Counted from the first letter of the stretch, positions 1-64,000 are shown. The stretch is DNA of 64,000 nt from Phycisphaerae bacterium (GCA_030601845.1 JAUWAY010000002.1:62001-126000); one strand, 5' to 3'. Translations and numbers: made by a program. Notes: generated from the sequence alone by a model not told the origin.

Positions 1-340
1 CACAGCACAAGGCCGAGCCTGATACCGATAATCAATAGCCGATAGAAACAGTTTTCGATTGCCAATTGCCGTTTTGACCATCGAAAATTGTAATCTGGAA
101 ATCTCTGTATACCATTATCGACCAGTTACGGTTAGTCGGCTAAACCTGGGGGTGTATTTGGCCGATACCGGAAACAGATGTCTTTCGTGGAGAACTGAGC
201 GTCCTGTAATATCGGCAAAATCAAGACCAAATTCGCCCTTATCGCTGGAGTCGAAAGACCTGCTGGCTGGGCGGGAGTGAGCCATAGCGTTTGATATTAC
301 CATAAAAGAATACCTCAAAGAGATTGATGAAGCGCCGCTG

Positions 341-1105
341 TTGACACTGGAGCAGGAGCATTTGTTAGGCAAGCTGGTGGTCGAAGAAAACGACCCGCGG
401 GCCAGAGAGCGATTAGTACGGAGCAACCTTCGGCTGGTCGTTAATATCGCGAAGAAGTATGCCAGCCGGGGAATGAGTCTTGGTGACTTGATTGAGGAAG
501 GAAATCTCGGCCTTATAAAAGCTGTCGATTACTTTGACCCTTATCGTGGGACGCGGTTCAGCACGTATGCAGCGTGGTGGATAAAGCAGAGTATCAAGCG
601 CGCACTGCTGGAAAATGTCCAGCCGGTGCACATCCCTACCTATATGGTCGCGTTAATAAATCAGTGGCGACATATCGCAGCGGAACTGGAGAGTAAGCTT
701 GGCAGGATGCCGAGTGTTCAAGAGATGGCAGATATAATGCAGCTTTCGCTGCGCAAGGCAGGGATTGTACATCAGATTGTCAAAGTACTTAGTTCTGTCA
801 TCTGCGTTTACAGCGGTGATGACGTCGGCGAAGAACAAATGCTCGAGACGGCTTTGGAGGACCAAAGTACCGGTCAGCCGGAAGACCCATTGGTTGCGGA
901 TGAGGAAAAAGCGAAGGTTTTGAGATTGCTAAATGAAATCGACCCCAGGCAGGCCGATATTTTGATGTTGCATTATGGACTGGCCGGCCGCAAACCGATG
1001 ACACTAAAAGAAATCGGCGAAAAGTTAGGCCTGACTCGAGAGAGAATCCGCCAGATTCACCATGAGGCACTTACCAAACTTTATGAATATATGAACGAAG
1101 AGTAG
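341..1105 (+). CDS. RpoD-like sigma-70 family RNA polymerase sigma factor
   Basis: Directs RNA polymerase to promoters. Region 2 is clear (RLVVNIAKKYASRGMSLGDL, then GLIKAVDYFDP and FSTYAAWWIKQSIKRAL). Region 3 follows, and a region 4 helix-turn-helix ends the protein (LKEIGEKLGLTRERIRQI). Region 1.1 is absent, so this is a short primary-like or alternative factor. The start is uncertain. Position 341 is a TTG, yet family-like sequence (DITIKEYLKEIDEAPLL) continues upstream in frame to a stop at 278-280 without an ATG, GTG or TTG. A GTG at 277 behind a GGGCGGGA ribosome-binding site would give MSHSV and then TGA one frame away, so a one-base shift near 289-293 would restore a normal N-terminus. 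apt follows 53 bases downstream. Confidence 0.85.
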   Translation: MTLEQEHLLGKLVVEENDPRARERLVRSNLRLVVNIAKKYASRGMSLGDLIEEGNLGLIKAVDYFDPYRGTRFSTYAAWWIKQSIKRALLENVQPVHIPTYMVALINQWRHIAAELESKLGRMPSVQEMADIMQLSLRKAGIVHQIVKVLSSVICVYSGDDVGEEQMLETALEDQSTGQPEDPLVADEEKAKVLRLLNEIDPRQADILMLHYGLAGRKPMTLKEIGEKLGLTRERIRQIHHEALTKLYEYMNEE

Positions 1106-1158
1106 AAGTAGGACTATGTGCCTGCCTATGGCTGATAGAAACCAGGGATGGTAAATAA

Positions 1159-1686
1159 ATGACAACCGAACAAATTAACCTCGAAAGATACATTCGCACT
1201 ATTCCCGACTGGCCAAAGAAGGGGATTTTATTCCGCGATATCACGCCATTGTTAGCTGACCCAAAGGCCTTTGCGGCAGCAATAGATGCTTTATGTGCAG
1301 ACTTTGTAGAGCAGGGCATTGAGGTAGTTGTAGCTGTCGAGGCCAGAGGGTTCATATTTGGTGCCGCGGTTGCAAGAAAACTCGGAGTCGGCTTCGTGCC
1401 CATAAGAAAAAAGGGCAAGTTGCCTTTCAAAACCGAAAGCGTCAGTTACAATTTGGAGTATGGCACAGACACTTTAGAGGTGCATAGTGATGCCATAGAT
1501 AAAGGGGCGAAGGTTCTGATGGTCGATGATTTACTGGCAACGGGCGGGACAATGGCGGCGGCCTGCAAACTCATCGAAGAAATAGGGGGGCAAATTGCGG
1601 CGATAGTGTTTCTTATCGAGCTTGGCGAATTAGCCGGCCGAGAAAAACTTGGCGGATATAAAATCCATACCTGTTTAACTTATTAA
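1159..1686 (+). CDS. apt: Adenine phosphoribosyltransferase
   Basis: Purine salvage enzyme converting adenine and PRPP to AMP in the cytoplasm. Its 175 residues match the usual family length. The PRPP-binding loop VLMVDDLLATGGTM lies near residues 114-127, and the N-terminal IPDWPKKGILFRDITPLL and EARGFIFG segments are typical of Apt. It lies downstream of the sigma gene on the same strand and may be co-transcribed with it. A hairpin terminator candidate follows. Confidence 0.93.
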   Translation: MTTEQINLERYIRTIPDWPKKGILFRDITPLLADPKAFAAAIDALCADFVEQGIEVVVAVEARGFIFGAAVARKLGVGFVPIRKKGKLPFKTESVSYNLEYGTDTLEVHSDAIDKGAKVLMVDDLLATGGTMAAACKLIEEIGGQIAAIVFLIELGELAGREKLGGYKIHTCLTY

Positions 1687-1767
1687 TCAGCTTGGCAAAC
1701 AAGTGCCCGGTGACAGAATTGTAAACGAGCAAACCTAAGGTTTATAAGTTTTTCATCAAAAGATAAA

Positions 1768-1791
1768 GGGTTCAGGTTATTGCCTGAACCC
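1768..1791. terminator. Hairpin terminator between apt and the convergent PEP-CTERM gene
   Basis: A 9-bp perfect stem (GGGTTCAGG, 1768-1776, with CCTGAACCC, 1783-1791) encloses a 6-base loop and is flanked by A-rich and CTCTCTTT tracts. It sits between two convergent genes, so it could serve both. The T-run is weak. Confidence 0.6.
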
Positions 1792-1831
1792 TCTCTTTGC
1801 TCAAGCAAAAATTAAGCCCTTGGGGCACAAT

Positions 1832-2383
1832 TCACTTATGCTCTTTTGGTCTGGTCACTAACACCATCGCACCCAAACCAAGCAAAACCACCGTAGCTGG
1901 CTCAGGAATCGGTTCCTGCGTCAGGCTAAAGGTAAACGTATCGCTACCTGGAATAAAAATATCGAACTGAAGTGTTACAGTCTCACCAGGTGGCACTGCC
2001 ACTGGTTCAGAGAATAAAATCTCCATCGAACTAAAGTTAATGGTGTTAAACCATGTGCTGCTTGGAGTGGCATCTGTCAGAACGAAAGTGGCATTTTCAC
2101 TTGGATCAAGTGTTAATCTGTAATCGGTCCACGTGAAGTCCGTGTCATTTGTGATGATTTTAACAACAGTGAATGTGGTGTTACCAACAGCTATACCGCC
2201 GCCACTGACTGTAACCTGATCAAGCTCAGAAAAGCTCTCCAGCAGCGACAGCCTCGTGTACTCGTAATTAAAATACCCCTGAGTACAGTAAAAACTGCCC
2301 ATCTCAATATAACCTGCTTGAGCAACATTGATAAAAAGGATGGTTGCGGCTAAGCCGCTTAGGATGGAAAATTTTTGGGCCAT
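1832..2383 (-). CDS. PEP-CTERM sorting domain protein
   Basis: Secreted protein of 183 residues. A signal peptide (about residues 1-23, ending in AQAG) is followed by a Thr/Ser-rich beta-type domain of no recognised function. The C-terminus is a PEP-CTERM anchor: PEPATVVLLGLGAMVLVTRP, meaning a PEP motif, a hydrophobic helix and a basic tail. Such anchors are processed by an exosortase and usually mark proteins destined for the cell surface or exopolysaccharide matrix. A GGAGGAGT ribosome-binding site lies 6 bases before the ATG. It stands alone, with about 280 bases of non-coding DNA upstream. Confidence 0.8.
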   Translation of the reverse strand: MAQKFSILSGLAATILFINVAQAGYIEMGSFYCTQGYFNYEYTRLSLLESFSELDQVTVSGGGIAVGNTTFTVVKIITNDTDFTWTDYRLTLDPSENATFVLTDATPSSTWFNTINFSSMEILFSEPVAVPPGETVTLQFDIFIPGSDTFTFSLTQEPIPEPATVVLLGLGAMVLVTRPKEHK

Positions 2384-2666
2384 CTTTTACTCCTCCATGA
2401 ATTTTGTCTATATTGACATCCGAACTTCCATGCTATAAAGCATCTATAATTTGCACTAAATTACTGAAGAATGCAAGGGTTTTTTCTGTATTTTTTACCA
2501 AAAAAGGAGTCTTTCCAGCTTTATTTTTTCATAACTACAGCGACAACAAAATGTTAGGGCAAATCGGGAATTTATATTTTCCCCCGTTAAAGTCCTATAA
2601 AAAAGCGGTTTTGGTTTTCGGAACCAGCTTTGCAAAGAGATTATTTCTGAAAAAATGAGATTTTTC

Positions 2667-3539
2667 TCAGATTTTTCTTGCAGTCACGACACGGTCGTTG
2701 TTGCTGAAATCTTTCTCAATAGTTATCTCACTAAAACACTTGGCTTGTTCGAGCAGTTCTCTGACGGCCTGTCCCTGGTTGTAGCCGACCTCCAACATCA
2801 ATGCAGCGTCAGATTTTAGGAGCTGGTCTACCTTTTTAACGATCCTTCTGCAAATATCCAGGCCGTCTTCTCCTGCATATAGGGCTAACTTCGGCTCGTA
2901 ATCTTTTATGGTTTTGTCCAACTTTTCAAATTCAACCGCGCTTACATAAGGCGGATTGCAAACAATCAAATCAAATTCGTCCACATCCGGTTGTGACATA
3001 ATCGGGTCGAATAAATCGCCGCATAATAGTCTGATTCGGTCGCCTAATTGGTACTTTTCGATATTTTTGGCGGCAATTTTCAGAGCAGCCTCGGAAATAT
3101 CCGTCGCGGTTATGTCGGCGTCGGGATAGTTTCGAGCAATCGCTATAGCGATACAGCCGGAGCCGGTGCCCAGGTCACAAACGAAGTGTCTGCTGCTGCG
3201 CTTTCGCAGAAATTCGATGGCACGTTCGACGAGCAATTCCGTTTCCGGCCGGGGTATCATACAATCAGGTGTTACGTATAACTGGAGCGAATAGAATTCG
3301 GTCCTGCCGATTATATATGCGATCGGTTCGTGTTGGCCGGCCCGTTTTACCAAATCGTGCAATCTGTCCAATTGTTCTTTGGCGACGATTTTTTCGAATT
3401 GCGTGTATAATTCGATACGCTTTAGTCCCACTACGTGGGAGAGCAGCAATTCAGCGTTTAGGCGGGGTGAGTCAATACCCCTTTCGGTAAAGTACTCGGT
3501 AATCCAGTTTAAGAGCTTTTGTATTGTCCAGTTCTGCAT
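2667..3539 (-). CDS. prmC: Peptide chain release factor N5-glutamine methyltransferase
   Basis: Methylates the Gln of the GGQ motif in release factors RF1 and RF2. An N-terminal helical domain (MQNWTIQKLLNW) precedes a Rossmann methyltransferase domain with the SAM-binding motif DLGTGSGCIAIAIA and the catalytic NPPY signature (VCNPPYVS). From the ATG at 3539 the protein is 290 residues, the normal family size. The frame stays open upstream to 3848, but that extra translation comes from the intergenic AAACAAACCCAAT repeats and is not part of the gene. Confidence 0.93.
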   Translation of the reverse strand: MQNWTIQKLLNWITEYFTERGIDSPRLNAELLLSHVVGLKRIELYTQFEKIVAKEQLDRLHDLVKRAGQHEPIAYIIGRTEFYSLQLYVTPDCMIPRPETELLVERAIEFLRKRSSRHFVCDLGTGSGCIAIAIARNYPDADITATDISEAALKIAAKNIEKYQLGDRIRLLCGDLFDPIMSQPDVDEFDLIVCNPPYVSAVEFEKLDKTIKDYEPKLALYAGEDGLDICRRIVKKVDQLLKSDAALMLEVGYNQGQAVRELLEQAKCFSEITIEKDFSNNDRVVTARKI

Positions 3540-3649
3540 TGCCGGATTATAGCTTGCGCCGAGAAAAGTGAAAAACAAAAAGAATTCAGAGAGACGCTGG
3601 GTTTGATTGGTCCCCGGTTTGAGGATTCCAAGAAGCTCACCCGTAGGGA

Positions 3650-4003
3650 TCTCCGCTTTGCTTCGAGTTTGATTGGGTTTGTTTTCCCGGCGTCTGTGAA
3701 GGCGTACATTTTCATAATCCTTTTGTGAAAAAGCGTTTGCGTTCATTTTGGCCTTTGAAGAAATTGGCTTTGAATTGGGTTTGTTTTTTCGGACTGCGAA
3801 ATCATCGTATTTTATGTAATCCTTTGTTATAAGTGAGTTTACATTCATTTGGGCCTTTCTGAAATTGGGTTTGATTGGGTTTGTATTGGGTTTGAATTGG
3901 GTTTGTTTTCACCAAGTTTCCAATTGGATTTATTTTCATAATCCTTTGTTAATCCTTTATTTATGTTCATTTGAGCATCCAGCAAATTGGGTTTGTTTTG
4001 CAT
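3650..4003 (-). repeat. Degenerate AAACAAACCCAAT / CAAAGGATTA repeat array
   Basis: Read on the minus strand, the sequence repeats a composite unit three to four times: AAACAAACCCAAT, then CCAATTT, then AAAGGCC and AAATGAA, then ACAAAGGATTA. Complete-looking units lie at about 3948-4003, 3804-3911 and 3719-3790, with partial ones on either side. Additional bare CAAACCCAAT copies are packed at 3860-3915. It lies just upstream of prmC and creates its false N-terminal extension. A similar scrap (AATTTGGGTTTGATGGG) occurs near 26530. It is probably a lineage-specific intergenic repeat. Confidence 0.7.
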
Positions 4004-4058
4004 AAAAAGGGTGGATTTGTAGAGGACTCTTTACAGTTGTAAAGATGCCACTAAGGCA

Positions 4059-4200
4059 CCCTTCGGCGGGCTCAGGGTAAACTACGACACGAAGTATTTT
4101 TACCGCGGAGAACGCAGAGGACGCGGAGAGTTTTTTTACCACGAAGACACCAAGACACGGAGTTTTTTTGACAAGATTAACAGGATTTACACAGATTATT
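4059..4200. repeat. Cluster of short dispersed intergenic repeats
   Basis: Three short phrases lie head to tail. The first is CCCTTCGGCGGGCTCAGGG followed by TAAACT (4059-4083). The second is a purine-rich CGCGGAGAACGCAGAGGAC tract. The third is CACGAAGACACCAAGACACG with an ACAGGATTTACACAGATT tail (about 4138-4197). The same kinds of phrase recur at 7925, 36409 and 51028-51175 in this window. No credible gene is present. Confidence 0.6.
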
Positions 4201-4382
4201 CTTAGCCGGCTTGGTGTTCTCGGCAAACTCTGTTCTGAAAGCGAGCTTTTGCCGCAGAGACTTGCCTTCGTCCACAAGGCCATCGAAACGGCCTTTTTCA
4301 GAAGCCAGCTAAGAACGGTTCTTGTCAGACACTGATACCCTAATGGGCATGATTTAACACGAATTTTCGTAACTATATTCAT

Positions 4383-5145
4383 AACCTTGTTTTAGCGTAC
4401 TTTTACCTTTTCAAGTTGAATTTATTTTGGCGTGTATCTGCTGATACGAAAACGTGCGGTTCTCCGCGTTCTTGCCGCTCTTGGCGGGAGGTCGTTGCCC
4501 CCAATTTCGCATGTATTATACCAAATTTTGCCTATTTTTTCAATGAAAATCTAACAAAATCACGAAAAAAATGAGCCACAGAGGACACCCCGCACCAAAT
4601 TACGGTAGCAACCTATTTGGTACGGGACAGGCAGAGGGCACAGAGAAATATAGCCGCGAAAAGGCACAGAAGGATATTAGGTAAACAGGGTATCAGGATG
4701 TGGATATCAGGGGAACGGGGATTTTGGAGATTGTCCACACACCAAATTTAAAAAACAAAATTGGTGCGGGATCTGCGCTCATTCTGAGCTTGAGAAATTC
4801 TGGAGCCCGTTAGAAATGGGATGCCAGAGGTGTCTGCCTTGTGCTCGGCGGGGATTTCTAACGGGCTGGAGAGAATCCGACCCGCCGTGCCGGAGCCACG
4901 GCGAGGCAGGAGCGATTCAACGTGAAAAGAGCGAGACCGCGCAGGCGGGGAGCAGGAATCCAAAATATTTAGTCCTCAGCTTTACGCTGGACGTTTGCTA
5001 AAATCAATCCTTGCGGTTTTATCCACAAACTCGTATAATCTGCAAAGAAAAAATAGAAAGCTTTGTATAACCACCCCAACAGCCACCCGCCGGACATCCG
5101 AAACAGTGCGAATCAATTAAAGCCACAGACAAAAGAAAAAATATC
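4383..5145. other. Gene-free repeat-rich spacer
   Basis: About 760 bases with no credible coding region. It holds three inverted repeats: 4588-4626 (CCCCGCACCAAAT facing ATTTGGTACGGG), 4738-4770 (ACCAAATT facing AATTGGTGCGGG) and 4804-4867 (AGCCCGTTAGAAAT facing ATTTCTAACGGGCT, 14 bp perfect). More ACAGAGG and GCACAGAGA phrases lie between them. Open frames across it are low-complexity read-throughs of these repeats. Confidence 0.6.
4804..4867. repeat. Inverted repeat with CCCGTTAGA core
   Basis: The 14-bp arms AGCCCGTTAGAAAT (4804-4817) and ATTTCTAACGGGCT (4854-4867) are perfectly complementary around a 36-base loop. A related stem with the same CCCGTTAGA core lies at 51180-51217, so this is a small palindromic repeat family rather than a one-off. 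Confidence 0.65.
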
Positions 5146-5439
5146 TCAGAGCTTTGTAGCTTCGGCCTTACGGCTCAACTCTATTATCTTGTCGGTAAGA
5201 CCTGTTTTTTGTATGCCAACTGCTTTTGCAATTTCATCGATAACACGGGGCAGTTCTCCCGCAGTAAAGATCGAAATCAATTTAAGTGAATCCGTATGCT
5301 CCTTTTGGGTTTTTTGAACAGCTCCAATCATGCTAACAATATCTTTGTGGGCATTGGTATTATCTTCCCTGACATTCTTAATATCTTGCTTGAGACCCTC
5401 AATAGCAGCTAAAATTCTTTTCTCAGCATCATCATTCAT
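5146..5439 (-). CDS. Small coiled-coil hypothetical protein
   Basis: A 97-residue protein starting MNDDAEKRILAAIEGLKQDI. An AAAGGAA ribosome-binding site supports this ATG over the upstream in-frame Met at 5478. The heptad-like pattern across residues 5-55 (IEGLKQDIKNVREDN) predicts a coiled coil. A second, partly hydrophobic helical segment (LISIFTAGELPRVIDEIAKA) follows. No signal peptide or catalytic motif is visible. I do not recognise the family. It stands alone between repeat-rich spacers. Confidence 0.6.
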   Translation of the reverse strand: MNDDAEKRILAAIEGLKQDIKNVREDNTNAHKDIVSMIGAVQKTQKEHTDSLKLISIFTAGELPRVIDEIAKAVGIQKTGLTDKIIELSRKAEATKL

Positions 5440-5806
5440 AAAAATTCCTTTCGGAAAAATACTTAATGTTCTCACCATAAAGTCAGGCGAACTTAGTATT
5501 ATTCATAAAATTGACCATTGTTCAAGTAAAATTTCTTAAAAAACAGCAAAGTCCTGCAAATTCTCAAGTTTTTCCTTGTTTTTAGGCCCAAAACGCTATC
5601 TTCTGGTAGTTGCCCACGAATCATCTTTGTGACTTTTGTTTTTTTAATTTTTCCAGTGTAATTTTGCTCTTTGTGTCTTTGTCGTTTATAAAATCTGGCC
5701 AGGTTCTACTCTTCACTTTTTACTTTGCCGGAGCGACTATATAGAAAAGGCCGCAAACGATCTATGTTCACGGCCCTTTTTATGGAATTACATTCAAAAG
5801 GAACAG
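5440..5806. other. AT-rich spacer with terminator hairpin
   Basis: No gene is visible. On the minus strand the stem formed by 5771-5781 and 5745-5753 (AAAAGGGCCG pairing with CGGCCTTTT across a 17-base loop, one G bulged) lies just past the stop of the beta-helix gene and looks like its terminator. The rest is AT-rich unique sequence. Confidence 0.5.
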
Positions 5807-7375
5807 CTATTCAACACCCAACAGCCAGTTATCCGTGAATATTCCGAGGTCTTTTTCATCAATTGCTCCATCGTAAGGAAGAGCAATGTCGCAATTCTGG
5901 TCATATCCGGCTTGGCCTTCTTCTGTCAACCAGGCTAAAGCAAGTACCGCAAAATCTGCAAAATCTACATCACAGCCGCCCGCAAAATCACCAAGAGAAA
6001 CGTATGAAAATTCATAAGCTCCCATATCAACTACATCGGTGCTGTTGCAGTCGCCATCTACAATTCTTGGATGATTGTCAAGGTCGTAAGGGATAGGTTC
6101 AGTGGTATTTAAATCTTCATCAAGGTCTTCCGAATCTGCGGGCACTGAGGCACTATCGCCAGCATCTATGCAAGCTGAAATGCTATCAAGCCGATAATTC
6201 CCCTCAACCCAAGTATCATCATCGTATTCTCCTGGTATCGGATCCAACCAATAACCTGGATCAATGTAATTTGGATCTGTATCTATGTTGCCTGTACCCC
6301 ATACTACTGTAGCCCCGGAATCAGCTTTTATACTTGCTTGGCCACCAAGAATAGCACTGTGATTGATGGATATTGTTGGCGCTCCGCCATAACTATATTC
6401 TAACCATATCTCTGGAAAACCGTTTTGTAAAAGCGAGTTGTGTGATACGATTGTGTTTTCAAGAACAGCCGATGTTCCAGCACATTCAAGATGAATGCCT
6501 GTTTCACCGTAGGAGTTGGTAATTGTGCAGTTCTTGAATGTTACAGTAACCTCGCCACCCATGTTGGTAAAACTTACAGCGTCACTCCAATTGCCAGCAA
6601 TGAGGCAATTTTGAAACATCGGGGTACAATCAAAATCTGGTGGAGGAAAATCAAAGTCATCTCCAGTAATTCCAAAAGTATAATTACTTTTTATTTCGGT
6701 GTTTATTACAATGGGACTGCTTTTAGTAATACTTAGACCGTGCATGCCATTGTAGGATATTGAACACCCAATAATTGTTGGCTGTGATGTGAAACCAGAT
6801 GATGGCCCCGTAGATTGCCAGGTACAAACGAATGCTCCATTAACACCAGCAGGATTATTACATATTTGACAGGCTCTTATATATGGGCTGCTCCCTTTGC
6901 ACATAATAACCTGCGAGCCTTTATTACCATACAAGTTGCAGTTTCTTATAGTGGGATTACTCCGGTTTTCGAGCCAAAGGGCACCATCTGTTGCGTTAGT
7001 AATCGAAAGGCCTGCAAGTGTTGTCTGTGAAGTCTCGCCAGAATTAAAAACAAATCCGTAATGTGCACCACTTGGAGGATCGTTACAATCAATAATTGTT
7101 GTTTCTACGATTTGTGGGTCATTAGGGTCGGTGCCCTGGACTGTAATCGCCTTACCTGAAAAGTTAATATCCCAATTGCCGCTTCCGGTGTATGTGCCAG
7201 CTATAAGTTCAACTTCATCGCCAACATTTGCGGCGTTAATAGCTGCTTGGATCGTCGGATAATCACCTGTCCCATCAGCCCGAACTGTAATTGTTCCCGC
7301 TGCAACGGTGCCGACTGTTCCAAACAACAATACAGATATTACGAGTGAAACGCTTATATTGCCTTTTGTCCCCAT
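5807..7375 (-). CDS. Secreted right-handed beta-helix protein with dockerin-like tail
   Basis: 522 residues. A signal peptide (about 1-26, MGTKGNISVSLVISVLLFGT) is followed by DGTGDYPTIQAAINAA, the entry motif of pectin-lyase-like parallel beta-helices. Asn-rich rungs follow (NRSNPTIRNCNLYGN, FKNCTITNSYG). The last 65 residues carry two dockerin-like calcium-binding segments (CDVDFADFAVLALAWL and GAIDEKDLGIFTDNWL), the common C-terminal module of Phycisphaerae exoproteins. It is probably a polysaccharide-binding or polysaccharide-cleaving surface protein; no catalytic residues can be assigned. Transcribed alone, with a terminator downstream. Confidence 0.8.
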   Translation of the reverse strand: MGTKGNISVSLVISVLLFGTVGTVAAGTITVRADGTGDYPTIQAAINAANVGDEVELIAGTYTGSGNWDINFSGKAITVQGTDPNDPQIVETTIIDCNDPPSGAHYGFVFNSGETSQTTLAGLSITNATDGALWLENRSNPTIRNCNLYGNKGSQVIMCKGSSPYIRACQICNNPAGVNGAFVCTWQSTGPSSGFTSQPTIIGCSISYNGMHGLSITKSSPIVINTEIKSNYTFGITGDDFDFPPPDFDCTPMFQNCLIAGNWSDAVSFTNMGGEVTVTFKNCTITNSYGETGIHLECAGTSAVLENTIVSHNSLLQNGFPEIWLEYSYGGAPTISINHSAILGGQASIKADSGATVVWGTGNIDTDPNYIDPGYWLDPIPGEYDDDTWVEGNYRLDSISACIDAGDSASVPADSEDLDEDLNTTEPIPYDLDNHPRIVDGDCNSTDVVDMGAYEFSYVSLGDFAGGCDVDFADFAVLALAWLTEEGQAGYDQNCDIALPYDGAIDEKDLGIFTDNWLLGVE

Positions 7376-7558
7376 TTTTTGGCCTTTCCAAAAAGACTAC
7401 TGTTGCGACTATTGAGGTGCCATAAAAAAGGAAACCGCTACATCCTGTTCATCCCATAATAACATATAAAGACCGTTAAAACAAGCAAAATCTGCCTGTT
7501 TCTTGAGTTTTCCGAGGTCTTCTTCAATATTTATCCGCCTATGGCGGACTCGTCCAAT

Positions 7559-7801
7559 TTAGCCGACGATGAGTAAAGCTATGTAGGGAATAAGATTGAA
7601 CACAAAGACCAATATCTTGTATAGTGCGATGAACGAGTATATCGCCACGTTGAAGGTTTCTCGGGAAATGGAGAACCATTTGCTGTGTATTCGGTAGGCC
7701 CAGTCTCCGGCACAGAGACACATCAGCGACGAGAGAAGCAGCAATGCAAAGTTTAGAATCGTACACCACATAAAAAATGCTGTGATACTGTCGATATCCA
7801 T
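7559..7801 (-). CDS. DUF6868-like small membrane protein
   Basis: 80 residues. Two strongly hydrophobic segments (FFMWCTILNFALLLLSSLMCL and LYKILVFVFNLIPYIALLIVG) flank a short loop, KWFSISRETFNV. This arrangement matches the DUF6868 family of small inner-membrane proteins of unknown function. An AAGGAG ribosome-binding site precedes the ATG at good spacing. A longer open frame here (7539-7910) is in another frame and is not the gene. Confidence 0.65.
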   Translation of the reverse strand: MDIDSITAFFMWCTILNFALLLLSSLMCLCAGDWAYRIHSKWFSISRETFNVAIYSFIALYKILVFVFNLIPYIALLIVG

Positions 7802-7924
7802 GATATTTCTCCTTTATCTTTCTGCATCCAACAATAATTATACAGTGTGCACCATAAACCGCATAGGGTTTATGATGGTGAACCTTACGTGGTTCACTAT
7901 AAAACGCCAAACAGTTTCGTATCT

Positions 7925-7950
7925 CCCTTCGACTTTGCTCAGGGTAAACT
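7925..7950. repeat. Dispersed CCCTTCG-GCTCAGGG-TAAACT element
   Basis: A 26-base phrase with weakly palindromic ends (CCCT and AGGG), matching those at 4059-4083 and 36409-36434. All three lie between genes. Function unknown. Confidence 0.5.
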
Positions 7951-7995
7951 TATTTCGTGAAGCGTATCTCGTATCTCATTGTGCAAACAATGAAC

Positions 7996-8046
7996 TTAGA
8001 TATAAATTTTGTCCATTAATCTTGGGAAGGCGATGCACTGCCTGAT
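7996..8046 (-). pseudogene. Decayed copy of the last 17 codons of asnS
   Basis: The minus strand reads IRQCIAFPRLMDKIYI and then stop, against the true AsnS C-terminus IRQCIAFPRMMDKVYI at 9102-9152. By eye, 43 of 51 bases match, including the stop codon. A stop codon lies immediately upstream of the copied segment, so no longer gene exists here. The PIG-L gene lies exactly between this copy and the real asnS end. Confidence 0.8.
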
Positions 8047-8069
8047 TTACTTCTATCCACCTATAAATC

Positions 8070-9041
8070 TTATTGTCCGAAAAATGGGAATAGCTTTTTC
8101 AGGTCTTCAGCCGAAGGTTGTCGGCCATATTCACAAACCTCAAATGCCTCCGCATACATTATCTTTTTACCCTTCTCTTGGCCGTAAAGCTCAATCAATT
8201 TCGCCCGATACTTATTGGCGATGGCCTCTGCCCGGCGCGCATACCGGTTACGAATTTGTTCGCGGCGTGCCTTGCGTCGCGCCGGGTCTTTGGGGACAGG
8301 AACCACCTTTTCGAAGTTGCCCGTGGCCCAGAGACTTTCGATCTGCGATTGGAAAGCCCAAAGGGCCTCCGCCTTCTTTTCAAACACATCATCAATCGCG
8401 ACCACGATGTCCGGCTCAAATGGATTGGGCTTCTGAAAGCCATCCGAGAGATACAAGAAGACCGGGTTCCTGGGTAATTGCTGCACATCCGGGCAAAAGA
8501 AGGCGACCGTGACCATAAACGCAGCATCCTGCATCAGGATCCCCGTATAGCGATGGTCCGGATGGTAGTCGCTTGGGCGATGTCCCATTACGATGTCTGC
8601 TTTCCATTCTCGAATGAGCCGCACGAACGTCTTGCGGTTCTCCAGGGTCGGCATTAGCTCGCCATCGTGATTGTCCAGCACCTGTGTCTCCTCGACGCCC
8701 AATATCTTCGCCACCTCTTTAACCTCGGCAGTTCGTCGTTTTGCAAGCTGTCCACCAGCCATTACCGCATGGCCGATATCGCCGTTCGTTGTCGAGACGA
8801 ATTTGACGTGATGGCCTTGTTCAGCCCACATGGCTGCCACACCTCCCGCTCTGCCCTCACAGTCGTCCGGGTGCGCACCAAACACGATGATGCGCAGCTT
8901 ACCGTTGTCTGAAGATTTAGAAACGGTGCGACCGGAAGTGTTCTCAGCGGCGAGTACCACGCCAAACAGAACAAGGGTCGATATTACCATGAGTAATGTC
9001 ACCAGGCCCGCGAGTCTTAAAATGTTTTTTCTGTCTCTCAT
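8070..9041 (-). CDS. PIG-L family (LmbE-like) deacetylase, exported
   Basis: Zinc-dependent amide hydrolase of the GlcNAc-PI de-N-acetylase/LmbE superfamily. An N-terminal hydrophobic segment (LVTLLMVISTLVLFGVVLA) predicts export. The metal-binding motif AHPDD appears as VFGAHPDDCEGRAGG, and a second metal or catalytic site as HRPSDYHPDHRYTG. 323 residues. The substrate is unknown; relatives remove N-acetyl groups from GlcNAc conjugates. It lies downstream of asnS on the same strand, 60 bases away, and is bracketed by a duplicated asnS tail, which suggests it is a later arrival. Confidence 0.85.
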   Translation of the reverse strand: MRDRKNILRLAGLVTLLMVISTLVLFGVVLAAENTSGRTVSKSSDNGKLRIIVFGAHPDDCEGRAGGVAAMWAEQGHHVKFVSTTNGDIGHAVMAGGQLAKRRTAEVKEVAKILGVEETQVLDNHDGELMPTLENRKTFVRLIREWKADIVMGHRPSDYHPDHRYTGILMQDAAFMVTVAFFCPDVQQLPRNPVFLYLSDGFQKPNPFEPDIVVAIDDVFEKKAEALWAFQSQIESLWATGNFEKVVPVPKDPARRKARREQIRNRYARRAEAIANKYRAKLIELYGQEKGKKIMYAEAFEVCEYGRQPSAEDLKKLFPFFGQ

Positions 9042-9101
9042 TATTTATCTCCTAATTAAGAATTAACCAAATAGTCCTCATACGAAATTAGAGTTGTCTG
9101 G

Positions 9102-10613
9102 TTAAATATAGACTTTGTCCATCATTCTTGGGAATGCGATGCACTGTCGGATGTGTTTTTCGCCGGTCAGCCAGGCGATGGTTCGCTCGACACCGAGTCC
9201 GAAGCCGCCGTGGGGCACCGAGCCGTATTTTCGCAGGTCCAGATACCAGAGGTAATTTTCGACATCCAGGCCATATTCTGCGATTCTCTTGACCAGCAGG
9301 TCGTAGTCGTCTTCTCTGGCCGAGCCGCCGATGATTTCGCCAAAGCCGGCAGGCGCAAGCAAATCAAAATTCAAAACGACCTTGTCGTTGTCCCTGTCGG
9401 TCTTCATATAAAATGCCTTGGCTTTTTTGGGATAGTGCGTGACAAAAACGGGTTTGTCGTGCATTTGCGAGATAATGGTTTCGTCCGAGCCGCCCAGGTC
9501 CTTGCCCCATTGAAACTCAGCGGCCAACTTTGCGTGCTTGGGATTGTTTTCGATTTTTGTATTCGTCTCGGCAAGGTCGGCCCGCAATTCAATCAGCTCC
9601 GCGGCGATTTTGTCCCTCTGCCATTGCTTTAGCTGGCCGGCTTGCTGTTTTTCAAGCTCGGCGATTTTGGATTCGGTTTGCTGCTTTTGGCTTTGCAGCT
9701 CTTTTAATTGCTCAGCGAGGAAATCCTGGGTTTTCCTGCCGGTCAGGATGTCAACGGCCTCGGTATAGGTCAGTCTATAAAAGGGCGGCTTTGTCTTTTC
9801 CAGTGTGTCAATATCGGCGCCGAGGGTTTCAAGCTCACCTTTGTTGTTTTGCAGGACATGGGTTACTATGAAAGAGACGAAATTTTCGGCTAATTCGAGC
9901 AGGCCGGCCAGGTCGATGAAGGCCACTTCCGGCTCGACCATCCAGAACTCGGTCAGATGCCTTCGGGTTTTGCTTTTCTCCGCCCTGAAGGTCGGTCCGA
10001 AACAATAGACCTTGCCGAAACTCATCGCGGCGGCTTCCAGATGCAATTGGCCGGTTTGTGTTAGGTACATTGGTGTTCCAAAATAGTCGGCCTCGAAAAG
10101 AGTCTGCTCCTCTTCGCCGGCAGCGGCGGTGAAAATGGGTGTGTCTATCAGCGTAAAGCCATTGTCGTTGAAGAACCTGCGGATGGCATCGATAACGGTA
10201 TGGCGGATTTTGCCGATGCACCACTGCCGCTGCGAGCGAAGGTGCAAATGGCGGTTCTTGAGAAGGAAATCGATGCCGTGCGATTTCGGCGTGATGGGAT
10301 AATCGACAGCCGGCGAGATTATTTCTGCGCCGGTTACGGCCAGTTCGTAGCCGCCGACGCTTCTTTCCTCCGCACGGACGGTGCCGGTTATAGTTAGAGA
10401 TGATTCCTGGCCGAGATGTTTTAGCTGCTCGAAAAGCTCATTAGCTATTTTGCCTTTTTCGACAACACACTGACAAAGGCCGGTTCCGTCACGGACGATT
10501 AGAAATTGAATCTTACCGCTCGAGCGGGCTTGATACAGCCAGCCGGAGAGAGTAACTTCTCCTCCCACATTGTTTTTTAATTCGGATATATAAGTTTTAT
10601 TGCTGTTCGGCAT
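9102..10613 (-). CDS. asnS: Asparaginyl-tRNA synthetase
   Basis: Class II aminoacyl-tRNA synthetase charging tRNA-Asn. An N-terminal OB-fold (VTLSGWLYQARSSGKIQFLIVRDGTGLCQC) precedes a catalytic core with motif 2 (CFGPTFRAEKSKTRRHLTEF) and motif 3 (GGFGLGVERTIAWLTG). The start at 10613 (MPNSNKTYISEL) overlaps the preceding gene by 17 bases; the longer open frame lies inside that gene. 503 residues. An unusual charged coiled-coil hairpin of about 70 residues (LAEQLKELQSQKQQTESKIA onward) is inserted between the ILTGRKT strand and FQWGKDL, where E. coli AsnRS has a short link. Confidence 0.93.
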   Translation of the reverse strand: MPNSNKTYISELKNNVGGEVTLSGWLYQARSSGKIQFLIVRDGTGLCQCVVEKGKIANELFEQLKHLGQESSLTITGTVRAEERSVGGYELAVTGAEIISPAVDYPITPKSHGIDFLLKNRHLHLRSQRQWCIGKIRHTVIDAIRRFFNDNGFTLIDTPIFTAAAGEEEQTLFEADYFGTPMYLTQTGQLHLEAAAMSFGKVYCFGPTFRAEKSKTRRHLTEFWMVEPEVAFIDLAGLLELAENFVSFIVTHVLQNNKGELETLGADIDTLEKTKPPFYRLTYTEAVDILTGRKTQDFLAEQLKELQSQKQQTESKIAELEKQQAGQLKQWQRDKIAAELIELRADLAETNTKIENNPKHAKLAAEFQWGKDLGGSDETIISQMHDKPVFVTHYPKKAKAFYMKTDRDNDKVVLNFDLLAPAGFGEIIGGSAREDDYDLLVKRIAEYGLDVENYLWYLDLRKYGSVPHGGFGLGVERTIAWLTGEKHIRQCIAFPRMMDKVYI

Positions 10614-12219
10614 CTGTTTTTTCCTCTTTAGCTTTACGACTTCTTGGTGGCCAGATAAGTCTGTCATCCTCTTCAACCTTGTGCCAGCTATAGTCGGGAG
10701 CCCACTTAGTATTGTATTGACCATCTTCATCAATGTTGTTTTTGCCTTTACTGTAGAGCTTGAAGTTTTCCTCGGTAAGCTTATAGACAAAGGAACTATC
10801 GTTAATTGGGTCAACAAAGATTTCTGCCGGAGCGAGGGACTTTATGTCATCTAAACTCTCCGGCCAGTGGCCGATTTTGTTCTTGTAGCGGCTCAGGGCA
10901 ATTATAATTTGGCTGCCTCTTTGCTCTGCTGTGGTTCGAAGATATATATCATGAATCCTGTGATAACCTTCTTCTGACATATCTGCGATAAGCTCAGTAA
11001 AGTAGTGGTAATTAAACCTGATTCGGGTAAAGTTACTCGCGGTAAGAAGCAGGAGGGGTTTTTGTGGCTCATGTGTCCAGTCGAAGTCCGGCTCGGCCAT
11101 TGCGTAGTATCTTTGGTAAGCAGCATCAATAATTTTCGCGGCCTTTTGTGGTGTAGCGGGCACAAAAAACCAGCCCAATATAGTACCCGCTTTGGCAAGT
11201 TTTCGTTGCCAATAAGTTAGTGGTGGCAGTTCTTCCGAGAATTGAGCCCTTATTGCGGCTATTGGATCACGACTCAGCCTTACTTTGCCTTTTGGATTTA
11301 TTTCATAAGCCATGCTTAGCAGACTCTTGGCCATTAGCTTATCGTGTTCAAGAAACTTAGGTAAGTTGGAACCCCAGTCGTGTTTAGTCTCTGACAAAGC
11401 TTCTTCTATAAGAGTTAGATGTTCTTCTGTCGGATTGGCGGTGACGATGAATCTTTTTAACCGTGTGGTTGCAAGGTCTTCGACAGCAGCACCGACCAGG
11501 AAATCTATTATTGTTAGCTGTTGATACAAGTGTTTGGCAATTTGGATAACAGACAGATATTTTTCGAGACCAGCGTTAGTTCGGTTTTCAGCTATATCAT
11601 TATTTGCAGCTGATATGAGTAAATGTGCAAGCTGACGCATATCCGAGTAATAATCGGGAAAAGAACCCCAAGCGACTTGTATCTCAAACCGACACTGTTT
11701 CTTCTGGCACGCACGCATCAATATAGCTATCGTGCTTTTTTGCTTTTGGAGCCATTCGGCAGCTTCAGGATGGTCCTCTGCGAACCAGGGCTCAGAGACA
11801 GACGATGGATTTGATCTGACCAAGAATTCAGGTTCATTACCATCAAGGATTGAGACGTTGAATAGTTGATTGTAAATTACCGCGGCGTTTTCGGAATCCG
11901 GTATTGCATATTTAGCTTCGAGGGCGGCTAATTCTTCGTCAAATGTGTACGGCCGCCAATCGCCGTTATCATCAGGTAAAAAGACCCATATAATAAGTGC
12001 TATTACGATAACTGCCGCAGAGAGCCAGAACCATTTTCTGTAAGGTTTCGGCAGAACAGTGCAGGCAAGAAGAATGATAACGAGCAGCGTTATTACTTTC
12101 CAGGGCGCCTGAAAGATAATTCCCAGGATCAGCAAAATCGCAAGCAGCCCCAGGCCAAGCCACTTCAGGGTCCGCCTGACTATTTTTGGCTTTTTCTTTT
12201 CTTGTTTTTCTTTGGGCAT
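10597..12219 (-). CDS. Planctomycete membrane protein of unknown function
   Basis: 540 residues. A basic N-terminus (MPKEKQEKKKPKIVRRTLKW) precedes three closely spaced hydrophobic helices (about residues 20-80), then a large, probably extracytoplasmic helical domain. The C-terminal part includes ALSRYKNKIGHWPESLDDIK and a later YNTKWAPDYSW, resembling the tail seen in many planctomycete pilin-like and uncharacterised envelope proteins. I cannot assign a function. It is translationally coupled to asnS (17-base overlap) and starts 3 bases after the YhcH-family gene. Confidence 0.75.
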   Translation of the reverse strand: MPKEKQEKKKPKIVRRTLKWLGLGLLAILLILGIIFQAPWKVITLLVIILLACTVLPKPYRKWFWLSAAVIVIALIIWVFLPDDNGDWRPYTFDEELAALEAKYAIPDSENAAVIYNQLFNVSILDGNEPEFLVRSNPSSVSEPWFAEDHPEAAEWLQKQKSTIAILMRACQKKQCRFEIQVAWGSFPDYYSDMRQLAHLLISAANNDIAENRTNAGLEKYLSVIQIAKHLYQQLTIIDFLVGAAVEDLATTRLKRFIVTANPTEEHLTLIEEALSETKHDWGSNLPKFLEHDKLMAKSLLSMAYEINPKGKVRLSRDPIAAIRAQFSEELPPLTYWQRKLAKAGTILGWFFVPATPQKAAKIIDAAYQRYYAMAEPDFDWTHEPQKPLLLLTASNFTRIRFNYHYFTELIADMSEEGYHRIHDIYLRTTAEQRGSQIIIALSRYKNKIGHWPESLDDIKSLAPAEIFVDPINDSSFVYKLTEENFKLYSKGKNNIDEDGQYNTKWAPDYSWHKVEEDDRLIWPPRSRKAKEEKTDAEQQ

Positions 12220-12222
12220 TTT

Positions 12223-12684
12223 TTATTTTCCAAGTTTTACCTTTACGACTACTTTCAGTACGTTTGATGGGCCGTTGAGCTCTCGGCAGGGCATGTGGGC
12301 GTCGTCTGGGAAGAGAATGCAGAATGTGCCCGGCATCAGAGTTACATTAGTGATGTTTTCCGATACCTCGTATAAAACACAGTCCTTTTCTTCGTTGTAA
12401 GGCTCCTGGGTTTCGAGATTTTCAAGATGGGCATAGCCGAGCAGCTCCTCTCCGTCTGCTACGAACTGCACGTCTATATATTTTCTGTGAGCTTCGAGTT
12501 TGCCCTGGCCAATAGGTTTGGTTTGGTATCGCTGGATGATGTAATACAGATTATCGCCATCGATGTCGTATCGGCCATCTTTTTTTTGAGCAAAATCAGT
12601 ATCTTTTAAGAACGCCAGCGCCTTTGCAATGTCGTCAGAAAGGTCAGCATATAATTGTGCGTTTTCGATTTTATCAACTATCAT
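12223..12684 (-). CDS. YhcH/YjgK/YiaL family (DUF386) protein
   Basis: 153 residues forming a cupin-like single domain. Diagnostic stretches are LEAHRKYIDVQFVADGEELL, the ILFPDDAHMPC metal-binding type segment, and a C-terminal LKVVVKVKL strand. Relatives accompany sialic acid or N-acetylmannosamine catabolism and act as sugar anomerase-like enzymes, but no sialic-acid genes are seen here. It starts 4 bases after the 49-residue gene, in what looks like a continuous minus-strand operon. Confidence 0.88.
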   Translation of the reverse strand: MIVDKIENAQLYADLSDDIAKALAFLKDTDFAQKKDGRYDIDGDNLYYIIQRYQTKPIGQGKLEAHRKYIDVQFVADGEELLGYAHLENLETQEPYNEEKDCVLYEVSENITNVTLMPGTFCILFPDDAHMPCRELNGPSNVLKVVVKVKLGK

Positions 12685-12688
12685 TTTT

Positions 12689-12838
12689 TTAGACCTCGAA
12701 CTTTTCGCTCGGCCTCATAACGACCCGGTTATTCGGATAGGCTCTTATCAGCGTAGGGTCGATGTCATACGTCTCGCCGATGCCTTCGCCGATGCCAAAA
12801 ATTTTCCTGTCTTTTTCCGATATGTAAACTCTTCTCAT
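12689..12838 (-). CDS. 49-residue conserved-looking small protein
   Basis: A short gene with a strong ribosome-binding site (AAGGAGAGCGAAA before the ATG). The product begins MRRVYISEKDRKIFGIGEGI, continues with a GETYDIDPTLIRAYPNNRVV stretch and ends PSEKFEV: no signal peptide, no cysteines, mixed charge. The next gene (YhcH) starts 4 bases after its stop, which supports real translation. Function unknown. The last 20-odd bases, through the start codon of the next gene, nearly duplicate the glyQS stop region at 13596-13619. Confidence 0.6.
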   Translation of the reverse strand: MRRVYISEKDRKIFGIGEGIGETYDIDPTLIRAYPNNRVVMRPSEKFEV

Positions 12839-12887
12839 TTTCGCTCTCCTTTTTGTATCTGCACGGGCTCTTAATCTATTAAATGCC

Positions 12888-13229
12888 CTATGTCCCTTTT
12901 ACCCCTACATCTATTCCATATCGTTTAATCTCTTGAGCGAAGGTACTGTAATTGTCGCTGAGGTCCTCAGGTGAAAGTGGCACTGGTTCAATGAGCGAGT
13001 CAACCTTGAGGGCTATCTTGCGCAGCAGCATCATCTCTTCGGCAGTATCCCGTCCGAATTGATTTGAAACTACAACAATATCAATGTCACTATCAGGATT
13101 CGCTCTGCCTTTGGCATAAGAACCGAAAAGTATAACTTTCGATACGTTAATCCCTTGCTGTTTAAGCAGCTCTACGAATTTATAAATTTTCTCTATTTCA
13201 GATTTCTTTAAATGTGTCTGCTTAGCCAT
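12888..13229 (-). CDS. MNT-family nucleotidyltransferase (HEPN/MNT module 1)
   Basis: 113 residues with the minimal nucleotidyltransferase signature VILFGSYAKGRANPDSDIDI (the G-S-x9-11-D-x-D pattern). MNT partners of HEPN toxins are antitoxins that in studied cases AMPylate the toxin. Its start overlaps the end of the HEPN gene by 22 bases, so the pair is translationally coupled. It lies just downstream of glyQS. Confidence 0.85.
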   Translation of the reverse strand: MAKQTHLKKSEIEKIYKFVELLKQQGINVSKVILFGSYAKGRANPDSDIDIVVVSNQFGRDTAEEMMLLRKIALKVDSLIEPVPLSPEDLSDNYSTFAQEIKRYGIDVGVKGT

Positions 13230-13597
13230 TGCAACATCTCCCTGGTCTTTTCGAGGTACTTTAGTGAAAATTGCTTCTTTGCCTTCTCACGGAAACTCAG
13301 CTTATAGTCATCATATCTTGCTTCAATATTAAACGTAGTTATCTCTGCAAGTCCGTTCTTTTGAAGCTCGTTAAGAGGCACTGCAGCTCTTTCTGCCAAG
13401 CGGACCAGATCGTGGATCAAAGGCGGAGCTGTTTTTGTCGATTTAACAATTATAGCCTTTAACATCTTTTCAATACTTAAGTGACAGAAGAATAGCGCAT
13501 GGTGATATTTCTTATTTTTGTAAAGGATTTCAGCACTGTCAAAATCCTCTTTTGAGGCTGCCAACCAATATTTAATAACCTCTTGTTCACTTTTCAT
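13208..13597 (-). CDS. HEPN domain protein (HEPN/MNT module 1)
   Basis: 129 residues, all helical. The HEPN core reads YWLAASKEDFDSAEILYKNK, then YHHALFFCHLSIEKMLKAII, then IHDLVRLAERA. HEPN proteins of such pairs are ribonuclease-like toxins or substrate-binding partners. A canonical R-x4-6-H catalytic motif is not obvious, so it may belong to the non-nucleolytic branch. It starts 3 bases after the glyQS stop, giving the order glyQS, HEPN, MNT on the minus strand. Confidence 0.82.
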   Translation of the reverse strand: MKSEQEVIKYWLAASKEDFDSAEILYKNKKYHHALFFCHLSIEKMLKAIIVKSTKTAPPLIHDLVRLAERAAVPLNELQKNGLAEITTFNIEARYDDYKLSFREKAKKQFSLKYLEKTREMLQWLSRHI

Positions 13598-13600
13598 TTT

Positions 13601-15079
13601 TTAGACCTCTAACTTTTCTCGCAAATGTTTAAGTAGTTTGTCGGTTGAGACCCTTACCTGCTCCATCGAGTCACGGTCGCGGACAGTAACTGTGTTGTCC
13701 TCTGTCGTCTGGCCGTCAACGGTTACGCAGAACGGCGTGCCAGCTTCGTCCTGTCTGCGGTAGCGTCGGCCAATTGCGCCCTTTTCATCGTAGAAGCAGT
13801 TAAAATACCTTTTCAAATCGTCGTAAATATTCTGTGCTATCTCCGGCATACCCTCTCTCTTAACTAATGGAAAGACAGCCACCTTTACCGGAGCAAGGGC
13901 AGGGTGGAACCTTAACAAATTCCTCGTTTCACCGCGCACCTGTTCTTCATCATAGGCATCGACCAAAAAGGCGAGCGCACTTCGGTCAATGCCGGCACTT
14001 GGCTCAATCACGTATGGGATGTAGCGTTTTTTCTGTTCATCATCAAAGTAAGAAAGTGGGCCTTTACTGTAATCTTCGGCTTCGGCAGTCAGTTCGATAT
14101 TTGTCAGGTCCCGGTCGTTTTCAAACCACCTGTTGAGTGTTCGCATTCCCCGCTGATGCTGCCTGAGGTCGTAATCCGTGCGGTTGGCGATGCCTTCAAG
14201 CTCCTGCCAGTCGCCGCTGCCGAACGGGAACCTGTATTCGATATCCACGCAGGCCTTGGCGTAGTGGGCCAGCTCATCGCCGCCGTGGTCGCGCATACGC
14301 AGGTTCTCTTTTTTAATACCCAGGTCGATATACCAGTTGAACCGGCTCTGTTTCCAGTGCTCGTACCATTTTTCATCGGTGCCCGGCTGGCAGAAAAATT
14401 CAAGCTCGGCCTGCTCAAATTCGCGCGTCCGGAAGATAAAGGCCTTGGTTGTTACCTCGTTGCGGAAGCTCTTTCCTATCTGGGCGATTCCGAATGGTAT
14501 CCTGACCCTGGCGGTGTCGAGGACGTTCCTAAAATTGGCAAAGATACCCTGAGCGGTTTCCGGCCGAAGATACAGTGTCATCGAGTCATCGACGTTGGCG
14601 CCCATCTGGGTCTCGAACATCAGCTTAAAAGGCATCGGCTCGGTAAATTTCCCGACCGTGCCACAGTTGGGACATACTTTGTTGCTTAAATCCTGTGTGG
14701 CAGCCATAGCCGCTTCGATTGCAATATGCTCGGTATGTCCCTCGGTGCTTTCGTCGGGCTTTTCTTTTAGATGGTCAACCCTGGTCCTGATATTGCATTT
14801 TTTGCATTCGGCTATCAAATCGGCGAACTTGTCGGTATGTCCGGATGCCTTCCAGACCAGCGGGTGCATCAGGATACTGCTGTCGAGCCCTACTACGTCA
14901 TCGCGCATCTGCACGACATTTTTCCACCAGGCCTTTCTTACATTATTTTTTAGCTCAACGCCGAGCGGCCCGTAGTCATAGCAGCTTGCAAGCCCGCCGT
15001 AGATTTCGCTGGATTGAAATATAAAGCCCCTTCGCTTACACAGCGACACAATGTCATCGAGCTTGGTGATCTTGCTCAT
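13601..15079 (-). CDS. glyQS: Glycyl-tRNA synthetase, single-chain type
   Basis: Class II synthetase charging tRNA-Gly, of the homodimeric (archaeal/eukaryotic and Gram-positive) type. Visible features: N-terminal [20 protein letters not shown] and DYGPLGVELKNN, motif 2 (IGKSFRNEVTTKAFIFRTRE), EFEQAELEFF, then the C-terminal anticodon-binding domain. The chosen ATG at 15079 ([14 protein letters not shown]) follows an AGAGGG site and gives 492 residues. The start region lies in a hairpin at 15080-15127. About 200 bases around its 5' end are duplicated at 18945-19145. Confidence 0.93.
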   Translation of the reverse strand: MSKITKLDDIVSLCKRRGFIFQSSEIYGGLASCYDYGPLGVELKNNVRKAWWKNVVQMRDDVVGLDSSILMHPLVWKASGHTDKFADLIAECKKCNIRTRVDHLKEKPDESTEGHTEHIAIEAAMAATQDLSNKVCPNCGTVGKFTEPMPFKLMFETQMGANVDDSMTLYLRPETAQGIFANFRNVLDTARVRIPFGIAQIGKSFRNEVTTKAFIFRTREFEQAELEFFCQPGTDEKWYEHWKQSRFNWYIDLGIKKENLRMRDHGGDELAHYAKACVDIEYRFPFGSGDWQELEGIANRTDYDLRQHQRGMRTLNRWFENDRDLTNIELTAEAEDYSKGPLSYFDDEQKKRYIPYVIEPSAGIDRSALAFLVDAYDEEQVRGETRNLLRFHPALAPVKVAVFPLVKREGMPEIAQNIYDDLKRYFNCFYDEKGAIGRRYRRQDEAGTPFCVTVDGQTTEDNTVTVRDRDSMEQVRVSTDKLLKHLREKLEV

Positions 15080-15127
15080 AATGCCCTCTTTTTTCAAAAA
15101 TATTTCCGGCTTTGTAAAAAGGGCATT
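15080..15127 (-). promoter_or_regulatory. Ribosome-binding-site hairpin in the glyQS leader
   Basis: On the minus strand, AATGCCC and a TTTTT tract (15127-15116) can pair with AAAAA plus GGGCATT (down to 15080), directly abutting the ATG. The right arm includes the AGAGGG ribosome-binding site, so folding would hide it. The decayed copy at 19058-19105 keeps both arms unchanged, and its differences fall in the loop. This may be a translational control element. Confidence 0.5.
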
Positions 15128-15269
15128 ATACAGCAAAGATTAGCAATTGCAAGGAACGCTCTTGGTCGCCAAGAGCCACGGCCCCCACAGTCAGTCGAGT
15201 GAATGCGAAGTTAGAGCGTTCACGGCCTGCATAATCTCTGATTCGGTAACATCGAATCAGAGCCCCTCC

Positions 15270-16241
15270 TCACGGTGTTTCTTTGAGCCACTGCCGATAG
15301 ACTTTATCAAGCCCGGCTTGCGAGGGAGTCCCTGCGTGCAGGGCTACGCGATAGCGCAGGCGTATAGATCGTCCCTTTTCGATAGTCCATGGCTTGTCCA
15401 GGAAGTTGAAAGGTGATGGTGATAGGTGGCCGTAATCGCGTGTGAACCAGATGGGTCGGAACGGGTTCTTTGGGTGTGTCATCACTGCGATGCCTTCGAC
15501 AATATCCGGCCGTCCCGCCCGCCTGCCGTGATAGCCGCACCATTCTGCTTCCTTGCCATAGGTGCCCTTGGCCCCGACGCCTCCCTGAGAGTTTGCCAGG
15601 ATGCCGCCGTAGGGCGGCGAGATGTCCGAAGCGGCGCGTATAGCAAAGAAAGAATGCTTGGCCTTCTTTATTGAGACGTCTTCGAGAGCCGTAATTTTCA
15701 GATCGGCGTCGATAGTCCAGACCTTTTCATCCAATACAGAGATTGTGAAGATGCGCTCGTCTTTGAACGGCGATGGCGCGTCCTTGCGAATCCATGTGCA
15801 GCGATTATTGATGATCACACTTTTCACGGTAGTATCGCCGAGGCTTAGGTCGTCTGCGCGGATTTGTCCGCTATTGAGCGAATTGTCGGCCCAGTAGTCG
15901 CCGCCGTTAAGAGGTTGACATCCGAGCCATAGGCCGCGATGGTGAGGGTATGGCAGGGCGGACTCGCTCGTTAAGGATATTCCGGTAACGGGGCCATTGA
16001 CCGGAGAAAAATAAGGATACTTCAACGAATTGTGTGCACGATAAGCGGTCAGAGGCATATTATTGTTGCGAATAAGCACGTTCGAGCCGTTGAAATATGC
16101 GGTCAGCCCCTTTGCCTCGGGAACAGGCTTGGTGTAATCAATCGCCCTTGCACGCTGCTGAAGGAGGCCCGCCATTCCCAACGACGCCCCAAGAGCAAAC
16201 GGATATCGCAAAAAACTCCTTCGTGAAACATTGTCTGACAT
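15270..16241 (-). CDS. PmoA-like (DUF6807) exported protein
   Basis: 323 residues from the ATG at 16241, chosen for its GGAGAAAAA ribosome-binding site. A twin-arginine-like signal (SRRSFLRYPFALGASLGMAG) is followed by the DUF6807 fold with its hallmark SALPYPHHRGLWLGCQPLNG, then WTIDADLKI and YGHLSPSPFNF. Planctomycetes and Bacteroidota carry this family in large numbers beside sulfatases and glycosidases; it is thought to act in polysaccharide breakdown, but the reaction is unproven. The name PmoA reflects annotation history only. It lies within the segment bounded by the two glyQS 5' copies. Confidence 0.8.
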   Translation of the reverse strand: MSDNVSRRSFLRYPFALGASLGMAGLLQQRARAIDYTKPVPEAKGLTAYFNGSNVLIRNNNMPLTAYRAHNSLKYPYFSPVNGPVTGISLTSESALPYPHHRGLWLGCQPLNGGDYWADNSLNSGQIRADDLSLGDTTVKSVIINNRCTWIRKDAPSPFKDERIFTISVLDEKVWTIDADLKITALEDVSIKKAKHSFFAIRAASDISPPYGGILANSQGGVGAKGTYGKEAEWCGYHGRRAGRPDIVEGIAVMTHPKNPFRPIWFTRDYGHLSPSPFNFLDKPWTIEKGRSIRLRYRVALHAGTPSQAGLDKVYRQWLKETP

Positions 16242-16557
16242 ACTTTTTCTCCTTAATCTGGGATTTCCATATAACGTTTTATATCCTTGCTCAGCTACGC
16301 CGCTGAGTATCTTCTCTAACATACTATCAAGTCTGTCCGGATAATTCAAGCTCCCTCCAGGGACACATCATTCTATCAGATAACCTCTAAGAACGTAAAC
16401 GATTGGCGGCGTGATTTAGAGCTTCATCTACAGTGTCTTTTGGACTGGCCCCACCAGCCAAGCAGAAGCTCACTGGCCGCGCACAGATGCCCGGAAAATG
16501 ACTCCATTTTCGCGACTTGAAGCCTACACCGGGACTCTATGAGACGGTTGGTGTTCA
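16242..16557. other. Spacer with a possible gene remnant
   Basis: About 315 bases without a supported gene. On the minus strand, 16536-16387 is open for 49 codons between two stops and contains the plausible protein segment GGASPKDTVDEALNHAANRL, but it has no start codon or ribosome-binding site. It could be the remnant of a deleted gene. Confidence 0.3.
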
Positions 16558-18594
16558 TTACTTCTCAACGACTCGCACTAAATGGAGCTGGCGTGTGCCA
16601 TCCGCCGTGATTCCCGGAACCAAGATCGCATTTCCCCACCTGTTCCAGCGTGGAGCCGGATCGATGCGAAGTTCGCCGCGCTGGTAAGGCCCTCGTGAAA
16701 ACGCCTTCGATCGAACCGAAGCTCCGTCAGATCGTCGTAACAGAACGTACTCATTTTGTTTGCGGTTGTTCGTGGAGAAGCCGTTGGCAAACCATTTTGC
16801 GTTGGGCGACAACGAAATATCCCCGCCAGGAGATACAAAATCGTCGTCGGTTCCAATCTGTCCGATGATGGACTGTTTCTCTACGTCATATCGGACTTGT
16901 CGTTGGCCTTTCGCCCCGATGATGACCGAACCTTCATCCCATTCGGGATGCCCGCCAATGTACTCGTGCGCCATCAAGCCCGTTCCGTCTGTTCGTATGG
17001 AGCATGGTGCGTTCACAGCCATTGAACTGTCACCCAATCTAGCCCGGGCGAAGAAGTACACCAAGTCGCCACTACGATTGCACAATGTGTGATTGATATA
17101 AAACTCGGCTTCGTTGATCCTCTCATGTTTATCTTGCAACAGGTCTCGGAGTTGCCGAAACGAAACCAAGAGTTTCCGTTGGCCTGTGGCTACCTCCACC
17201 CGAAATATCCCATCGTTCTTGGGAGCAGCAACTTGGGCAGTCGGGTCGGTGACACCGGGATAACCAGTCACGGGGCGCAAGCGAGCCATGCGACCATAAT
17301 TGATTGCCAGGAAAAAGTCACCAGTTGGGGAAACACCTCCATTCGCCACAGGCACATTATTGAAACGGTATTCCCGGATTCGACGACGTCGCTCGATGTC
17401 ATAAAGCACCGTGAAGACTTGCTGCGTTTTTGGGTCTCGGTCGTTGAAGAAGAACTGTGACTCGGCGCGCGTCGGATTCCAGTAGAACATGGTGCCCTGC
17501 TGAAAGTTCCAGGCAAGAGTTTTCTCGATTGCAATGACACGGTACTTATCCTGTGTATCGATCAGAACAATGTCGGCTGCCTCATGGGGCTGCGGCATAT
17601 GGTCATGAAAATCAGTTCTAAGCGAAAGGATGTACCGCCCACTTTGGTTCCAGGGTATCGTCAGACTTTGCCCGATGTAACCGAAGAAATGATGTCGGGG
17701 GCCGTGGGTGATTTGTTCTACCTCCAGCTTGAGCTCTTCCGTTCTCTTCAGCCGGATGTCCTTGAACTCAACCTTCGTCCCTTTGTCGTGGATCTGCAAT
17801 CCTATGGCCCCCCGTTTCAAGCGTTCTGGCTCGACGTTGTCGATGAACTCAGATGCGATTTTGCCATTAATGAGGAATTGGCATTGGCGGCCACGGGCGA
17901 TGATATGGATTTCGTTCCACTGACCTTTCCTGACATCTGTCGCCGTCAAAGCTCCGGAGATTCTGCTGTGATGAGGCTTGCCGTCTGCGTCGATAACGAG
18001 CCTCATTCCGCGATTGCAAGGGTATTCCTTGCGTTTTGCAAAATGAAAGTCCCACGCGCCGAGTATGTGCGGGCCTATGCCCACGTGGCCGAGGTCGGCG
18101 TGATAACCTTCGAATGGACGCTTGCGCGTAACGTCGAGGCGACTGCGAATTTCGACGCCGCTGTTGCCGTCAGTGCGCAGACGGTAGCTTAGTTTGAGCT
18201 CAAAGTCGGTGAGGTTGTTGTCCCGCCAAACGAGGTAGGACAGCCGGTTCTTACTCCCGAGACCGACGATCGCTCCGTTGAATACCGACCAGTCGGACGC
18301 ACTCTCCCTCGGAACGGCTCGCCAGCCCGAAAGGGTTTTGCCATCGAAGATGGAGACAAAACCGTCTGCGTCTGTGGCCCGTTGCGGGAAAGTGGGGGCA
18401 ACGATGCCGCTTTCCTGATACAGATCATCGGGCACTTCAACCGTTGGCGAAATCCCCCATTGAGTCGTTTCTGAATCAGTCTTTTCTGAACTACAGGAAC
18501 ACAGAAGCAAGATCAAAGAAATAATTGCACAAAAAACTAGTCGAATAAACATAATCTGCGATCTCTCATATTCGTAATGAAGCGGGGTATCCAT
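16558..18594 (-). CDS. Lipoprotein: DUF1080 domain fused to an oligogalacturonate-lyase-like propeller
   Basis: About 678 residues. A lipoprotein signal (MFIRLVFCAIISLILLLCSC) leads a 3-keto-disaccharide hydrolase/DUF1080 jelly roll (about residues 85-285: DGFVSIFDGKTLSGWRAV, NSGVEIRSR, KGQWNEIHIIARG). The second half (about 300-678) resembles the seven-bladed beta-propeller of PL22 oligogalacturonate lyases (YILSLRTDFHDHMPQPHEAA, YINHTLCNRSGDLVYFFARA, GGHPEWDEGS). The ATG at 18594 has an AAAGGAA ribosome-binding site; a later ATG at 18552 would begin right at the signal helix. It is probably cell-surface and acts on glycans. Confidence 0.78.
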   Translation of the reverse strand: MDTPLHYEYERSQIMFIRLVFCAIISLILLLCSCSSEKTDSETTQWGISPTVEVPDDLYQESGIVAPTFPQRATDADGFVSIFDGKTLSGWRAVPRESASDWSVFNGAIVGLGSKNRLSYLVWRDNNLTDFELKLSYRLRTDGNSGVEIRSRLDVTRKRPFEGYHADLGHVGIGPHILGAWDFHFAKRKEYPCNRGMRLVIDADGKPHHSRISGALTATDVRKGQWNEIHIIARGRQCQFLINGKIASEFIDNVEPERLKRGAIGLQIHDKGTKVEFKDIRLKRTEELKLEVEQITHGPRHHFFGYIGQSLTIPWNQSGRYILSLRTDFHDHMPQPHEAADIVLIDTQDKYRVIAIEKTLAWNFQQGTMFYWNPTRAESQFFFNDRDPKTQQVFTVLYDIERRRRIREYRFNNVPVANGGVSPTGDFFLAINYGRMARLRPVTGYPGVTDPTAQVAAPKNDGIFRVEVATGQRKLLVSFRQLRDLLQDKHERINEAEFYINHTLCNRSGDLVYFFARARLGDSSMAVNAPCSIRTDGTGLMAHEYIGGHPEWDEGSVIIGAKGQRQVRYDVEKQSIIGQIGTDDDFVSPGGDISLSPNAKWFANGFSTNNRKQNEYVLLRRSDGASVRSKAFSRGPYQRGELRIDPAPRWNRWGNAILVPGITADGTRQLHLVRVVEK

Positions 18595-18643
18595 AAGACG
18601 ATTCCTTTCACTTTGCATTCAAATCACGGAACGACGGTTCTGC

Positions 18644-18814
18644 TCATTGTTTTCGCATGAACTTCCCATTTACCACATAGCTCTTTTCACCCAGGTGATG
18701 CGAGCCCGTCATATCGCCGTGGTCGCTTGTATAAACGACTATCGTATTCTCGGCCAGACCTCGAAAAAGTTGCGGGTATAGCTTGACCAGCACTCGAAGA
18801 AATTGAACGTCGAT
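18644..18814 (-). pseudogene. Sulfatase fragment
   Basis: A 56-codon open remnant with no start codon, reading IDVQFLRVLVKLYPQLFRGL and then AENTIVVYTSDHGDMTGSHH. This is the conserved formylglycine-sulfatase segment carrying metal ligands (D-H of TSDHGD). The usual catalytic C-x-P-x-R region and the rest of the roughly 450-residue enzyme are missing. A stop codon lies directly upstream. It is the remains of a polysaccharide sulfatase that probably belonged to the surrounding carbohydrate cluster. Confidence 0.75.
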
Positions 18815-18843
18815 TCATCTTAATTGACATCACCGGCTCCAAA

Positions 18844-18945
18844 TCATCGATTCTTCTCCAAAGTGTTCACGATGCGCGTGGACACTCTTTTAACATATTC
18901 ATAGTTCTCATTGCGAGCTTTCTTGAGTTTCTCAATTACCGGCCG
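18844..18945 (-). pseudogene. Unidentified C-terminal gene fragment
   Basis: The minus strand reads [20 protein letters not shown] and then TRIVNTLEKNR and stop, a plausible amphipathic helical protein end. Upstream it runs straight into the glyQS copy, with no start codon of its own. The parent family is not recognised. It lies between the sulfatase scrap and the glyQS scrap and may be part of the same debris. Confidence 0.4.
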
Positions 18946-19145
18946 GGCCGTAGTCGTAGCAGCTTGCCAGCCCTCCGTAGATTTCGCTGGACTGAAATAT
19001 AAAGCCCCTGTGCTTGCACAGCGATACGATGTCATCGAGCCTGGTAATCTTGCTCATAATGCCCTCTTTTTTCAAAAATATTTTCAGCTTTATAAAAAGG
19101 GCATTATACAGCAAAGATTACCAATTGCAAGAAGCACTCTTCGTC
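18945..19145 (-). pseudogene. Duplicated 5' end and leader of glyQS
   Basis: About 200 bases closely match 14968-15165 (I estimate 85-90 percent by eye). The copy keeps the start codon (19057), the ribosome-binding-site hairpin and the first 34 codons ([20 protein letters not shown] through SCYDYGP), then breaks off at 18945. The reading frame is still open within the copied part. The insertion between the two copies holds the DUF6807 and DUF1080 genes. Confidence 0.85.
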
Positions 19146-19157
19146 AGTAAAAGCCAA

Positions 19158-21680
19158 TCAGTTAGCAGAGTATTCTATACGCTTAACCGCAATCTCTCCC
19201 TGCCTGACATCGATAAAAGGTTTCCCCTTTTTCACACCGACCGTGCCATAGCCGGCGGCGGTGCAGAGGAAACTTCTAAAATCACCCTTGATACTGGGCT
19301 TTAGGTACAGCACCTTCTCGATAGCGTCGTACCTTGCGCCGGTCAGGCCCTGGAGTAATGCGTAAGAAGACATTGCCCTTGCATACCAGTGTCCGCATTC
19401 GTACTCGTTGAAGGGATTGCGGACCCGGCCATCGTATCGGTCTCTGCAGGTCCTGACGATTTCAAGGCCTTGTTCGACCATCCCTTCCATCATCAGATGA
19501 CAGGCCACCTGATATTCAATTCCCGTCCAGACCTCATCGCTGTAAACAAAAGGCAGACTAAGCTTGCCGCCTTTAGGCCAGGTGCAAAGAAGCAGCCCGC
19601 CTTCGTTACCCAGCGCGTATCCCGGCCGCTGAGGATTGGCGTGTCCCGAGAGGTCCTTTTTCAGGTTGTACTTGTGAACGCTTTTCAGATGGCTTGCGAT
19701 TTTCTCCTCATCTAAAATGTCACCGATTCCATAAAGCGAGGCCATCCAGGCACCGAGCACGCCGTCGGATATGCACCCATCGCCATACTGGTATTTCGGC
19801 CCCTCTTTGGCAAGCAGCTCAACAGCTTCAGGGGAATATCTGCCGACCATTGTGCTCATTTCTAATGGTTTTGCTCGCAGCTGTTTCCATTGAATCTTTT
19901 GATAGAAATACTCACCGTTGAACAGTTCCTCGTTAAGGTATTTCTGTCCTTTTTTCAGCAAAGAAGCATATAGCGGAACTTCATCGTTGAGGGCTTTGGC
20001 CATCTCGATTGCCGCTTTAAGCGCCCCCAGGTAGAAGCTGCTGCACATACCGTCCGCCCCCCAGAACTCTATGTCGTATGTATTATGGTGCGGCTCAGAG
20101 AGGACGCCGTTATGTTCCGGGTCCCAGGTTTCAATGCAGTAATTCAAGCTCGTCTTAACTTTCGGCCAGATGCCCTTTAGCCATTTGGTGTCCCCGCTTA
20201 TACGCCAGTCGCGGTAAACTTTCATTATACCGCCTAACTGCCCATCGGCAGCAGCATATCTATTATGAACGCAGGCCCGAATAGGCAGAGAGGCCCTGAA
20301 CGTTTGATGCCCTCTGGCGTCCTGAGATTCGTCAAACTCGGTCTGCCTCAGGGTTCGTTCCAGGTCAGCAAATAAATGTGGTATCGCCTGGGCATAATTC
20401 CAGACATGGGTACAGGAGCCGTAGCAGCAGCCGGCGCTATCGTTACATCCCTCCCAGCACCATAATCGACCGTCAGTCTGGCGAAGGACCGTGGGGGATT
20501 TAAGTATAGTCAGATTGGCGGCTGTGGCCTCAATTACTTCGTCCGGCAGCGTTGTGTCGTAGAAGCAATCGCTGAACTGTTTGCTTTTATCTCGCAGTGT
20601 TGCATAATTTTCCCGCCAGTAATCGGTAACCTCATCGATGCTTGCGAACCGGCCGGAGTACCACGGTTTGTATGTTAACGGTTTCTTACTGCTTTGCTCA
20701 GCAGCATCCTTGGGGTCCGTGCCTAAGCGCACGTCAGTTTCAGGCACATACCATGAAAACAAAACTGTGATGGTTTTTTCCTGGCCGGCCCCAAGCTTTA
20801 GGGGCACAAAAATACTGCCTCCCGGACTGGGGTTTCCTTCAGTTACCGGCGGTTTTTCATAACAGTTGCCATCCTGGACATCTTTCCACGCTATTGTTAA
20901 TGGGTCGGACCATCTGCCGCGAAACCAGACGCAGTTTACTTTTGCGTCAGGACTATCCACGTAAACAGCAAATGCCCCCTGCTGCCAGGGCATCTTTTCG
21001 CTGCCCGGCTGCCACAGGACAAGGCCGTTTTGCATTTTCAATACCTTATTTCCGACGCCCGTGGACATAAAGTTTCGGGAGTTAAAAGAATAAACCGCCT
21101 CCACAGAACGGCTGGTTGGATTGACAAAGCGATATTCCAGCGCCGCTACCGGCAGACTGGAATTGTCCGCATCGGACGGGACAAACGGACTCCATCCCGT
21201 GATTTGGACTTTCAACGGGATTTTGGGGTCCTCAAGCTTTATGGTTGCAAACGGAAACCGTGCTTTGAAAGTTGCCTTGGCAAACCGCGGCAGACCGTAT
21301 GTCTTACCCCTTGAGCCCCTTCCGGTATCGGGCCTGCCAAAAGATTTCCACGACGGGACCGGGCCTTCAAGTATCCTGGCAATATTCTCTTTGCCTTTGA
21401 TGCAAATGGCGGAAAAAACGCACGGCTCCTTGAACATATCCAGTTTATTACGAACCGAGACGTGTGAAATAGTGCCGGTACCCTCGAGGCAAATCATCCC
21501 TGCTCCTATGCCCCCCAGCGGAAACGCCACGCGACTTAGATAAGCACCGTAGTATTCATCGTTATACTTTCTTTGCTGGGCGCAAATGCCCGGAGACGTC
21601 AAAAAGCCGCCAAAAACAACTGCTATAATCGACAGTGCTCTCAGGCCAAAGAAATGTGATGAGATTAAATTCCTTGTCAT
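19158..21680 (-). CDS. GH116-type glycoside hydrolase (GBA2-like), secreted
   Basis: 840 residues. A signal peptide (about 1-35) precedes the N-terminal beta domain (AFPLGGIGAGMICLEGTGTI, ITGWSPFVPSDADNSSLPVA) and then an (alpha/alpha)6 catalytic barrel. Barrel motifs are WEGCNDSAGCCYGSCTHVWN and EPHHNTYDIEFWGADGMCSS; the Asp in HNTYD fits the GH116 acid/base position. GH116 enzymes cleave beta-glucosides or beta-xylosides, and in animals glucosylceramide. It is probably exported for glycan breakdown, next to the DUF6807, sulfatase and DUF1080 genes. The stop lies 13 bases after the glyQS copy. Confidence 0.85.
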   Translation of the reverse strand: MTRNLISSHFFGLRALSIIAVVFGGFLTSPGICAQQRKYNDEYYGAYLSRVAFPLGGIGAGMICLEGTGTISHVSVRNKLDMFKEPCVFSAICIKGKENIARILEGPVPSWKSFGRPDTGRGSRGKTYGLPRFAKATFKARFPFATIKLEDPKIPLKVQITGWSPFVPSDADNSSLPVAALEYRFVNPTSRSVEAVYSFNSRNFMSTGVGNKVLKMQNGLVLWQPGSEKMPWQQGAFAVYVDSPDAKVNCVWFRGRWSDPLTIAWKDVQDGNCYEKPPVTEGNPSPGGSIFVPLKLGAGQEKTITVLFSWYVPETDVRLGTDPKDAAEQSSKKPLTYKPWYSGRFASIDEVTDYWRENYATLRDKSKQFSDCFYDTTLPDEVIEATAANLTILKSPTVLRQTDGRLWCWEGCNDSAGCCYGSCTHVWNYAQAIPHLFADLERTLRQTEFDESQDARGHQTFRASLPIRACVHNRYAAADGQLGGIMKVYRDWRISGDTKWLKGIWPKVKTSLNYCIETWDPEHNGVLSEPHHNTYDIEFWGADGMCSSFYLGALKAAIEMAKALNDEVPLYASLLKKGQKYLNEELFNGEYFYQKIQWKQLRAKPLEMSTMVGRYSPEAVELLAKEGPKYQYGDGCISDGVLGAWMASLYGIGDILDEEKIASHLKSVHKYNLKKDLSGHANPQRPGYALGNEGGLLLCTWPKGGKLSLPFVYSDEVWTGIEYQVACHLMMEGMVEQGLEIVRTCRDRYDGRVRNPFNEYECGHWYARAMSSYALLQGLTGARYDAIEKVLYLKPSIKGDFRSFLCTAAGYGTVGVKKGKPFIDVRQGEIAVKRIEYSAN

Positions 21681-21833
21681 AATAATACCTCCAATCGAAT
21701 TGCTAATTGATTATTTCCAATGTTCTTCTAATTACAATTCTTAATTCTATCTTAGCCGGCCAATTATACAAAACCGACGGTCGATTACAAGGCCCAAAAA
21801 CTGCAACTGATATAGACCGAGGACACTTTCTAA

Positions 21834-21862
21834 TTGAGTTTTCTCAGACAATATGATAAAAT
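21834..21862 (+). promoter_or_regulatory. Candidate sigma-70 promoter for the 21898 gene
   Basis: TTGAGT (21834-21839), a 17-base spacer and TAAAAT (21857-21862), 36 bases before the ATG in an AT-rich gap between divergent genes. Confidence 0.35.
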
Positions 21863-21897
21863 AACTTTGATAATGTAATATTCAGATAAAGCAGAGG

Positions 21898-24207
21898 ATG
21901 ATGAAAGTTACAATTATAATATCAACGTTGGTTTTAGCGGTGGCCCTGGCCGGTAACGCATCGGCGGATACAACCTGGACTAACGATGGCGGCGACGGCG
22001 ACTGGAATAATTCAGGCAACTGGAGTGACGGCCTGCCCGACAGCGCCGACGACGCTAACGTAGAAAATACGACCACGATGGTCTGGCCGAGGCTTGATGG
22101 AGACACCGGCTTCTGTGACCAACTCAGGATTGCCCATGCCCCTGACACTGTTGGCGAACTGACGGTAACCGGCGGTGCAATACTGAATGTAGATGGCGAT
22201 CTGCGTATCGGGCGTAAGAGGCCGGGCGGACAGGTGGGAGCGCTTTATATCAGCGGCCCCGGCACAAGCATCATCGGAGCCGACGACATAGAAGTTGGGC
22301 GATATGGTGACGCTGCTATCGATATGAGCGACGGTTATCTGTGCACAGCCAGCGGTGGTTATCTCAATCTGGCCTACCACACGGGTAGTTTCGGAACCAT
22401 ATACCTGCGTGGCGGAACCGTTGAGGTAGGTACCGGCGGCTTGACTGTAGGCAACACTACAACTGATGTAGGTACTGCCTTGATAGACATATATGCTGGC
22501 ACGCTGGTAATAGCCGGCGATGCGGTCTCGACTATCAATGATTATGTCAACCAGGAGCCGCCGATAATTGTCGGCTACGGCGGCTTAGGTACGATTTGCG
22601 CAGTTTATGATGCAGGCAAAACCATGGTAACGGCATTTGGCCCCGGCGAGAACATCCCGCCGGTGGTTGACGCCGGCGAAGATAAAACTCTCATACTGCC
22701 GGATGATACCGTCAAACTGGACGGCTCAGTCAATGATGATGGTATAGGAGACCCCAATGGATATTTAGATATAACCTGGTCGGTGCAAAGCCAGCCGGAT
22801 GGGTCAACGGTATATTTCGATAATAATAAAGTTGAAGACTCGAATGCGACATTCGACACGGCTGGAGATTATGTCCTGTTCCTTTATGCCACTGACGGTG
22901 AGAAAAGTTCCGGCGATGTAGTGACGGTTACGGTCCATCCCGAAGGATACGTGCCTCCGCCGTCGGCTGCTTACATTGTTACCCGGCTAAATAACAGCCA
23001 GCCGATTATCACTGAGCAAATGTTCATTGACCTGGGCGCAACCCACGAGAATGGTGCCGGCATGACGGAGGGCGAGAACATCAACGGGGCCTCGGTAATT
23101 CGTATTCCCGATTGGATTGCGCCGGAAAACCGCGCCGACCCAAATGCCATTTACTATCTGTACTTCGCCCATCACAGAGGCGACTACATCCGTTTGGCCT
23201 GGGCCGAGGACATCGAAGGCCCCTGGCACCTTTACAATGTCGGTACCGGCGTGCCCCTTGACGACCGTGGTGTGCTCAGTCTTGACAGCAATGACGAAAT
23301 CGATATCGGCAACGACATCACCGTCCGTAACCACATTGCCTCGCCTGATGTTTTCGCCGATGACGACAACGAGCGAATTATAATGTACTTCCACAGCCCA
23401 ACCAGGTATAACGGCAACAATGTCGGCCAGAACAGCTTTGTTGCCACATCGGACTACGGCCTGGACTTCAACGGTAACATCGAGCCGGTGATTTTAGGTG
23501 GCAGCTACTTTCGCGTCTTCGACTACAACGACAATCTTTATGCCCTTGATAATGGTGCCGACCTGTATAAAGCACCGGACGCCAACGACCCCTGGGCACC
23601 GCCGCCCGGCTTCGATTTCGGCGACGACCTGTGGACCAGAAGCTCCAATGACCCCTTCGCGGACGACCTCGAAGAGGCCGGCTTTTCGGGAAGAGTGCGC
23701 CACACTGCCGTGTATCTGCTTGGCGATACACTGCAAGTTTTTTACAGCCGCAGAGGTGACACGCCTGAGCGGATTCAAATGTCCACGATTGACCTGGTCG
23801 TCGGCGACTACGATTTGTGGGACTCGACTTTCCCGCCGGAGGAAATCCTCGAGGCCGAGCCCGGCTGGGAGGGCGGCCAATTCCCGCCAGACCCATCAGA
23901 AGGTGGTGACGCTCCGGAGAACGTCAACCAGCTGCGCGACCCGTACGTATTCGAGGACATCGACGGAGAGCTGTATTTGTTCTATTCCGGCTGCGGCGAG
24001 GATGCTATCGGCATAGCTCACCTCGACCCCGTTGCACTCGGAGATTTTGAGCCGGATGGTGATGTCGACTGGGACGATTTGGCTGTGTTGGTGGCCCAGT
24101 GGCTGCATGACTCAGGCGTGCTGGCCGCCGACCTCGACGGTGACGGCACAGTAAACTTCGTTGACTTTGCGATTCTTGCGGAAAACTTGACACCAAGCCC
24201 AAATTAG
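21898..24207 (+). CDS. Large secreted dockerin protein with PKD-like and five-bladed-propeller-like regions
   Basis: 769 residues. Signal peptide 1-24. Residues about 26-230 form a beta-solenoid-like region of the GDWNNSGNWSDG type (anchor repeats of planctomycete exoproteins). A PKD/REJ-like Ig domain follows (VVDAGEDKTLILPDDTVKLD; about 255-345). Residues about 355-715 resemble the GH43/GH32 five-bladed propeller (IYYLYFAHHRGDYIRLAWAE, HIASPDVFADDDNERIIMYF, LRDPYVFEDIDGELYLFYSG). The tail has two dockerin-like repeats (DGDVDWDDLAVLVAQWL, DGDGTVNFVDFAILAENL). It is a likely glycan-active surface enzyme. A second dockerin gene follows on the same strand, 59 bases on. Confidence 0.8.
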   Translation: MMKVTIIISTLVLAVALAGNASADTTWTNDGGDGDWNNSGNWSDGLPDSADDANVENTTTMVWPRLDGDTGFCDQLRIAHAPDTVGELTVTGGAILNVDGDLRIGRKRPGGQVGALYISGPGTSIIGADDIEVGRYGDAAIDMSDGYLCTASGGYLNLAYHTGSFGTIYLRGGTVEVGTGGLTVGNTTTDVGTALIDIYAGTLVIAGDAVSTINDYVNQEPPIIVGYGGLGTICAVYDAGKTMVTAFGPGENIPPVVDAGEDKTLILPDDTVKLDGSVNDDGIGDPNGYLDITWSVQSQPDGSTVYFDNNKVEDSNATFDTAGDYVLFLYATDGEKSSGDVVTVTVHPEGYVPPPSAAYIVTRLNNSQPIITEQMFIDLGATHENGAGMTEGENINGASVIRIPDWIAPENRADPNAIYYLYFAHHRGDYIRLAWAEDIEGPWHLYNVGTGVPLDDRGVLSLDSNDEIDIGNDITVRNHIASPDVFADDDNERIIMYFHSPTRYNGNNVGQNSFVATSDYGLDFNGNIEPVILGGSYFRVFDYNDNLYALDNGADLYKAPDANDPWAPPPGFDFGDDLWTRSSNDPFADDLEEAGFSGRVRHTAVYLLGDTLQVFYSRRGDTPERIQMSTIDLVVGDYDLWDSTFPPEEILEAEPGWEGGQFPPDPSEGGDAPENVNQLRDPYVFEDIDGELYLFYSGCGEDAIGIAHLDPVALGDFEPDGDVDWDDLAVLVAQWLHDSGVLAADLDGDGTVNFVDFAILAENLTPSPN

Positions 24208-24266
24208 CGCAATGAGTCCACCATAACTTTAGAGGCAAAATTAAAAAAGTCAAAAAGAGACAGGGG

Positions 24267-26516
24267 ATGATGCTTAAAAGCAAGGTTTTATTGATTTTGG
24301 TCATCGTGGTGGTCTCGACCACAGGCGCAGTGTCACTCGGACAGGACAACTACAGCCAGTTGGTATATCCGGGTGTGAGCGGGCGTTTGATTTACACGCC
24401 AACGGAACTCGGCGATCGCGTCCCGGACTTCTCTATGGTCGGATATATGGGCGGCGGCGTGCCGGTCCCGGACGTGACGCAACTGGTCACTGCCGACAGG
24501 ATTGTTACCGTTGCGCCCACCGAGGGCAGCGATTACCAGAATATCAGGAATGCAATTAATCAGGTTTCTGCAATGCCTCTGAATGAGTATGGCTTCCGGG
24601 GCGTAGTTCAACTGCAGCCGGGTGATTATCAGATCGATGATAACAAGACCCTGAAAATCAAAGCCAGCGGTGTGGTTCTTCGCGGCAGCGGCCAGGGCGC
24701 CGGCGACACGGTACTGACGGCCACCGGCACATCTCAGGAAACCCTGATTAAAGTCAGCAGCTCTTACTCCTCGTCAGAGCTGCCGGGGACAAGCCACGAT
24801 GTTATCGATAAGTATGTGCCGGTTGGAGCTGCGAGTTTTCGGCTGGACTCGGTGGAGAACCTGAACGTAGGCGACCGTGTAATCGTGCATCGGCGCTGTA
24901 ACGACGCGTGGATCACCGAGATCGGTATGGATCGCATCCCGGATGCCGGTGACACCGTTCAGTGGACCGCAGACTCATACCAGTTTTATATGGACAGGGT
25001 AATTGTAGGGATTGATGCCAACCGTGTCTTTCTAAACGCTCCCATCCCAACTTTAATTGACCAGCAATGGGACGGAGGAAGGATTTACAGGGTTACTGAG
25101 ACCGGCCGGCTGAGCAACGTTGGCATCGAAAATCTGCGGGGAGTGAGCCAATATGATGGAGTCGATGATTTTGATCCGGACCACTACAAGAACTTTATTC
25201 AATTATCAGCGGTTGAAGATGCATGGGTTAGTGATGTAACAGGGGTGCACTTTTCTTATGCGGTTGTATCCGTCAGCAAAAACAGCAGGACGGTAACCGT
25301 GAAGGACTGTTCGAGCTTATTGCCCAAGGGTCCGAGGACAGGCGGCTGGCGGTATCCATTCGGCAACTATGGGCAACTGTGTCTGTTTGAGGGCTGTTAT
25401 TCCGAGGACGGCCGGCACGATTACGTCAATAGCTCCAGGAACAGGGGCCCTGGTGTTTTTTACAACTGTATTGCTGCGCGGTGTAATACCGAAGTCGGCC
25501 CGCACCACCGCTGGGCCAGCGGCTACCTCTATGACAATATTGATGTCTCCGGCGGCGGCTCATCGCTTGCCGCCCGCAACCGCGGCAATAGCGGCACCGG
25601 CCACGGCTGGTCAGGTGCCAATATCGTCTTCTGGAATTGCCAGGCCCCGCAGTTCAAGGTTGAGAATCCCTTCACAGCCCAGAACTGGGTCATCGGCGGA
25701 ATCGGAACAATCACAAATCCGAGCGATTTCCTCGACGCCCCGATAGGCATATATGACTCGCACGGCCAGCACGTAGACCTCGGGGACCCGGTCAATAATC
25801 CGAACAACAGTCTATACATCGCCCAGTTGAACGAGCGGCTGGCAGAGCCCAACGCCCGGTTTCGTGAGTACTGGGTGGGCGACTTCGACGCCTACGTTTA
25901 TGATGGCCCCGCCAGTGACGATGATGTCTTTGTCGATGTGAACTGGCTTACGGAGGTCGAAGTCTATGCGGCTAACAAGGGCTGGATAGTAGAGCAGTTC
26001 GACCAGAAAACCAGCAACCATCTGGTGCCCTTTACCTTCACGTTCGCTCTGGAACCCGATGAGCGTGTGGCCGCAGCAACGCTGACGGTGGCAATGCAGA
26101 GAACCGGCGGAAGGACCCGCAACGATTCATTGTGGCTCGAGGCCATCGACGAACCTCATCGCGTCAGATTTGAAGAACTCGGCCTGGGCGACCAGGAGCT
26201 GCCCAACACCGGCAGCGGTTTTTTAATCTTTGAATTCGTTGGAACTGACCTGTCGTTCTTGCAGGACGCCAGGCTGAACCTGCTCATCGGAGAGGATGAG
26301 GCACTCGACTGGGCCACGTTGAACATTGTGGTCAAAACCTGCTCACCCGCTGACTTTAATGGAGACGGAACAGTCGATTACTATGATTTGGCCGTGTTAG
26401 TGGCCCAGTGGCTGCATGAGCAGGGCCAAGGCCCACCTCTTATCGCTGATTTAGACGACAGCGGCAAGGTAAACTTCTTCGACTTTGCCCTCTTAGCCGA
26501 ACATTGGTCTAAATAA
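24267..26516 (+). CDS. Secreted right-handed beta-helix protein with dockerin-like tail
   Basis: 749 residues. Signal peptide about 1-25. A pectate-lyase-type beta-helix follows, beginning TEGSDYQNIRNAINQVSAMP, with LKIKASGVVLRGSGQGAGDT typical of the first rungs and later FEGCYSEDGRHDYVNSSRNR and VEVGPHHRW-like aromatic and histidine-rich surfaces. A beta-sandwich (about 600-690) precedes two dockerin-like repeats (DFNGDGTVDYYDLAVLVAQW and DDSGKVNFFDFALLAEHW). It is probably a polysaccharide lyase or carbohydrate-binding surface protein; the PL family cannot be fixed by eye. It probably forms a two-gene operon with the gene before it. Confidence 0.8.
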   Translation: MMLKSKVLLILVIVVVSTTGAVSLGQDNYSQLVYPGVSGRLIYTPTELGDRVPDFSMVGYMGGGVPVPDVTQLVTADRIVTVAPTEGSDYQNIRNAINQVSAMPLNEYGFRGVVQLQPGDYQIDDNKTLKIKASGVVLRGSGQGAGDTVLTATGTSQETLIKVSSSYSSSELPGTSHDVIDKYVPVGAASFRLDSVENLNVGDRVIVHRRCNDAWITEIGMDRIPDAGDTVQWTADSYQFYMDRVIVGIDANRVFLNAPIPTLIDQQWDGGRIYRVTETGRLSNVGIENLRGVSQYDGVDDFDPDHYKNFIQLSAVEDAWVSDVTGVHFSYAVVSVSKNSRTVTVKDCSSLLPKGPRTGGWRYPFGNYGQLCLFEGCYSEDGRHDYVNSSRNRGPGVFYNCIAARCNTEVGPHHRWASGYLYDNIDVSGGGSSLAARNRGNSGTGHGWSGANIVFWNCQAPQFKVENPFTAQNWVIGGIGTITNPSDFLDAPIGIYDSHGQHVDLGDPVNNPNNSLYIAQLNERLAEPNARFREYWVGDFDAYVYDGPASDDDVFVDVNWLTEVEVYAANKGWIVEQFDQKTSNHLVPFTFTFALEPDERVAAATLTVAMQRTGGRTRNDSLWLEAIDEPHRVRFEELGLGDQELPNTGSGFLIFEFVGTDLSFLQDARLNLLIGEDEALDWATLNIVVKTCSPADFNGDGTVDYYDLAVLVAQWLHEQGQGPPLIADLDDSGKVNFFDFALLAEHWSK

Positions 26517-26626
26517 CTTACCCCTCCCTCCAATTTGGGTTTGATGGGAATGGGTGAGAGAAGTATTATAAAATCTGATTTGCGTATGATTTAAGCCAAG
26601 CTATATACCTGGTGAGAAAATAATAT

Positions 26627-26929
26627 ATGAACAAAAGCATTATAATACGAAAAGATGAAATCGCGGATTTTTGCCGGTGCCACCATATTCAGCGCCTGGC
26701 AATTTTTGGCTCGGCTCTTCGGAGTGATTTTGGGCCAGAAAGCGATGTAGATGTCTTGGTTGATTTTATACCTGGCCATATTCCTGGTTTCTTTAAGCTG
26801 TTTGAAATGCAGGAAGAGTTGTCCGGCTTGTTAGGATATAAAGTTGATATGCGGACGCCTGAGGACATAAGCAGATATTTTCGTGATAAAGTAATATCTG
26901 AAGCAGAGGTGCAGTATGTTCGAGAATGA
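26627..26929 (+). CDS. MntA-type nucleotidyltransferase antitoxin (module 2)
   Basis: 100 residues. The signature LAIFGSALRSDFGPESDVDV (G-S then D-x-D) and VDMRTPEDISRYFRDKVISE place it in the MntA/NTP_transf branch that pairs with DUF86 HepT toxins. In characterised MntA-HepT systems the antitoxin AMPylates a Tyr of HepT. It appears intact. Its end overlaps the truncated hepT by 14 bases in the usual coupled arrangement. Confidence 0.85.
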   Translation: MNKSIIIRKDEIADFCRCHHIQRLAIFGSALRSDFGPESDVDVLVDFIPGHIPGFFKLFEMQEELSGLLGYKVDMRTPEDISRYFRDKVISEAEVQYVRE

Positions 26930-27050
26930 TAACGTTCGTATTCACCATATTCTTGATGCTGCTCGCGAAGCGGTTGCTTTCTCACAAGGCCGCAGTCGTG
27001 CAGACCTGCCGGGTATTGTTGTCCAACTTGAGAAGATTCTCGCCGATTGA
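26916..27050 (+). pseudogene. HepT (DUF86 HEPN) toxin with a large in-frame internal deletion
   Basis: 44 residues starting MFENDNVRIHHILDAAREAV and ending LPGIVVQLEKILAD. The front half, through FSQGRSRADL, is the normal start of DUF86 proteins, and DLPGIVVQLEKIL is the normal C-terminal helix. The roughly 70 residues normally between them are missing, including the R-x4-6-H RNase motif and the Tyr that MntA modifies. The frame is intact across the join, which falls at a repeated (R/D)-DL. The toxin should be inactive. Confidence 0.75.
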
Positions 27051-27071
27051 GGACGGATTTGTGTTTTTGGA
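27046..27071. repeat. 26-base near-copy of a mutS segment
   Basis: The sequence GAGGACGGATTTGTGTTT (27049-27066) plus flanks matches 27946-27971, inside the 3' part of mutS, with 2 differences in 26 bases. It lies between the truncated hepT and the stop of the HEPN gene of module 3, which is thereby bracketed by the copy and by mutS itself. Confidence 0.55.
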
Positions 27072-27497
27072 TTACTGTGGCAAATCTACGCCGAGCTGTT
27101 TAAGTGCTGTTCGCACCTGCTGTCGGACTTTCCGGGCAAGCTCGATAGCTTGCTTGGCCTCGGCTTCTGTAACCTCCTGGTCCTCTGCCGGATAGCGAAC
27201 TGTAATAGCATAAGGACTCAGTTCCTCCGCATCTTTTAGAGTTTGTGCCCACGCTGCGAGATTTGAGCATAACTTCAACAGAACCCTAATGCTATGTGTG
27301 TATGGAAAATCCACGTTATGATAAACCAGAAAAGCTTTAAGGTACTTTTCGGCGCATTGTTGGGCGTGATATGCGATTAAACGATAAGGGCTTTGAGCTC
27401 CAAGACCAAGTGCGTGAGAAGCCAGATTTAAGTCTTCATCGGCGAGACTTAGCCACTGCATCACCTTTTTCAGTATTTCTTTTTCAATTTCGCTCAT
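27072..27497 (-). CDS. HEPN domain protein (module 3)
   Basis: 141 residues from the ATG at 27497 (MSEIEKEILKKVMQWLSLAD). HEPN landmarks are LADEDLNLASHAL, YRLIAYHAQQCAEKYLKAFL and YTHSIRVLLKLCSNL, then a C-terminal helix EAEAKQAIELARKVRQQV. The order (MNT first, HEPN second) is opposite to module 1. Its start lies inside the MNT gene (14-base overlap). It is a toxin or nucleotide-binding partner; the catalytic R-x4-6-H motif is not evident. Confidence 0.82.
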   Translation of the reverse strand: MSEIEKEILKKVMQWLSLADEDLNLASHALGLGAQSPYRLIAYHAQQCAEKYLKAFLVYHNVDFPYTHSIRVLLKLCSNLAAWAQTLKDAEELSPYAITVRYPAEDQEVTEAEAKQAIELARKVRQQVRTALKQLGVDLPQ

Positions 27498-27801
27498 AGA
27501 GGACCTTCCCTTCCTGGCTGGCATACCTTCCTACAGTTCCGGCTATAAGAGAATCTATCTGGAATTCTTCCGGCCTCAAAATGATTATATCAAACGCATA
27601 ATCCAACCTACCCAGGGCTCTGTCCATTTCGAGCATTAGATGCCGGCGTTTACCCGTAAACGAACACACGACCAGAATGTCAATGTCGCTGCGGTCGTCG
27701 GCTGTTTCCCTGGCCTGTGAGCCGAAAAGGATGATCTTCTCTGGTTGAAAGCCATCAACCAGGCGCTGCTTGACCTTAAGTAATATTTCATTACTTATCA
27801 T
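27484..27801 (-). CDS. MNT-family nucleotidyltransferase (module 3)
   Basis: 105 residues with the signature IILFGSQARETADDRSDIDI followed by LVV and a conserved AFDIIILRPEEF strand carrying the third acidic residue. It is first in the HEPN/MNT pair, 54 bases downstream of the mutS stop, transcribed in the same direction. It is convergent with module 2, so two HEPN/MNT systems face each other tail to tail. Confidence 0.85.
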   Translation of the reverse strand: MISNEILLKVKQRLVDGFQPEKIILFGSQARETADDRSDIDILVVCSFTGKRRHLMLEMDRALGRLDYAFDIIILRPEEFQIDSLIAGTVGRYASQEGKVLYERN

Positions 27802-27855
27802 AAGTTAGCCTCTTCTTTTTGTTCTATTATATAAGAAGAATTTACGGATTACAAA

Positions 27856-30483
27856 TTATTGGTTATTGATTTCTTTTCTTATTTCCTCGAGCATGTTGAT
27901 TGCTTCGAGCGGTGTAAGATTATTTGTATCGATTGAACTAAGTTTATCGAGGACGGATTTGTGTTTCTGGACGAAGAGGGAGTCTTTGTCCGGCTGTTTT
28001 GTTTTGTGTTTTGACAGGTGCTCGCCGGTTGCTTCTTTTTGGAAAGTGCTTTCTAATTCTTCCAGTATTTCGGCGCTTCGCTTGACAATCGATTTTGGTA
28101 CGCCGGCTAATTTTGCGACGTGGATGCCGTAGCTTTTGTCCGTTCCGCCGGGCAGAATCTTGTGCAAAAAGACCACCTCATCCATCCATTCACGAACAGC
28201 GACGTTGCAGTTTTTGACATTCGTGAACAATTCAGCCAACTCTGTTATTTCGTGGAAATGTGTTGCAAAGAGCGTTCGGCATTTCAGCTTGTTCGCGATA
28301 TGCTCGGTAATCGCCCAGGCAAGTGACAGGCCGTCGTAGGTGCTCGTGCCGCGTCCGACCTCGTCGAGTACTACCAGCGATTTAACCGTGGCGTTGTTGA
28401 TGATGTTTGCAGTCTCGGTCATTTCAACCATAAAGGTCGATTGGCCGCGGACCAGCTCATCCGAAGCGCCGACGCGGGTGAAGATTCTATCAACCAGCCC
28501 GATAGTCGCATCTTTGGCGGGGATGAACGAGCCGGCCTGTGCCATCAGGACCAGTAGCGCGGTCTGCCTTATATATGTGCTTTTTCCGCTCATATTCGGG
28601 CCTGTTATAACAAGGATGTCGCCGGCACCGTTGCCCAGCTCGATGTCGTTCGGGACGAATTCCGGCCCGAGTGTTTCGGCCAGAACCGGATGTTTGCCTT
28701 CGTTTATGACAAGCTCGCCGCCGTTGGTTATTTTGGGGCGGATGTAGTTTCGTCGCCTGGCTAAAAACGCAAGCGCGCCGAGACAATCACACTGCCCGAG
28801 AGTGTCAGCAAGCCCTTGCAATCGGCTTACATACTGGGCCGTCTGCCGCCGGACCTGCTCGAAGAGTTCGCGCTCTAATTCCAGCGCCGATTCGGCGGCG
28901 CTGAGCACCTCGGTTTCATATTCCTTCAGCTCTTCGGTGATGTAGCGCTCTGCATTTTTGATTGTCTGCTTTCGCACGTAGCCGGGGGGTGCCTTATCCG
29001 CCGCTGAGCGACTTATTTCGATATAGTAGCCGAAGACCTTGTTGTAACCAATTTTCAGATTGCGGATGCCGGTTCGCTCGATTTGTTCTTTTTGATACTG
29101 TCTCAGCCAGCTCTGGCCGTCTTTCGAAATTGAGCGCAGCCGGTCGAGTTCTTCATCGAAGCCCGCCCTTATCACGCCCCCATCGCGAAGATGCGCCGGA
29201 CACTCCGGCTCAATCGCCGCTTCGAGCAAATCCGCTAATTTGTCCATACTGTCACATTTTTGCGCTAACCGCACAAGCAGGTCGGCGCCGAATTGTTGCA
29301 AAACCTCTCGCAGCAGTGGTATCCGCCGCAGTGTCGCCGCAAGCGCTACCAAATCTCGCGGAGTTGCCCGCAATGTGCTGACGCGGGCCGCGATTCGCTC
29401 GGTGTCGGCTACAACCGAAAGCAATTTGCGGACCTCAGCCAATTTGCCGTCGGCTTCCTTCAATTCTTCAATAGCATCCTGGCGAAGCTCTATCGCCCCA
29501 ACGTCGCACAACGGCATACAAAGCCAGCTTCGAAACATCCTGCCGCCCATCCCCGTCAGTGTCTCATCGAGACAGTTCAGCAGCGAACCGGCCTTGCTCT
29601 CGGTGCGAATGGTTCGCAGGATTTCCAGACTCCGCAGAGATGTCTGGTCGATTTGCAGAAATCTTCTGCGATTGATTTTCTTCAAATTCTGGATATGGCC
29701 GAGCGTGGTCTTTTGCGTTTCGTTCAGATACTCGATAATAGCACCGGCAGGCGGTATCAAACCATCATCACCGTCACTGATACCGAAACCTTCCAGCGTG
29801 GCCGTGCCGAAGTGCTTCAGCAGCCGTTGCCTTGCCTGATAGGGGTCGAAATACCAGCCGGGGCGCTGCGTTACAATCGCGCCGGTTAGTTGTGTTATAT
29901 CTCTGGTCAGCTTCCTTGTCTCGGCCTCAAACAGCTCGCCACGCCTGTCGGGCAGAAGACACTCAGCCGGTGACAGTCTTACCACCTCATCGAGCAATCT
30001 TTCTTCCGGCAGCTCCTGCACAAAAAAATGACCCGTCGAAATATCGACCCAGCTAATTGCCGCTTCTCGTTTTGCCCCAAGACCGACCGCGCAGAGGAAA
30101 TTGTCCTCCTTGGCCTCTAAAAGTATATCGTCCGTGAGTGTCCCCGGCGTGACAATTCGCACGACATCACGCTTGACAACGCCCTTTGCCGTTTTGGGGT
30201 CTTCCACCTGCTCGCAGACAGCGACCTTGTAGCCGGCCTGCAACATCTTCTTTATGTATCCCTCAACGGCGTGATATGGCACGCCCGCTAACGGGATAGG
30301 ATTAGTACCTTTGCTTCGGCTGGTCAGGGTCAGACCGCAGACCCGAGAGCAGAGCTTGGCATCGTCGTAAAAGGTCTCGTAAAAATCACCCATCCGAAAA
30401 AACAGCACGCAGTCGGGATATTTTTGCTTGAACTGGTGAAACTGCTTCATCGCCGGCGTAAGTTTTTCGCCTTGCATAGCCAT
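27856..30483 (-). CDS. mutS: DNA mismatch repair protein MutS
   Basis: 875 residues, full length. The mismatch-recognition F-x-E motif is in FFRMGDFYETFYDDAK (about residues 29-44). The ATPase domain has Walker A GPNMSGKST near residue 620 and LVVLDEVGRGTSTYDG as Walker B and signature. A C-terminal tail with LTPLEAINMLEEIRKEI is the usual MutS helix-turn-helix end. No mutL is in the window. mnmE ends 10 bases upstream, so the two may be co-transcribed. Confidence 0.96.
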   Translation of the reverse strand: MAMQGEKLTPAMKQFHQFKQKYPDCVLFFRMGDFYETFYDDAKLCSRVCGLTLTSRSKGTNPIPLAGVPYHAVEGYIKKMLQAGYKVAVCEQVEDPKTAKGVVKRDVVRIVTPGTLTDDILLEAKEDNFLCAVGLGAKREAAISWVDISTGHFFVQELPEERLLDEVVRLSPAECLLPDRRGELFEAETRKLTRDITQLTGAIVTQRPGWYFDPYQARQRLLKHFGTATLEGFGISDGDDGLIPPAGAIIEYLNETQKTTLGHIQNLKKINRRRFLQIDQTSLRSLEILRTIRTESKAGSLLNCLDETLTGMGGRMFRSWLCMPLCDVGAIELRQDAIEELKEADGKLAEVRKLLSVVADTERIAARVSTLRATPRDLVALAATLRRIPLLREVLQQFGADLLVRLAQKCDSMDKLADLLEAAIEPECPAHLRDGGVIRAGFDEELDRLRSISKDGQSWLRQYQKEQIERTGIRNLKIGYNKVFGYYIEISRSAADKAPPGYVRKQTIKNAERYITEELKEYETEVLSAAESALELERELFEQVRRQTAQYVSRLQGLADTLGQCDCLGALAFLARRRNYIRPKITNGGELVINEGKHPVLAETLGPEFVPNDIELGNGAGDILVITGPNMSGKSTYIRQTALLVLMAQAGSFIPAKDATIGLVDRIFTRVGASDELVRGQSTFMVEMTETANIINNATVKSLVVLDEVGRGTSTYDGLSLAWAITEHIANKLKCRTLFATHFHEITELAELFTNVKNCNVAVREWMDEVVFLHKILPGGTDKSYGIHVAKLAGVPKSIVKRSAEILEELESTFQKEATGEHLSKHKTKQPDKDSLFVQKHKSVLDKLSSIDTNNLTPLEAINMLEEIRKEINNQ

Positions 30484-30492
30484 ATCACAAGA

Positions 30493-31677
30493 TTATACAC
30501 TCAGCCGGCCGTTTAACAACTCTGTTATGATTGAGACCATCTGTTCTCTGGATTTAGCTGCTTTGAGTTGTTCTAATAACCCCTCCTGCCGACCTGTTAT
30601 GCATACAGCGGTCTTCAAATCAAAGCCGGCGACGCCGCAAACCTGCCGGATTTTCTCGGTAAGGTTTTCAATCCCCGTTCCGAGTTTCGCACTTATCTGC
30701 ACCATCTCTGCCAACTCTTCGGGTAATTTGCCGACGTCGAACCTGGCAGGCAAATCCGATTTGTTCAATACCGTCAGGACTTTTTTGCCCGCTATCTTCT
30801 CAAGCAGTCTTTCGTCAAGCGGGTTGCAGGTTTCGCTGTTATCTAAAACGAGTAAGACCAAATCCGCCTCTTCTAAAATCTGGATGGCCTTTTGTTGAGC
30901 TGCCTTTTTAATAGTATCTTTGGGTGTTGTCGCGAGCTTTTCGTCCAGTCCCGCTGTGTCAATCAACTCTACTGAAAGCGTCTCCATTCGACATCGCGCT
31001 GCAACCCAGTCTCGCGTTGTGCCTTTGATATCGGTAACTATTGCTTTTTGCCTGCCGCAAAGGCAATTTAACAGTGTGCTTTTGCCGCTGTTTGGCGGCC
31101 CGGCTATTACTGCTTTACAGCCGAAGATAATCAGTCTCGCCGTTTGGCTCGCCTCGAGTATCTGCCCGGCCTCGGCCGCAATTTGCTCAGCTGTCTTCGT
31201 GTCTATGTTTTCAAGCCATTCCCTTGCCGTTTTGCTGAGACCCCCTTCGATTTGATTTGCGCTTATTTTAGCACCTTCAATCGTCCTGGCCCTGGCCTGG
31301 GTAAGCTGCGCTTCGAGCGCAATCGTATCGATGGGTTTTTCTGCACGTAAGGTTTTGGCCAGAAGCTCTTCTGCCGTTACTAACCTGGCTCCCTGACGCT
31401 GCAAAAGTTCCATTATCATCTCAACGATGAGAGGATTACCGTGGCAGTTTATGGCAAAGTTGTTTGTCCCTTCGCATCCGATTGTAACGTGGTCGATTGT
31501 CTCGCAGCCGTCGCTGATTGTACCAAGCAGAATTTTGCCGGCTTTAAGAATAGCCGGCTTTGTCCCTGCCAGCTTGAATATCTTTTTTATGATGGCTTCA
31601 GCCGAATCGCCGAAAACCGCAACAGTCGATATCGCACCGGTCCCTTTACCGGTCATTACCGCAGCAAATGTGCTCAT
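30493..31677 (-). CDS. mnmE: Divergent tRNA modification GTPase MnmE (TrmE)
   Basis: 394 residues from the ATG at 31677, chosen for GGAGGGTG just upstream. It has an N-terminal tetrahydrofolate-binding-like domain (STFAAVMTGKGTGAISTVAV, NCHGNPLIVEMIMELLQRQG) and a helical domain interrupted by a Ras-like GTPase with G1 GPPNSGKST, G3 DTAGLDE and G4 NKSD. MnmE with MnmG modifies U34 of certain tRNAs. Oddly, the protein ends ELLNGRLSV and lacks the C-terminal C-x-G-K motif (usually FCIGK) whose Cys is needed for modification in E. coli. The N-terminal motif is also degenerate, so function may have shifted. Confidence 0.82.
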   Translation of the reverse strand: MSTFAAVMTGKGTGAISTVAVFGDSAEAIIKKIFKLAGTKPAILKAGKILLGTISDGCETIDHVTIGCEGTNNFAINCHGNPLIVEMIMELLQRQGARLVTAEELLAKTLRAEKPIDTIALEAQLTQARARTIEGAKISANQIEGGLSKTAREWLENIDTKTAEQIAAEAGQILEASQTARLIIFGCKAVIAGPPNSGKSTLLNCLCGRQKAIVTDIKGTTRDWVAARCRMETLSVELIDTAGLDEKLATTPKDTIKKAAQQKAIQILEEADLVLLVLDNSETCNPLDERLLEKIAGKKVLTVLNKSDLPARFDVGKLPEELAEMVQISAKLGTGIENLTEKIRQVCGVAGFDLKTAVCITGRQEGLLEQLKAAKSREQMVSIITELLNGRLSV

Positions 31678-31690
31678 GACACCCTCCATG

Positions 31691-32317
31691 TCACCCGGGA
31701 TATTCCCCTGATACCAGGCGTAATGCACGCATGATCGCCCACCATACTCGAAAGAAATGTTTGCCTGTGATTATAGCAGGTCCGTTGATTACCCAGCAAA
31801 TACACGAATATATGAGACCAAGTTTAATAAGTGACCAGGGCTTATCTGTAGGCTCAATTAGCAATGCTATAATCGTGAATACCGACGGCAATAGACAGAT
31901 AATGAGGAGGATAATTCTTTTGACTTTTGTAAGGTTCGATTGAAAAACTGATAGAATGCCAATTAGCACGCTTGACACACTTGAAAGGGGAATTGCAGGT
32001 ATTAAGAAGAATGCCAAGGCCGTTCGGAAGGATTCTACCCGCATTTCGGGCCTATAGGAAGGATTGAATATAGGCTCAACAGCAATGGATAAGGACATAT
32101 ACAGAATTGGAACCCAGCCAAGCACTACAATGATGATTAAAAAAACGTCGAGTATTTTAGCGATGCTTTTCTTGTGCTTATTATAAAATTTGCTTGGTTT
32201 TGGTGGGGCTGGGGGATGTTTTTTCCTAACAAAATAGACCACCACTACAAACCCTAACAATATCACCCACCAAAACCAGCCCTTATAAAAAATTTCGGGA
32301 ACAGCTATTGGCACCAT
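31691..32317 (-). CDS. Multi-spanning membrane protein of unknown function
   Basis: 208 residues with about five hydrophobic helices: WWVILLGFVVVVYFV, then a basic loop (RKKHPPAPPKPSKFYNKHKK), ILDVFLIIIVVLGWVPILYM, LAFFLIPAIPLSSVSSVLIG, IILLIICLLPSVFTIIALLI and LIYSCICWVINGPAIIT. No recognised family. It lies between coaX and mnmE on the same strand, 13 bases before the mnmE start, so it is probably part of that operon. Confidence 0.65.
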   Translation of the reverse strand: MVPIAVPEIFYKGWFWWVILLGFVVVVYFVRKKHPPAPPKPSKFYNKHKKSIAKILDVFLIIIVVLGWVPILYMSLSIAVEPIFNPSYRPEMRVESFRTALAFFLIPAIPLSSVSSVLIGILSVFQSNLTKVKRIILLIICLLPSVFTIIALLIEPTDKPWSLIKLGLIYSCICWVINGPAIITGKHFFRVWWAIMRALRLVSGEYPG

Positions 32318-32336
32318 TGGGTATCTCCAAACAAGA

Positions 32337-33122
32337 TTACTCCTTTTCTTCGATATATTTTCGATAGGCCAGAACGATGCCTTTGATGACCAGGTTCGGC
32401 ACGTACGAATCTATAAAATCGCAGTCGTCCTTTATCAACTCCGCGGCGGCGCCGGTAAGCACCGTTTGCGGCCACCTGCCGATTTTCTCCGCATACCGCC
32501 TGATTACCTCCTGCAATGTTGAGACAGCGGAATAGTACAACCCGCAACTTATCGCCTCGGCAGTATTCTTGCCGTACGGCCCTTTTGGCCTGCTGACTTT
32601 GACCATCGGCAGCTGAACCGCATTTTTCTTCAAGGCCTCCGCACTGATTTCAAAACCCGGGAAGATTGTTCCCCCAAGGAAAACCCCTTTTTCGTCAACC
32701 AGGTCGATTGTCACAGCAGTGCCGAAATCTGCCACCACCACCGCATCTTCAACGACCGCATAAGCCGCCGCCGCCGAGACCACCCTGTCGGTGCCGACCT
32801 CGCCCGGCTCGTCCACAGCCAAATCCATCGGCAGTGGTATGTTTTCACCTATAATGTATACCTTCTCGCCCAGCTCCTCTTTTACATTCCGCTGCACCTT
32901 TCTGGTCCAGGCGGGTTTGACACTGCTGACCACGATGACCCCATCGCGTTTTTTTTCTTTGGAGCTCTCGGCGATTGGAATTTTGCCCCAGGCAGATTTT
33001 AAACACTCTGTCAATTTGCTGTCGGCCTGGCCAGGGATAGATTTGACAAATTGCTCCTCGTCACCAACGAACAGCCCGATTGTAATATTCGTATTTCCAA
33101 TATCCACCGCGATTATGTTCAT
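32337..33122 (-). CDS. coaX: Type III pantothenate kinase
   Basis: First step of coenzyme A synthesis, phosphorylating pantothenate. It belongs to the ASKHA fold: phosphate-1 motif DIGNTNITIGLF at residues 6-17, the catalytic Asp region VVADFGTAVTIDLVD, GGTIFPGF, and the GPYGKNTAEAI segment. 261 residues, the family norm. A clear inverted repeat (33165-33237) lies upstream of its start. Confidence 0.94.
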   Translation of the reverse strand: MNIIAVDIGNTNITIGLFVGDEEQFVKSIPGQADSKLTECLKSAWGKIPIAESSKEKKRDGVIVVSSVKPAWTRKVQRNVKEELGEKVYIIGENIPLPMDLAVDEPGEVGTDRVVSAAAAYAVVEDAVVVADFGTAVTIDLVDEKGVFLGGTIFPGFEISAEALKKNAVQLPMVKVSRPKGPYGKNTAEAISCGLYYSAVSTLQEVIRRYAEKIGRWPQTVLTGAAAELIKDDCDFIDSYVPNLVIKGIVLAYRKYIEEKE

Positions 33123-33164
33123 AAGAATATCTTAATTAAATGCCGCAGATTGTCAATAAAATCC

Positions 33165-33237
33165 ACCCCGCACCTACTTTGGGATTCCAAGATAAATCTT
33201 CTGAATCAACGGTCGGGGCCCAAAGTAGGTGCGGGGT
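33165..33237. repeat. 19-bp inverted repeat with CCCCGCACC ends
   Basis: The arms ACCCCGCACCTACTTTGGG (33165-33183) and CCCAAAGTAGGTGCGGGGT (33219-33237) are perfectly complementary around a 35-base loop. The GCACC/GGTGC ends recall the two looser inverted repeats at 4588-4626 and 4738-4770. It lies between divergent coaX and the 33302 gene; it is not a typical terminator as no T-run follows. Confidence 0.7.
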
Positions 33238-33301
33238 AGAAACGAAAAAAAGGCCCGGAAGTTTTGTTTACACAGCTATCTTTTTCTGGTATAATTATTG
33301 T

Positions 33302-33514
33302 ATGGACAGGTCCGATTTTCCAAAGATACAAAGAGGTGCCTTTACAATAGCATCGCTTTTTGACAAGTCAGATGAGAAATCATATTGGCTCTCCAAGACA
33401 CCTTATGAACGTCTGGAAGCCGTTGAGTTGATGCGGGAAATTATCTATGGCTACGATTCATCTGCCACCCGACTTCAAAGAGTTCTTGAAGTTACTCAAC
33501 TCTCATCAAGTTGA
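33302..33514 (+). CDS. Small partner protein of a DUF6036 nucleotidyltransferase
   Basis: 70 residues starting MDRSDFPKIQRGAFTIASLF. It contains DEKSYWLSKTPYERLEAVEL and ATRLQRVLEVTQL, a pattern seen in small proteins that precede predicted nucleotidyltransferases in toxin-antitoxin-like pairs (WLSKTP.ER.EA). It overlaps the next gene by 68 bases in another frame. This is a possible antitoxin or toxin partner; its role is inferred from arrangement only. Confidence 0.6.
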   Translation: MDRSDFPKIQRGAFTIASLFDKSDEKSYWLSKTPYERLEAVELMREIIYGYDSSATRLQRVLEVTQLSSS

Positions 33515-33896
33515 GTATTTGCTAATCGGTGGATATGCTGTTGGTTATCATGGTTATCCACGGGCTACCGTCGATATGGATATTTGGATTGCTATGAATC
33601 CGGCCAATTCGGAGAGGATTGTTGCTGTCCTAAAAGAGTTTGGCTTCGACCTTCCCGAATTATCACCGGAGCTTTTCCTCAAAGAATGGCAAATAATCCG
33701 CCTGGGCGTACCACCTGTCAGGATAGAACTCGCCACGACGGTTTCCGGCGTCGATTTCAGTGAATGTTATGCTGAACGAATGGAGGATGTATTAGACGGC
33801 GTGAAAGTAAATCTTATTAGCTTGAAGCACCTGAAAATCAACAAAAAGGCATCTGGCAGACACCAGGACCTGGCTGACCTCGAAAACCTTCCATAG
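33447..33896 (+). CDS. DUF6036-type nucleotidyltransferase
   Basis: 149 residues. The core reads VEYLLIGGYAVGYHGYPRAT and then VDMDIWI, with the GG and D-x-D metal site of the nucleotidyltransferase fold, followed by LKEFGFDLPELSPELF and DLADLENL. Family members pair with small proteins in AbiEii-like or MNT-like toxin-antitoxin loci. Its 5' end is buried in the preceding gene, implying translational coupling. With the three HEPN/MNT modules it makes four nucleotidyltransferase loci in 21 kb. Confidence 0.75.
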   Translation: MATIHLPPDFKEFLKLLNSHQVEYLLIGGYAVGYHGYPRATVDMDIWIAMNPANSERIVAVLKEFGFDLPELSPELFLKEWQIIRLGVPPVRIELATTVSGVDFSECYAERMEDVLDGVKVNLISLKHLKINKKASGRHQDLADLENLP

Positions 33897-33934
33897 CTGA
33901 AAGGTATTGTACGCTTGACATCCGGTCTTTTCTT

Positions 33935-35065
<1,131 letters not shown>

Positions 35066-35105
35066 CTATTTCAGGCGTTCACATTATTCTCAATCTGCTG
35101 AAAGC

Positions 35106-35225
35106 TTAACAAAAGCTCTCTCGGGAATATCCGGGAATTTTGCATGCTCTTAATATGTTTCCAGGCTGTTTGGCCGGTTCCGGCAGGCCAGTCTTGTTTT
35201 TGATGATTTTTTGTTCTGTGGTCAT
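35106..35225 (-). pseudogene. N-terminal scrap of an IS481-like transposase
   Basis: 39 codons: MTTEQKIIKNKTGLPEPAKQ then PGNILRACKIPGYSRESFC and stop. This is the N-terminal helix-turn-helix of IS481-type transposases (normal form: LLELAKQLGNVSQACKVMGYSRDSFYRFKELYE-like). A good AGGGGG ribosome-binding site remains, but the DDE domain is gone. Upstream are TTGGCACAAC and GTTGTGCCAA arms (35255-35299) and a CAGAGT...ACTCT hairpin near 35330 that may be an element end. Confidence 0.65.
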
Positions 35226-35254
35226 CTGATACCCCCTTCTTTTTGCGGTTTCGT

Positions 35255-35299
35255 TTGGCACAACCCCACTTTGGCTGTCCCTTCGTTCCGTTGTGCCAA
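35255..35299. repeat. 10-bp inverted repeat upstream of the transposase scrap
   Basis: The arms TTGGCACAAC (35255-35264) and GTTGTGCCAA (35290-35299) surround a 25-base loop. It may be an operator or stem of the decayed insertion sequence. The rest of 35300-35543 shows no gene. Confidence 0.4.
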
Positions 35300-35543
35300 T
35301 CCTTTGACGCCGGTTATAACAGAAGTGTCAGAGTTAGCCCTGACTCTTTCAAATCATTTTTATCATAGAGCCGGTTTGCATCGGTCAATTTTTAATTGGT
35401 GATTTTCTCGCACAGACCATTACAGGTGACGACGCCGAAGACAGATACTTTGCTACACCTTCGAAAAACCCCTTGCCGGGATATGGGCGGCATGGTATCT
35501 CGACCACGATACGGTTCACAATTCGCGAGTCACCGGATACGTG

Positions 35544-36323
35544 CTATATGCCTTTGGCGACAATGTAAATCTCGACCCGTCTGTTTTGTGGATTGCCTTT
35601 TTTGTTTGGCTTGTTCGGCACAATCGGCCGGAATTCGCCGAAACCTCGCACACTTATCCGCTCAAAAGTCACATTGTTCCTCGCCATTACGGCTAACACA
35701 GATATTGCTCTGTGCACCGACAGGTGCCAGTTGGTCGGGTGCTTTTCACGAGTCGCAGGCTTTGCGATAGGAATATCGTCAGTGTGGCCGGCAATTATAA
35801 TATCAAATTGCTTGGCCTCTTCCAAATTCAATATCCCACAAAGAGACTTAACCGCTGCAGACGCATCCGACGCTACTACGTCACTGCCCTTTTCAAAAAG
35901 CAAATCGCTCTTGAACTTCACTATCCCTCGGCTTGCATCGTACGAAACCATTTCCTCACCCTTGGCGAAGTCCTCCAACATTGTGCTAAGTTCCACCGGC
36001 AGCGCCGGCCCGGCAAGCAACTGATGCTGCATCGAAGCAATCAGCTTCTTCTTCCTCTCCAAATCTTCCTCAAGTGCAGCAACCTTTTCCTCCAGTGCGT
36101 CTACCTCAATACCGCTCTTGCTATTAGCGGCTTCGAGTCTCCTTTCTAACTGCTCAAGTTTCAAGCGCGCAGTTTCTACTTCGCTCTCAAGCTCTGCTCT
36201 TCTTTTGTTCAGTGTGTCGTTTTGCAGCTTCAGCTCATTGTACTGCTGCCCCGAGATACAACCATTTGCCAGCACAACACAAGCACATACAAAAAAAATA
36301 ACCGAAACTTTGACAATTCGCAT
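35544..36323 (-). CDS. OmpA-family peptidoglycan-associated lipoprotein
   Basis: 259 residues from the ATG at 36323 (AAAGGATGG upstream). A lipobox (VVLANGC) follows the signal peptide. A long coiled coil (about residues 25-95, LESEVETARLKLEQLERRLE) leads to an OmpA/MotB peptidoglycan-binding domain with the signature IIIAGHTDDIP and the conserved ending GNPQNRRVEIYIV. It probably tethers the outer membrane to the cell wall. The fusion of an N-terminal coiled coil to OmpA is common in planctomycetes. It stands alone. Confidence 0.88.
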   Translation of the reverse strand: MRIVKVSVIFFVCACVVLANGCISGQQYNELKLQNDTLNKRRAELESEVETARLKLEQLERRLEAANSKSGIEVDALEEKVAALEEDLERKKKLIASMQHQLLAGPALPVELSTMLEDFAKGEEMVSYDASRGIVKFKSDLLFEKGSDVVASDASAAVKSLCGILNLEEAKQFDIIIAGHTDDIPIAKPATREKHPTNWHLSVHRAISVLAVMARNNVTFERISVRGFGEFRPIVPNKPNKKGNPQNRRVEIYIVAKGI

Positions 36324-36710
36324 CGTTCCATCCTTTCCAAAAAACTCAAGACAGATAATTTTTCTGGCCATCCTACTTCTCATATTACACTTCTTTGGTC
36401 ATTGTCAGCCCTTCGCATTCGCTCAGCATAAACTCCGCGAAACAATCTCATATCTTGCAAGAATGCGCAACTTCTTTATTTAAGAGCCCTTACAGCCAAC
36501 CAATCACCTCGGTCTTCAGCCGCACCCAAAAATAAAGCAGATTTCCATTTATCCGTCAAGAATAAACTTCCAAAATATATTTTCCATCAACACCTTTTTC
36601 TCAGGCCGGCCCTTCTCTGACAGGCACCCCAATCATACCGCCCCGATAATCGATAATAGTAAATTCAAAATTCAAATGCCGTTCCCGCCTTTGCCTTTTT
36701 GAATTGATGT
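36324..36710. other. Spacer with a dispersed repeat copy
   Basis: About 390 bases without a supported gene. It contains the third CCCTTCG...GCTCAG...TAAACT element (36409-36434) and an AT-rich stretch before the radical SAM stop codon. Otherwise it is unique sequence. Confidence 0.5.
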
Positions 36711-37937
36711 TTACGAATATGTAGTCTTATCCGCAAACCAGAAATTTATTTCTTTTTTCCTTAGGAATTGAACTTTTTCTCTTTTTGTTTTCAAATACTT
36801 CGTTTTTTTCGTGACTTTCATATCGAGTTTTTTTGTCTCAAAATCTCTGGAGTAAAACGGAAACCCGTGCCTTATGCATATATTCTGGCGCCTTATATTC
36901 TTCCTAAATTGCTTAACCAATACATCAGTCCAACCCCCATTTTGGTGTATGTAATAGTCACTATTTGTTTGTCCAACTTTCCTTGGATTGTAGTTATCGA
37001 AAGTCTGATGTAATGGCCGATATCTACAGTCTGCAATCTGTACTTTCCACTTCCAACACTGTATCCGCTTTTGTTCCATTTCCTCGAAGCTTATCTCCCA
37101 ATTGTATAACATAAAAACAAATATATCTTTCGGGTTGTAACCACCCTCTACCAGAGCATCTATTTGTTTTTTTATTTCCGGATATTTGCTATATCCCCAA
37201 TCCCATGCTATTCTCGGATATCTAAACCCTGCTTTCTTAATCAACCCTCCTAAGTGTGGTTTGTTTGTTAAAATTCTCCCGTCAAAGCCGCTTTGGGATT
37301 CGCACCATGAGGTTTCTTTTTTGGTCCTTAATTCGGTGAGCTCATGAAGGATATTCTCAATATGAGGATTCGCCAGGAAGTTGTTATCATAAAAGACCAA
37401 ATTTCGACATATTATTTCATCTTTGATAGTTTTCTTAGCCTCAAAGACAGGCTCAATTTGCCATGTGCCACAGAACTCGCAACGTCTAACACAGCCCCGA
37501 GATGTATGGAGTATCTGATAATCTACCGGGTGAGGATTACTCGACAATAAAGAATAATCTGGAATAATCTTCTCAGCCGCACCTCGACGATACAAGCCAC
37601 GCTCAACTCTTGCAAATGGGGAGTGTTTTTTACAATGTTTGCGCATCAACGATGCATATACACCACCAATCTCAATTCTCGCACTTGGATAAGCTTTATG
37701 GTAAAATTTCGCTGCTTCATGAACATATTTACACCAATAGGTAAATAATGAAGTTATCAAAACTCGATCAGGGGTAAAACCACAACGTTTCAGCCCGCGT
37801 ACCAGCTTGACTTTATCACCTTTAAGCTTGTGATAGCCCCCAATTTTAAGCAGGCCTATAGGCAGAAAATTCTTATGATTTTTGCTCTTTGGAGGTATCG
37901 GAAAATCTGGTTCAACTAAAAGCACGCTGGTTTTCAT
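36711..37937 (-). CDS. B12-binding-type radical SAM protein
   Basis: 408 residues. An N-terminal Rossmann-like region typical of cobalamin-binding domains (SVLLVEPDFPIPPKSKNHKN, RIEIGGVYASLMRKH) precedes a radical SAM core with the iron-sulfur motif C-x3-C-x2-C in SRGCVRRCEFCGTW. Later parts (LVFYDNNFLANPHIENIL, IAWDWGYSKYP) fit the barrel. The Lys-rich C-terminus is unusual. The substrate is unknown. It starts 58 bases after the Dnd-associated-4-like gene in the same AT-rich operon, so it may act on DNA or its precursors there; this is inference. The start at the ATG (37937) is preferred to the GTG 6 bases upstream. Confidence 0.75.
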   Translation of the reverse strand: MKTSVLLVEPDFPIPPKSKNHKNFLPIGLLKIGGYHKLKGDKVKLVRGLKRCGFTPDRVLITSLFTYWCKYVHEAAKFYHKAYPSARIEIGGVYASLMRKHCKKHSPFARVERGLYRRGAAEKIIPDYSLLSSNPHPVDYQILHTSRGCVRRCEFCGTWQIEPVFEAKKTIKDEIICRNLVFYDNNFLANPHIENILHELTELRTKKETSWCESQSGFDGRILTNKPHLGGLIKKAGFRYPRIAWDWGYSKYPEIKKQIDALVEGGYNPKDIFVFMLYNWEISFEEMEQKRIQCWKWKVQIADCRYRPLHQTFDNYNPRKVGQTNSDYYIHQNGGWTDVLVKQFRKNIRRQNICIRHGFPFYSRDFETKKLDMKVTKKTKYLKTKREKVQFLRKKEINFWFADKTTYS

Positions 37938-37994
37938 CGTCACGCTAAATTTCTAATTTATATATTTCGAGCTTACGCAAGATTTCTTTTCTTG

Positions 37995-38417
37995 TTAGCT
38001 AATCTTCTTATGTAGTTCAACCAGTAGTTCTTCGAGTTTTTTGTCATAGTGTCCATGCTTTTTGCTAAATACGTCGTTTTTCAGATAGCTTATCCCGCCT
38101 GTTGCATATTGTTCCGCTATCGAATAAACTTCCTTAAGATTGAGCAAAATATCTAAGCTGCCCGTTTTTTTTACCGCTATCGCCTTGATCAGGGTTATGT
38201 CTGTCTCATTCAGAGTTTCGACTCTGCAATGCCCCCCTGAATGTTTCTCTCCCAAAGGCTTAGAATTATTGTTCAGAAATCCATAAACCATCGCCATAAG
38301 GAATATTTCCTTGTGCTCTCTACCGCAGAAGAAGCTGCTTTTATCCTCTCTGAGAAGATCGAAATCCTTTTTGTCCTTCTTTCCAACATTTATTACTTTA
38401 GGCCCTTCACGCTTCAT
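37995..38417 (-). CDS. Dnd system-associated protein 4-like
   Basis: 140 residues. The pattern KEIFLMAMVYGFLNN, then TLIKAIAVKKTGSLDILLNL and EVYSIAEQYATGGISYLKND resembles the small dnd-associated protein 4 family found beside phosphorothioation genes. It contains a basic N-terminus and a HCRVETL segment. An almost perfect GGAGGTGA ribosome-binding site lies inside the end of the preceding ATPase gene, and the ATG overlaps its stop by 11 bases. Assignment is from remembered family pattern, not alignment. Confidence 0.5.
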   Translation of the reverse strand: MKREGPKVINVGKKDKKDFDLLREDKSSFFCGREHKEIFLMAMVYGFLNNNSKPLGEKHSGGHCRVETLNETDITLIKAIAVKKTGSLDILLNLKEVYSIAEQYATGGISYLKNDVFSKKHGHYDKKLEELLVELHKKIS

Positions 38418-40392
38418 ATTCAATCACCTCCGCTTCATTCCCAGTTTCAGTCTCTCTGAACTGAATCTTATATTCTTTTCCTACAAACTCCCGCATTTTC
38501 TTTCTTACTTCTTCAGTATATTCTTCTTCGGTAACAAGGAGAGTTAGTTGCTTTCCTTTAAGGTAGTTTGGTAACTTTGCAGCTATGTTTGCTTTTGGCT
38601 CTTTCGAAATTCGGCCTAAAGGTGTGTCAATGATGATAGGAGCGTCAAACCCCGAGATTATGTTCAAGGCCGCTATAAATGACAGTGCAAGGACTTGGCG
38701 TTCTCCATCCGACAGGGTTCCAATTGCTTCTACTCCGTTTTGATCAAGAACCGAGATATCGTAGTTTTCACTAATTTGCACAGTTTTGAAGTTCTCTCGT
38801 TTCCAGATTAGCTCAAAGAATTGATCCCTTGTAAGTTCCTCAATCTCACTTCTGATTTCATCCATAATTTCTTCTTTTATGTCTGTAGCAGCTTTCATAG
38901 CTTTGCTACAAAATAGAAGCTTCTTTGTAAGCTCGGTACGTTTGTGTTTCTTTTTCAACTCGCGTTCGTATTCTTTAACTAGCTTTGCAATCTCTGTCCC
39001 GAGATCCTCTATTTCCTGCTTTCTTCGACCGCTGTTATCGGTTATCTCTCTCTTTTTTTTCTTGACTATCTCTAATTCTTTCTCCCAACGACTGATTTTC
39101 GCATCGTCTACTTTTTGGAGTTTTTCAGTAATCTTCTTTTCTTCGATGCCTATTTCTTTCAACTCTTTTTTCATACTATTAATTTGTTTTGCGTAATTGA
39201 CATTCTCTCTATGAAAAAACTTCACCGCAGTCTTCATTGTCTCCAAGTCTCTCAACTCTACACTAAGCTCATGGCTTATATCTGTTAGTGGGTCGCATTC
39301 TCGAAAAAGTTCTTCGATTTTCTTCTTTGCGGTATTATTCTTTGAAAAGTCTGTTTGGCAAATGCAGAAACCTCGATCGAGAAGTTCTTTGAGGAAGCTT
39401 CTTCTAAAACGTGGAGGGATTAATCCAGCAGCGTCTTTTATAGATATATTATCCTGCATAAAGGAAATTGCTTCATAAGCCATTAGTAACGGAGCTACCT
39501 TAATAAGGTAATCCTTATGCTCCTCACAAAGTTCAGCAACTTGCTGTTCCAAATGGTATGCTTTTCTTTCCAATTTATCACGTCTATCTTGCAAATCTCG
39601 TATCTCTTCACTTGTGGGATAATCTCGTAACTTTCGTTCCAATTGTTTCTCAAGTTGCGTAGCCTCCTTTTCTCCATCCAAATATTCTTCTAACTTGTCT
39701 TTAGCCTCTTTGAGCTGAACCTGTTTATCGTCAATCAAATGTTTGATATGGTTAGCCTCCGGATTGGTTTTCTTCAGCTCTTTAGAATATTCGTCATTTC
39801 GATTTTTGAGATGACTGACTACATTCTCAAATAGCGCTAGCTGTGATATTTTGAACACTTCTCTCTTAATAAGACGAGTATTGTATGGCCCTTTGAAATA
39901 GTCGTCTAATCTCTCGCAATGAAAGAAGAAATATTCCTGAATATCTTTTGGCAGATACTGATTAATGGTCAGTTTTGGCTCCGGAGCTTTATCAAAATCG
40001 CCGTCCTTTTGATATAATACCTCGAACTGAGGAGTCCCTACTCTTTCTGCTTTGTTTTCCCCTGTTTTCTTAAATGTCGCTACTCTTGTGACAATCATCT
40101 TTTCGTTATTTTTTGTCCGCAGAACAAGCTCAACTTTAACGTGACAGATTTGTTCTAATTTCAAGGCACTTAGACTTATATTGTTCACCAGCGGCAGGCC
40201 CCTATCTGCATCACCCAAATGCTTTTCTTCGTCATATAAGCACCATGTAACGGCATTCAATACATTTGTCTTACCTGTTCCATTTGCACCTTGAATTACC
40301 GTAATACGCTTATTATCCTCTCCAAGAGCAAAGACAATCTTTTGGTCCCGGAACTGCCTATAGTTCTTGAGTTCTAAGCTTTCTATAATCAT
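38407..40392 (-). CDS. DndD-like SMC/Rad50-type ATPase
   Basis: 661 residues. Walker A GANGTGKT at 35-42, then the DndD-type IQEYFFFHCERLDDYFKGPY (about 151-170; usually FFFxGExI). Long coiled coils (about 195-300 and 360-520) flank a C-x-C hook (GFCICQTDF, 343-345) in place of the Rad50 C-x2-C zinc hook. The ABC signature is LSDGERQVLALSF and Walker B is APIIIDTPLGRISKE. DndD is the ATPase of phosphorothioation systems; related ATPases serve other defence systems. Overlaps: 4 bases with the 63-residue gene, 11 bases with the next. Confidence 0.75.
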   Translation of the reverse strand: MIIESLELKNYRQFRDQKIVFALGEDNKRITVIQGANGTGKTNVLNAVTWCLYDEEKHLGDADRGLPLVNNISLSALKLEQICHVKVELVLRTKNNEKMIVTRVATFKKTGENKAERVGTPQFEVLYQKDGDFDKAPEPKLTINQYLPKDIQEYFFFHCERLDDYFKGPYNTRLIKREVFKISQLALFENVVSHLKNRNDEYSKELKKTNPEANHIKHLIDDKQVQLKEAKDKLEEYLDGEKEATQLEKQLERKLRDYPTSEEIRDLQDRRDKLERKAYHLEQQVAELCEEHKDYLIKVAPLLMAYEAISFMQDNISIKDAAGLIPPRFRRSFLKELLDRGFCICQTDFSKNNTAKKKIEELFRECDPLTDISHELSVELRDLETMKTAVKFFHRENVNYAKQINSMKKELKEIGIEEKKITEKLQKVDDAKISRWEKELEIVKKKKREITDNSGRRKQEIEDLGTEIAKLVKEYERELKKKHKRTELTKKLLFCSKAMKAATDIKEEIMDEIRSEIEELTRDQFFELIWKRENFKTVQISENYDISVLDQNGVEAIGTLSDGERQVLALSFIAALNIISGFDAPIIIDTPLGRISKEPKANIAAKLPNYLKGKQLTLLVTEEEYTEEVRKKMREFVGKEYKIQFRETETGNEAEVIEYEA

Positions 40393-40580
40393 TTTTCTGA
40401 GTCCTCTTGGTCCGCATATTTCTCAATAAGACTATCATAGGTTTCTTTGAATTTCCAATGACTCAGCTCTCTTCTCTCAAATTCATCCCTAATGGCGTCC
40501 ACTAAAAAACCGTCGATATGCTTCCCGTATGTTCCCTCATGGAGCTTTTTGATTATTCTAAAGTTTATGTCCTCTTTCAT
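40389..40580 (-). CDS. 63-residue small operon protein
   Basis: A charged helical protein (MKEDINFRIIKKLHEGTYGK, then HIDGFLVDAIRDEFERREL) with no known domain visible. It sits 13 bases after the helicase stop and overlaps the DndD-like start by ATGA, so it is certainly translated as part of the operon. It may be an adaptor between the helicase and the ATPase. It does not look like DndE, which is larger and basic. Confidence 0.65.
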   Translation of the reverse strand: MKEDINFRIIKKLHEGTYGKHIDGFLVDAIRDEFERRELSHWKFKETYDSLIEKYADQEDSEK

Positions 40581-40593
40581 TTCTCAGGCCTTA

Positions 40594-42729
40594 TTACAAA
40601 TTAAGTTTCTCTTCCACTTCTTGAATTCTCTTGATGCACTCCAGAACATTCGTCGCGATGTAGGCGAACTCTTGATATCGCTGAAATTCTCTGCTCAATA
40701 TCTTCCTTTCTAACTCAATCAGAGAGGGTGGCAAGCAACTTTTAGGAGGTGGTAGGACTATTACATCATATATTACTGACTTGTCCTTTCCTGGATACCG
40801 CCTAAGAAGTCTCCCTCTCCGCTGTATATATTGCCTTGGGTTTCCTGTGCTAGCCAAAATAATACCCGTGCGTGCTTGGGGTATATCAACGCCCTCATCC
40901 AAGCAGCGGATTGCTACGAGGGCTTGGTACGTCCCGTTACTAAAATTTTTCAAGAAATAATCTCTTTCAGAGATGCCTCCATATCTTTGGTCAGGTCGAA
41001 TGTCCTCATTTTGCGTAAATTTATGTTGTTTGACGTTCTTCTCAATCAGGAGTTTTTGCACAGTATTAATTTGTTCCGGCGAACAGTAGATTAAACAATA
41101 TTTAAGTTTGCCAATAGCCTCTATTATTTCCCTAAAAGATTCATACTTCCCTGCTGCATTCCTTATTATATCCTCGCGTTGTTTGCATAAAAGCACAAAG
41201 TATTTATGTTTTTCTACTTTCCTTTTGGCTTTATGGTAGGCCTTTACGATATCCTTTGTTCTTTCTTCGTATTCCTCAAGCTCCGCCTCGCTCAATTCAG
41301 CAAAATACGGCTTATATTCATATGGAGCCAAATAAGTCTCGCCAGTTTCAGGATTTACCGTTCTTATCGCTTGCTCAAGAGAAAAAACGAATTTATTGTT
41401 TTCATCTTCGGCGTTAAAATATCTGAATAGTTCTTGAGTCCCCTCAGCGTCAAACCAACGGCTTGGTGTTGCACTTAAGCCCAACCTGAATTCGTAATCA
41501 GTAATAAATCCACACTTCCTCTTTTCAGACCACATTCCGTGGACTTCATCTGCGATTAGGAACAACTTAACTTTTGCTATTCGTATGATCTCAAGGAAAT
41601 CGTCTCTGTAAAAGGTGTCGTGCGTGGTCAGAACAATTAAGTGCTCTGCGACATCATTGTTAATATCTCTAATATTATCCGCCAATTCGTCTTTCCAATT
41701 TGATTTACTACTATCAGCGATGAGTGTATTAATCTTAAGTCCGTATTCCTCTAAGTTTTCTTTCCACTGAGTTATCATATGGTTGTAAGGGCAGCCGATA
41801 ACCGTAACCGTTTTGTTTTGCTCTGATAGCAAACGCTCTAAACAGGCCAATGCGGCAAAAGTCTTACCTGTTCCCGTAGCCATTTCAAAAATACATTTGC
41901 AGCTATTATCTACCCATTTTTTTACGGCTTGGTTCTGGTAGTCTCTTAGCTTTATTCCACTCGGCTTTTTGTCATGGCTGTACCTTTGAGAGTGTTCCCG
42001 CAACAATTGATCTGTAACTCTGCAAGATAGTTTCCCGAACTCCTCGTCATCGCTTGGAGCATTTCGGATTAACCCTTTCTTAAAGGCCTCTGATACATTG
42101 TAAACTCTCACCCTTACGCCTCTATCCCCCCAAAGTCTGTCAAATCTTTCTATGTCTGGCGATAAGTGAGCTCTGTCCCCTTCTTTCCAATTGCAAAAGG
42201 CATGGAACTGTTCATCATTGTGAAGCCAGCCTTGAACCGTCTCATTATCAGAACCGCTGAAAGAAACAATGTTACCACTTGAATCTTCGAGAATTCCGGT
42301 TTTCTGGTGTTCAATTCCACTCTTAACTACCGCAATCTTAATTTCCATTAGGTTGTTTTTGACCATCCATCCAAGCATTCTTATATGGTCTTTCTTAAGT
42401 TGGTCTTCCAAATTTTCTATTTCAGTAATAACTTCCTTTTCTTTTTCGAGCAAACCCCTTTTTATGGCTTCTTGGTCATTCTCAGAAAGAACAACGTTAG
42501 CAATTAACCTGATTCTCCCGCCAGCTTTTACGAACGCTGCAATCCCCTTTGCGGCTATGGCTAATGTATTAGAAGAGAAATATCCAGCTATCCGGTCATA
42601 TTTCACTGAATTGGACAAGACAGGGATGTAGAACTCCTGAAGAAGATTGTCTTCATCAGAATAGTAAGCAGATTTTATCTTAATATCCTGCAACCCCACG
42701 ATGATCCTCTCATACTTCCAATCTGACAT
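40594..42729 (-). CDS. PLD-nuclease-like / SF2 helicase fusion
   Basis: 711 residues. Residues about 20-220 form a phospholipase-D-type fold with one H-x-K motif (EHQKTGI, 141-143) followed by SGSDNE (158-163). The DEAD/DEAH helicase part has Walker A MATGTGKT (283-290), DEVH (about 393), and motif VI QYIQRRGRLLR (about 650). Single proteins with this PLD-helicase layout occur in several prokaryotic defence loci. First gene of a five-gene operon. Codon use is AT-rich compared with flanking genes. Confidence 0.85.
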   Translation of the reverse strand: MSDWKYERIIVGLQDIKIKSAYYSDEDNLLQEFYIPVLSNSVKYDRIAGYFSSNTLAIAAKGIAAFVKAGGRIRLIANVVLSENDQEAIKRGLLEKEKEVITEIENLEDQLKKDHIRMLGWMVKNNLMEIKIAVVKSGIEHQKTGILEDSSGNIVSFSGSDNETVQGWLHNDEQFHAFCNWKEGDRAHLSPDIERFDRLWGDRGVRVRVYNVSEAFKKGLIRNAPSDDEEFGKLSCRVTDQLLREHSQRYSHDKKPSGIKLRDYQNQAVKKWVDNSCKCIFEMATGTGKTFAALACLERLLSEQNKTVTVIGCPYNHMITQWKENLEEYGLKINTLIADSSKSNWKDELADNIRDINNDVAEHLIVLTTHDTFYRDDFLEIIRIAKVKLFLIADEVHGMWSEKRKCGFITDYEFRLGLSATPSRWFDAEGTQELFRYFNAEDENNKFVFSLEQAIRTVNPETGETYLAPYEYKPYFAELSEAELEEYEERTKDIVKAYHKAKRKVEKHKYFVLLCKQREDIIRNAAGKYESFREIIEAIGKLKYCLIYCSPEQINTVQKLLIEKNVKQHKFTQNEDIRPDQRYGGISERDYFLKNFSNGTYQALVAIRCLDEGVDIPQARTGIILASTGNPRQYIQRRGRLLRRYPGKDKSVIYDVIVLPPPKSCLPPSLIELERKILSREFQRYQEFAYIATNVLECIKRIQEVEEKLNL

Positions 42730-42827
42730 TCAATATTTCCAAGTTTATTTTACCCTCTAACTCCGCCAAAGAAAAGCTAAAATGCTCCCCGTTCTCTGCG
42801 ATTAATTTTTACACAAAACGTCCCCAA

Positions 42828-42917
42828 TTTTCGCAAATTTTCGCAGATTTTCGCAATCTTTACACAGATTTTCGCAATTTTGTCGCAACTTTTCGCAAAT
42901 TTTCGCAGATTTTCGCA
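42828..42917. repeat. Helically phased TTTTCGCA repeat array
   Basis: Exact TTTTCGCA octamers begin at 42828, 42838, 42848, 42869, 42890, 42900 and 42910, with degenerate copies filling the gaps near 42859 and 42880. Spacing is 10 or about 10.5 bases, one helical turn, so all copies face the same side of the DNA. It lies about 100 bases upstream of the PLD-helicase start. Confidence 0.75.
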
Positions 42918-43226
42918 ATTTTTCACCACTTTTTTCTTACCTATTTTACCCAACCCCTACAACCCAACCCACCAACCCCCATTTTTGACCCAAAAAACAC
43001 GCTTGTTTCTCGAAAATTTGCGCATTTTGTTCGAATGTTTCATAGCACTATCCGGCGGGAGATTATGCTCCGCATATCTATTTCGTGTGCGAATGGCATA
43101 ATTTTTACCTATCAAGCGAGGGCTTTAACAGCCCGTTTTTTAGCTTTTTTTGGTTGGCGGACAATACATAACCACTTATGTTAAAAGGTCTTATGATGTG
43201 GACTTCTATCGTTAATAAAAAAATGC

Positions 43227-43255
43227 TTGATATATTCAAACAAATGTTTTAAACT
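43227..43255 (+). promoter_or_regulatory. Candidate sigma-70 promoter for the tetR-efflux operon
   Basis: TTGATA (43227-43232), a 17-base spacer and TAAACT (43250-43255), 33 bases before the TetR start codon. A TetR operator probably overlaps, but I cannot point to a clean palindrome. Confidence 0.4.
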
Positions 43256-43287
43256 ATCGTATAAAACGAGTGTTTAGGAGTTCTGGT

Positions 43288-43962
43288 ATGGCGGTTTTAG
43301 ACGATAAAAGAGCAAATGGTAGGTCCAGTAAGGGTGTTCAGGACAGATTACTCGATGCGGCGGAAGAACTTTTTTCCGAACGTGGTTTCGACGGCACCAG
43401 CATTCGCGATCTTGCCGCTGCCGCAGGCTGCAATATCGCATCGGTCAACTACTATTTTGGCGGCAAAGAGAACTTGTACGTCGAGGTTTGGCGCGGCCAT
43501 CTGCTCCTGTTGCGGGATACCCGCATCGCCAGTATTGACAAAGTAATGTCTCAAGGTGCCGGCAAGCCTTGCCTGGAGGACCTGCTCCGCTCATTCGCTT
43601 ATGCTTTTATTGGGCCGCTGGTGGGTGAAAGCAGGGGGGGGCGATTCATCAAACTTATGGCCCGAGAAATGATTGACCGACACTTGCCCCGGAACCTGTT
43701 CCTCGAAGAGATGATTATGCCCGTTATGACCGCTTTGCAGCAGGCTTTGGTCAAAACTTGCCCAGGGTTGGAGGAATCAAAGGCCCGGCTGGCAATACTC
43801 TCTGTCGTTGGGCAATTGATACATACAGTTGCTGCAAAAACTATGTTTGAGCAGACCGATAGTCCGAATATGCCAAGGTTCGAGCTCATTGAGGTAGTTG
43901 ACCATATTGTCAAATTCTCCGCCGCGGGAATACGAGCGATGGTAAAGGAAGCAAGCGTATGA
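43288..43962 (+). CDS. TetR-family regulator (CerR-like)
   Basis: 224 residues from the ATG at 43288, with TTTAGGAG upstream. The N-terminal DNA-binding domain reads RLLDAAEELFSERGFDGTSI, then RDLAAAAGCNIASVNYYFGG. The C-terminal ligand domain (RGGRFIKLMAREMIDRHLPR) resembles the CerR_C/DUF1956 group, which often regulates RND efflux pumps next door. Its stop overlaps the start of the outer-membrane channel gene (ATGA), so it heads the efflux operon and probably represses it. Confidence 0.9.
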   Translation: MAVLDDKRANGRSSKGVQDRLLDAAEELFSERGFDGTSIRDLAAAAGCNIASVNYYFGGKENLYVEVWRGHLLLLRDTRIASIDKVMSQGAGKPCLEDLLRSFAYAFIGPLVGESRGGRFIKLMAREMIDRHLPRNLFLEEMIMPVMTALQQALVKTCPGLEESKARLAILSVVGQLIHTVAAKTMFEQTDSPNMPRFELIEVVDHIVKFSAAGIRAMVKEASV

Positions 43963-45437
43963 CCAGACAAGTTTTAGTTCGAATTTGTTATTCGCTGAGC
44001 ATTGGCTTGCTTTTGATATCTGCCGGCTGTACAACCAGTGAGCAATTTTACCAGGAGGTCAGCTTGTCCAGAGACGCTGCGTACCGGCAATGGCGGAGTC
44101 GCAAAGAACGCCAAGAACTGTCCCAGACGCTGATCAGCGGCGAGTTAAGTATGGAAGATTGCCTGAAGCTGACTCTTGTAAACAATAAGACTTTGCAGCA
44201 TGTCCTGGAAGAGAAAGAAATTGCCCGCGGCCAGCGCCTGAAATCGTATTCGGCAATTCTGCCCACTGTGGGCCTTACCGGTAATTATCAGCGCCTTGAC
44301 GAGGTCTCGTCTTTTGATATCCCGGGGGAAGGTACAATTTCACTTGGTGATGTTGATAATTATTCCGCCGGTCTAAGAGTTACTCAGCCGGTTTTTGCCG
44401 GTGGCTCCATAATGGCCAAAATAAACGCTGCAAAATTGTTTTCTCTGCTTACCAACCAGACCGTTCGAGCGGCAGTTCAGGATGTAATTTATGCAGCGAG
44501 TCATTCATATTACGATGTGCTGCTCAATCAGCATTTATGCCGGATTAGCGCCGATGCGGTTCGCTCCGCTCAGGCACATCTGCAGGATGTAAAACAAAAA
44601 CGGCAGGGCGGTGTCGCTTCCGATTTTGATGTCCTACGGGCCGAAGTCGAACTATCCAATTTCCAGGCGGAATTGATACAAAACAAAAATGCCATCGATA
44701 TCGCAAAGACAAATCTGCTCAAAGTAATAGGCCTTTCACAGGATAGTAACATTACTCTCTCGGACGAGCTCGTTTACGTTCCTTCAAGGATGACAATGGA
44801 GCAGGCTGTTGAGGTGGCTTTTCAGAATCGGCCTGATTTGTTTGGACGCCAGTTCGATATAAAGTATCAGACCGAATTACTTAAAATTGCCCGCAGTCGG
44901 TATTGGCCGGTTATCAGTGGCTATTTTAACAATATCTGGTCGAAGCCCGATCCGCATAGAAGTACGGATATTAAATGGGGCAGGGCCTGGAACGCCGGAG
45001 TTATGGCAACGCTGCCTATATTTGATGGCTTTACGCGTGAAGGCGAGATAATTGTACAGAAGGCTCGATTTAAACAAGCCCAGATAGACTTAATCGACAC
45101 CGAAGAAACCGCTTTGTTTGAATTGACAAAGGCACAATTAAGTATCGAAAACGCAGACGAATTTGTCGAGTCGCAACGGCTAAACCTCGCCAGAGCAGAA
45201 GAGGGACTCCGACTTGCCGAAGTTGGGTATAAAGAGGGCACAAATACGCAGGTCGAAATGATTGATGCTCAGGCCGCTTTGACAACCGCAAGAGTGTTTT
45301 ATTATCAGGCCATATATTCACACCTGATTGCGAAATTGGATTTGCAAAAAGCAATGGGAACTCTAATGGGTGCTCAGACGGTTGGACGGCCAGATGCCCA
45401 GACCCTAAGCGGGAGCAGACAAAATGAAAATAATTAG
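43959..45437 (+). CDS. TolC-family outer-membrane efflux lipoprotein
   Basis: 492 residues. A lipoprotein signal (LLLISAGCTT) precedes two long coiled-coil/beta-barrel repeats of the OEP family (GYKEGTNTQVEMIDAQAALT is a classic signature; KRQGGVASDFDVLRAEVELS is its first-half counterpart). It forms the outer-membrane duct of the tripartite pump. Starts overlap with tetR (4 bases) and the adaptor gene (14 bases). Confidence 0.92.
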   Translation: MTRQVLVRICYSLSIGLLLISAGCTTSEQFYQEVSLSRDAAYRQWRSRKERQELSQTLISGELSMEDCLKLTLVNNKTLQHVLEEKEIARGQRLKSYSAILPTVGLTGNYQRLDEVSSFDIPGEGTISLGDVDNYSAGLRVTQPVFAGGSIMAKINAAKLFSLLTNQTVRAAVQDVIYAASHSYYDVLLNQHLCRISADAVRSAQAHLQDVKQKRQGGVASDFDVLRAEVELSNFQAELIQNKNAIDIAKTNLLKVIGLSQDSNITLSDELVYVPSRMTMEQAVEVAFQNRPDLFGRQFDIKYQTELLKIARSRYWPVISGYFNNIWSKPDPHRSTDIKWGRAWNAGVMATLPIFDGFTREGEIIVQKARFKQAQIDLIDTEETALFELTKAQLSIENADEFVESQRLNLARAEEGLRLAEVGYKEGTNTQVEMIDAQAALTTARVFYYQAIYSHLIAKLDLQKAMGTLMGAQTVGRPDAQTLSGSRQNENN

Positions 45438-46560
45438 AAGAATCATTTATTGGGTAGTCGCATTGGTATTGGTCTTTGTTACCTTTTGGTTTGGGTATTT
45501 TCGCAAATCCGCCGAAAGTCCGGAGGAGAAAAGAACAGTGCCGGTTGAGGTGGAAGTTGTAAGCACCGGCTCGATAGAAGAGACGATAGAACTGACCGGC
45601 TGGATAAAAGCAAACGCGGTTGTAGATGTGAAATCAAAAGTGGCCGGAAGAATTGAATCTTTGCAAGCTGTTTTGGATGGTGGTAATTCAGCTGCCGTTG
45701 AGGAGGGTTTGGTGGTCAAAAAGGGCCAGCAGCTTGCGGTTATTGACCACGATGTTTATCTGGCCCAGGTTGCTGCAGCTAAGGCCGGTGTCAAAGCCGC
45801 AGAGGTTGAGCTTGAAGATGCCGAGCGCGAAAGGCAGCGCATTATAGCTTTATACCAAGGCGGCTCAGCTACAGAGCAGAGCAAGGACAAAGCTATAACG
45901 GCTGCAGAACTGGCGAAGGCTCGGCTAAGTTTGGCCAAAGCTAATCTGGAGCTTGCCGAAATAAATTTGGGCGAATCAACGATTAGCTCGCCGATTGAGG
46001 GAATAATAACGGCAAAACACATCGACCAGGGTAATCTGATTAAGGTGGGAGACCGGATTGTTACCGTTGCCGATATGAAGACTGTGAAAGTAATCGTTGC
46101 TGCTGCGGAAAAATACGGCTCCGAAATTACCGTCGGTACGCCTGCGAAAATCAAGGTTGATGCATTCGGGCAAAAGCAGTTCAAAGCAAGCGTGTATTCA
46201 ATCTATCCGGCTCTTGATGAACAAACCCGCACAATACAAGTTGAGATACGTCTGAAGAATGATGAATTACTGCTGAAACCTGGTATGTTTGCAAGGGTAA
46301 CTTTAATTACAGAGCGCAAAGACGATGCGGTGGTTGTCCCTCGTGATGTTATTCTTGGCGGCAAGATTGACAGGCATTATGTATATGTAGTCGAAGAGGG
46401 AATTGCCCGCAAGCGTTTTGTGGAGATTGGTATAAGGCAAGCGGAAAGATATGAAATAACTGACGGGTTAAAAGCGGGCCAGACACTTGTGGTTAACGGA
46501 ATGAACTATCTGACTGACGGGATGGTCGTCGAGATTGTGCGAATAGAGGATATCAAATGA
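45424..46560 (+). CDS. RND efflux periplasmic adaptor (membrane fusion protein)
   Basis: 378 residues. An N-terminal membrane anchor (IIYWVVALVLVFVTFWFG) leads a lipoyl/barrel-sandwich domain (GWIKANAVVDVKSKVAGRIE), an alpha-helical hairpin (AAEVELEDAERERQRIIALY), the second lipoyl half (SPIEGIITAKHIDQGNLIKV) and a beta-barrel. It bridges the inner-membrane pump and the TolC-like channel. Coupled to both neighbours by overlaps. Confidence 0.93.
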   Translation: MKIIRRIIYWVVALVLVFVTFWFGYFRKSAESPEEKRTVPVEVEVVSTGSIEETIELTGWIKANAVVDVKSKVAGRIESLQAVLDGGNSAAVEEGLVVKKGQQLAVIDHDVYLAQVAAAKAGVKAAEVELEDAERERQRIIALYQGGSATEQSKDKAITAAELAKARLSLAKANLELAEINLGESTISSPIEGIITAKHIDQGNLIKVGDRIVTVADMKTVKVIVAAAEKYGSEITVGTPAKIKVDAFGQKQFKASVYSIYPALDEQTRTIQVEIRLKNDELLLKPGMFARVTLITERKDDAVVVPRDVILGGKIDRHYVYVVEEGIARKRFVEIGIRQAERYEITDGLKAGQTLVVNGMNYLTDGMVVEIVRIEDIK

Positions 46561-49500
46561 AGCTTGCGCAAATTTCCGTAAACAGGCCGGTAACCACCTT
46601 GATGATATTTGTTGCAATGGTGGTTTTGGGGCTGGTCTCGATGTCAATGCTGGGGTTGGATTTGATGCCGGAGTTGGAAATACCGGCCGTTTCAGTTTTG
46701 ACTGCATACCAGGGGGCAGGACCTGAAGAAGTCGAGACGTTAATTACCGAGCCGATTGAGGATACTCTGAGCACCATTTCCGGCGTTGATGAGGTAATTT
46801 CGGTTTCAAGAGAAGGACTGTCAGCGGTGACGTTGAAATTTAATTGGGGCGAGAAAATAGATGAATCGATCAATGATGTGCGTGAAAAGCTTGACCTGAT
46901 TAGAGAGCGACTGCCGGAAGAATCTGAAAATCCAGTTATCTTTAAGTTTGACCTCGCGATGATACCCATCGTAGTAATTGCGATTACAGCCGAGGACAGT
47001 TATCCCTATTTGGAGGATATAGTTGATGACCAGATAATTGACCCGCTCAAGCGCGTTAAAGGGGTTGCTTCGGCTGCAGCTCGTGGCGGCCTGGTGCGAC
47101 AGATCCGGATTGATATCGACCGCGACAGATTGGCGGCCTTGAATCTATCAGTTGCACAGGTCAAATCATCTCTTGCCGCCCAAAACATCAGCACTCCCGG
47201 TGGCAGCTTGAAAACCGGTCACAAGGACTATCTTTTACGCACACCGGAAGAATTTTCCAGTCCGGAGCAGGTTGCTGATGTCGTCATTGCCCAGCGTAAC
47301 GGAATTGGCATAAAGTTGAAAGACGTTGCCGACGTAAGAGATTTTTTCAAGGAACGCACGTATGATGTGCGCATCAACGGTAGGAGAGGAATGGCTGTAT
47401 TTATTCAAAAGCAAAGCGGTGAAAATACGGTCGAAGTAGCCCGGGAAGTTGTGGCTAAACTCGAAGAGATAAAGAAGAACTTGCCACCTGATGTTGAGCC
47501 GAGGATTGTTATGGATAATTCGGAGTTCATCCTGGCTTCGGTGGGCACTTTGCGCAATACGGTTTTTTGGGCGGTCTGTTTTGTTTTTATAGTGCTTCTT
47601 TTTTTCCTCAGAGACCTTCGTGCCGCCATTATAGTTGCTGTTGCCATTCCAACATCGCTGATAATCACGTTTCTGTTGATGTGGCTGGCCGATTACACCA
47701 TCAATACCGATTCACTTGCCAGCTTAGCTGTTGCCGTTGGTCTTGTGGTCGATAATGCCATCGTTGTTGTTGACAACATCAATCGTCACCGCAACAAAGG
47801 GCAAAGACCCAAGGAGGGCGCCGTCTTCGGAGCAAATGAAGTGGGCGTAGCTGTAATCGCTTCGACACTTACGACCATTTCTATTTTCGCGCCTATTATG
47901 TTTGTTGGTGGAATAACAGCAATCATATTCGGACAGTTTGCGGCTATTGTTACGATGGCTCTGGTGGCCTCGCTGTTTACGGCTCTTATGCTTGTGCCAA
48001 TGCTGTGTTCCAAATTTCTTAAAGTGCGTGATGCGGATTCATCAAAGTCAATATTAGACCTCTTTTACAATTTAGGTGAGACAGTTTTGAGCAAAATGGA
48101 ACAGATGTATGTGAAATTCCTGAATTGGTCGCTGGAAAATCGCAAAACCGTTTTTATTTCCTGCATCGTTTTCTTTGTCTGGAGCATTGGTATTGTTGGG
48201 TTTATCGGCACCGAGTTTTTCCCCGAGCAGGACCAAAATCGAATATCGGCAGAGTATGAACTGCCAATCGGCACGCGCTATGAGCGTACCGGTGTCGTAG
48301 CGCAGCAGTTACAAACAATAGTAGAAAATAAAGTTCCTGAGAGGCGGGACAGTTTTATCCGCTGGGGTGTTTATGGTTCCGCCGGCGGTGGGCACATGGC
48401 TACAGAGGAGGAAACCTATAAGGGTTTTCTGTTTATCAGCTTGAAACCTAAAAAGCAGCGCAGCGCTTCGCCGAGAGACCTAATAGAACGACTCCGCAAA
48501 ATTACCGATAAGATACCGGGTGCAGTTATTCGCTATAGTGCCGAAGACCCTCTGGAGGCAATGATATTTGGCGCCGGCGGAAAATTGGCTGTCGAGCTTT
48601 ACGGCCACGATATGGATGAAGCGCGCCAATATGCCGACTCCGTTAAGTCGGCGATGGAGGCCGTTGAAGGTCTCCAGGATGTTCAAATCAGCCGAAAAGA
48701 AGAAAAGCCGGAGATTAAGGTTATCGTTGACCGCGAGAAGGCATCAAAACTGGGACTTGATGTCAAGACTATCGGCAAAACGATAGAGACATTCTTTGCA
48801 GGCACTACTGCAACGAGATATCGCGAGGGCGGAGATGAATATGATGTCCAAGTTCGGCTTCAGCAAAAAGACCGAGACAGAATTGAGGACTTGAGAGATG
48901 TATTTATCACTATGCCAGACGGTGGCCAGGTCAGCCTGGCGAACATCGCTGAAATCGAGTATGGCCTCGGCCCGACAAAAATCGAAAGAAAAGACCAGGC
49001 ACGCTACATTACGGTCTCTGCTGAAGTCAGCGGCAGAGACCTCGGTTCCGTAGCAGCCGACGTTAGGAAAACGCTCGCCAAGCTTCCTGCGCCGCCCGGT
49101 TTCAGTTATAAATTTGCCGGGGCCGAAAAAGAAAAGAAAGAAGCATTTGGGTTGCTGATTTTGGCTGTGGGTTTGGGAATGGTACTGGTATATATGGTGA
49201 TGGCTTCGCAATTTGAATCGTTCCGTGACCCGTTTATCATATTTTTTTCGATTCCTTTTGGTATTGTTGGTGTGATTATCGCATTGGCCCTGACCGGTCA
49301 GGCAATGAGCGTTGTCAGTTTTCTTGCGTTGATTATGCTTGTCGGCATTGTCGTCAACGACGGAATTGTCCTTATCAGCTATATTAACATACTCCGGCGA
49401 CGAGGGCTCGACGTCTATTCGGCTATCATTGAAGGTGGACGCAGCAGACTGCGACCTGTGATATGTACCAGCTGCACTACAATGCTTGCGATGACACCTC

Positions 49501-49643
49501 TTGCCTTCTCAAGAGGTGCGGGGTCTGAAATCTGGGTGCCGTTTGCCATAACGGTGATCGGCGGCCTGTTTGTCGGAACCATCATTACCCTGGTTTTGAT
49601 GCCGACTCTTTACAGTGTATTTGAAGGCAAAAGTAAAAATTAA
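46557..49643 (+). CDS. RND-family efflux permease (AcrB/MexB-type)
   Basis: 1028 residues with 12 membrane helices and two large periplasmic loops. The transmembrane-4 proton relay is GLVVDNAIVVVDN (adjacent to the usual D-D pair, here VVDN). The start SVNRPVTTLMIFVAMVVLGL and end FVGTIITLVLMPTLYSVFEG are typical of the hydrophobe/amphiphile efflux (HAE1/HAE2) group. It is proton-driven and exports drugs, lipophiles or envelope components with the two proteins encoded before it. Overlaps the adaptor gene by 4 bases. Confidence 0.94.
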   Translation: MKLAQISVNRPVTTLMIFVAMVVLGLVSMSMLGLDLMPELEIPAVSVLTAYQGAGPEEVETLITEPIEDTLSTISGVDEVISVSREGLSAVTLKFNWGEKIDESINDVREKLDLIRERLPEESENPVIFKFDLAMIPIVVIAITAEDSYPYLEDIVDDQIIDPLKRVKGVASAAARGGLVRQIRIDIDRDRLAALNLSVAQVKSSLAAQNISTPGGSLKTGHKDYLLRTPEEFSSPEQVADVVIAQRNGIGIKLKDVADVRDFFKERTYDVRINGRRGMAVFIQKQSGENTVEVAREVVAKLEEIKKNLPPDVEPRIVMDNSEFILASVGTLRNTVFWAVCFVFIVLLFFLRDLRAAIIVAVAIPTSLIITFLLMWLADYTINTDSLASLAVAVGLVVDNAIVVVDNINRHRNKGQRPKEGAVFGANEVGVAVIASTLTTISIFAPIMFVGGITAIIFGQFAAIVTMALVASLFTALMLVPMLCSKFLKVRDADSSKSILDLFYNLGETVLSKMEQMYVKFLNWSLENRKTVFISCIVFFVWSIGIVGFIGTEFFPEQDQNRISAEYELPIGTRYERTGVVAQQLQTIVENKVPERRDSFIRWGVYGSAGGGHMATEEETYKGFLFISLKPKKQRSASPRDLIERLRKITDKIPGAVIRYSAEDPLEAMIFGAGGKLAVELYGHDMDEARQYADSVKSAMEAVEGLQDVQISRKEEKPEIKVIVDREKASKLGLDVKTIGKTIETFFAGTTATRYREGGDEYDVQVRLQQKDRDRIEDLRDVFITMPDGGQVSLANIAEIEYGLGPTKIERKDQARYITVSAEVSGRDLGSVAADVRKTLAKLPAPPGFSYKFAGAEKEKKEAFGLLILAVGLGMVLVYMVMASQFESFRDPFIIFFSIPFGIVGVIIALALTGQAMSVVSFLALIMLVGIVVNDGIVLISYINILRRRGLDVYSAIIEGGRSRLRPVICTSCTTMLAMTPLAFSRGAGSEIWVPFAITVIGGLFVGTIITLVLMPTLYSVFEGKSKN

Positions 49644-49666
49644 AAAGTAAAAAGGCAAAGCTAAAT

Positions 49667-49957
49667 ATGAAAGCTGTTTTGATTGTTCACAATGCAGCGA
49701 TAGATGCCGAAGTCAACGAAGCTCTGGAATCTGTTGGAACTAATTGCTATACCAAATTCACCAATGTTTTAGGTAAGGGCGAGAAATCTGAACCGCACTT
49801 GAATACCGATATTTGGCCCGGGATAAATTATGGTACTTTTGTTGTTACTGACCAGGCCAGGGCCAAAGAAATAATGGCCAATGTCCGCCAGATGCGAGAG
49901 AAACTGGGTTCGGAAGGGATAAAGGCATTTATGTGGGAGATTGATGAAATCACGTAA
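49667..49957 (+). CDS. PG0541-like transporter-associated protein
   Basis: 96 residues with a small alpha/beta ferredoxin-like fold (MKAVLIVHNAAIDAEVNEAL, ending FMWEIDEIT) like P-II-type proteins. This family regularly follows RND permease genes; here it starts 23 bases after the permease stop. It may sense or regulate the pump. Function unproven. Confidence 0.7.
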   Translation: MKAVLIVHNAAIDAEVNEALESVGTNCYTKFTNVLGKGEKSEPHLNTDIWPGINYGTFVVTDQARAKEIMANVRQMREKLGSEGIKAFMWEIDEIT

Positions 49958-50139
49958 AGGCGCCTTAAATGCCGATTCTTTCTCTGTAAGTTCTTTCCGA
50001 CCAGAGAGTTAACATATCCAGCTACAATCCGGTTGGTGCCGGAAAATTTTTCTCTTTTTTGAAAAATTTTCTGGCCAAACCATCCTGAAAAATAGATAAT
50101 AGTCTTGGTTTGTTTTATATAATGCAAGGGGGTGGCAGT

Positions 50140-50895
50140 ATGGAAACTGCTGCAAATTATAAACCGAATGTCGAAGTTGCCTCTGACCCTGAAACTCTGG
50201 CACTGCGAAGCGTTGAAGTTTTCGCTGCCGATGCGCAAAAGGTGATAAAAGCCAAAAGCGTTTTTCACGTGGCCATATCCGGGGGGCATACGCCGAGGCG
50301 TTTTTTCGAATTGCTTAGCGAGGCGCCGAAAGCAAAAGCCCTGCCCTGGGATAGAATACAATTGTTCTGGGTCGATGAGCGCTACGTGCCGCCCGATTCG
50401 CAGTGGAGCAATTACAAGCTGGCTGCCGACACCTTTTTAGCCAAAGTTGACATCCCTGAGCAGAACATTCACCGGATTCCGACCGAATATAGTGACTTTA
50501 AAGTTGCAGCTCACCGCTATGAGGAAACTATTCGAGAGGTTTTCGGTTTGGGAGAAAATCAACTTCCGGAATTTGATTTGGTTGTCCTTGGTATGGGGGC
50601 TGAGGGGCATACCGGCTCGCTGTTCCCTGATAGTTATGCGCCCTTTGATGCGGAAAATCTGGCATGCGTTGTTTATGTTCTCGATGAAAAGCTAAACCGC
50701 ATAACCCTGACGCATCCGGTTTTGTGTGCTGCATCTCATCTGGCTGTATTGGTTTGCGGCCAGGAAAAAGCTGACATCTTGAAAGAGGTCCTAACCGGCG
50801 AGCCGGACGAAGTGCGATATCCCATTCATGTTCTCTGGCCTATCCTCGATAAGGTCACCTGGCTGGTCGACAGCCAAGCAGCAAAATTGCTGTAA
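50140..50895 (+). CDS. pgl: 6-phosphogluconolactonase
   Basis: Second step of the oxidative pentose-phosphate pathway. 251 residues of the DevB/SOL type: AISGGHTPRRFFELLS (sugar-phosphate-binding loop), WVDERYVPPDSQWSNYK and DLVVLGMGAEGHTGSLFP, all diagnostic. The ATG at 50140 follows AGGGGGTGG. It stands alone between the efflux operon and a repeat-rich spacer. Confidence 0.94.
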   Translation: METAANYKPNVEVASDPETLALRSVEVFAADAQKVIKAKSVFHVAISGGHTPRRFFELLSEAPKAKALPWDRIQLFWVDERYVPPDSQWSNYKLAADTFLAKVDIPEQNIHRIPTEYSDFKVAAHRYEETIREVFGLGENQLPEFDLVVLGMGAEGHTGSLFPDSYAPFDAENLACVVYVLDEKLNRITLTHPVLCAASHLAVLVCGQEKADILKEVLTGEPDEVRYPIHVLWPILDKVTWLVDSQAAKLL

Positions 50896-51027
50896 TGCCG
50901 GTGTTCGGATGCGGGACCAGTCGGTCGGCTTTTCGCATTTTCTCGTGGAGAGCCAGACCGCAGCAGCTGTTACCAGTGCCATGCCCAGAGCCATTCCAAT
51001 CGTTAAATCTTTTTATATTTCTACCGA

Positions 51028-51175
51028 TCAGCCACAAGACACGAAGTCACAAAAAAAAGATAACTAACCACAGATTTCGTGGATTAACGCGGATTAAATA
51101 TAAATAAAAAATCAGTGAAATCCGTGTAATCCGTGCTTAAAAACGATGGTTCTTGGTGCCTTGGTGGCAAGTCTA
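51028..51175. repeat. Cluster of dispersed intergenic phrases
   Basis: Contains ACAAGACACGAAGTCAC, CCACAGATTTCGTGGATTAA, GATTAACGCGGATTAA, AATCCGTGTAATCCGTG and TTGGTGCCTTGGTGGC, the same family of phrases as 4059-4200, followed by a CCCGTTAGA hairpin as at 4804. The rest of 50896-51027 is unremarkable. Confidence 0.55.
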
Positions 51176-51179
51176 TTTG

Positions 51180-51217
51180 CCCCGTTAGAGACTTTTCCGT
51201 TCGGGTCTCTAACGGGG
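51180..51217. repeat. CCCGTTAGA inverted repeat overlapping the secDF stop codon
   Basis: The 13-bp perfect arms CCCCGTTAGAGAC (51180-51192) and GTCTCTAACGGGG (51205-51217) enclose a 12-base loop. The TAG stop of secDF (51209-51211) lies in the right arm, so the element supplies the protein's last codons (KPR, stop). It could also terminate plus-strand transcription (TTTGCTTTTTT follows). Confidence 0.7.
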
Positions 51218-54200
51218 TTTGCTTTTTTGGTTTTTGGCTTTGGTGCCGAACAACAATACCGGTGCGGCTATTGCAATGGACGAGTATGTACCTATGATAA
51301 CGCCGAAACCAATTGCGAAGGTAAAGCCCCGCAGGCCCTGCCCGCCGAAGATATACATTATCAGCACAACTATAAACGTTGTGAAAGACGTTAAAATGGT
51401 TCTGGAGACAGTCTGGTTAATGCTGTTGGTAATTATCTGGGCATTCAGCCGGGCCTTTTTGCGGTTTTCACGAATACGGTCGAAAACAACAATCGTATCG
51501 TTCAGCGAGTATCCAATGAGTGTCAGGAAAGCGGCTATCATTGCCAGGTCGATTTTGAAGTCTCCGATTAGAAGGTTTTCACCGATTAGCGTCCCGGCGA
51601 TATAGGTGCAGGCGGTAACGGCTCCAAGTGTGATGCATACATCGTGCACCAGTGCTACAATTGCGGCAATGCCGTAGTGGACGTTTCCAAATCGAATCCA
51701 GATATAAGTAACAATTGCAAACAATGACAGGATAATAGCAATCAGTGCTCGCATCTTTGCTTCTGCACCGACCGATGGGTCTATCTGCGTTACTCGAGGC
51801 AGCGAGGTTTCCAGTCTGGCTGCAGCCAGGACTTTGGTCCTTTCGTTTTCGGCAAATTGTGTCCATTCATCCTCGGTCAATTCGCGGAAGCCTGCTTCCG
51901 GGTGGACACTAATATAAACGAAGGAATTTAGCAATTGGCTCGAATCTGCTGTATTAAGTTCGGAATCGAGGATTTTAGAGGAATATCGGTTGAGGTTTTG
52001 CATATCCGGCTTGAATCGTAAATCCGCCAATCGAGCATCGATTTCTTCGTCAGTGGCTGCTCTTTCGATTTCACAGGCAATTTTAATTCCGCCGGCAAAG
52101 TCGGCAAGCTCGGGAAAAGAATCTATCACCTCTTCAGTTATTTTTTCCTGAGAGACGATTTTAGGTCGAAGATTTTGCTGGATTTCCAATTCGCCCGGAA
52201 AAGCACGTAGTATTGCATTATTGACGGTTTCGTCCACCGCGGGTTCCGAGATGTCGGCATCTGCAAAGGCTGTGCTAAGCACCTCTTTTACCAGAGATTT
52301 GTTCATCTGGCTTGTTGTTATCATAAATTTCGCTTCGGTATTAGCATCCTGTATTACGAACAAATTGCTTAGTACGCGGCCGAATTGGCCCTGGGCTTTT
52401 TTGATTGCTGACGTTACAGTCTCGATTGTTTGCGGATTAGCTTGTGGGAAAGTTACGGCAACGCTCGTTTTATTTGTTTCGGTGGTGTTGATTTCATATT
52501 GCTTACCTGACTTTCCGATGCTGTAAACATTTGCTGCTGCAAGGGCGCGGTTGTTGAGCATATCTGCGACCTGATGGATTCTATCTTCAACGTCACCTCT
52601 GCTGAGGTTGACGCCATCTTTTAAGTTAATCTGGACGCTTGTTCCTCCGGTAAACTCGATATCGTATTTATTGTTCTTTGCATCGTCTCTTGTAAAGAAG
52701 ACAAAAAGGCCTGCTACAATAAGGGTGGTTGAGAGCGTAAAGAAAACCGGTCGCAGCGCCATCCAGTTTATGTTCGGCTTGTGTATCAGGCGCAGCATAA
52801 CTAAATGGTCTTCGATGATTCGCCTGGATAAAAGAAAATCGAAAATTACACGGGTTACAAACAATGCAGTGAACATACTTGATGTGATGCCTAACATAAG
52901 CACAATAGCAAAGCCCTTTATCTCTTCCGAGGCGACCCAGAAAAGGATTGCGGCAGTTATGAATGTGGTCAGGTTGGCATCGAGGATGGTTCTAAATGCC
53001 CTCTGGTAGCCGTTTCTTATGGCGATTCTCAGGGACGAGCCCTTCTGCTGCTCTTCGCGGATTCTCTCAAAAATCAGCACGTTAGCGTCGACACTCATAC
53101 CTATTGTCAGTATGAGGCCGGCGATGCCGGGCAATGTGAAAGTGGCATTACTCAAGGCCATTATCGCCAGGACAAACAGCAGGTTCATAAGCAGTGCGAC
53201 ATCGGCAATTGAGCCGGCAAGTGTATAATAAATGAGTATACAAAGCACGACCACAGCGAGGCCTATCAAACCAGCTTTGATTCCCTGGTCGCGGTTGTCG
53301 GCGCCGATGGAGGGGCCGATTGTCCTTATCGAGATGGGCTGCTCTATCAGCCGGGCGGGCAAAGAGCCGGCGTTTAGTTTGCTCACCATATCTTCAACTT
53401 CTATTTGAGTGAAGCTGCCGGTTATTGTGCCACGTGTGTATATTTTCGACTGAATAGTTGGTGCCGATATTGCGATGCCATCGAGCAGGATGCAGAGCGG
53501 CCGGCTGATATTTTCCCCGGTAACTTTGGCGAATAATCTTCCGCCTCTTTCATCTAATGTGAAGCCGATGGCTCTTCGGCCCATCTCGTCGGTTGTCGGA
53601 TTGGCCTTCTCCAGCTTCCACGTTCCTTTTTCGGGGTTGTGTAGTATGGTTTTATCCAGCTTGTTGCTTGCCAGGACGTAATATTTGTCGCCAAATGGGG
53701 CAACAATCGACTGCTGTACCTTCCATTCGCTGATACTTTCTATTTCACACCACACATATTTATTGTCTGATGCGTATTTAGGCCCTTTTTCTCTAAGGGA
53801 CTTGGCATAGTCGGCCATCTCATCGGGGTCTATGTCCGGGTCCACGTCGGGATTGAGGGTTGGCAGTATTCTAAACTCTAATATGCCGGCGCCCTTTAGC
53901 ATTCGCTGCAGGTCTCTTGGGTCGTCGAGCCGGCCCTGGAAAGGCCGATACTCGTCGAACGCTGCAACCGTGTTGTCGATTAAGTCGGCCCTGTCGGCAA
54001 ACTCGGTCTTGAGTTTTTCAATGGCTTCAAATCTCTCTTTTGACTTGGGGGACATTTCGAGGACAAACTTAATCTTCTCTTCGGTCAGGTTTAATTTATC
54101 GAGTTCTTTTTTTGCATCTTTGTATTGCTCGTCTATGCCGGTTTCCGGCTCGGTCAACTGATTAACGATTTTTGCCCAGTCGGCATACGTCTTTACATAC

Positions 54201-54883
54201 TTGCCAAGCAGCTCCAGGTTGTCTTCGGAGCCGAGGAAGTCCTTCAAGGATTCAGTCAGTTCGTTTTCGTCCAGCTTGCTCCAGTCGCCGAGACGAAATT
54301 TTATCTCGTCGAGGTCAAGGCCGGCTTGCGATATCTTGCTTTCCTGGGTTTCGAGTTCTGAAAAGAGTTTGTCTCTTTTCTCGCGCAGGGCATTTCGTTC
54401 GTCATAGGTCTCAGCGAGATTATTGAGCATAGTTAGTTTGTTGGGGTCGGCCTGTGCAAATTTTTCAAAATATTCGTTTCGCTCTTCTGGTGGTTTTTGC
54501 AGGCAGCGCATAATTGTTGCGCGGTTAATATTTTCGGCCAGAAGTTCGCCGATGGCTTTTTCAAAATTCTGCCGTTTGGTGCGGGTTTCAGCATCTGCAA
54601 GCGGCATCTGTATTTCAAAGCGGGTACTGCCCTGAGGACGCCATACAAGATTTTGGATGTTGGCAGGGTCTATTCGCCTTCGCAGAACCTTTATCATATC
54701 TTGGGCCACGGTCCTCTTCTTCTCCGCATCCAGGCCCTGGGTATCAATTTCATATAAAAGCGATGTTCCGCCTGCCAGGTCGATGCCGGGTTTTAAGGTC
54801 TCCCCAGGCGGATATAAGGTCCACACTGCAACGACCACCAAAACAACAATCAGACCGATTTTCGGCGCCAAATTCTTGCCCAT
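51209..54883 (-). CDS. secDF: Fused protein translocase subunits SecD and SecF
   Basis: Membrane motor that pulls preproteins out of SecYEG using the proton gradient. 1224 residues, a single SecD-SecF fusion. The SecD start carries IDLAGGTSLLYEIDTQGLDA and later TMs such as LIGLAVVVLCILIYYTLAGS. The SecF part begins near residue 715 with YDIEFTGGTSVQINL and ends with helices carrying GYSLNDTIVVFDRIREN. A charged helical stretch (about residues 105-310) swells the first periplasmic domain well beyond ordinary SecD. yajC lies upstream on the same strand. Confidence 0.93.
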   Translation of the reverse strand: MGKNLAPKIGLIVVLVVVAVWTLYPPGETLKPGIDLAGGTSLLYEIDTQGLDAEKKRTVAQDMIKVLRRRIDPANIQNLVWRPQGSTRFEIQMPLADAETRTKRQNFEKAIGELLAENINRATIMRCLQKPPEERNEYFEKFAQADPNKLTMLNNLAETYDERNALREKRDKLFSELETQESKISQAGLDLDEIKFRLGDWSKLDENELTESLKDFLGSEDNLELLGKYVKTYADWAKIVNQLTEPETGIDEQYKDAKKELDKLNLTEEKIKFVLEMSPKSKERFEAIEKLKTEFADRADLIDNTVAAFDEYRPFQGRLDDPRDLQRMLKGAGILEFRILPTLNPDVDPDIDPDEMADYAKSLREKGPKYASDNKYVWCEIESISEWKVQQSIVAPFGDKYYVLASNKLDKTILHNPEKGTWKLEKANPTTDEMGRRAIGFTLDERGGRLFAKVTGENISRPLCILLDGIAISAPTIQSKIYTRGTITGSFTQIEVEDMVSKLNAGSLPARLIEQPISIRTIGPSIGADNRDQGIKAGLIGLAVVVLCILIYYTLAGSIADVALLMNLLFVLAIMALSNATFTLPGIAGLILTIGMSVDANVLIFERIREEQQKGSSLRIAIRNGYQRAFRTILDANLTTFITAAILFWVASEEIKGFAIVLMLGITSSMFTALFVTRVIFDFLLSRRIIEDHLVMLRLIHKPNINWMALRPVFFTLSTTLIVAGLFVFFTRDDAKNNKYDIEFTGGTSVQINLKDGVNLSRGDVEDRIHQVADMLNNRALAAANVYSIGKSGKQYEINTTETNKTSVAVTFPQANPQTIETVTSAIKKAQGQFGRVLSNLFVIQDANTEAKFMITTSQMNKSLVKEVLSTAFADADISEPAVDETVNNAILRAFPGELEIQQNLRPKIVSQEKITEEVIDSFPELADFAGGIKIACEIERAATDEEIDARLADLRFKPDMQNLNRYSSKILDSELNTADSSQLLNSFVYISVHPEAGFRELTEDEWTQFAENERTKVLAAARLETSLPRVTQIDPSVGAEAKMRALIAIILSLFAIVTYIWIRFGNVHYGIAAIVALVHDVCITLGAVTACTYIAGTLIGENLLIGDFKIDLAMIAAFLTLIGYSLNDTIVVFDRIRENRKKARLNAQIITNSINQTVSRTILTSFTTFIVVLIMYIFGGQGLRGFTFAIGFGVIIGTYSSIAIAAPVLLFGTKAKNQKSKPR

Positions 54884-54942
54884 AACTTCCTCGTATTTGG
54901 TAATTGGTGAGTGGTGAGTGGTTAATTGGCAAACAGCAACTC

Positions 54943-54996
54943 GTCAATTACCAATTAACCAATTAACCAATTAACCAATTAACCAATTAACTAATT
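54943..54996. repeat. Tandem CCAATTAA octamer repeat
   Basis: Five exact CCAATTAA units (54951-54990) with degenerate ones at each end. It lies in the 107-base gap between yajC and secDF; the last codons of yajC run into its edge. Confidence 0.85.
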
Positions 54997-55410
54997 CTTT
55001 TCTTTCGACAAATTCCTTCCGATTGCTGAAGAGGCAATTTTTATTTTCGTATTATTGGATTCATCGACTTTCAACGTAATCTCATCGTCCTTGATATCCA
55101 CAACCGTTCCGATGATTCCGCCGATTGTGCGGATCCGGTCATTTTTTCGCAGCGTTTGAACCATTTGTTTATGCTGCTGTTGTTTCTTCCGGGGCCCTCT
55201 AAAAAGCAAGAAGTACATCACCACAAACATCAAGCCAAGCAAAATCCAAGAGGGGAAAAAGGGTTTTTGTCCTTCTGTTCCGGTTGCAGGAGCATTGGCA
55301 TCGGATGCAACCGTTTTGGTTGAGGTCTGCTCAGCATCGAGAGGCTCTGAAATAATACGTAAAGGCGGCTCGTCAGTTTCGGCTTGAGCTAATATCCATA
55401 CATTGTTCAT
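54991..55410 (-). CDS. yajC: Preprotein translocase subunit YajC
   Basis: 139 residues. One membrane helix (WILLGLMFVVMYFLLFRGPR) follows a longer than usual N-terminal region (residues 1-52, acidic and Thr/Ala-rich). The YajC domain continues KKQQQHKQMVQTLRKNDRIR and GGIIGTVVDIKDDEITLKVD. It works with SecDF, the next gene on the strand. Confidence 0.92.
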   Translation of the reverse strand: MNNVWILAQAETDEPPLRIISEPLDAEQTSTKTVASDANAPATGTEGQKPFFPSWILLGLMFVVMYFLLFRGPRKKQQQHKQMVQTLRKNDRIRTIGGIIGTVVDIKDDEITLKVDESNNTKIKIASSAIGRNLSKEKN

Positions 55411-55459
55411 TTTTATTTTCCCTTCATAATTTCGTATATCGCATTTCGTATTGTGATAA

Positions 55460-55478
55460 CCGGCGGTAAAACCGCCGG
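55460..55478. terminator. Perfect 8-bp hairpin between tgt and yajC
   Basis: CCGGCGGT (55460-55467) and ACCGCCGG (55471-55478) with a 3-base loop. No T-run follows, so it may be an RNA-stability stem or attenuator rather than a terminator. Confidence 0.4.
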
Positions 55479-55513
55479 CTAAATAGTTAATACTAACGAC
55501 TTTTTACTTTTTA

Positions 55514-56608
55514 TCAATAATCATTTTTTCTCGCCCAGTTGGTAAATTCATCTTTCTCTATCAGCTTTCTTATTTTGGCCATTAGCCGTTGGTAGAATCT
55601 TAAATTATGCAGGGACACTAAGATTGGGCCGAGCATTTCTTTGACATTAAAGAAGTGCCTCAAGGCGGCCCGGCTGAAGTTTTTGCAGCAGTAGCAATCG
55701 CAGCCCGGCTCGATTGGTTGCCGGTCTTCTATATGAGCGCTGTTGCGAAGTCTCAAAGGGCCATTTTCGGTAAAAGCAAAGGCGTTTCGGCCGTTCCGGG
55801 TGGGCAGAACGCAGTCGAACATATCGACACCGAGTTTGACTGCGGCTATTATTTCAGCCGGCGTGCCGACACCCATCAGATAACAGGGCTTATCTTCCGG
55901 TAATTGCGGCGCTGTATGGGAGACCGTCTCTAACATATTGTCGCCTCCTTCGCCCACGCTTAATCCGCCGATAGCATATCCATCAAAATCTAATTTGACA
56001 AGTTCGTTAGCACAATATGTTCGCAAGTCTATGTTTATTCCACCCTGTATAATGGCGAATAGCAATTGGTTATTATTTGCGTGTGCCTGTTTACACTGCA
56101 CAGCCCAATGGATAGTTCTTTCGACGGCTTTTTTTAGCTGCGAGTAGTCGCAAGGAAAAGGCACACATTGGTCGAGGCACATTATTATATCAGCGGCAAG
56201 TCGGTTCTGGATTTCTGTGGCGGCTTGGGCATTTAAGTATATTTTTGCACCATCTACGTGGCTGGCGAATTCGACACCATCGTCATTGATTTTCGTCAGT
56301 GGGCTAAGTGAGAAGATTTGATAGCCGCCGCTATCGGTAAGTATAGGTTTGTTCCACGCCATAAGTTTGTGCAGTCCGCCGAGTTTTTCTATCGTCTCGA
56401 CCCCTGGACGCAGCAGCAAATGGTAGGTATTGGCTAAGATAATGTCGGCTCCGGTTTCTTCGAGTTGCCGGGGTGTAATTCCCTTTACCGCACCGACAGT
56501 GCCGACCGGTATAAAGGCAGGCGTTTCAACCTCGCCGTGGGCCGTCGTCAACGAACCTCGCCTCGCCGCAGAGCCGGAGTCTCGGTACAGAATTTCAAAG
56601 TTACTCAT
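55514..56608 (-). CDS. tgt: Queuine/preQ1 tRNA-ribosyltransferase
   Basis: 364 residues. Exchanges G34 for a queuosine precursor in tRNAs with GUN anticodons. Motifs: ILANTYHLLLRPG, the ILTDSGGYQIFSL loop with the catalytic Asp region, GGLSVGEG, and the zinc site C-x-C-x2-C...H in CDCYCCKNFSRAALRHFFNV. Upstream of yajC and secDF, a classical tgt-yajC-secDF order. Confidence 0.95.
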   Translation of the reverse strand: MSNFEILYRDSGSAARRGSLTTAHGEVETPAFIPVGTVGAVKGITPRQLEETGADIILANTYHLLLRPGVETIEKLGGLHKLMAWNKPILTDSGGYQIFSLSPLTKINDDGVEFASHVDGAKIYLNAQAATEIQNRLAADIIMCLDQCVPFPCDYSQLKKAVERTIHWAVQCKQAHANNNQLLFAIIQGGINIDLRTYCANELVKLDFDGYAIGGLSVGEGGDNMLETVSHTAPQLPEDKPCYLMGVGTPAEIIAAVKLGVDMFDCVLPTRNGRNAFAFTENGPLRLRNSAHIEDRQPIEPGCDCYCCKNFSRAALRHFFNVKEMLGPILVSLHNLRFYQRLMAKIRKLIEKDEFTNWARKNDY

Positions 56609-56672
56609 AATTATATTTAGCCCTCCAATTTATTGGGGGGTTCTCTTTAGAAGCAGAATCAGTTAGTTTGAT

Positions 56673-57971
56673 TTAATAAACTCTTTCAATCCAAGAGCCG
56701 GGATAGTAATAAGAAAGAATCTGTTCTGCGGTTTTTCCCTGTCTTGCCATACCTTGTGCTCCGCACTGGCACATTCCGACGCCGTGCCCCCAGCCTCTGC
56801 CTGCGGAAAATGCCCATTTCTCTCCCATATTGATGATGCGGCAGATTGTGCTTCTTAGTTTCCAGCCGGACGGGTCGATTGACAGGCGAAAGTCCTCGGC
56901 TCGCAAAAAATCGCTCTTGCCGGTCGAGCCGAGTAGTTTAACCGAAGTCAACCGCGAAAATTTTCCATAGTCGGTTTGATAGTTACTCTGCCCGGCGGGG
57001 CTGATATCTGTGATTTCTCCGAGCTGCTTTAGCTTTGGATACTTTTGTAACAGCCGGGTCGTAACATAGGTCTTGTCAAATTGAATCATAGGCCAGAAGA
57101 AAATGTCAATTTTGGCGACATCCTTACAGTAAGGACAGGCAACACCAACGAGTGGTTCGAATGAGTCGCCGAATACGTGCTTGCTGTTTTCGGTGTGGCC
57201 GCCGCAGGTTGAGCTGTAGTAGGTAGGGAAGAGTCCTTCGGTTCCATCAGGATGCCTGCAGACTAAGACCCGTCCGTATGTCCTGTTGACGGCATTCCAA
57301 ACCTGAGCCGATTCAGCGCCTACGCCGAGATAAACCTGGTTTGCCGCCGTTTTCCTTACATCCCAGGTGCGTCCGCTGCCAAAATGCTCCTTGATGTACA
57401 GACAATAGGTTCTTGCGGCAATGGCTTGCGCCTGCAGTGCCGCCAGCTCCCAATAATCGGGCATCTCGGCACCTATTACGCCGGCTAAATACGGCTCAGG
57501 TGGAACAAGGTTTATTGCGTCAAAGGATTCGCCATCAGCAGCGACGATGAGCTTTAATTTGCCACGATAATCGTCGCCGTTCAGGTTGAAGATGTGCGGC
57601 TCGTCGGGCGAAATAATTATCTCATTACTCGTAAATGGCTGGCCGGCAACGGCAATTTTGCCGGAAGATATACTAACGTTTATCGGCACATCGACCCGGT
57701 CAAAGTGGATAATCCGCTGCACCTGGGGGACGCCGTCACTGACGTAGAAGGGCGAGGTTATCTTCAGCGAGCAGGTTCTTGTTTCGTCAACAAGCAAGAC
57801 CCTGACCCAGAACCGCGGTTCGATATCCATCTGGGGAGTGGACCTGACCAGCTGACGCCCCTTGCAGCCACCGAAAATCATCAGACAAGGCAGGAGAATT
57901 CCTGCCAAGATTATTCGCAAGAGAAGTTTGCTGCGATTTACAGTTAGTTGGGTGATAGTTAAAGAAGACAT
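56673..57971 (-). CDS. SpoIID/LytB-domain lipoprotein
   Basis: 432 residues. A lipobox (LMIFGGCKG) follows the signal peptide. The SpoIID domain is recognisable (YLAGVIGAEMPDYWELAALQ, AQAIAARTYCLYIKEHF, YYSSTCGGHTENSKHVFGDS, and C-terminal GWGHGVGMCQCGAQGMARQG). SpoIID of spore formers is a lytic transglycosylase acting on peptidoglycan stripped of stem peptides; non-sporulating bacteria have family members of unclear role, probably cell-wall remodelling. Upstream of tgt on the same strand, 64 bases away. Confidence 0.88.
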   Translation of the reverse strand: MSSLTITQLTVNRSKLLLRIILAGILLPCLMIFGGCKGRQLVRSTPQMDIEPRFWVRVLLVDETRTCSLKITSPFYVSDGVPQVQRIIHFDRVDVPINVSISSGKIAVAGQPFTSNEIIISPDEPHIFNLNGDDYRGKLKLIVAADGESFDAINLVPPEPYLAGVIGAEMPDYWELAALQAQAIAARTYCLYIKEHFGSGRTWDVRKTAANQVYLGVGAESAQVWNAVNRTYGRVLVCRHPDGTEGLFPTYYSSTCGGHTENSKHVFGDSFEPLVGVACPYCKDVAKIDIFFWPMIQFDKTYVTTRLLQKYPKLKQLGEITDISPAGQSNYQTDYGKFSRLTSVKLLGSTGKSDFLRAEDFRLSIDPSGWKLRSTICRIINMGEKWAFSAGRGWGHGVGMCQCGAQGMARQGKTAEQILSYYYPGSWIERVY

Positions 57972-58011
57972 TAAAAATAGTCAGTAGAAAATAATCAATT
58001 TAAGTGAACTA

Positions 58012-58204
58012 AAGTGCCTAAAGTGAGCTAAAGTTAAAGAAGCTCGTTTGTTGGTGTCGAAGCTGGTATCGAGGCTTGATGCTCGATGCTGGAAACTGGT
58101 AAAAAAACGAGCTTCTATGACGAGCGTCGTTACGAGCATCCACAACCTTAAACGAGAGTCGCAAACATTTTAGGCACTTTAGGCACTCCAAACTTTAGGC
58201 ACTT
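58012..58204. repeat. Nested inverted-repeat element
   Basis: Outer arms AAGTGCCTAAAGT (58012-58024) and ACTTTAGGCACTT (58192-58204), with two more TTTAGGCACT-type copies on the right side (58166-58188). Inner arms AGAAGCTCGTTT (58038-58049) and AAACGAGCTTCT (58105-58116), 12 bp perfect. It fills most of the gap downstream of the TPR/CTD gene; no coding sequence is seen. Confidence 0.65.
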
Positions 58205-58210
58205 CAATAA

Positions 58211-59530
58211 TCAGTCCAGGGTTCGCAGCGACAGTCCGAGGTTACCGATGACCTTTTTGATTTCATTTAAGCTCGTTACGCCGAAATTTTTACAGCCGAG
58301 CAGTTCAGCCTCTGTTTTTTGTGTTAACTCGCTGAGCGTGTGAATCCTGAGCTTTTGCAAGCATTTTCGGGCACGCACCGACAGGCGAATGTCATCGACA
58401 GGTTTCTTCAAGAGTTTTTCGTCTTCATCCTCCGTGACACTGTGGTCATCAATTTCCACTGAAGGCAACTCTTCTTCTTTCAGGGCCATACCGAGATATA
58501 ATCCTTTTGATTCAAGGACCTCTTTGATTTCTCTAAGCGAGGTTTCACCAAAGTTTTTATATGAGAGAAGTTCCACCTCGGTGATGTTCATAAGGTCCCC
58601 GATCGTATAGATGTTCATTTTCTTGAAGCAGTTTCTACTGCGTACTGAGAGCTCAAAATCAGAGATTGGGGTTTCAAGAATCTGGGCTCTGCGGTCTTTT
58701 TTCTTCTCTCTTTCTTCGTCGTAGATCATCGTCTTTGAGCTTTCGATGTCTTTCTTGAACAGAATTGCTCTTTGATGATTTGGGAAAGAGTTCAGGACCT
58801 TATCAACACATGTAGCTGCCTTGTTATATTCGTCCATATCTTCATAGAGCACAGCCAAATTCAGCAAAGCACTTACATAAACCGGACTGCTCGAAACAAT
58901 TTGCCTGTAGTAGTCGATAGCTGCGTCCTCATCGCCGGATAAATCACAGCGAAAGGCTAAGTGGAAAAGGGCCTTTTGGTGATTTGGTGATAATTCCAAA
59001 GCTGTTCTGTAATTGTCTGTTGCCTCGTCATAGAGACCCTGGGCTTCCTGCAGGCGCCCGAGTTGGTAGTGATATTCGGCACTTACAGTTTCAAAATTGG
59101 CGCAATTTTTGAGTTCCTTGGCCACGGCGTCAAAGTCAGAGGCATAACGATAAGTCGCAGCTTTCTCCAAATTTATGTTTAGTGAGTCGGCCTCATAACC
59201 GATAGCTTTTTGCAGGTTTTCAATGGCCTCGTCAAAATTGTCCAGTCGGCGAAGTGCAAAGGCCAGGTATACGAATTTTTCTTTGCAATCCTTCGCTTTT
59301 TTCAGTTTCGCCACTGCTTCGGCGTTTCTGCCGAGCATAAAAAGCCCTATCCCCACTGCCAGAGAGGCCTTCTGCCCGGTTTTGGAGAGATTATCCTCCA
59401 CCTGTTCGGCAAAACTTAGCTGGTTTCTTTCGCTGGAATGGACGAAAACAGAGAGCTTCTTAATTTCGTCCATAGACGGCAAACTACTGCCGAATAGGTC
59501 AATCCCCAACTCTTCTGCAGTCGGTTCCAT
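58211..59530 (-). CDS. TPR protein with two RNA polymerase alpha C-terminal domains
   Basis: 439 residues from the ATG at 59530 (AAGGAG ribosome-binding site; a GTG 21 bases upstream has none). TPR repeats occupy about residues 45-265 ([40 protein letters not shown]). Two RpoA alpha-CTD folds follow: [20 protein letters not shown] to [17 protein letters not shown], and [20 protein letters not shown] to [15 protein letters not shown]. The Arg matching E. coli R265, which contacts UP-element DNA, is kept in both; N268 is kept in the first only. Probable role: DNA or RNA polymerase binding regulator. Confidence 0.85.
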
Positions 59531-59742
59531 AAGCTTTCGCTCCTTATTCACACTTCATAAATCGTATTTCGCAATACGTCTCATGCGCGACAAAGAAGCA
59601 TTATAATGCGAAACGTAAAGTTTGCAACAAATTTTTTACTTGTTTAGCCCCCACCCCTGTGGTGCATATTTAGCCCCGCGTTTTACGCGTGGTTTTTCCC
59701 TCGTCTATGCAATACTCACAATACAATACGAAATCCGCGCAC

Positions 59743-59774
59743 AAAAAAAGGCCGAGCAAAACCAGCCCGGCCTT
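59743..59774 (-). terminator. Rho-independent terminator after the anti-sigma gene
   Basis: On the minus strand AAGGCCGGGC (59774-59765) pairs with GCTCGGCCTT (59757-59748), followed by a T-run (TTTTTTT). Directly downstream of the 59794 stop codon; a strong candidate. Confidence 0.8.
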
Positions 59775-59793
59775 GTTGGTTGTGGATGTGTGC

Positions 59794-61065
59794 TTAGTCG
59801 ATTTGGCGCGGCGATCCGTAATTGCTGTGTACAACACAGCTTGATTGGCCGTCGATTTCGCGGAACATTATTATCATATCCACCGCCATTCTGCCGTTCT
59901 TGAATCGCAGAGTGCAAGGGACAATCGGGCCTATATCACCCTGGCGCGGTGGTCCCATTTCGACCAGCTCAGTCAGGCCGTCATTTCTGCCGAGATTACT
60001 GTCAAGCTGTTCATCAGAGTGGTTGGCAAGAAACGGCATGAGCCTGCGGACTGTTTTGTAGTCTCCCTCCGCTACTGCTCTCCAGAACCGCTGTAGTATT
60101 TGCCGACAAGCCTGCTCTTCGTTAAGACCCTCGGCAGACATTCCGTAGTTCGGGTCGTACAGCGGTGAGCTAACCTCGACGACATCGGCATCATCTGGCA
60201 GGTTCGGATCGAACATTTCATCCGGTAGCTGTTTGTAATACACGATTCTCCAAATATCGAACTCTGGAATTCCTTCGTTAGAACTGTTTTGCCACTGTTT
60301 CAGACGCACCAGGAGTTTGGTTTCGGAATCAAATTCCAGCCACCATGACTTGTTCTTCTCCAGTGAGCTGCACGTAATAAAAATACGGTCTTTGCCCGTA
60401 TCAGCGTCTGTTCCGGATAGTTCGTTCCAGGTCCCGGTCTTGTCCTTGAGAAGATAAAGCAGTTCGGTGGTTGGCCATGGGTCAATCTTGAAAAAATCGC
60501 CCTGGATATCATAGGTTCTTCCGTCAGCCAGTTGTACATACGTTTGTTGGCCAACAGCGAAAACGGTTAATAGGTCCGGACAGACCAGTTTTACTGCTGC
60601 TGAGCTTGTACGCTGCCGGTTTGCCTGGGCCCACATTTCAAACTCTACCTGCTCATAAGCAAGCTCTGGCGGGTTCTGCACCCCCAAGTTTTTGAAGAAA
60701 TCTGGCCAAGATTGGGAAAGAACGCCGGAAAAGTAAACGGCATTGTAGTACCTCATCGCTTCAATCGACTGGTCAATTGCCCAGGTGGGGGTGGTAGCTT
60801 TGTCAATCAGGCTTACCGCTATGCCCAAGCCAATTATTATCACCGCCGCAGCGGCCACTTTGCTTATTGGGCTTTCGTAAATTGTTCGCCATATAATATG
60901 TGGGTGCTTAAGAACCGAAGGTTGTCTGCCTGCCAGCGAGGTTAACATTTCAATAGCTTCGGGATGGTTCTGCTGCCATTTTTCGAAGTTGGGTTTGACT
61001 TTTTCTGCGCCGATTGCTTCGGTCAAAGCATTATCAAGCCATTTATTATTTTCAGGGCGTTTCAT
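59794..61065 (-). CDS. Anti-sigma-factor-like single-pass membrane protein
   Basis: 423 residues. A cytoplasmic N-terminus (about 1-65, LDNALTEAIGAEKVKPNFEK) is followed by one helix (VAAAAVIIIGLGIAVSLI) and a large extracytoplasmic region of LolA/outer-membrane-carrier style (FAVGQQTYVQLADGRTYDIQ). Its start overlaps the ECF sigma gene by 14 bases, so it is probably the cognate anti-sigma factor or sensor. No zinc-binding HxxxCxxC motif is visible. Confidence 0.75.
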   Translation of the reverse strand: MKRPENNKWLDNALTEAIGAEKVKPNFEKWQQNHPEAIEMLTSLAGRQPSVLKHPHIIWRTIYESPISKVAAAAVIIIGLGIAVSLIDKATTPTWAIDQSIEAMRYYNAVYFSGVLSQSWPDFFKNLGVQNPPELAYEQVEFEMWAQANRQRTSSAAVKLVCPDLLTVFAVGQQTYVQLADGRTYDIQGDFFKIDPWPTTELLYLLKDKTGTWNELSGTDADTGKDRIFITCSSLEKNKSWWLEFDSETKLLVRLKQWQNSSNEGIPEFDIWRIVYYKQLPDEMFDPNLPDDADVVEVSSPLYDPNYGMSAEGLNEEQACRQILQRFWRAVAEGDYKTVRRLMPFLANHSDEQLDSNLGRNDGLTELVEMGPPRQGDIGPIVPCTLRFKNGRMAVDMIIMFREIDGQSSCVVHSNYGSPRQID

Positions 61066-61597
61066 AATCGCCTCCTGTAAAACCGTTACGTTTTAGGTGC
61101 TTCGCAATCTTTCGCCTTGCTCTGATGAGTCGGCCGTTCACCGCCTGCTGTGAAATACCTAAAACTTTCGCTATTTGCTCATAAGCCATATTGTCGTAGT
61201 AACGCAAAATCAGCGGTTCTCTGTGAGTTGCCCGTAGGTTCCAGACAGCCCGCCGGACCGCCTTGGCACGGCCCTCTTTGCTGTCTTTATTTTCAGCCGG
61301 GGGTGGTTCATTTAGAGCAACAAGCCTGCCTTTAGACCTGCGCATTTGCCTTGCAACGTTTCTGCAAACCCCGGCCAGCCAGGAGCCGAACTTATCCCTA
61401 CGCTTTAGCCGCTGCAGGTCTCGGCAGGCTATCGCAAAGCTCTCCTGTGCCGCATCCTCAGATAACTGCAGGTCGGCAAGCACCGAATATGCCAGCGCGA
61501 CCATACAACTGTAATAGCGCTCGTAAAGGGCAGCGAAGCTGTCCAAATGGCCATTTTGAGCTGCTTCAACCAAGTATTCTTCCGATTTAACAACCAC
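61052..61597 (-). CDS. ECF-family RNA polymerase sigma factor
   Basis: 181 residues. Region 2: DSFAALYERYYSCMVALAYS, LSEDAAQESFAIACRDLQRL and KFGSWLAGVCRNVARQMRR. Region 4: REPLILRYYDNMAYEQIAKV then LGISQQAVNGRLIRARRKIA. An extracytoplasmic-function sigma factor partnered by the downstream membrane protein. It is divergent from ccmF, leaving 263 bases of AT-rich promoter region. Confidence 0.92.
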   Translation of the reverse strand: MVVKSEEYLVEAAQNGHLDSFAALYERYYSCMVALAYSVLADLQLSEDAAQESFAIACRDLQRLKRRDKFGSWLAGVCRNVARQMRRSKGRLVALNEPPPAENKDSKEGRAKAVRRAVWNLRATHREPLILRYYDNMAYEQIAKVLGISQQAVNGRLIRARRKIAKHLKRNGFTGGDYETP

Positions 61598-61860
61598 CTC
61601 ACGCCTGCCAATTCGTATAAATTTGCTGTTCAGCTTCTGTTATATAGTGTAATCTCGCCCTCAAAATGTGCGCAAAAAGTTGGATTTTTTAACATTTTAT
61701 TCTTTTTGGTCGCGAAAGTACCGACTTTTTTATTTGTCCCTTACGTAGAATTCATAGTATACTTATTTCCCAGACAAGGATTAGAAGTCGTTAGATTTTT
61801 TTCCAGAAAGTGATACTATAAGTAAAAATAGATTACGGAATTATTTAGGAGAGAAAAGTT

Positions 61861-63945
61861 ATGAGCGGTCTGGGTAAAGTTCTTTTGGCTGCTGTTTTTT
61901 TGCTCTGCAGCTTTGCGACAGTTTTCGGCCTGGCAGCGTCGACATTAAAAATTGAGACAGCGAAAAAAGTTTTTCTCTGGTCCAGGCGGGCAATGCTTGT
62001 CGCTATGGGACTTGCCGTACTTGTGTTGCTCTTGGCTTTCGCTGCCTTTCTGATGGATGATTTTTCAATCGCTGTTGTACGGCAGTATAGTTCGGTGGGC
62101 CTGCCTTCGCTCTATAAGATAAGTGCCGTTTGGGCCGGCTCGGCAGGGTCGCTGTTGTTATGGTGGGTTGTAATACTGGTACTATTTGGTATGTGGCAAA
62201 TCGCAAATCGCAAATCGCAAATGGCAAATGGCAAATTACAAATCGCAAATGGTGAATCGCAAATGGCAAATGGCGATGGGCAAAACGCGATAAGCGAGTT
62301 GAGGTTTGACGCTATTGCTTTGTCTATCGGGGCTGGTATCTGCCTGGCGTTTTCAGCGCTTTTGATATTTGTGGCAAAACCATTTGCAAGCTGCCCACTG
62401 ACAGATGATGGGGCGGGGCTTAATCCGTTACTGCAAAATTTCTGGATGATTGTTCATCCGCCTTTGTTATTTGTGGGCTATTCAGTTTTCTTGATTCCCT
62501 TTGTGATTGTTTTAGCTGGCGTTTTTGCCCGCAGGATGGAGGGGCCTGCACTTTATGTGCGACTGCGGCGTTGGCTGTTAGCCGGTATCTGTTTTTTGAG
62601 TTTGGGTATCGCTGCGGGCGCCAGATGGTCGTACGTTGAACCGGGGTGGGGAGGATACTGGACGTGGGACCCCGTGGAAAATGCATCGCTTTTGCCCTGG
62701 TTTGTGGCAGTTGCAGCTTTGCATAGTTTGGTTGGCATAGACGTCGCTGGCAGATTCAGACGCTGGGCTGCCGTGCTGGCACCGCTGCCGTTTATTTCGT
62801 GCTTGGTTGCAACTTTTATTACCAGAAGCGGCGTCCTGAACTCTCTGCATTCTTTTGATCAGAGTGTTATGTTCTCAAGTTTGCTGGCTTTCATTGGCTG
62901 CTGTTTTCTGCTCTGGATGGCCTGCGTTATTCGAGCGGTGAAACACATCTCTATTGGTTCATCGCGGCCAGGTGTATTTTTTTTAGATAAAAGTGAGATA
63001 CTGGTTTTAGCTAATCTTGTCTTTGTTCTCACAGCGGTTATTATCGGGACAGCTACTTTTTGGCCCGTGATTTCGCCTGTGATTTTGCCGGTTATCAGGC
63101 GGGTTATTACTGCTCCGGATTCGAGTTTTACCCTGACGCCGGTGTTTTACGGTTGGGTAATTTTGGTGGTCGGAATTCTTTTGACCTTTTTAGTCGGGCT
63201 TGCTGCGCTGACCGATTGGCAAAAACACCGTAGCTTTATAACGCTGGTGTTGGGCTGCTGTGGAGTAGGCCTGGTGTGTTTTAGTCTTATTTTCAAGTCG
63301 GGCGAGAAACAATTGATACCGGGCCTGGTTTGTGGGGTGTGCGCATTTAGCTTTATCGCGCTTCTGGCGAAGCTCTGGCTTAACTTAAAGACCCGCAGCG
63401 GAATCAGCGCCGGTATTGCTCATTTGGGTTTGGTGCTTTTGGTGGTCACTGCCGTATTTTCTTCGAGTGAGCGAGTTGTTCGAACCCGATTAACCAAGGG
63501 GGAGAAAATTGTAATCGGCCAGTATGAATTTATTTATGATTCGTTTGTGCGCGAGTCGTTTGGGGGCATAGTCAAAGCCGGGCCTGAAGTCATCGTGAGA
63601 AAAGTAAAGGGAAAAGGTCTGGTGGAAAGGATATGGCCGAGTAGGTCAAGTTCAAGAGGCCGGAGAACTGCTGAAGTGGCCGTGTTATGGCCGCACAATA
63701 ATTTGTATGCGAACGGTCAAAGCACCACTGAAGTGGGCGTTCGGACAGGCCTATTCGAAGATGTTTACGTCTTACTTGATGACGTTGACCAGGACGGCAG
63801 GGTGCTAATAACAGCGAAGGTAAAGCCATTGATGTTGTGGTTGTGGTTTTCTGGTGTTTTAATTGTGGGGGGTTTGGTCCTGGCATTGTTTGAAGGCAAA
63901 AGAGGCGCAAAACAAAAAGAGGAAAATGTACAAACCGTGTTCTAA
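61861..63945 (+). CDS. ccmF: Cytochrome c-type biogenesis protein CcmF
   Basis: 694 residues with about 14 membrane helices; it transfers heme to apocytochrome c outside the inner membrane. The heme-handling WWD motif is in GWGGYWTWDPVENASLLPWF, and periplasmic His residues are seen in IVHPPLLFVGYSVFL. ATFITRSGVLNSLHSF is also typical. Unusual: an in-frame 91-base heptanucleotide repeat (62194-62284) encodes the hydrophilic QIANRKSQMANGKLQ-type loop between helices 3 and 4, absent from ordinary CcmF. Confidence 0.92.
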   Translation: MSGLGKVLLAAVFLLCSFATVFGLAASTLKIETAKKVFLWSRRAMLVAMGLAVLVLLLAFAAFLMDDFSIAVVRQYSSVGLPSLYKISAVWAGSAGSLLLWWVVILVLFGMWQIANRKSQMANGKLQIANGESQMANGDGQNAISELRFDAIALSIGAGICLAFSALLIFVAKPFASCPLTDDGAGLNPLLQNFWMIVHPPLLFVGYSVFLIPFVIVLAGVFARRMEGPALYVRLRRWLLAGICFLSLGIAAGARWSYVEPGWGGYWTWDPVENASLLPWFVAVAALHSLVGIDVAGRFRRWAAVLAPLPFISCLVATFITRSGVLNSLHSFDQSVMFSSLLAFIGCCFLLWMACVIRAVKHISIGSSRPGVFFLDKSEILVLANLVFVLTAVIIGTATFWPVISPVILPVIRRVITAPDSSFTLTPVFYGWVILVVGILLTFLVGLAALTDWQKHRSFITLVLGCCGVGLVCFSLIFKSGEKQLIPGLVCGVCAFSFIALLAKLWLNLKTRSGISAGIAHLGLVLLVVTAVFSSSERVVRTRLTKGEKIVIGQYEFIYDSFVRESFGGIVKAGPEVIVRKVKGKGLVERIWPSRSSSRGRRTAEVAVLWPHNNLYANGQSTTEVGVRTGLFEDVYVLLDDVDQDGRVLITAKVKPLMLWLWFSGVLIVGGLVLALFEGKRGAKQKEENVQTVF
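62194..62284 (+). repeat. Heptanucleotide repeat inside ccmF
   Basis: Thirteen consecutive 7-base units, mainly TGGCAAA and TCGCAAA with a few variants (TTACAAA, TGGTGAA, TGGCGAT, GGGCAAA). 91 bases is not a multiple of three, yet the frame is open on both sides and joins recognisable helices, so the flanks have adapted. Same style of unit as intergenic repeats in this lineage. Confidence 0.85.
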
Positions 63946-63953
63946 AACTTAAA

Positions 63954-64000
63954 ATGCGAAAGTTGATATTTATAATTGCTTTGCTTACAAGGTATTGCAA
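63954..64000 (+). CDS. Start of a protein cut by the window end (possible signal peptide)
   Basis: ATG at 63954 opens MRKLIFIIALLTRYC, reaching the window edge. A hydrophobic start like this would suit an exported or membrane cytochrome-c-biogenesis protein (for example CcmH) after ccmF. Only 15 codons are visible and the ribosome-binding site is weak. Confidence 0.35.
   Translation, partial: MRKLIFIIALLTRYC

Follow-up and report, generated by a model that had tools for sequence, protein, structure and literature searches.

A 64,000-nucleotide stretch of DNA from a Phycisphaerae bacterium (hereafter the window) encodes a complete PbeABCD cassette followed by a gene for a B12-type radical-SAM enzyme (RSAM), and we propose, with confidence that is evenly balanced, that this locus represents a sub-type of Pbe in which the RSAM stands instead of the DndCDEA or methyltransferase genes and is the likely marker. 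The four-gene core has already been described; what is new is the radical-SAM partner of Pbe. Three features, namely the position of the RSAM gene, its recurrence beside pbe genes and the absence of DndC, lead us to propose that DNA is the substrate of the enzyme and that the self mark of the system is its product.

The five genes were read from the window sequence as open reading frames on the minus strand between positions 36711 and 42729, and their coordinates and order were confirmed. The first, pbeA (40594..42729), codes for a 711 aa protein with a single HKD/PLD nuclease motif fused to an SF2 helicase, and is separated by a 13-base gap from pbeB (40389..40580), which codes for a 63-aa small protein and shares a 4-base ATGA overlap with pbeC (38407..40392). 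The product of the latter is a 661 aa CxC Zn-hook ABC-ATPase with a coiled coil. It is followed by pbeD (37995..38423), coding for a 142 aa DndE cognate with two ribbon-helix-helix units, which begins either at a TTG (38423) or at an alternative ATG at 38417, giving an overlap with pbeC of 17 or 11 bases, respectively. The last gene, rsam (36711..37943), begins at a GTG or at an alternative ATG at 37937, lies 51 or, with the latter start, 57 bases beyond pbeD, and specifies a 410 aa protein of the B12-type radical-SAM kind with an N-terminal Rossmann-like domain and a SAM barrel. The order A-B-C-D within one operon is that required of PbeABCD, and all the catalytic motifs sought were found. 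The original prediction of five tightly-packed minus-strand genes, AT-rich against their neighbours, agrees with these spacings (it gave 58 bases for the last gap) and with the base composition, which is 38-40% GC per gene, most kilobases of the flanks having 44-55%. As judged from translations of the open reading frames, one flank codes for an OmpA-like protein, Obg and MutS, and the other for a TetR-type regulator and an RND efflux operon. With such ordinary genes on both sides the operon resembles a lone AT-rich insertion, and no defence island is visible around it. A scan of the DNA for consensus promoters and terminators yielded no more sites than were obtained from shuffled sequence.

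The PbeABCD core is known from earlier work as an anti-virus cassette of bacteria and archaea (Xiong 2019, PMC6459918; Rakesh 2024, PMC10853773), its components having been assigned by Rakesh 2024 (PMC10853773) as an HKD-helicase (PbeA), a small protein (PbeB), a CxC ATPase (PbeC) and a DndE cognate (PbeD). The window PbeA matches the PADLOC PbeA model PDLC02707 over residues 13-697 (E 3.1e-225) and, under the family cut-off, the NCBIfam model TIGR04095 dnd_restrict_1 (E 2e-120); its motifs are HQK..GSDN at 141, DEVH at 394 and QRRGRLLR at 636. PbeC matches the PADLOC PbeC model PDLC02723 over nearly its full length (E 8.8e-130) and displays a Walker A motif at 35, the hook motif CIC at 343-345, with both cysteines (C343/C345) invariant across 10 homologues, and LSDGER at 560. 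Its score against the NCBIfam DndD model TIGR03185 is 157.3 bits, below the cut-off of 245.85. The CxC hook places PbeC in the CxC clade, and on its sequence features it is a relative of DndD and not DndD itself. PbeB, being too short and variable for HMMs, has no family match in Pfam, NCBIfam or PADLOC and was assigned by position and size; small proteins of 49-93 aa occupy the same place in three further RSAM-bearing loci described below (L065, L079 and L083) and in other Pbe loci, and PbeB of H. jeotgali is 66 aa long (Xiong 2019, PMC6459918).

PbeD, for which a length of 152 aa has been reported (Xiong 2019, PMC6459918), matches the NCBIfam model TIGR04062 dnd_assoc_4 with an E-value of 1.8e-6 and 28 bits against a cut-off of 74. 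Its AlphaFold2 model (pLDDT 82.5) contains two strand-helix-helix units, and the best 14 matches in a fold search of the PDB are all DndE, with a top probability of 0.93 and a TM-score, taken on the target, of up to 0.70; for a protein of this small length the E-values are weak, none being below 0.36. PbeD is hence predicted to share with DndE a fold of two ribbon-helix-helix units, and DndE, which the original prediction had listed as lacking, is therefore not missing. The DndD-like, SMC-type ATPase of that prediction belongs to the CxC clade; its relationship to DndD and its SMC-like character hold. Taken together, the first four genes are a known and complete PbeABCD cassette, also termed the CxC-ABC-ATPase/DndE system. 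This supersedes the earlier view that no described system has these parts, as a known complete system is named by the HMM searches for four of the five genes and rsam is left without a family; the radical-SAM partner alone stays new. The original prediction was right in seeing a module of the defence type that combines an SMC-like ATPase with a PLD-helicase and has no DndC. Identity with BREX, DISARM or Mokosh was dropped, the PADLOC HMM support for these being weak or nil.

Resistance to the virus SNJ1 needs all four Pbe genes (Xiong 2019, PMC6459918); the same study reported replication arrest, with cleavage not seen, whereas cleavage has been argued by Rakesh 2024 (PMC10853773). By analogy with these homologues the window cassette would be antiviral and would act by scanning DNA. 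In such a scheme, which for the four-gene core follows Rakesh 2024 (PMC10853773), the PbeC ATPase together with the DndE-like clamp of PbeD would scan DNA for short sites, PbeA, the HKD nuclease-helicase, would act as effector by blocking or cutting whatever DNA is judged foreign, and PbeB may serve as a small regulator or adaptor. The RSAM would most likely make a chemical mark by which host DNA is spared, or alter the DNA or nucleotide read by the scanner, and would stand in for the DndC or methylase of other Pbe loci. We know of no radical-SAM enzyme that marks host DNA. A role as the chemical modifier, already suggested in the original prediction, is plausible in light of the recurrence of the enzyme beside PbeABCD.

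The rsam product contains the cluster motif CxxxCxxC in the form CVRRCEFC at 151. Searches of Pfam, NCBIfam and PADLOC returned only a generic radical-SAM match, that to Pfam Radical_SAM having an E-value of 0.0023, under the cut-off, and no NCBIfam or PADLOC family. Its predicted structure (pLDDT 88.5) matches whole B12-type enzymes, the closest solved folds being AprD4, CysS and TokK (E 1e-9 to 1e-6, with 11-13% identity across the aligned fold), and a profile search of PDB sequences ranks TokK first (E 9e-4). By cluster motif and modelled SAM-barrel fold it is a B12-type radical-SAM enzyme, for which cobalamin binding is putative; AprD4, with the same combination of Rossmann-like domain and SAM barrel, is B12-independent. 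The substrates of AprD4, CysS and TokK are small molecules of antibiotic pathways.

We then surveyed Pbe loci for comparable partners. Among 392 genomes of the window's phylum, six besides that of the window have an intact or nearly intact PbeA. In the closest of these, G349 (locus L065), pbeABCD is followed on the same strand, 353 bp after pbeD, by an RSAM of the same family and then by a GHKL ATPase. The other Pbe loci of the phylum that were readable are tied to Dnd-type genes (DndC-like, DGQHR, cysteine desulfurase); L070 is no more than a short contig. When 84,980 named species genomes were searched with an alignment of PbeA sequences, 56 true Pbe loci emerged, PbeA being the sole basis of their selection. 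A radical-SAM HMM from which these 56 loci had been left out detects two cases among them: in an unclassified bacterium (L083) the start of the RSAM gene meets the stop of pbeD, and in a Prevotella (L079) a divergent RSAM lies upstream with an 11-bp overlap with the start of pbeA, both being co-directional with pbe. With a decayed locus in G234 (L327), where transposases lie with a fragment of PbeA and a broken RSAM, the cases total only five, one of them decayed, and the co-occurrence of the partner with pbe extends beyond the window. Of 787 genomes, 16 have a comparable radical-SAM gene, about one per 200 Mb; the 56 loci amount to 0.98 Mb, in which 0.005 would be expected against the two observed (p about 1e-5, falling to about 0.02 if defence genes cluster 50-fold).

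In the PbeA tree the window protein groups with those of L065 and L079 in a single clade (SH-aLRT 97) that spans at least two phyla and has an RSAM in every member, and L083 falls elsewhere. In the radical-SAM tree the Pbe-linked enzymes lie in separate places and subfamilies, and a single inherited lineage for all of them is rejected (AU p 6e-67). Consequently, the pairing appears to have been made or renewed more than once, and the trees indicate recruitment of RSAMs to Pbe from at least two subfamilies. The window enzyme is nearest to RSAMs of its own taxonomic family that sit with ParB, not with Pbe, so that its place next to pbe may be accidental.

The absence of the phosphorothioation genes is a further element of the proposal. 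Neither DndC nor DGQHR/DndB was found in the assembly of the window's genome (31 contigs totalling 1.86 Mb, with an estimated completeness of 75%), consistent with the earlier reading that DndB and DndC are lacking, and dndCDEA is not present beside pbeABCD at the window locus. An assembly in so many contigs and with a quarter missing might hide the phosphorothioate genes of a normal DndCDEA-PbeABCD system split over two places. We regard such a split as very improbable: G349, with the same pbe-RSAM order and a genome that is 94% complete, is without DndC, and so are the available genomes of L079 and L083, in a search in which the controls L080 and L081 have it. A DndC-like gene is nearby in 34 other Pbe loci, about half, and the RSAM loci differ from the rest in this respect (Fisher p 0.019).

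Our main argument for the RSAM as marker comes from comparison of the partner slot, in which it occupies the place held elsewhere by a marking enzyme or its partner. The slot after pbeD contains a DNA methyltransferase in Haloprofundus, and methyltransferases are found a little beyond pbeD in Halobaculum; in Ruegeria it holds a small gene without known role and then a phosphorothioation-associated DGQHR gene, and in the window, L065 and L083 it holds the RSAM. The same locus could also be read as an ordinary solitary PbeABCD, its RSAM being a passenger from a ParB-RSAM element common in the bacterial family, with the mark made by a methyltransferase elsewhere in the genome or with the cassette idle. 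Solitary PbeAC pairs without dndCD indeed account for 320 of 553, a methyltransferase lying within 10 kb in 155 of the 320, and 165 of the 553 Pbe lack a modification gene nearby (Xiong 2019, PMC6459918). Five N6/N4 methyltransferase genes on other contigs of the window genome are potential sources of the mark, and same-family RSAMs (56-61% identity) are found in the window's taxonomic family beside ParB or a GHKL gene without Pbe. Against a passenger speak the direct adjacency of RSAM and pbe in four further loci of separate lineages, three of them intact and one decayed, the presence of an RSAM throughout one PbeA clade, and the fact that no DNA methyltransferase was recognized among the translations of window open reading frames within 10 kb of the operon; we consider a passenger rather unlikely. 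The self mark of Pbe cassettes without phosphorothioation genes was left open by both previous studies (Xiong 2019, PMC6459918; Rakesh 2024, PMC10853773), and with the RSAM as a recurrent partner cassettes without modification genes gain a concrete candidate marker. A radical-SAM link to Pbe is absent from the main text of either paper, and our literature searches returned no described radical-SAM link to Pbe, DGQHR, GHKL or HerA.

The wider RSAM family shows several other associations. Its genes directly adjoin those of GHKL ATPases in many viral contigs, and on alphaproteobacterial plasmids they belong to a constant trio, DGQHR-RSAM-GHKL, which a helicase and ParB often accompany. In Bacteroidota an RSAM follows two genes coding for unknown proteins, the second HerA-like by eye, together with one or two GHKL genes. 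Within the window's taxonomic family two fusions occur: one RSAM carries a PAPS-reductase/PP-loop domain, and one ParB protein next to an RSAM carries a nuclease domain of the DpnII-MboI type. No function for the RSAM-ParB, DGQHR-RSAM-GHKL or HerA-type modules is described in the searchable literature. Such pairings with GHKL ATPases, ParB-like and HerA-like genes in putative conflict loci would also suit an RSAM that is a second effector, producing a toxic or chain-terminating nucleotide in the manner of viperin, or modifying tRNA or protein, once PbeABCD senses infection. Radical-SAM antiviral effectors do exist in the form of the prokaryotic viperins. The window enzyme has no match to viperin models in Pfam or NCBIfam and has a different fold, nearest to the B12-type AprD4, CysS and TokK, and its identification as a viperin was dropped; furthermore, the presence of an RSAM where Dnd genes are absent suits a replacement better than an add-on, and an effector role appears improbable to us. 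Extending the marker proposal, we tentatively suggest, as a possibility we would not rate highly, that the RSAM installs a novel DNA mark, neither a phosphorothioate nor a standard methylated base, by which PbeABCD tells self from foreign, and that the same family serves the DGQHR/ParB/GHKL/HerA-type systems of plasmids and prophages. The family in any case ties Pbe to these other uncharacterised modules.

Among known systems the window locus is closest to PbeABCD, with which it shares the four genes and their order, the domains, the CxC hook, a putative PbeB of 63 aa and a DndE-type PbeD, and of which solitary forms without phosphorothioation genes have already been described; it differs in the B12-type radical-SAM gene after pbeD, where neither dndCDEA nor a nearby methyltransferase is present. 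With Dnd (DndABCDE, DndFGH) it has in common a DndD-related ATPase, the predicted DndE fold and a scanning-plus-marking logic, whereas its assembly is without DndC and DndB and its PbeC falls far under the DndD cut-off. AprD4, CysS and TokK resemble the RSAM in fold at the low identity given above. The DGQHR-RSAM-GHKL(-helicase-ParB) modules of plasmids and prophages have a homologous radical-SAM enzyme and, in DGQHR, a DndB/DpdB-type domain; unlike the window they lack PbeABCD, and the two arrangements are combined in L065 as pbeABCD-RSAM-GHKL.

About 100 bases upstream of the start of pbeA, the first gene of the pbeABCD anti-virus cassette, units resembling TTTTCGCAAA recur in an imperfect tandem array (window 42828-42925), which possibly serves a regulatory role. 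At the Prevotella pbe locus a 324-aa gene downstream of pbeD (L079:14800-15774) resembles, by eye, RES-domain toxins.

The genome of the window also codes for a shortened relative of the window's radical SAM gene (L078:10688-11578, contig C28), which overlaps a methyltransferase gene (L078:11575-12315) within a prophage-like region containing ParB and integrase genes (L078:5529-12315). Elsewhere, a radical SAM 61% identical to that of the window is encoded directly downstream of a gene fusing a DpnII-MboI type nuclease domain to a ParB_N domain (L072:7669-10187), and a PAPS-reductase/PP-loop domain of the DndC superfamily is fused to a radical SAM domain in a gene overlapping a ParB-domain gene (L073:10602-14152). 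Radical SAM proteins of the window type (about 43-50% identity) are further encoded on phage contigs (L252-L257 and L260), where in L253-L255 the gene overlaps a further and distinct radical SAM gene (283 aa), and in L256 and L257 it adjoins a C5 methyltransferase-like gene.

In Bacteroidota, genes of the window's radical SAM family share an operon with two unknown genes, the second judged by eye to be HerA-like, and with one or two genes for GHKL ATPases (L364:1805-10918, L365:416-10556, L366:8157-14446, L367:8221-18432 and L368:3331-9832). On plasmids of rhizobia and other alphaproteobacteria we observed a fixed trio of DGQHR protein, radical SAM and GHKL ATPase (L323:7947-12188, L324:7985-12125, L325:7938-12215, L361:6959-11194 and L362:6974-11197). 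Genes for a DEAD/SNF2 helicase and for ParB usually lie near it, as does a PIN-like gene. We propose this trio, whose DGQHR domain is of the DndB/DpdB type, as a candidate for a previously undescribed conflict system.
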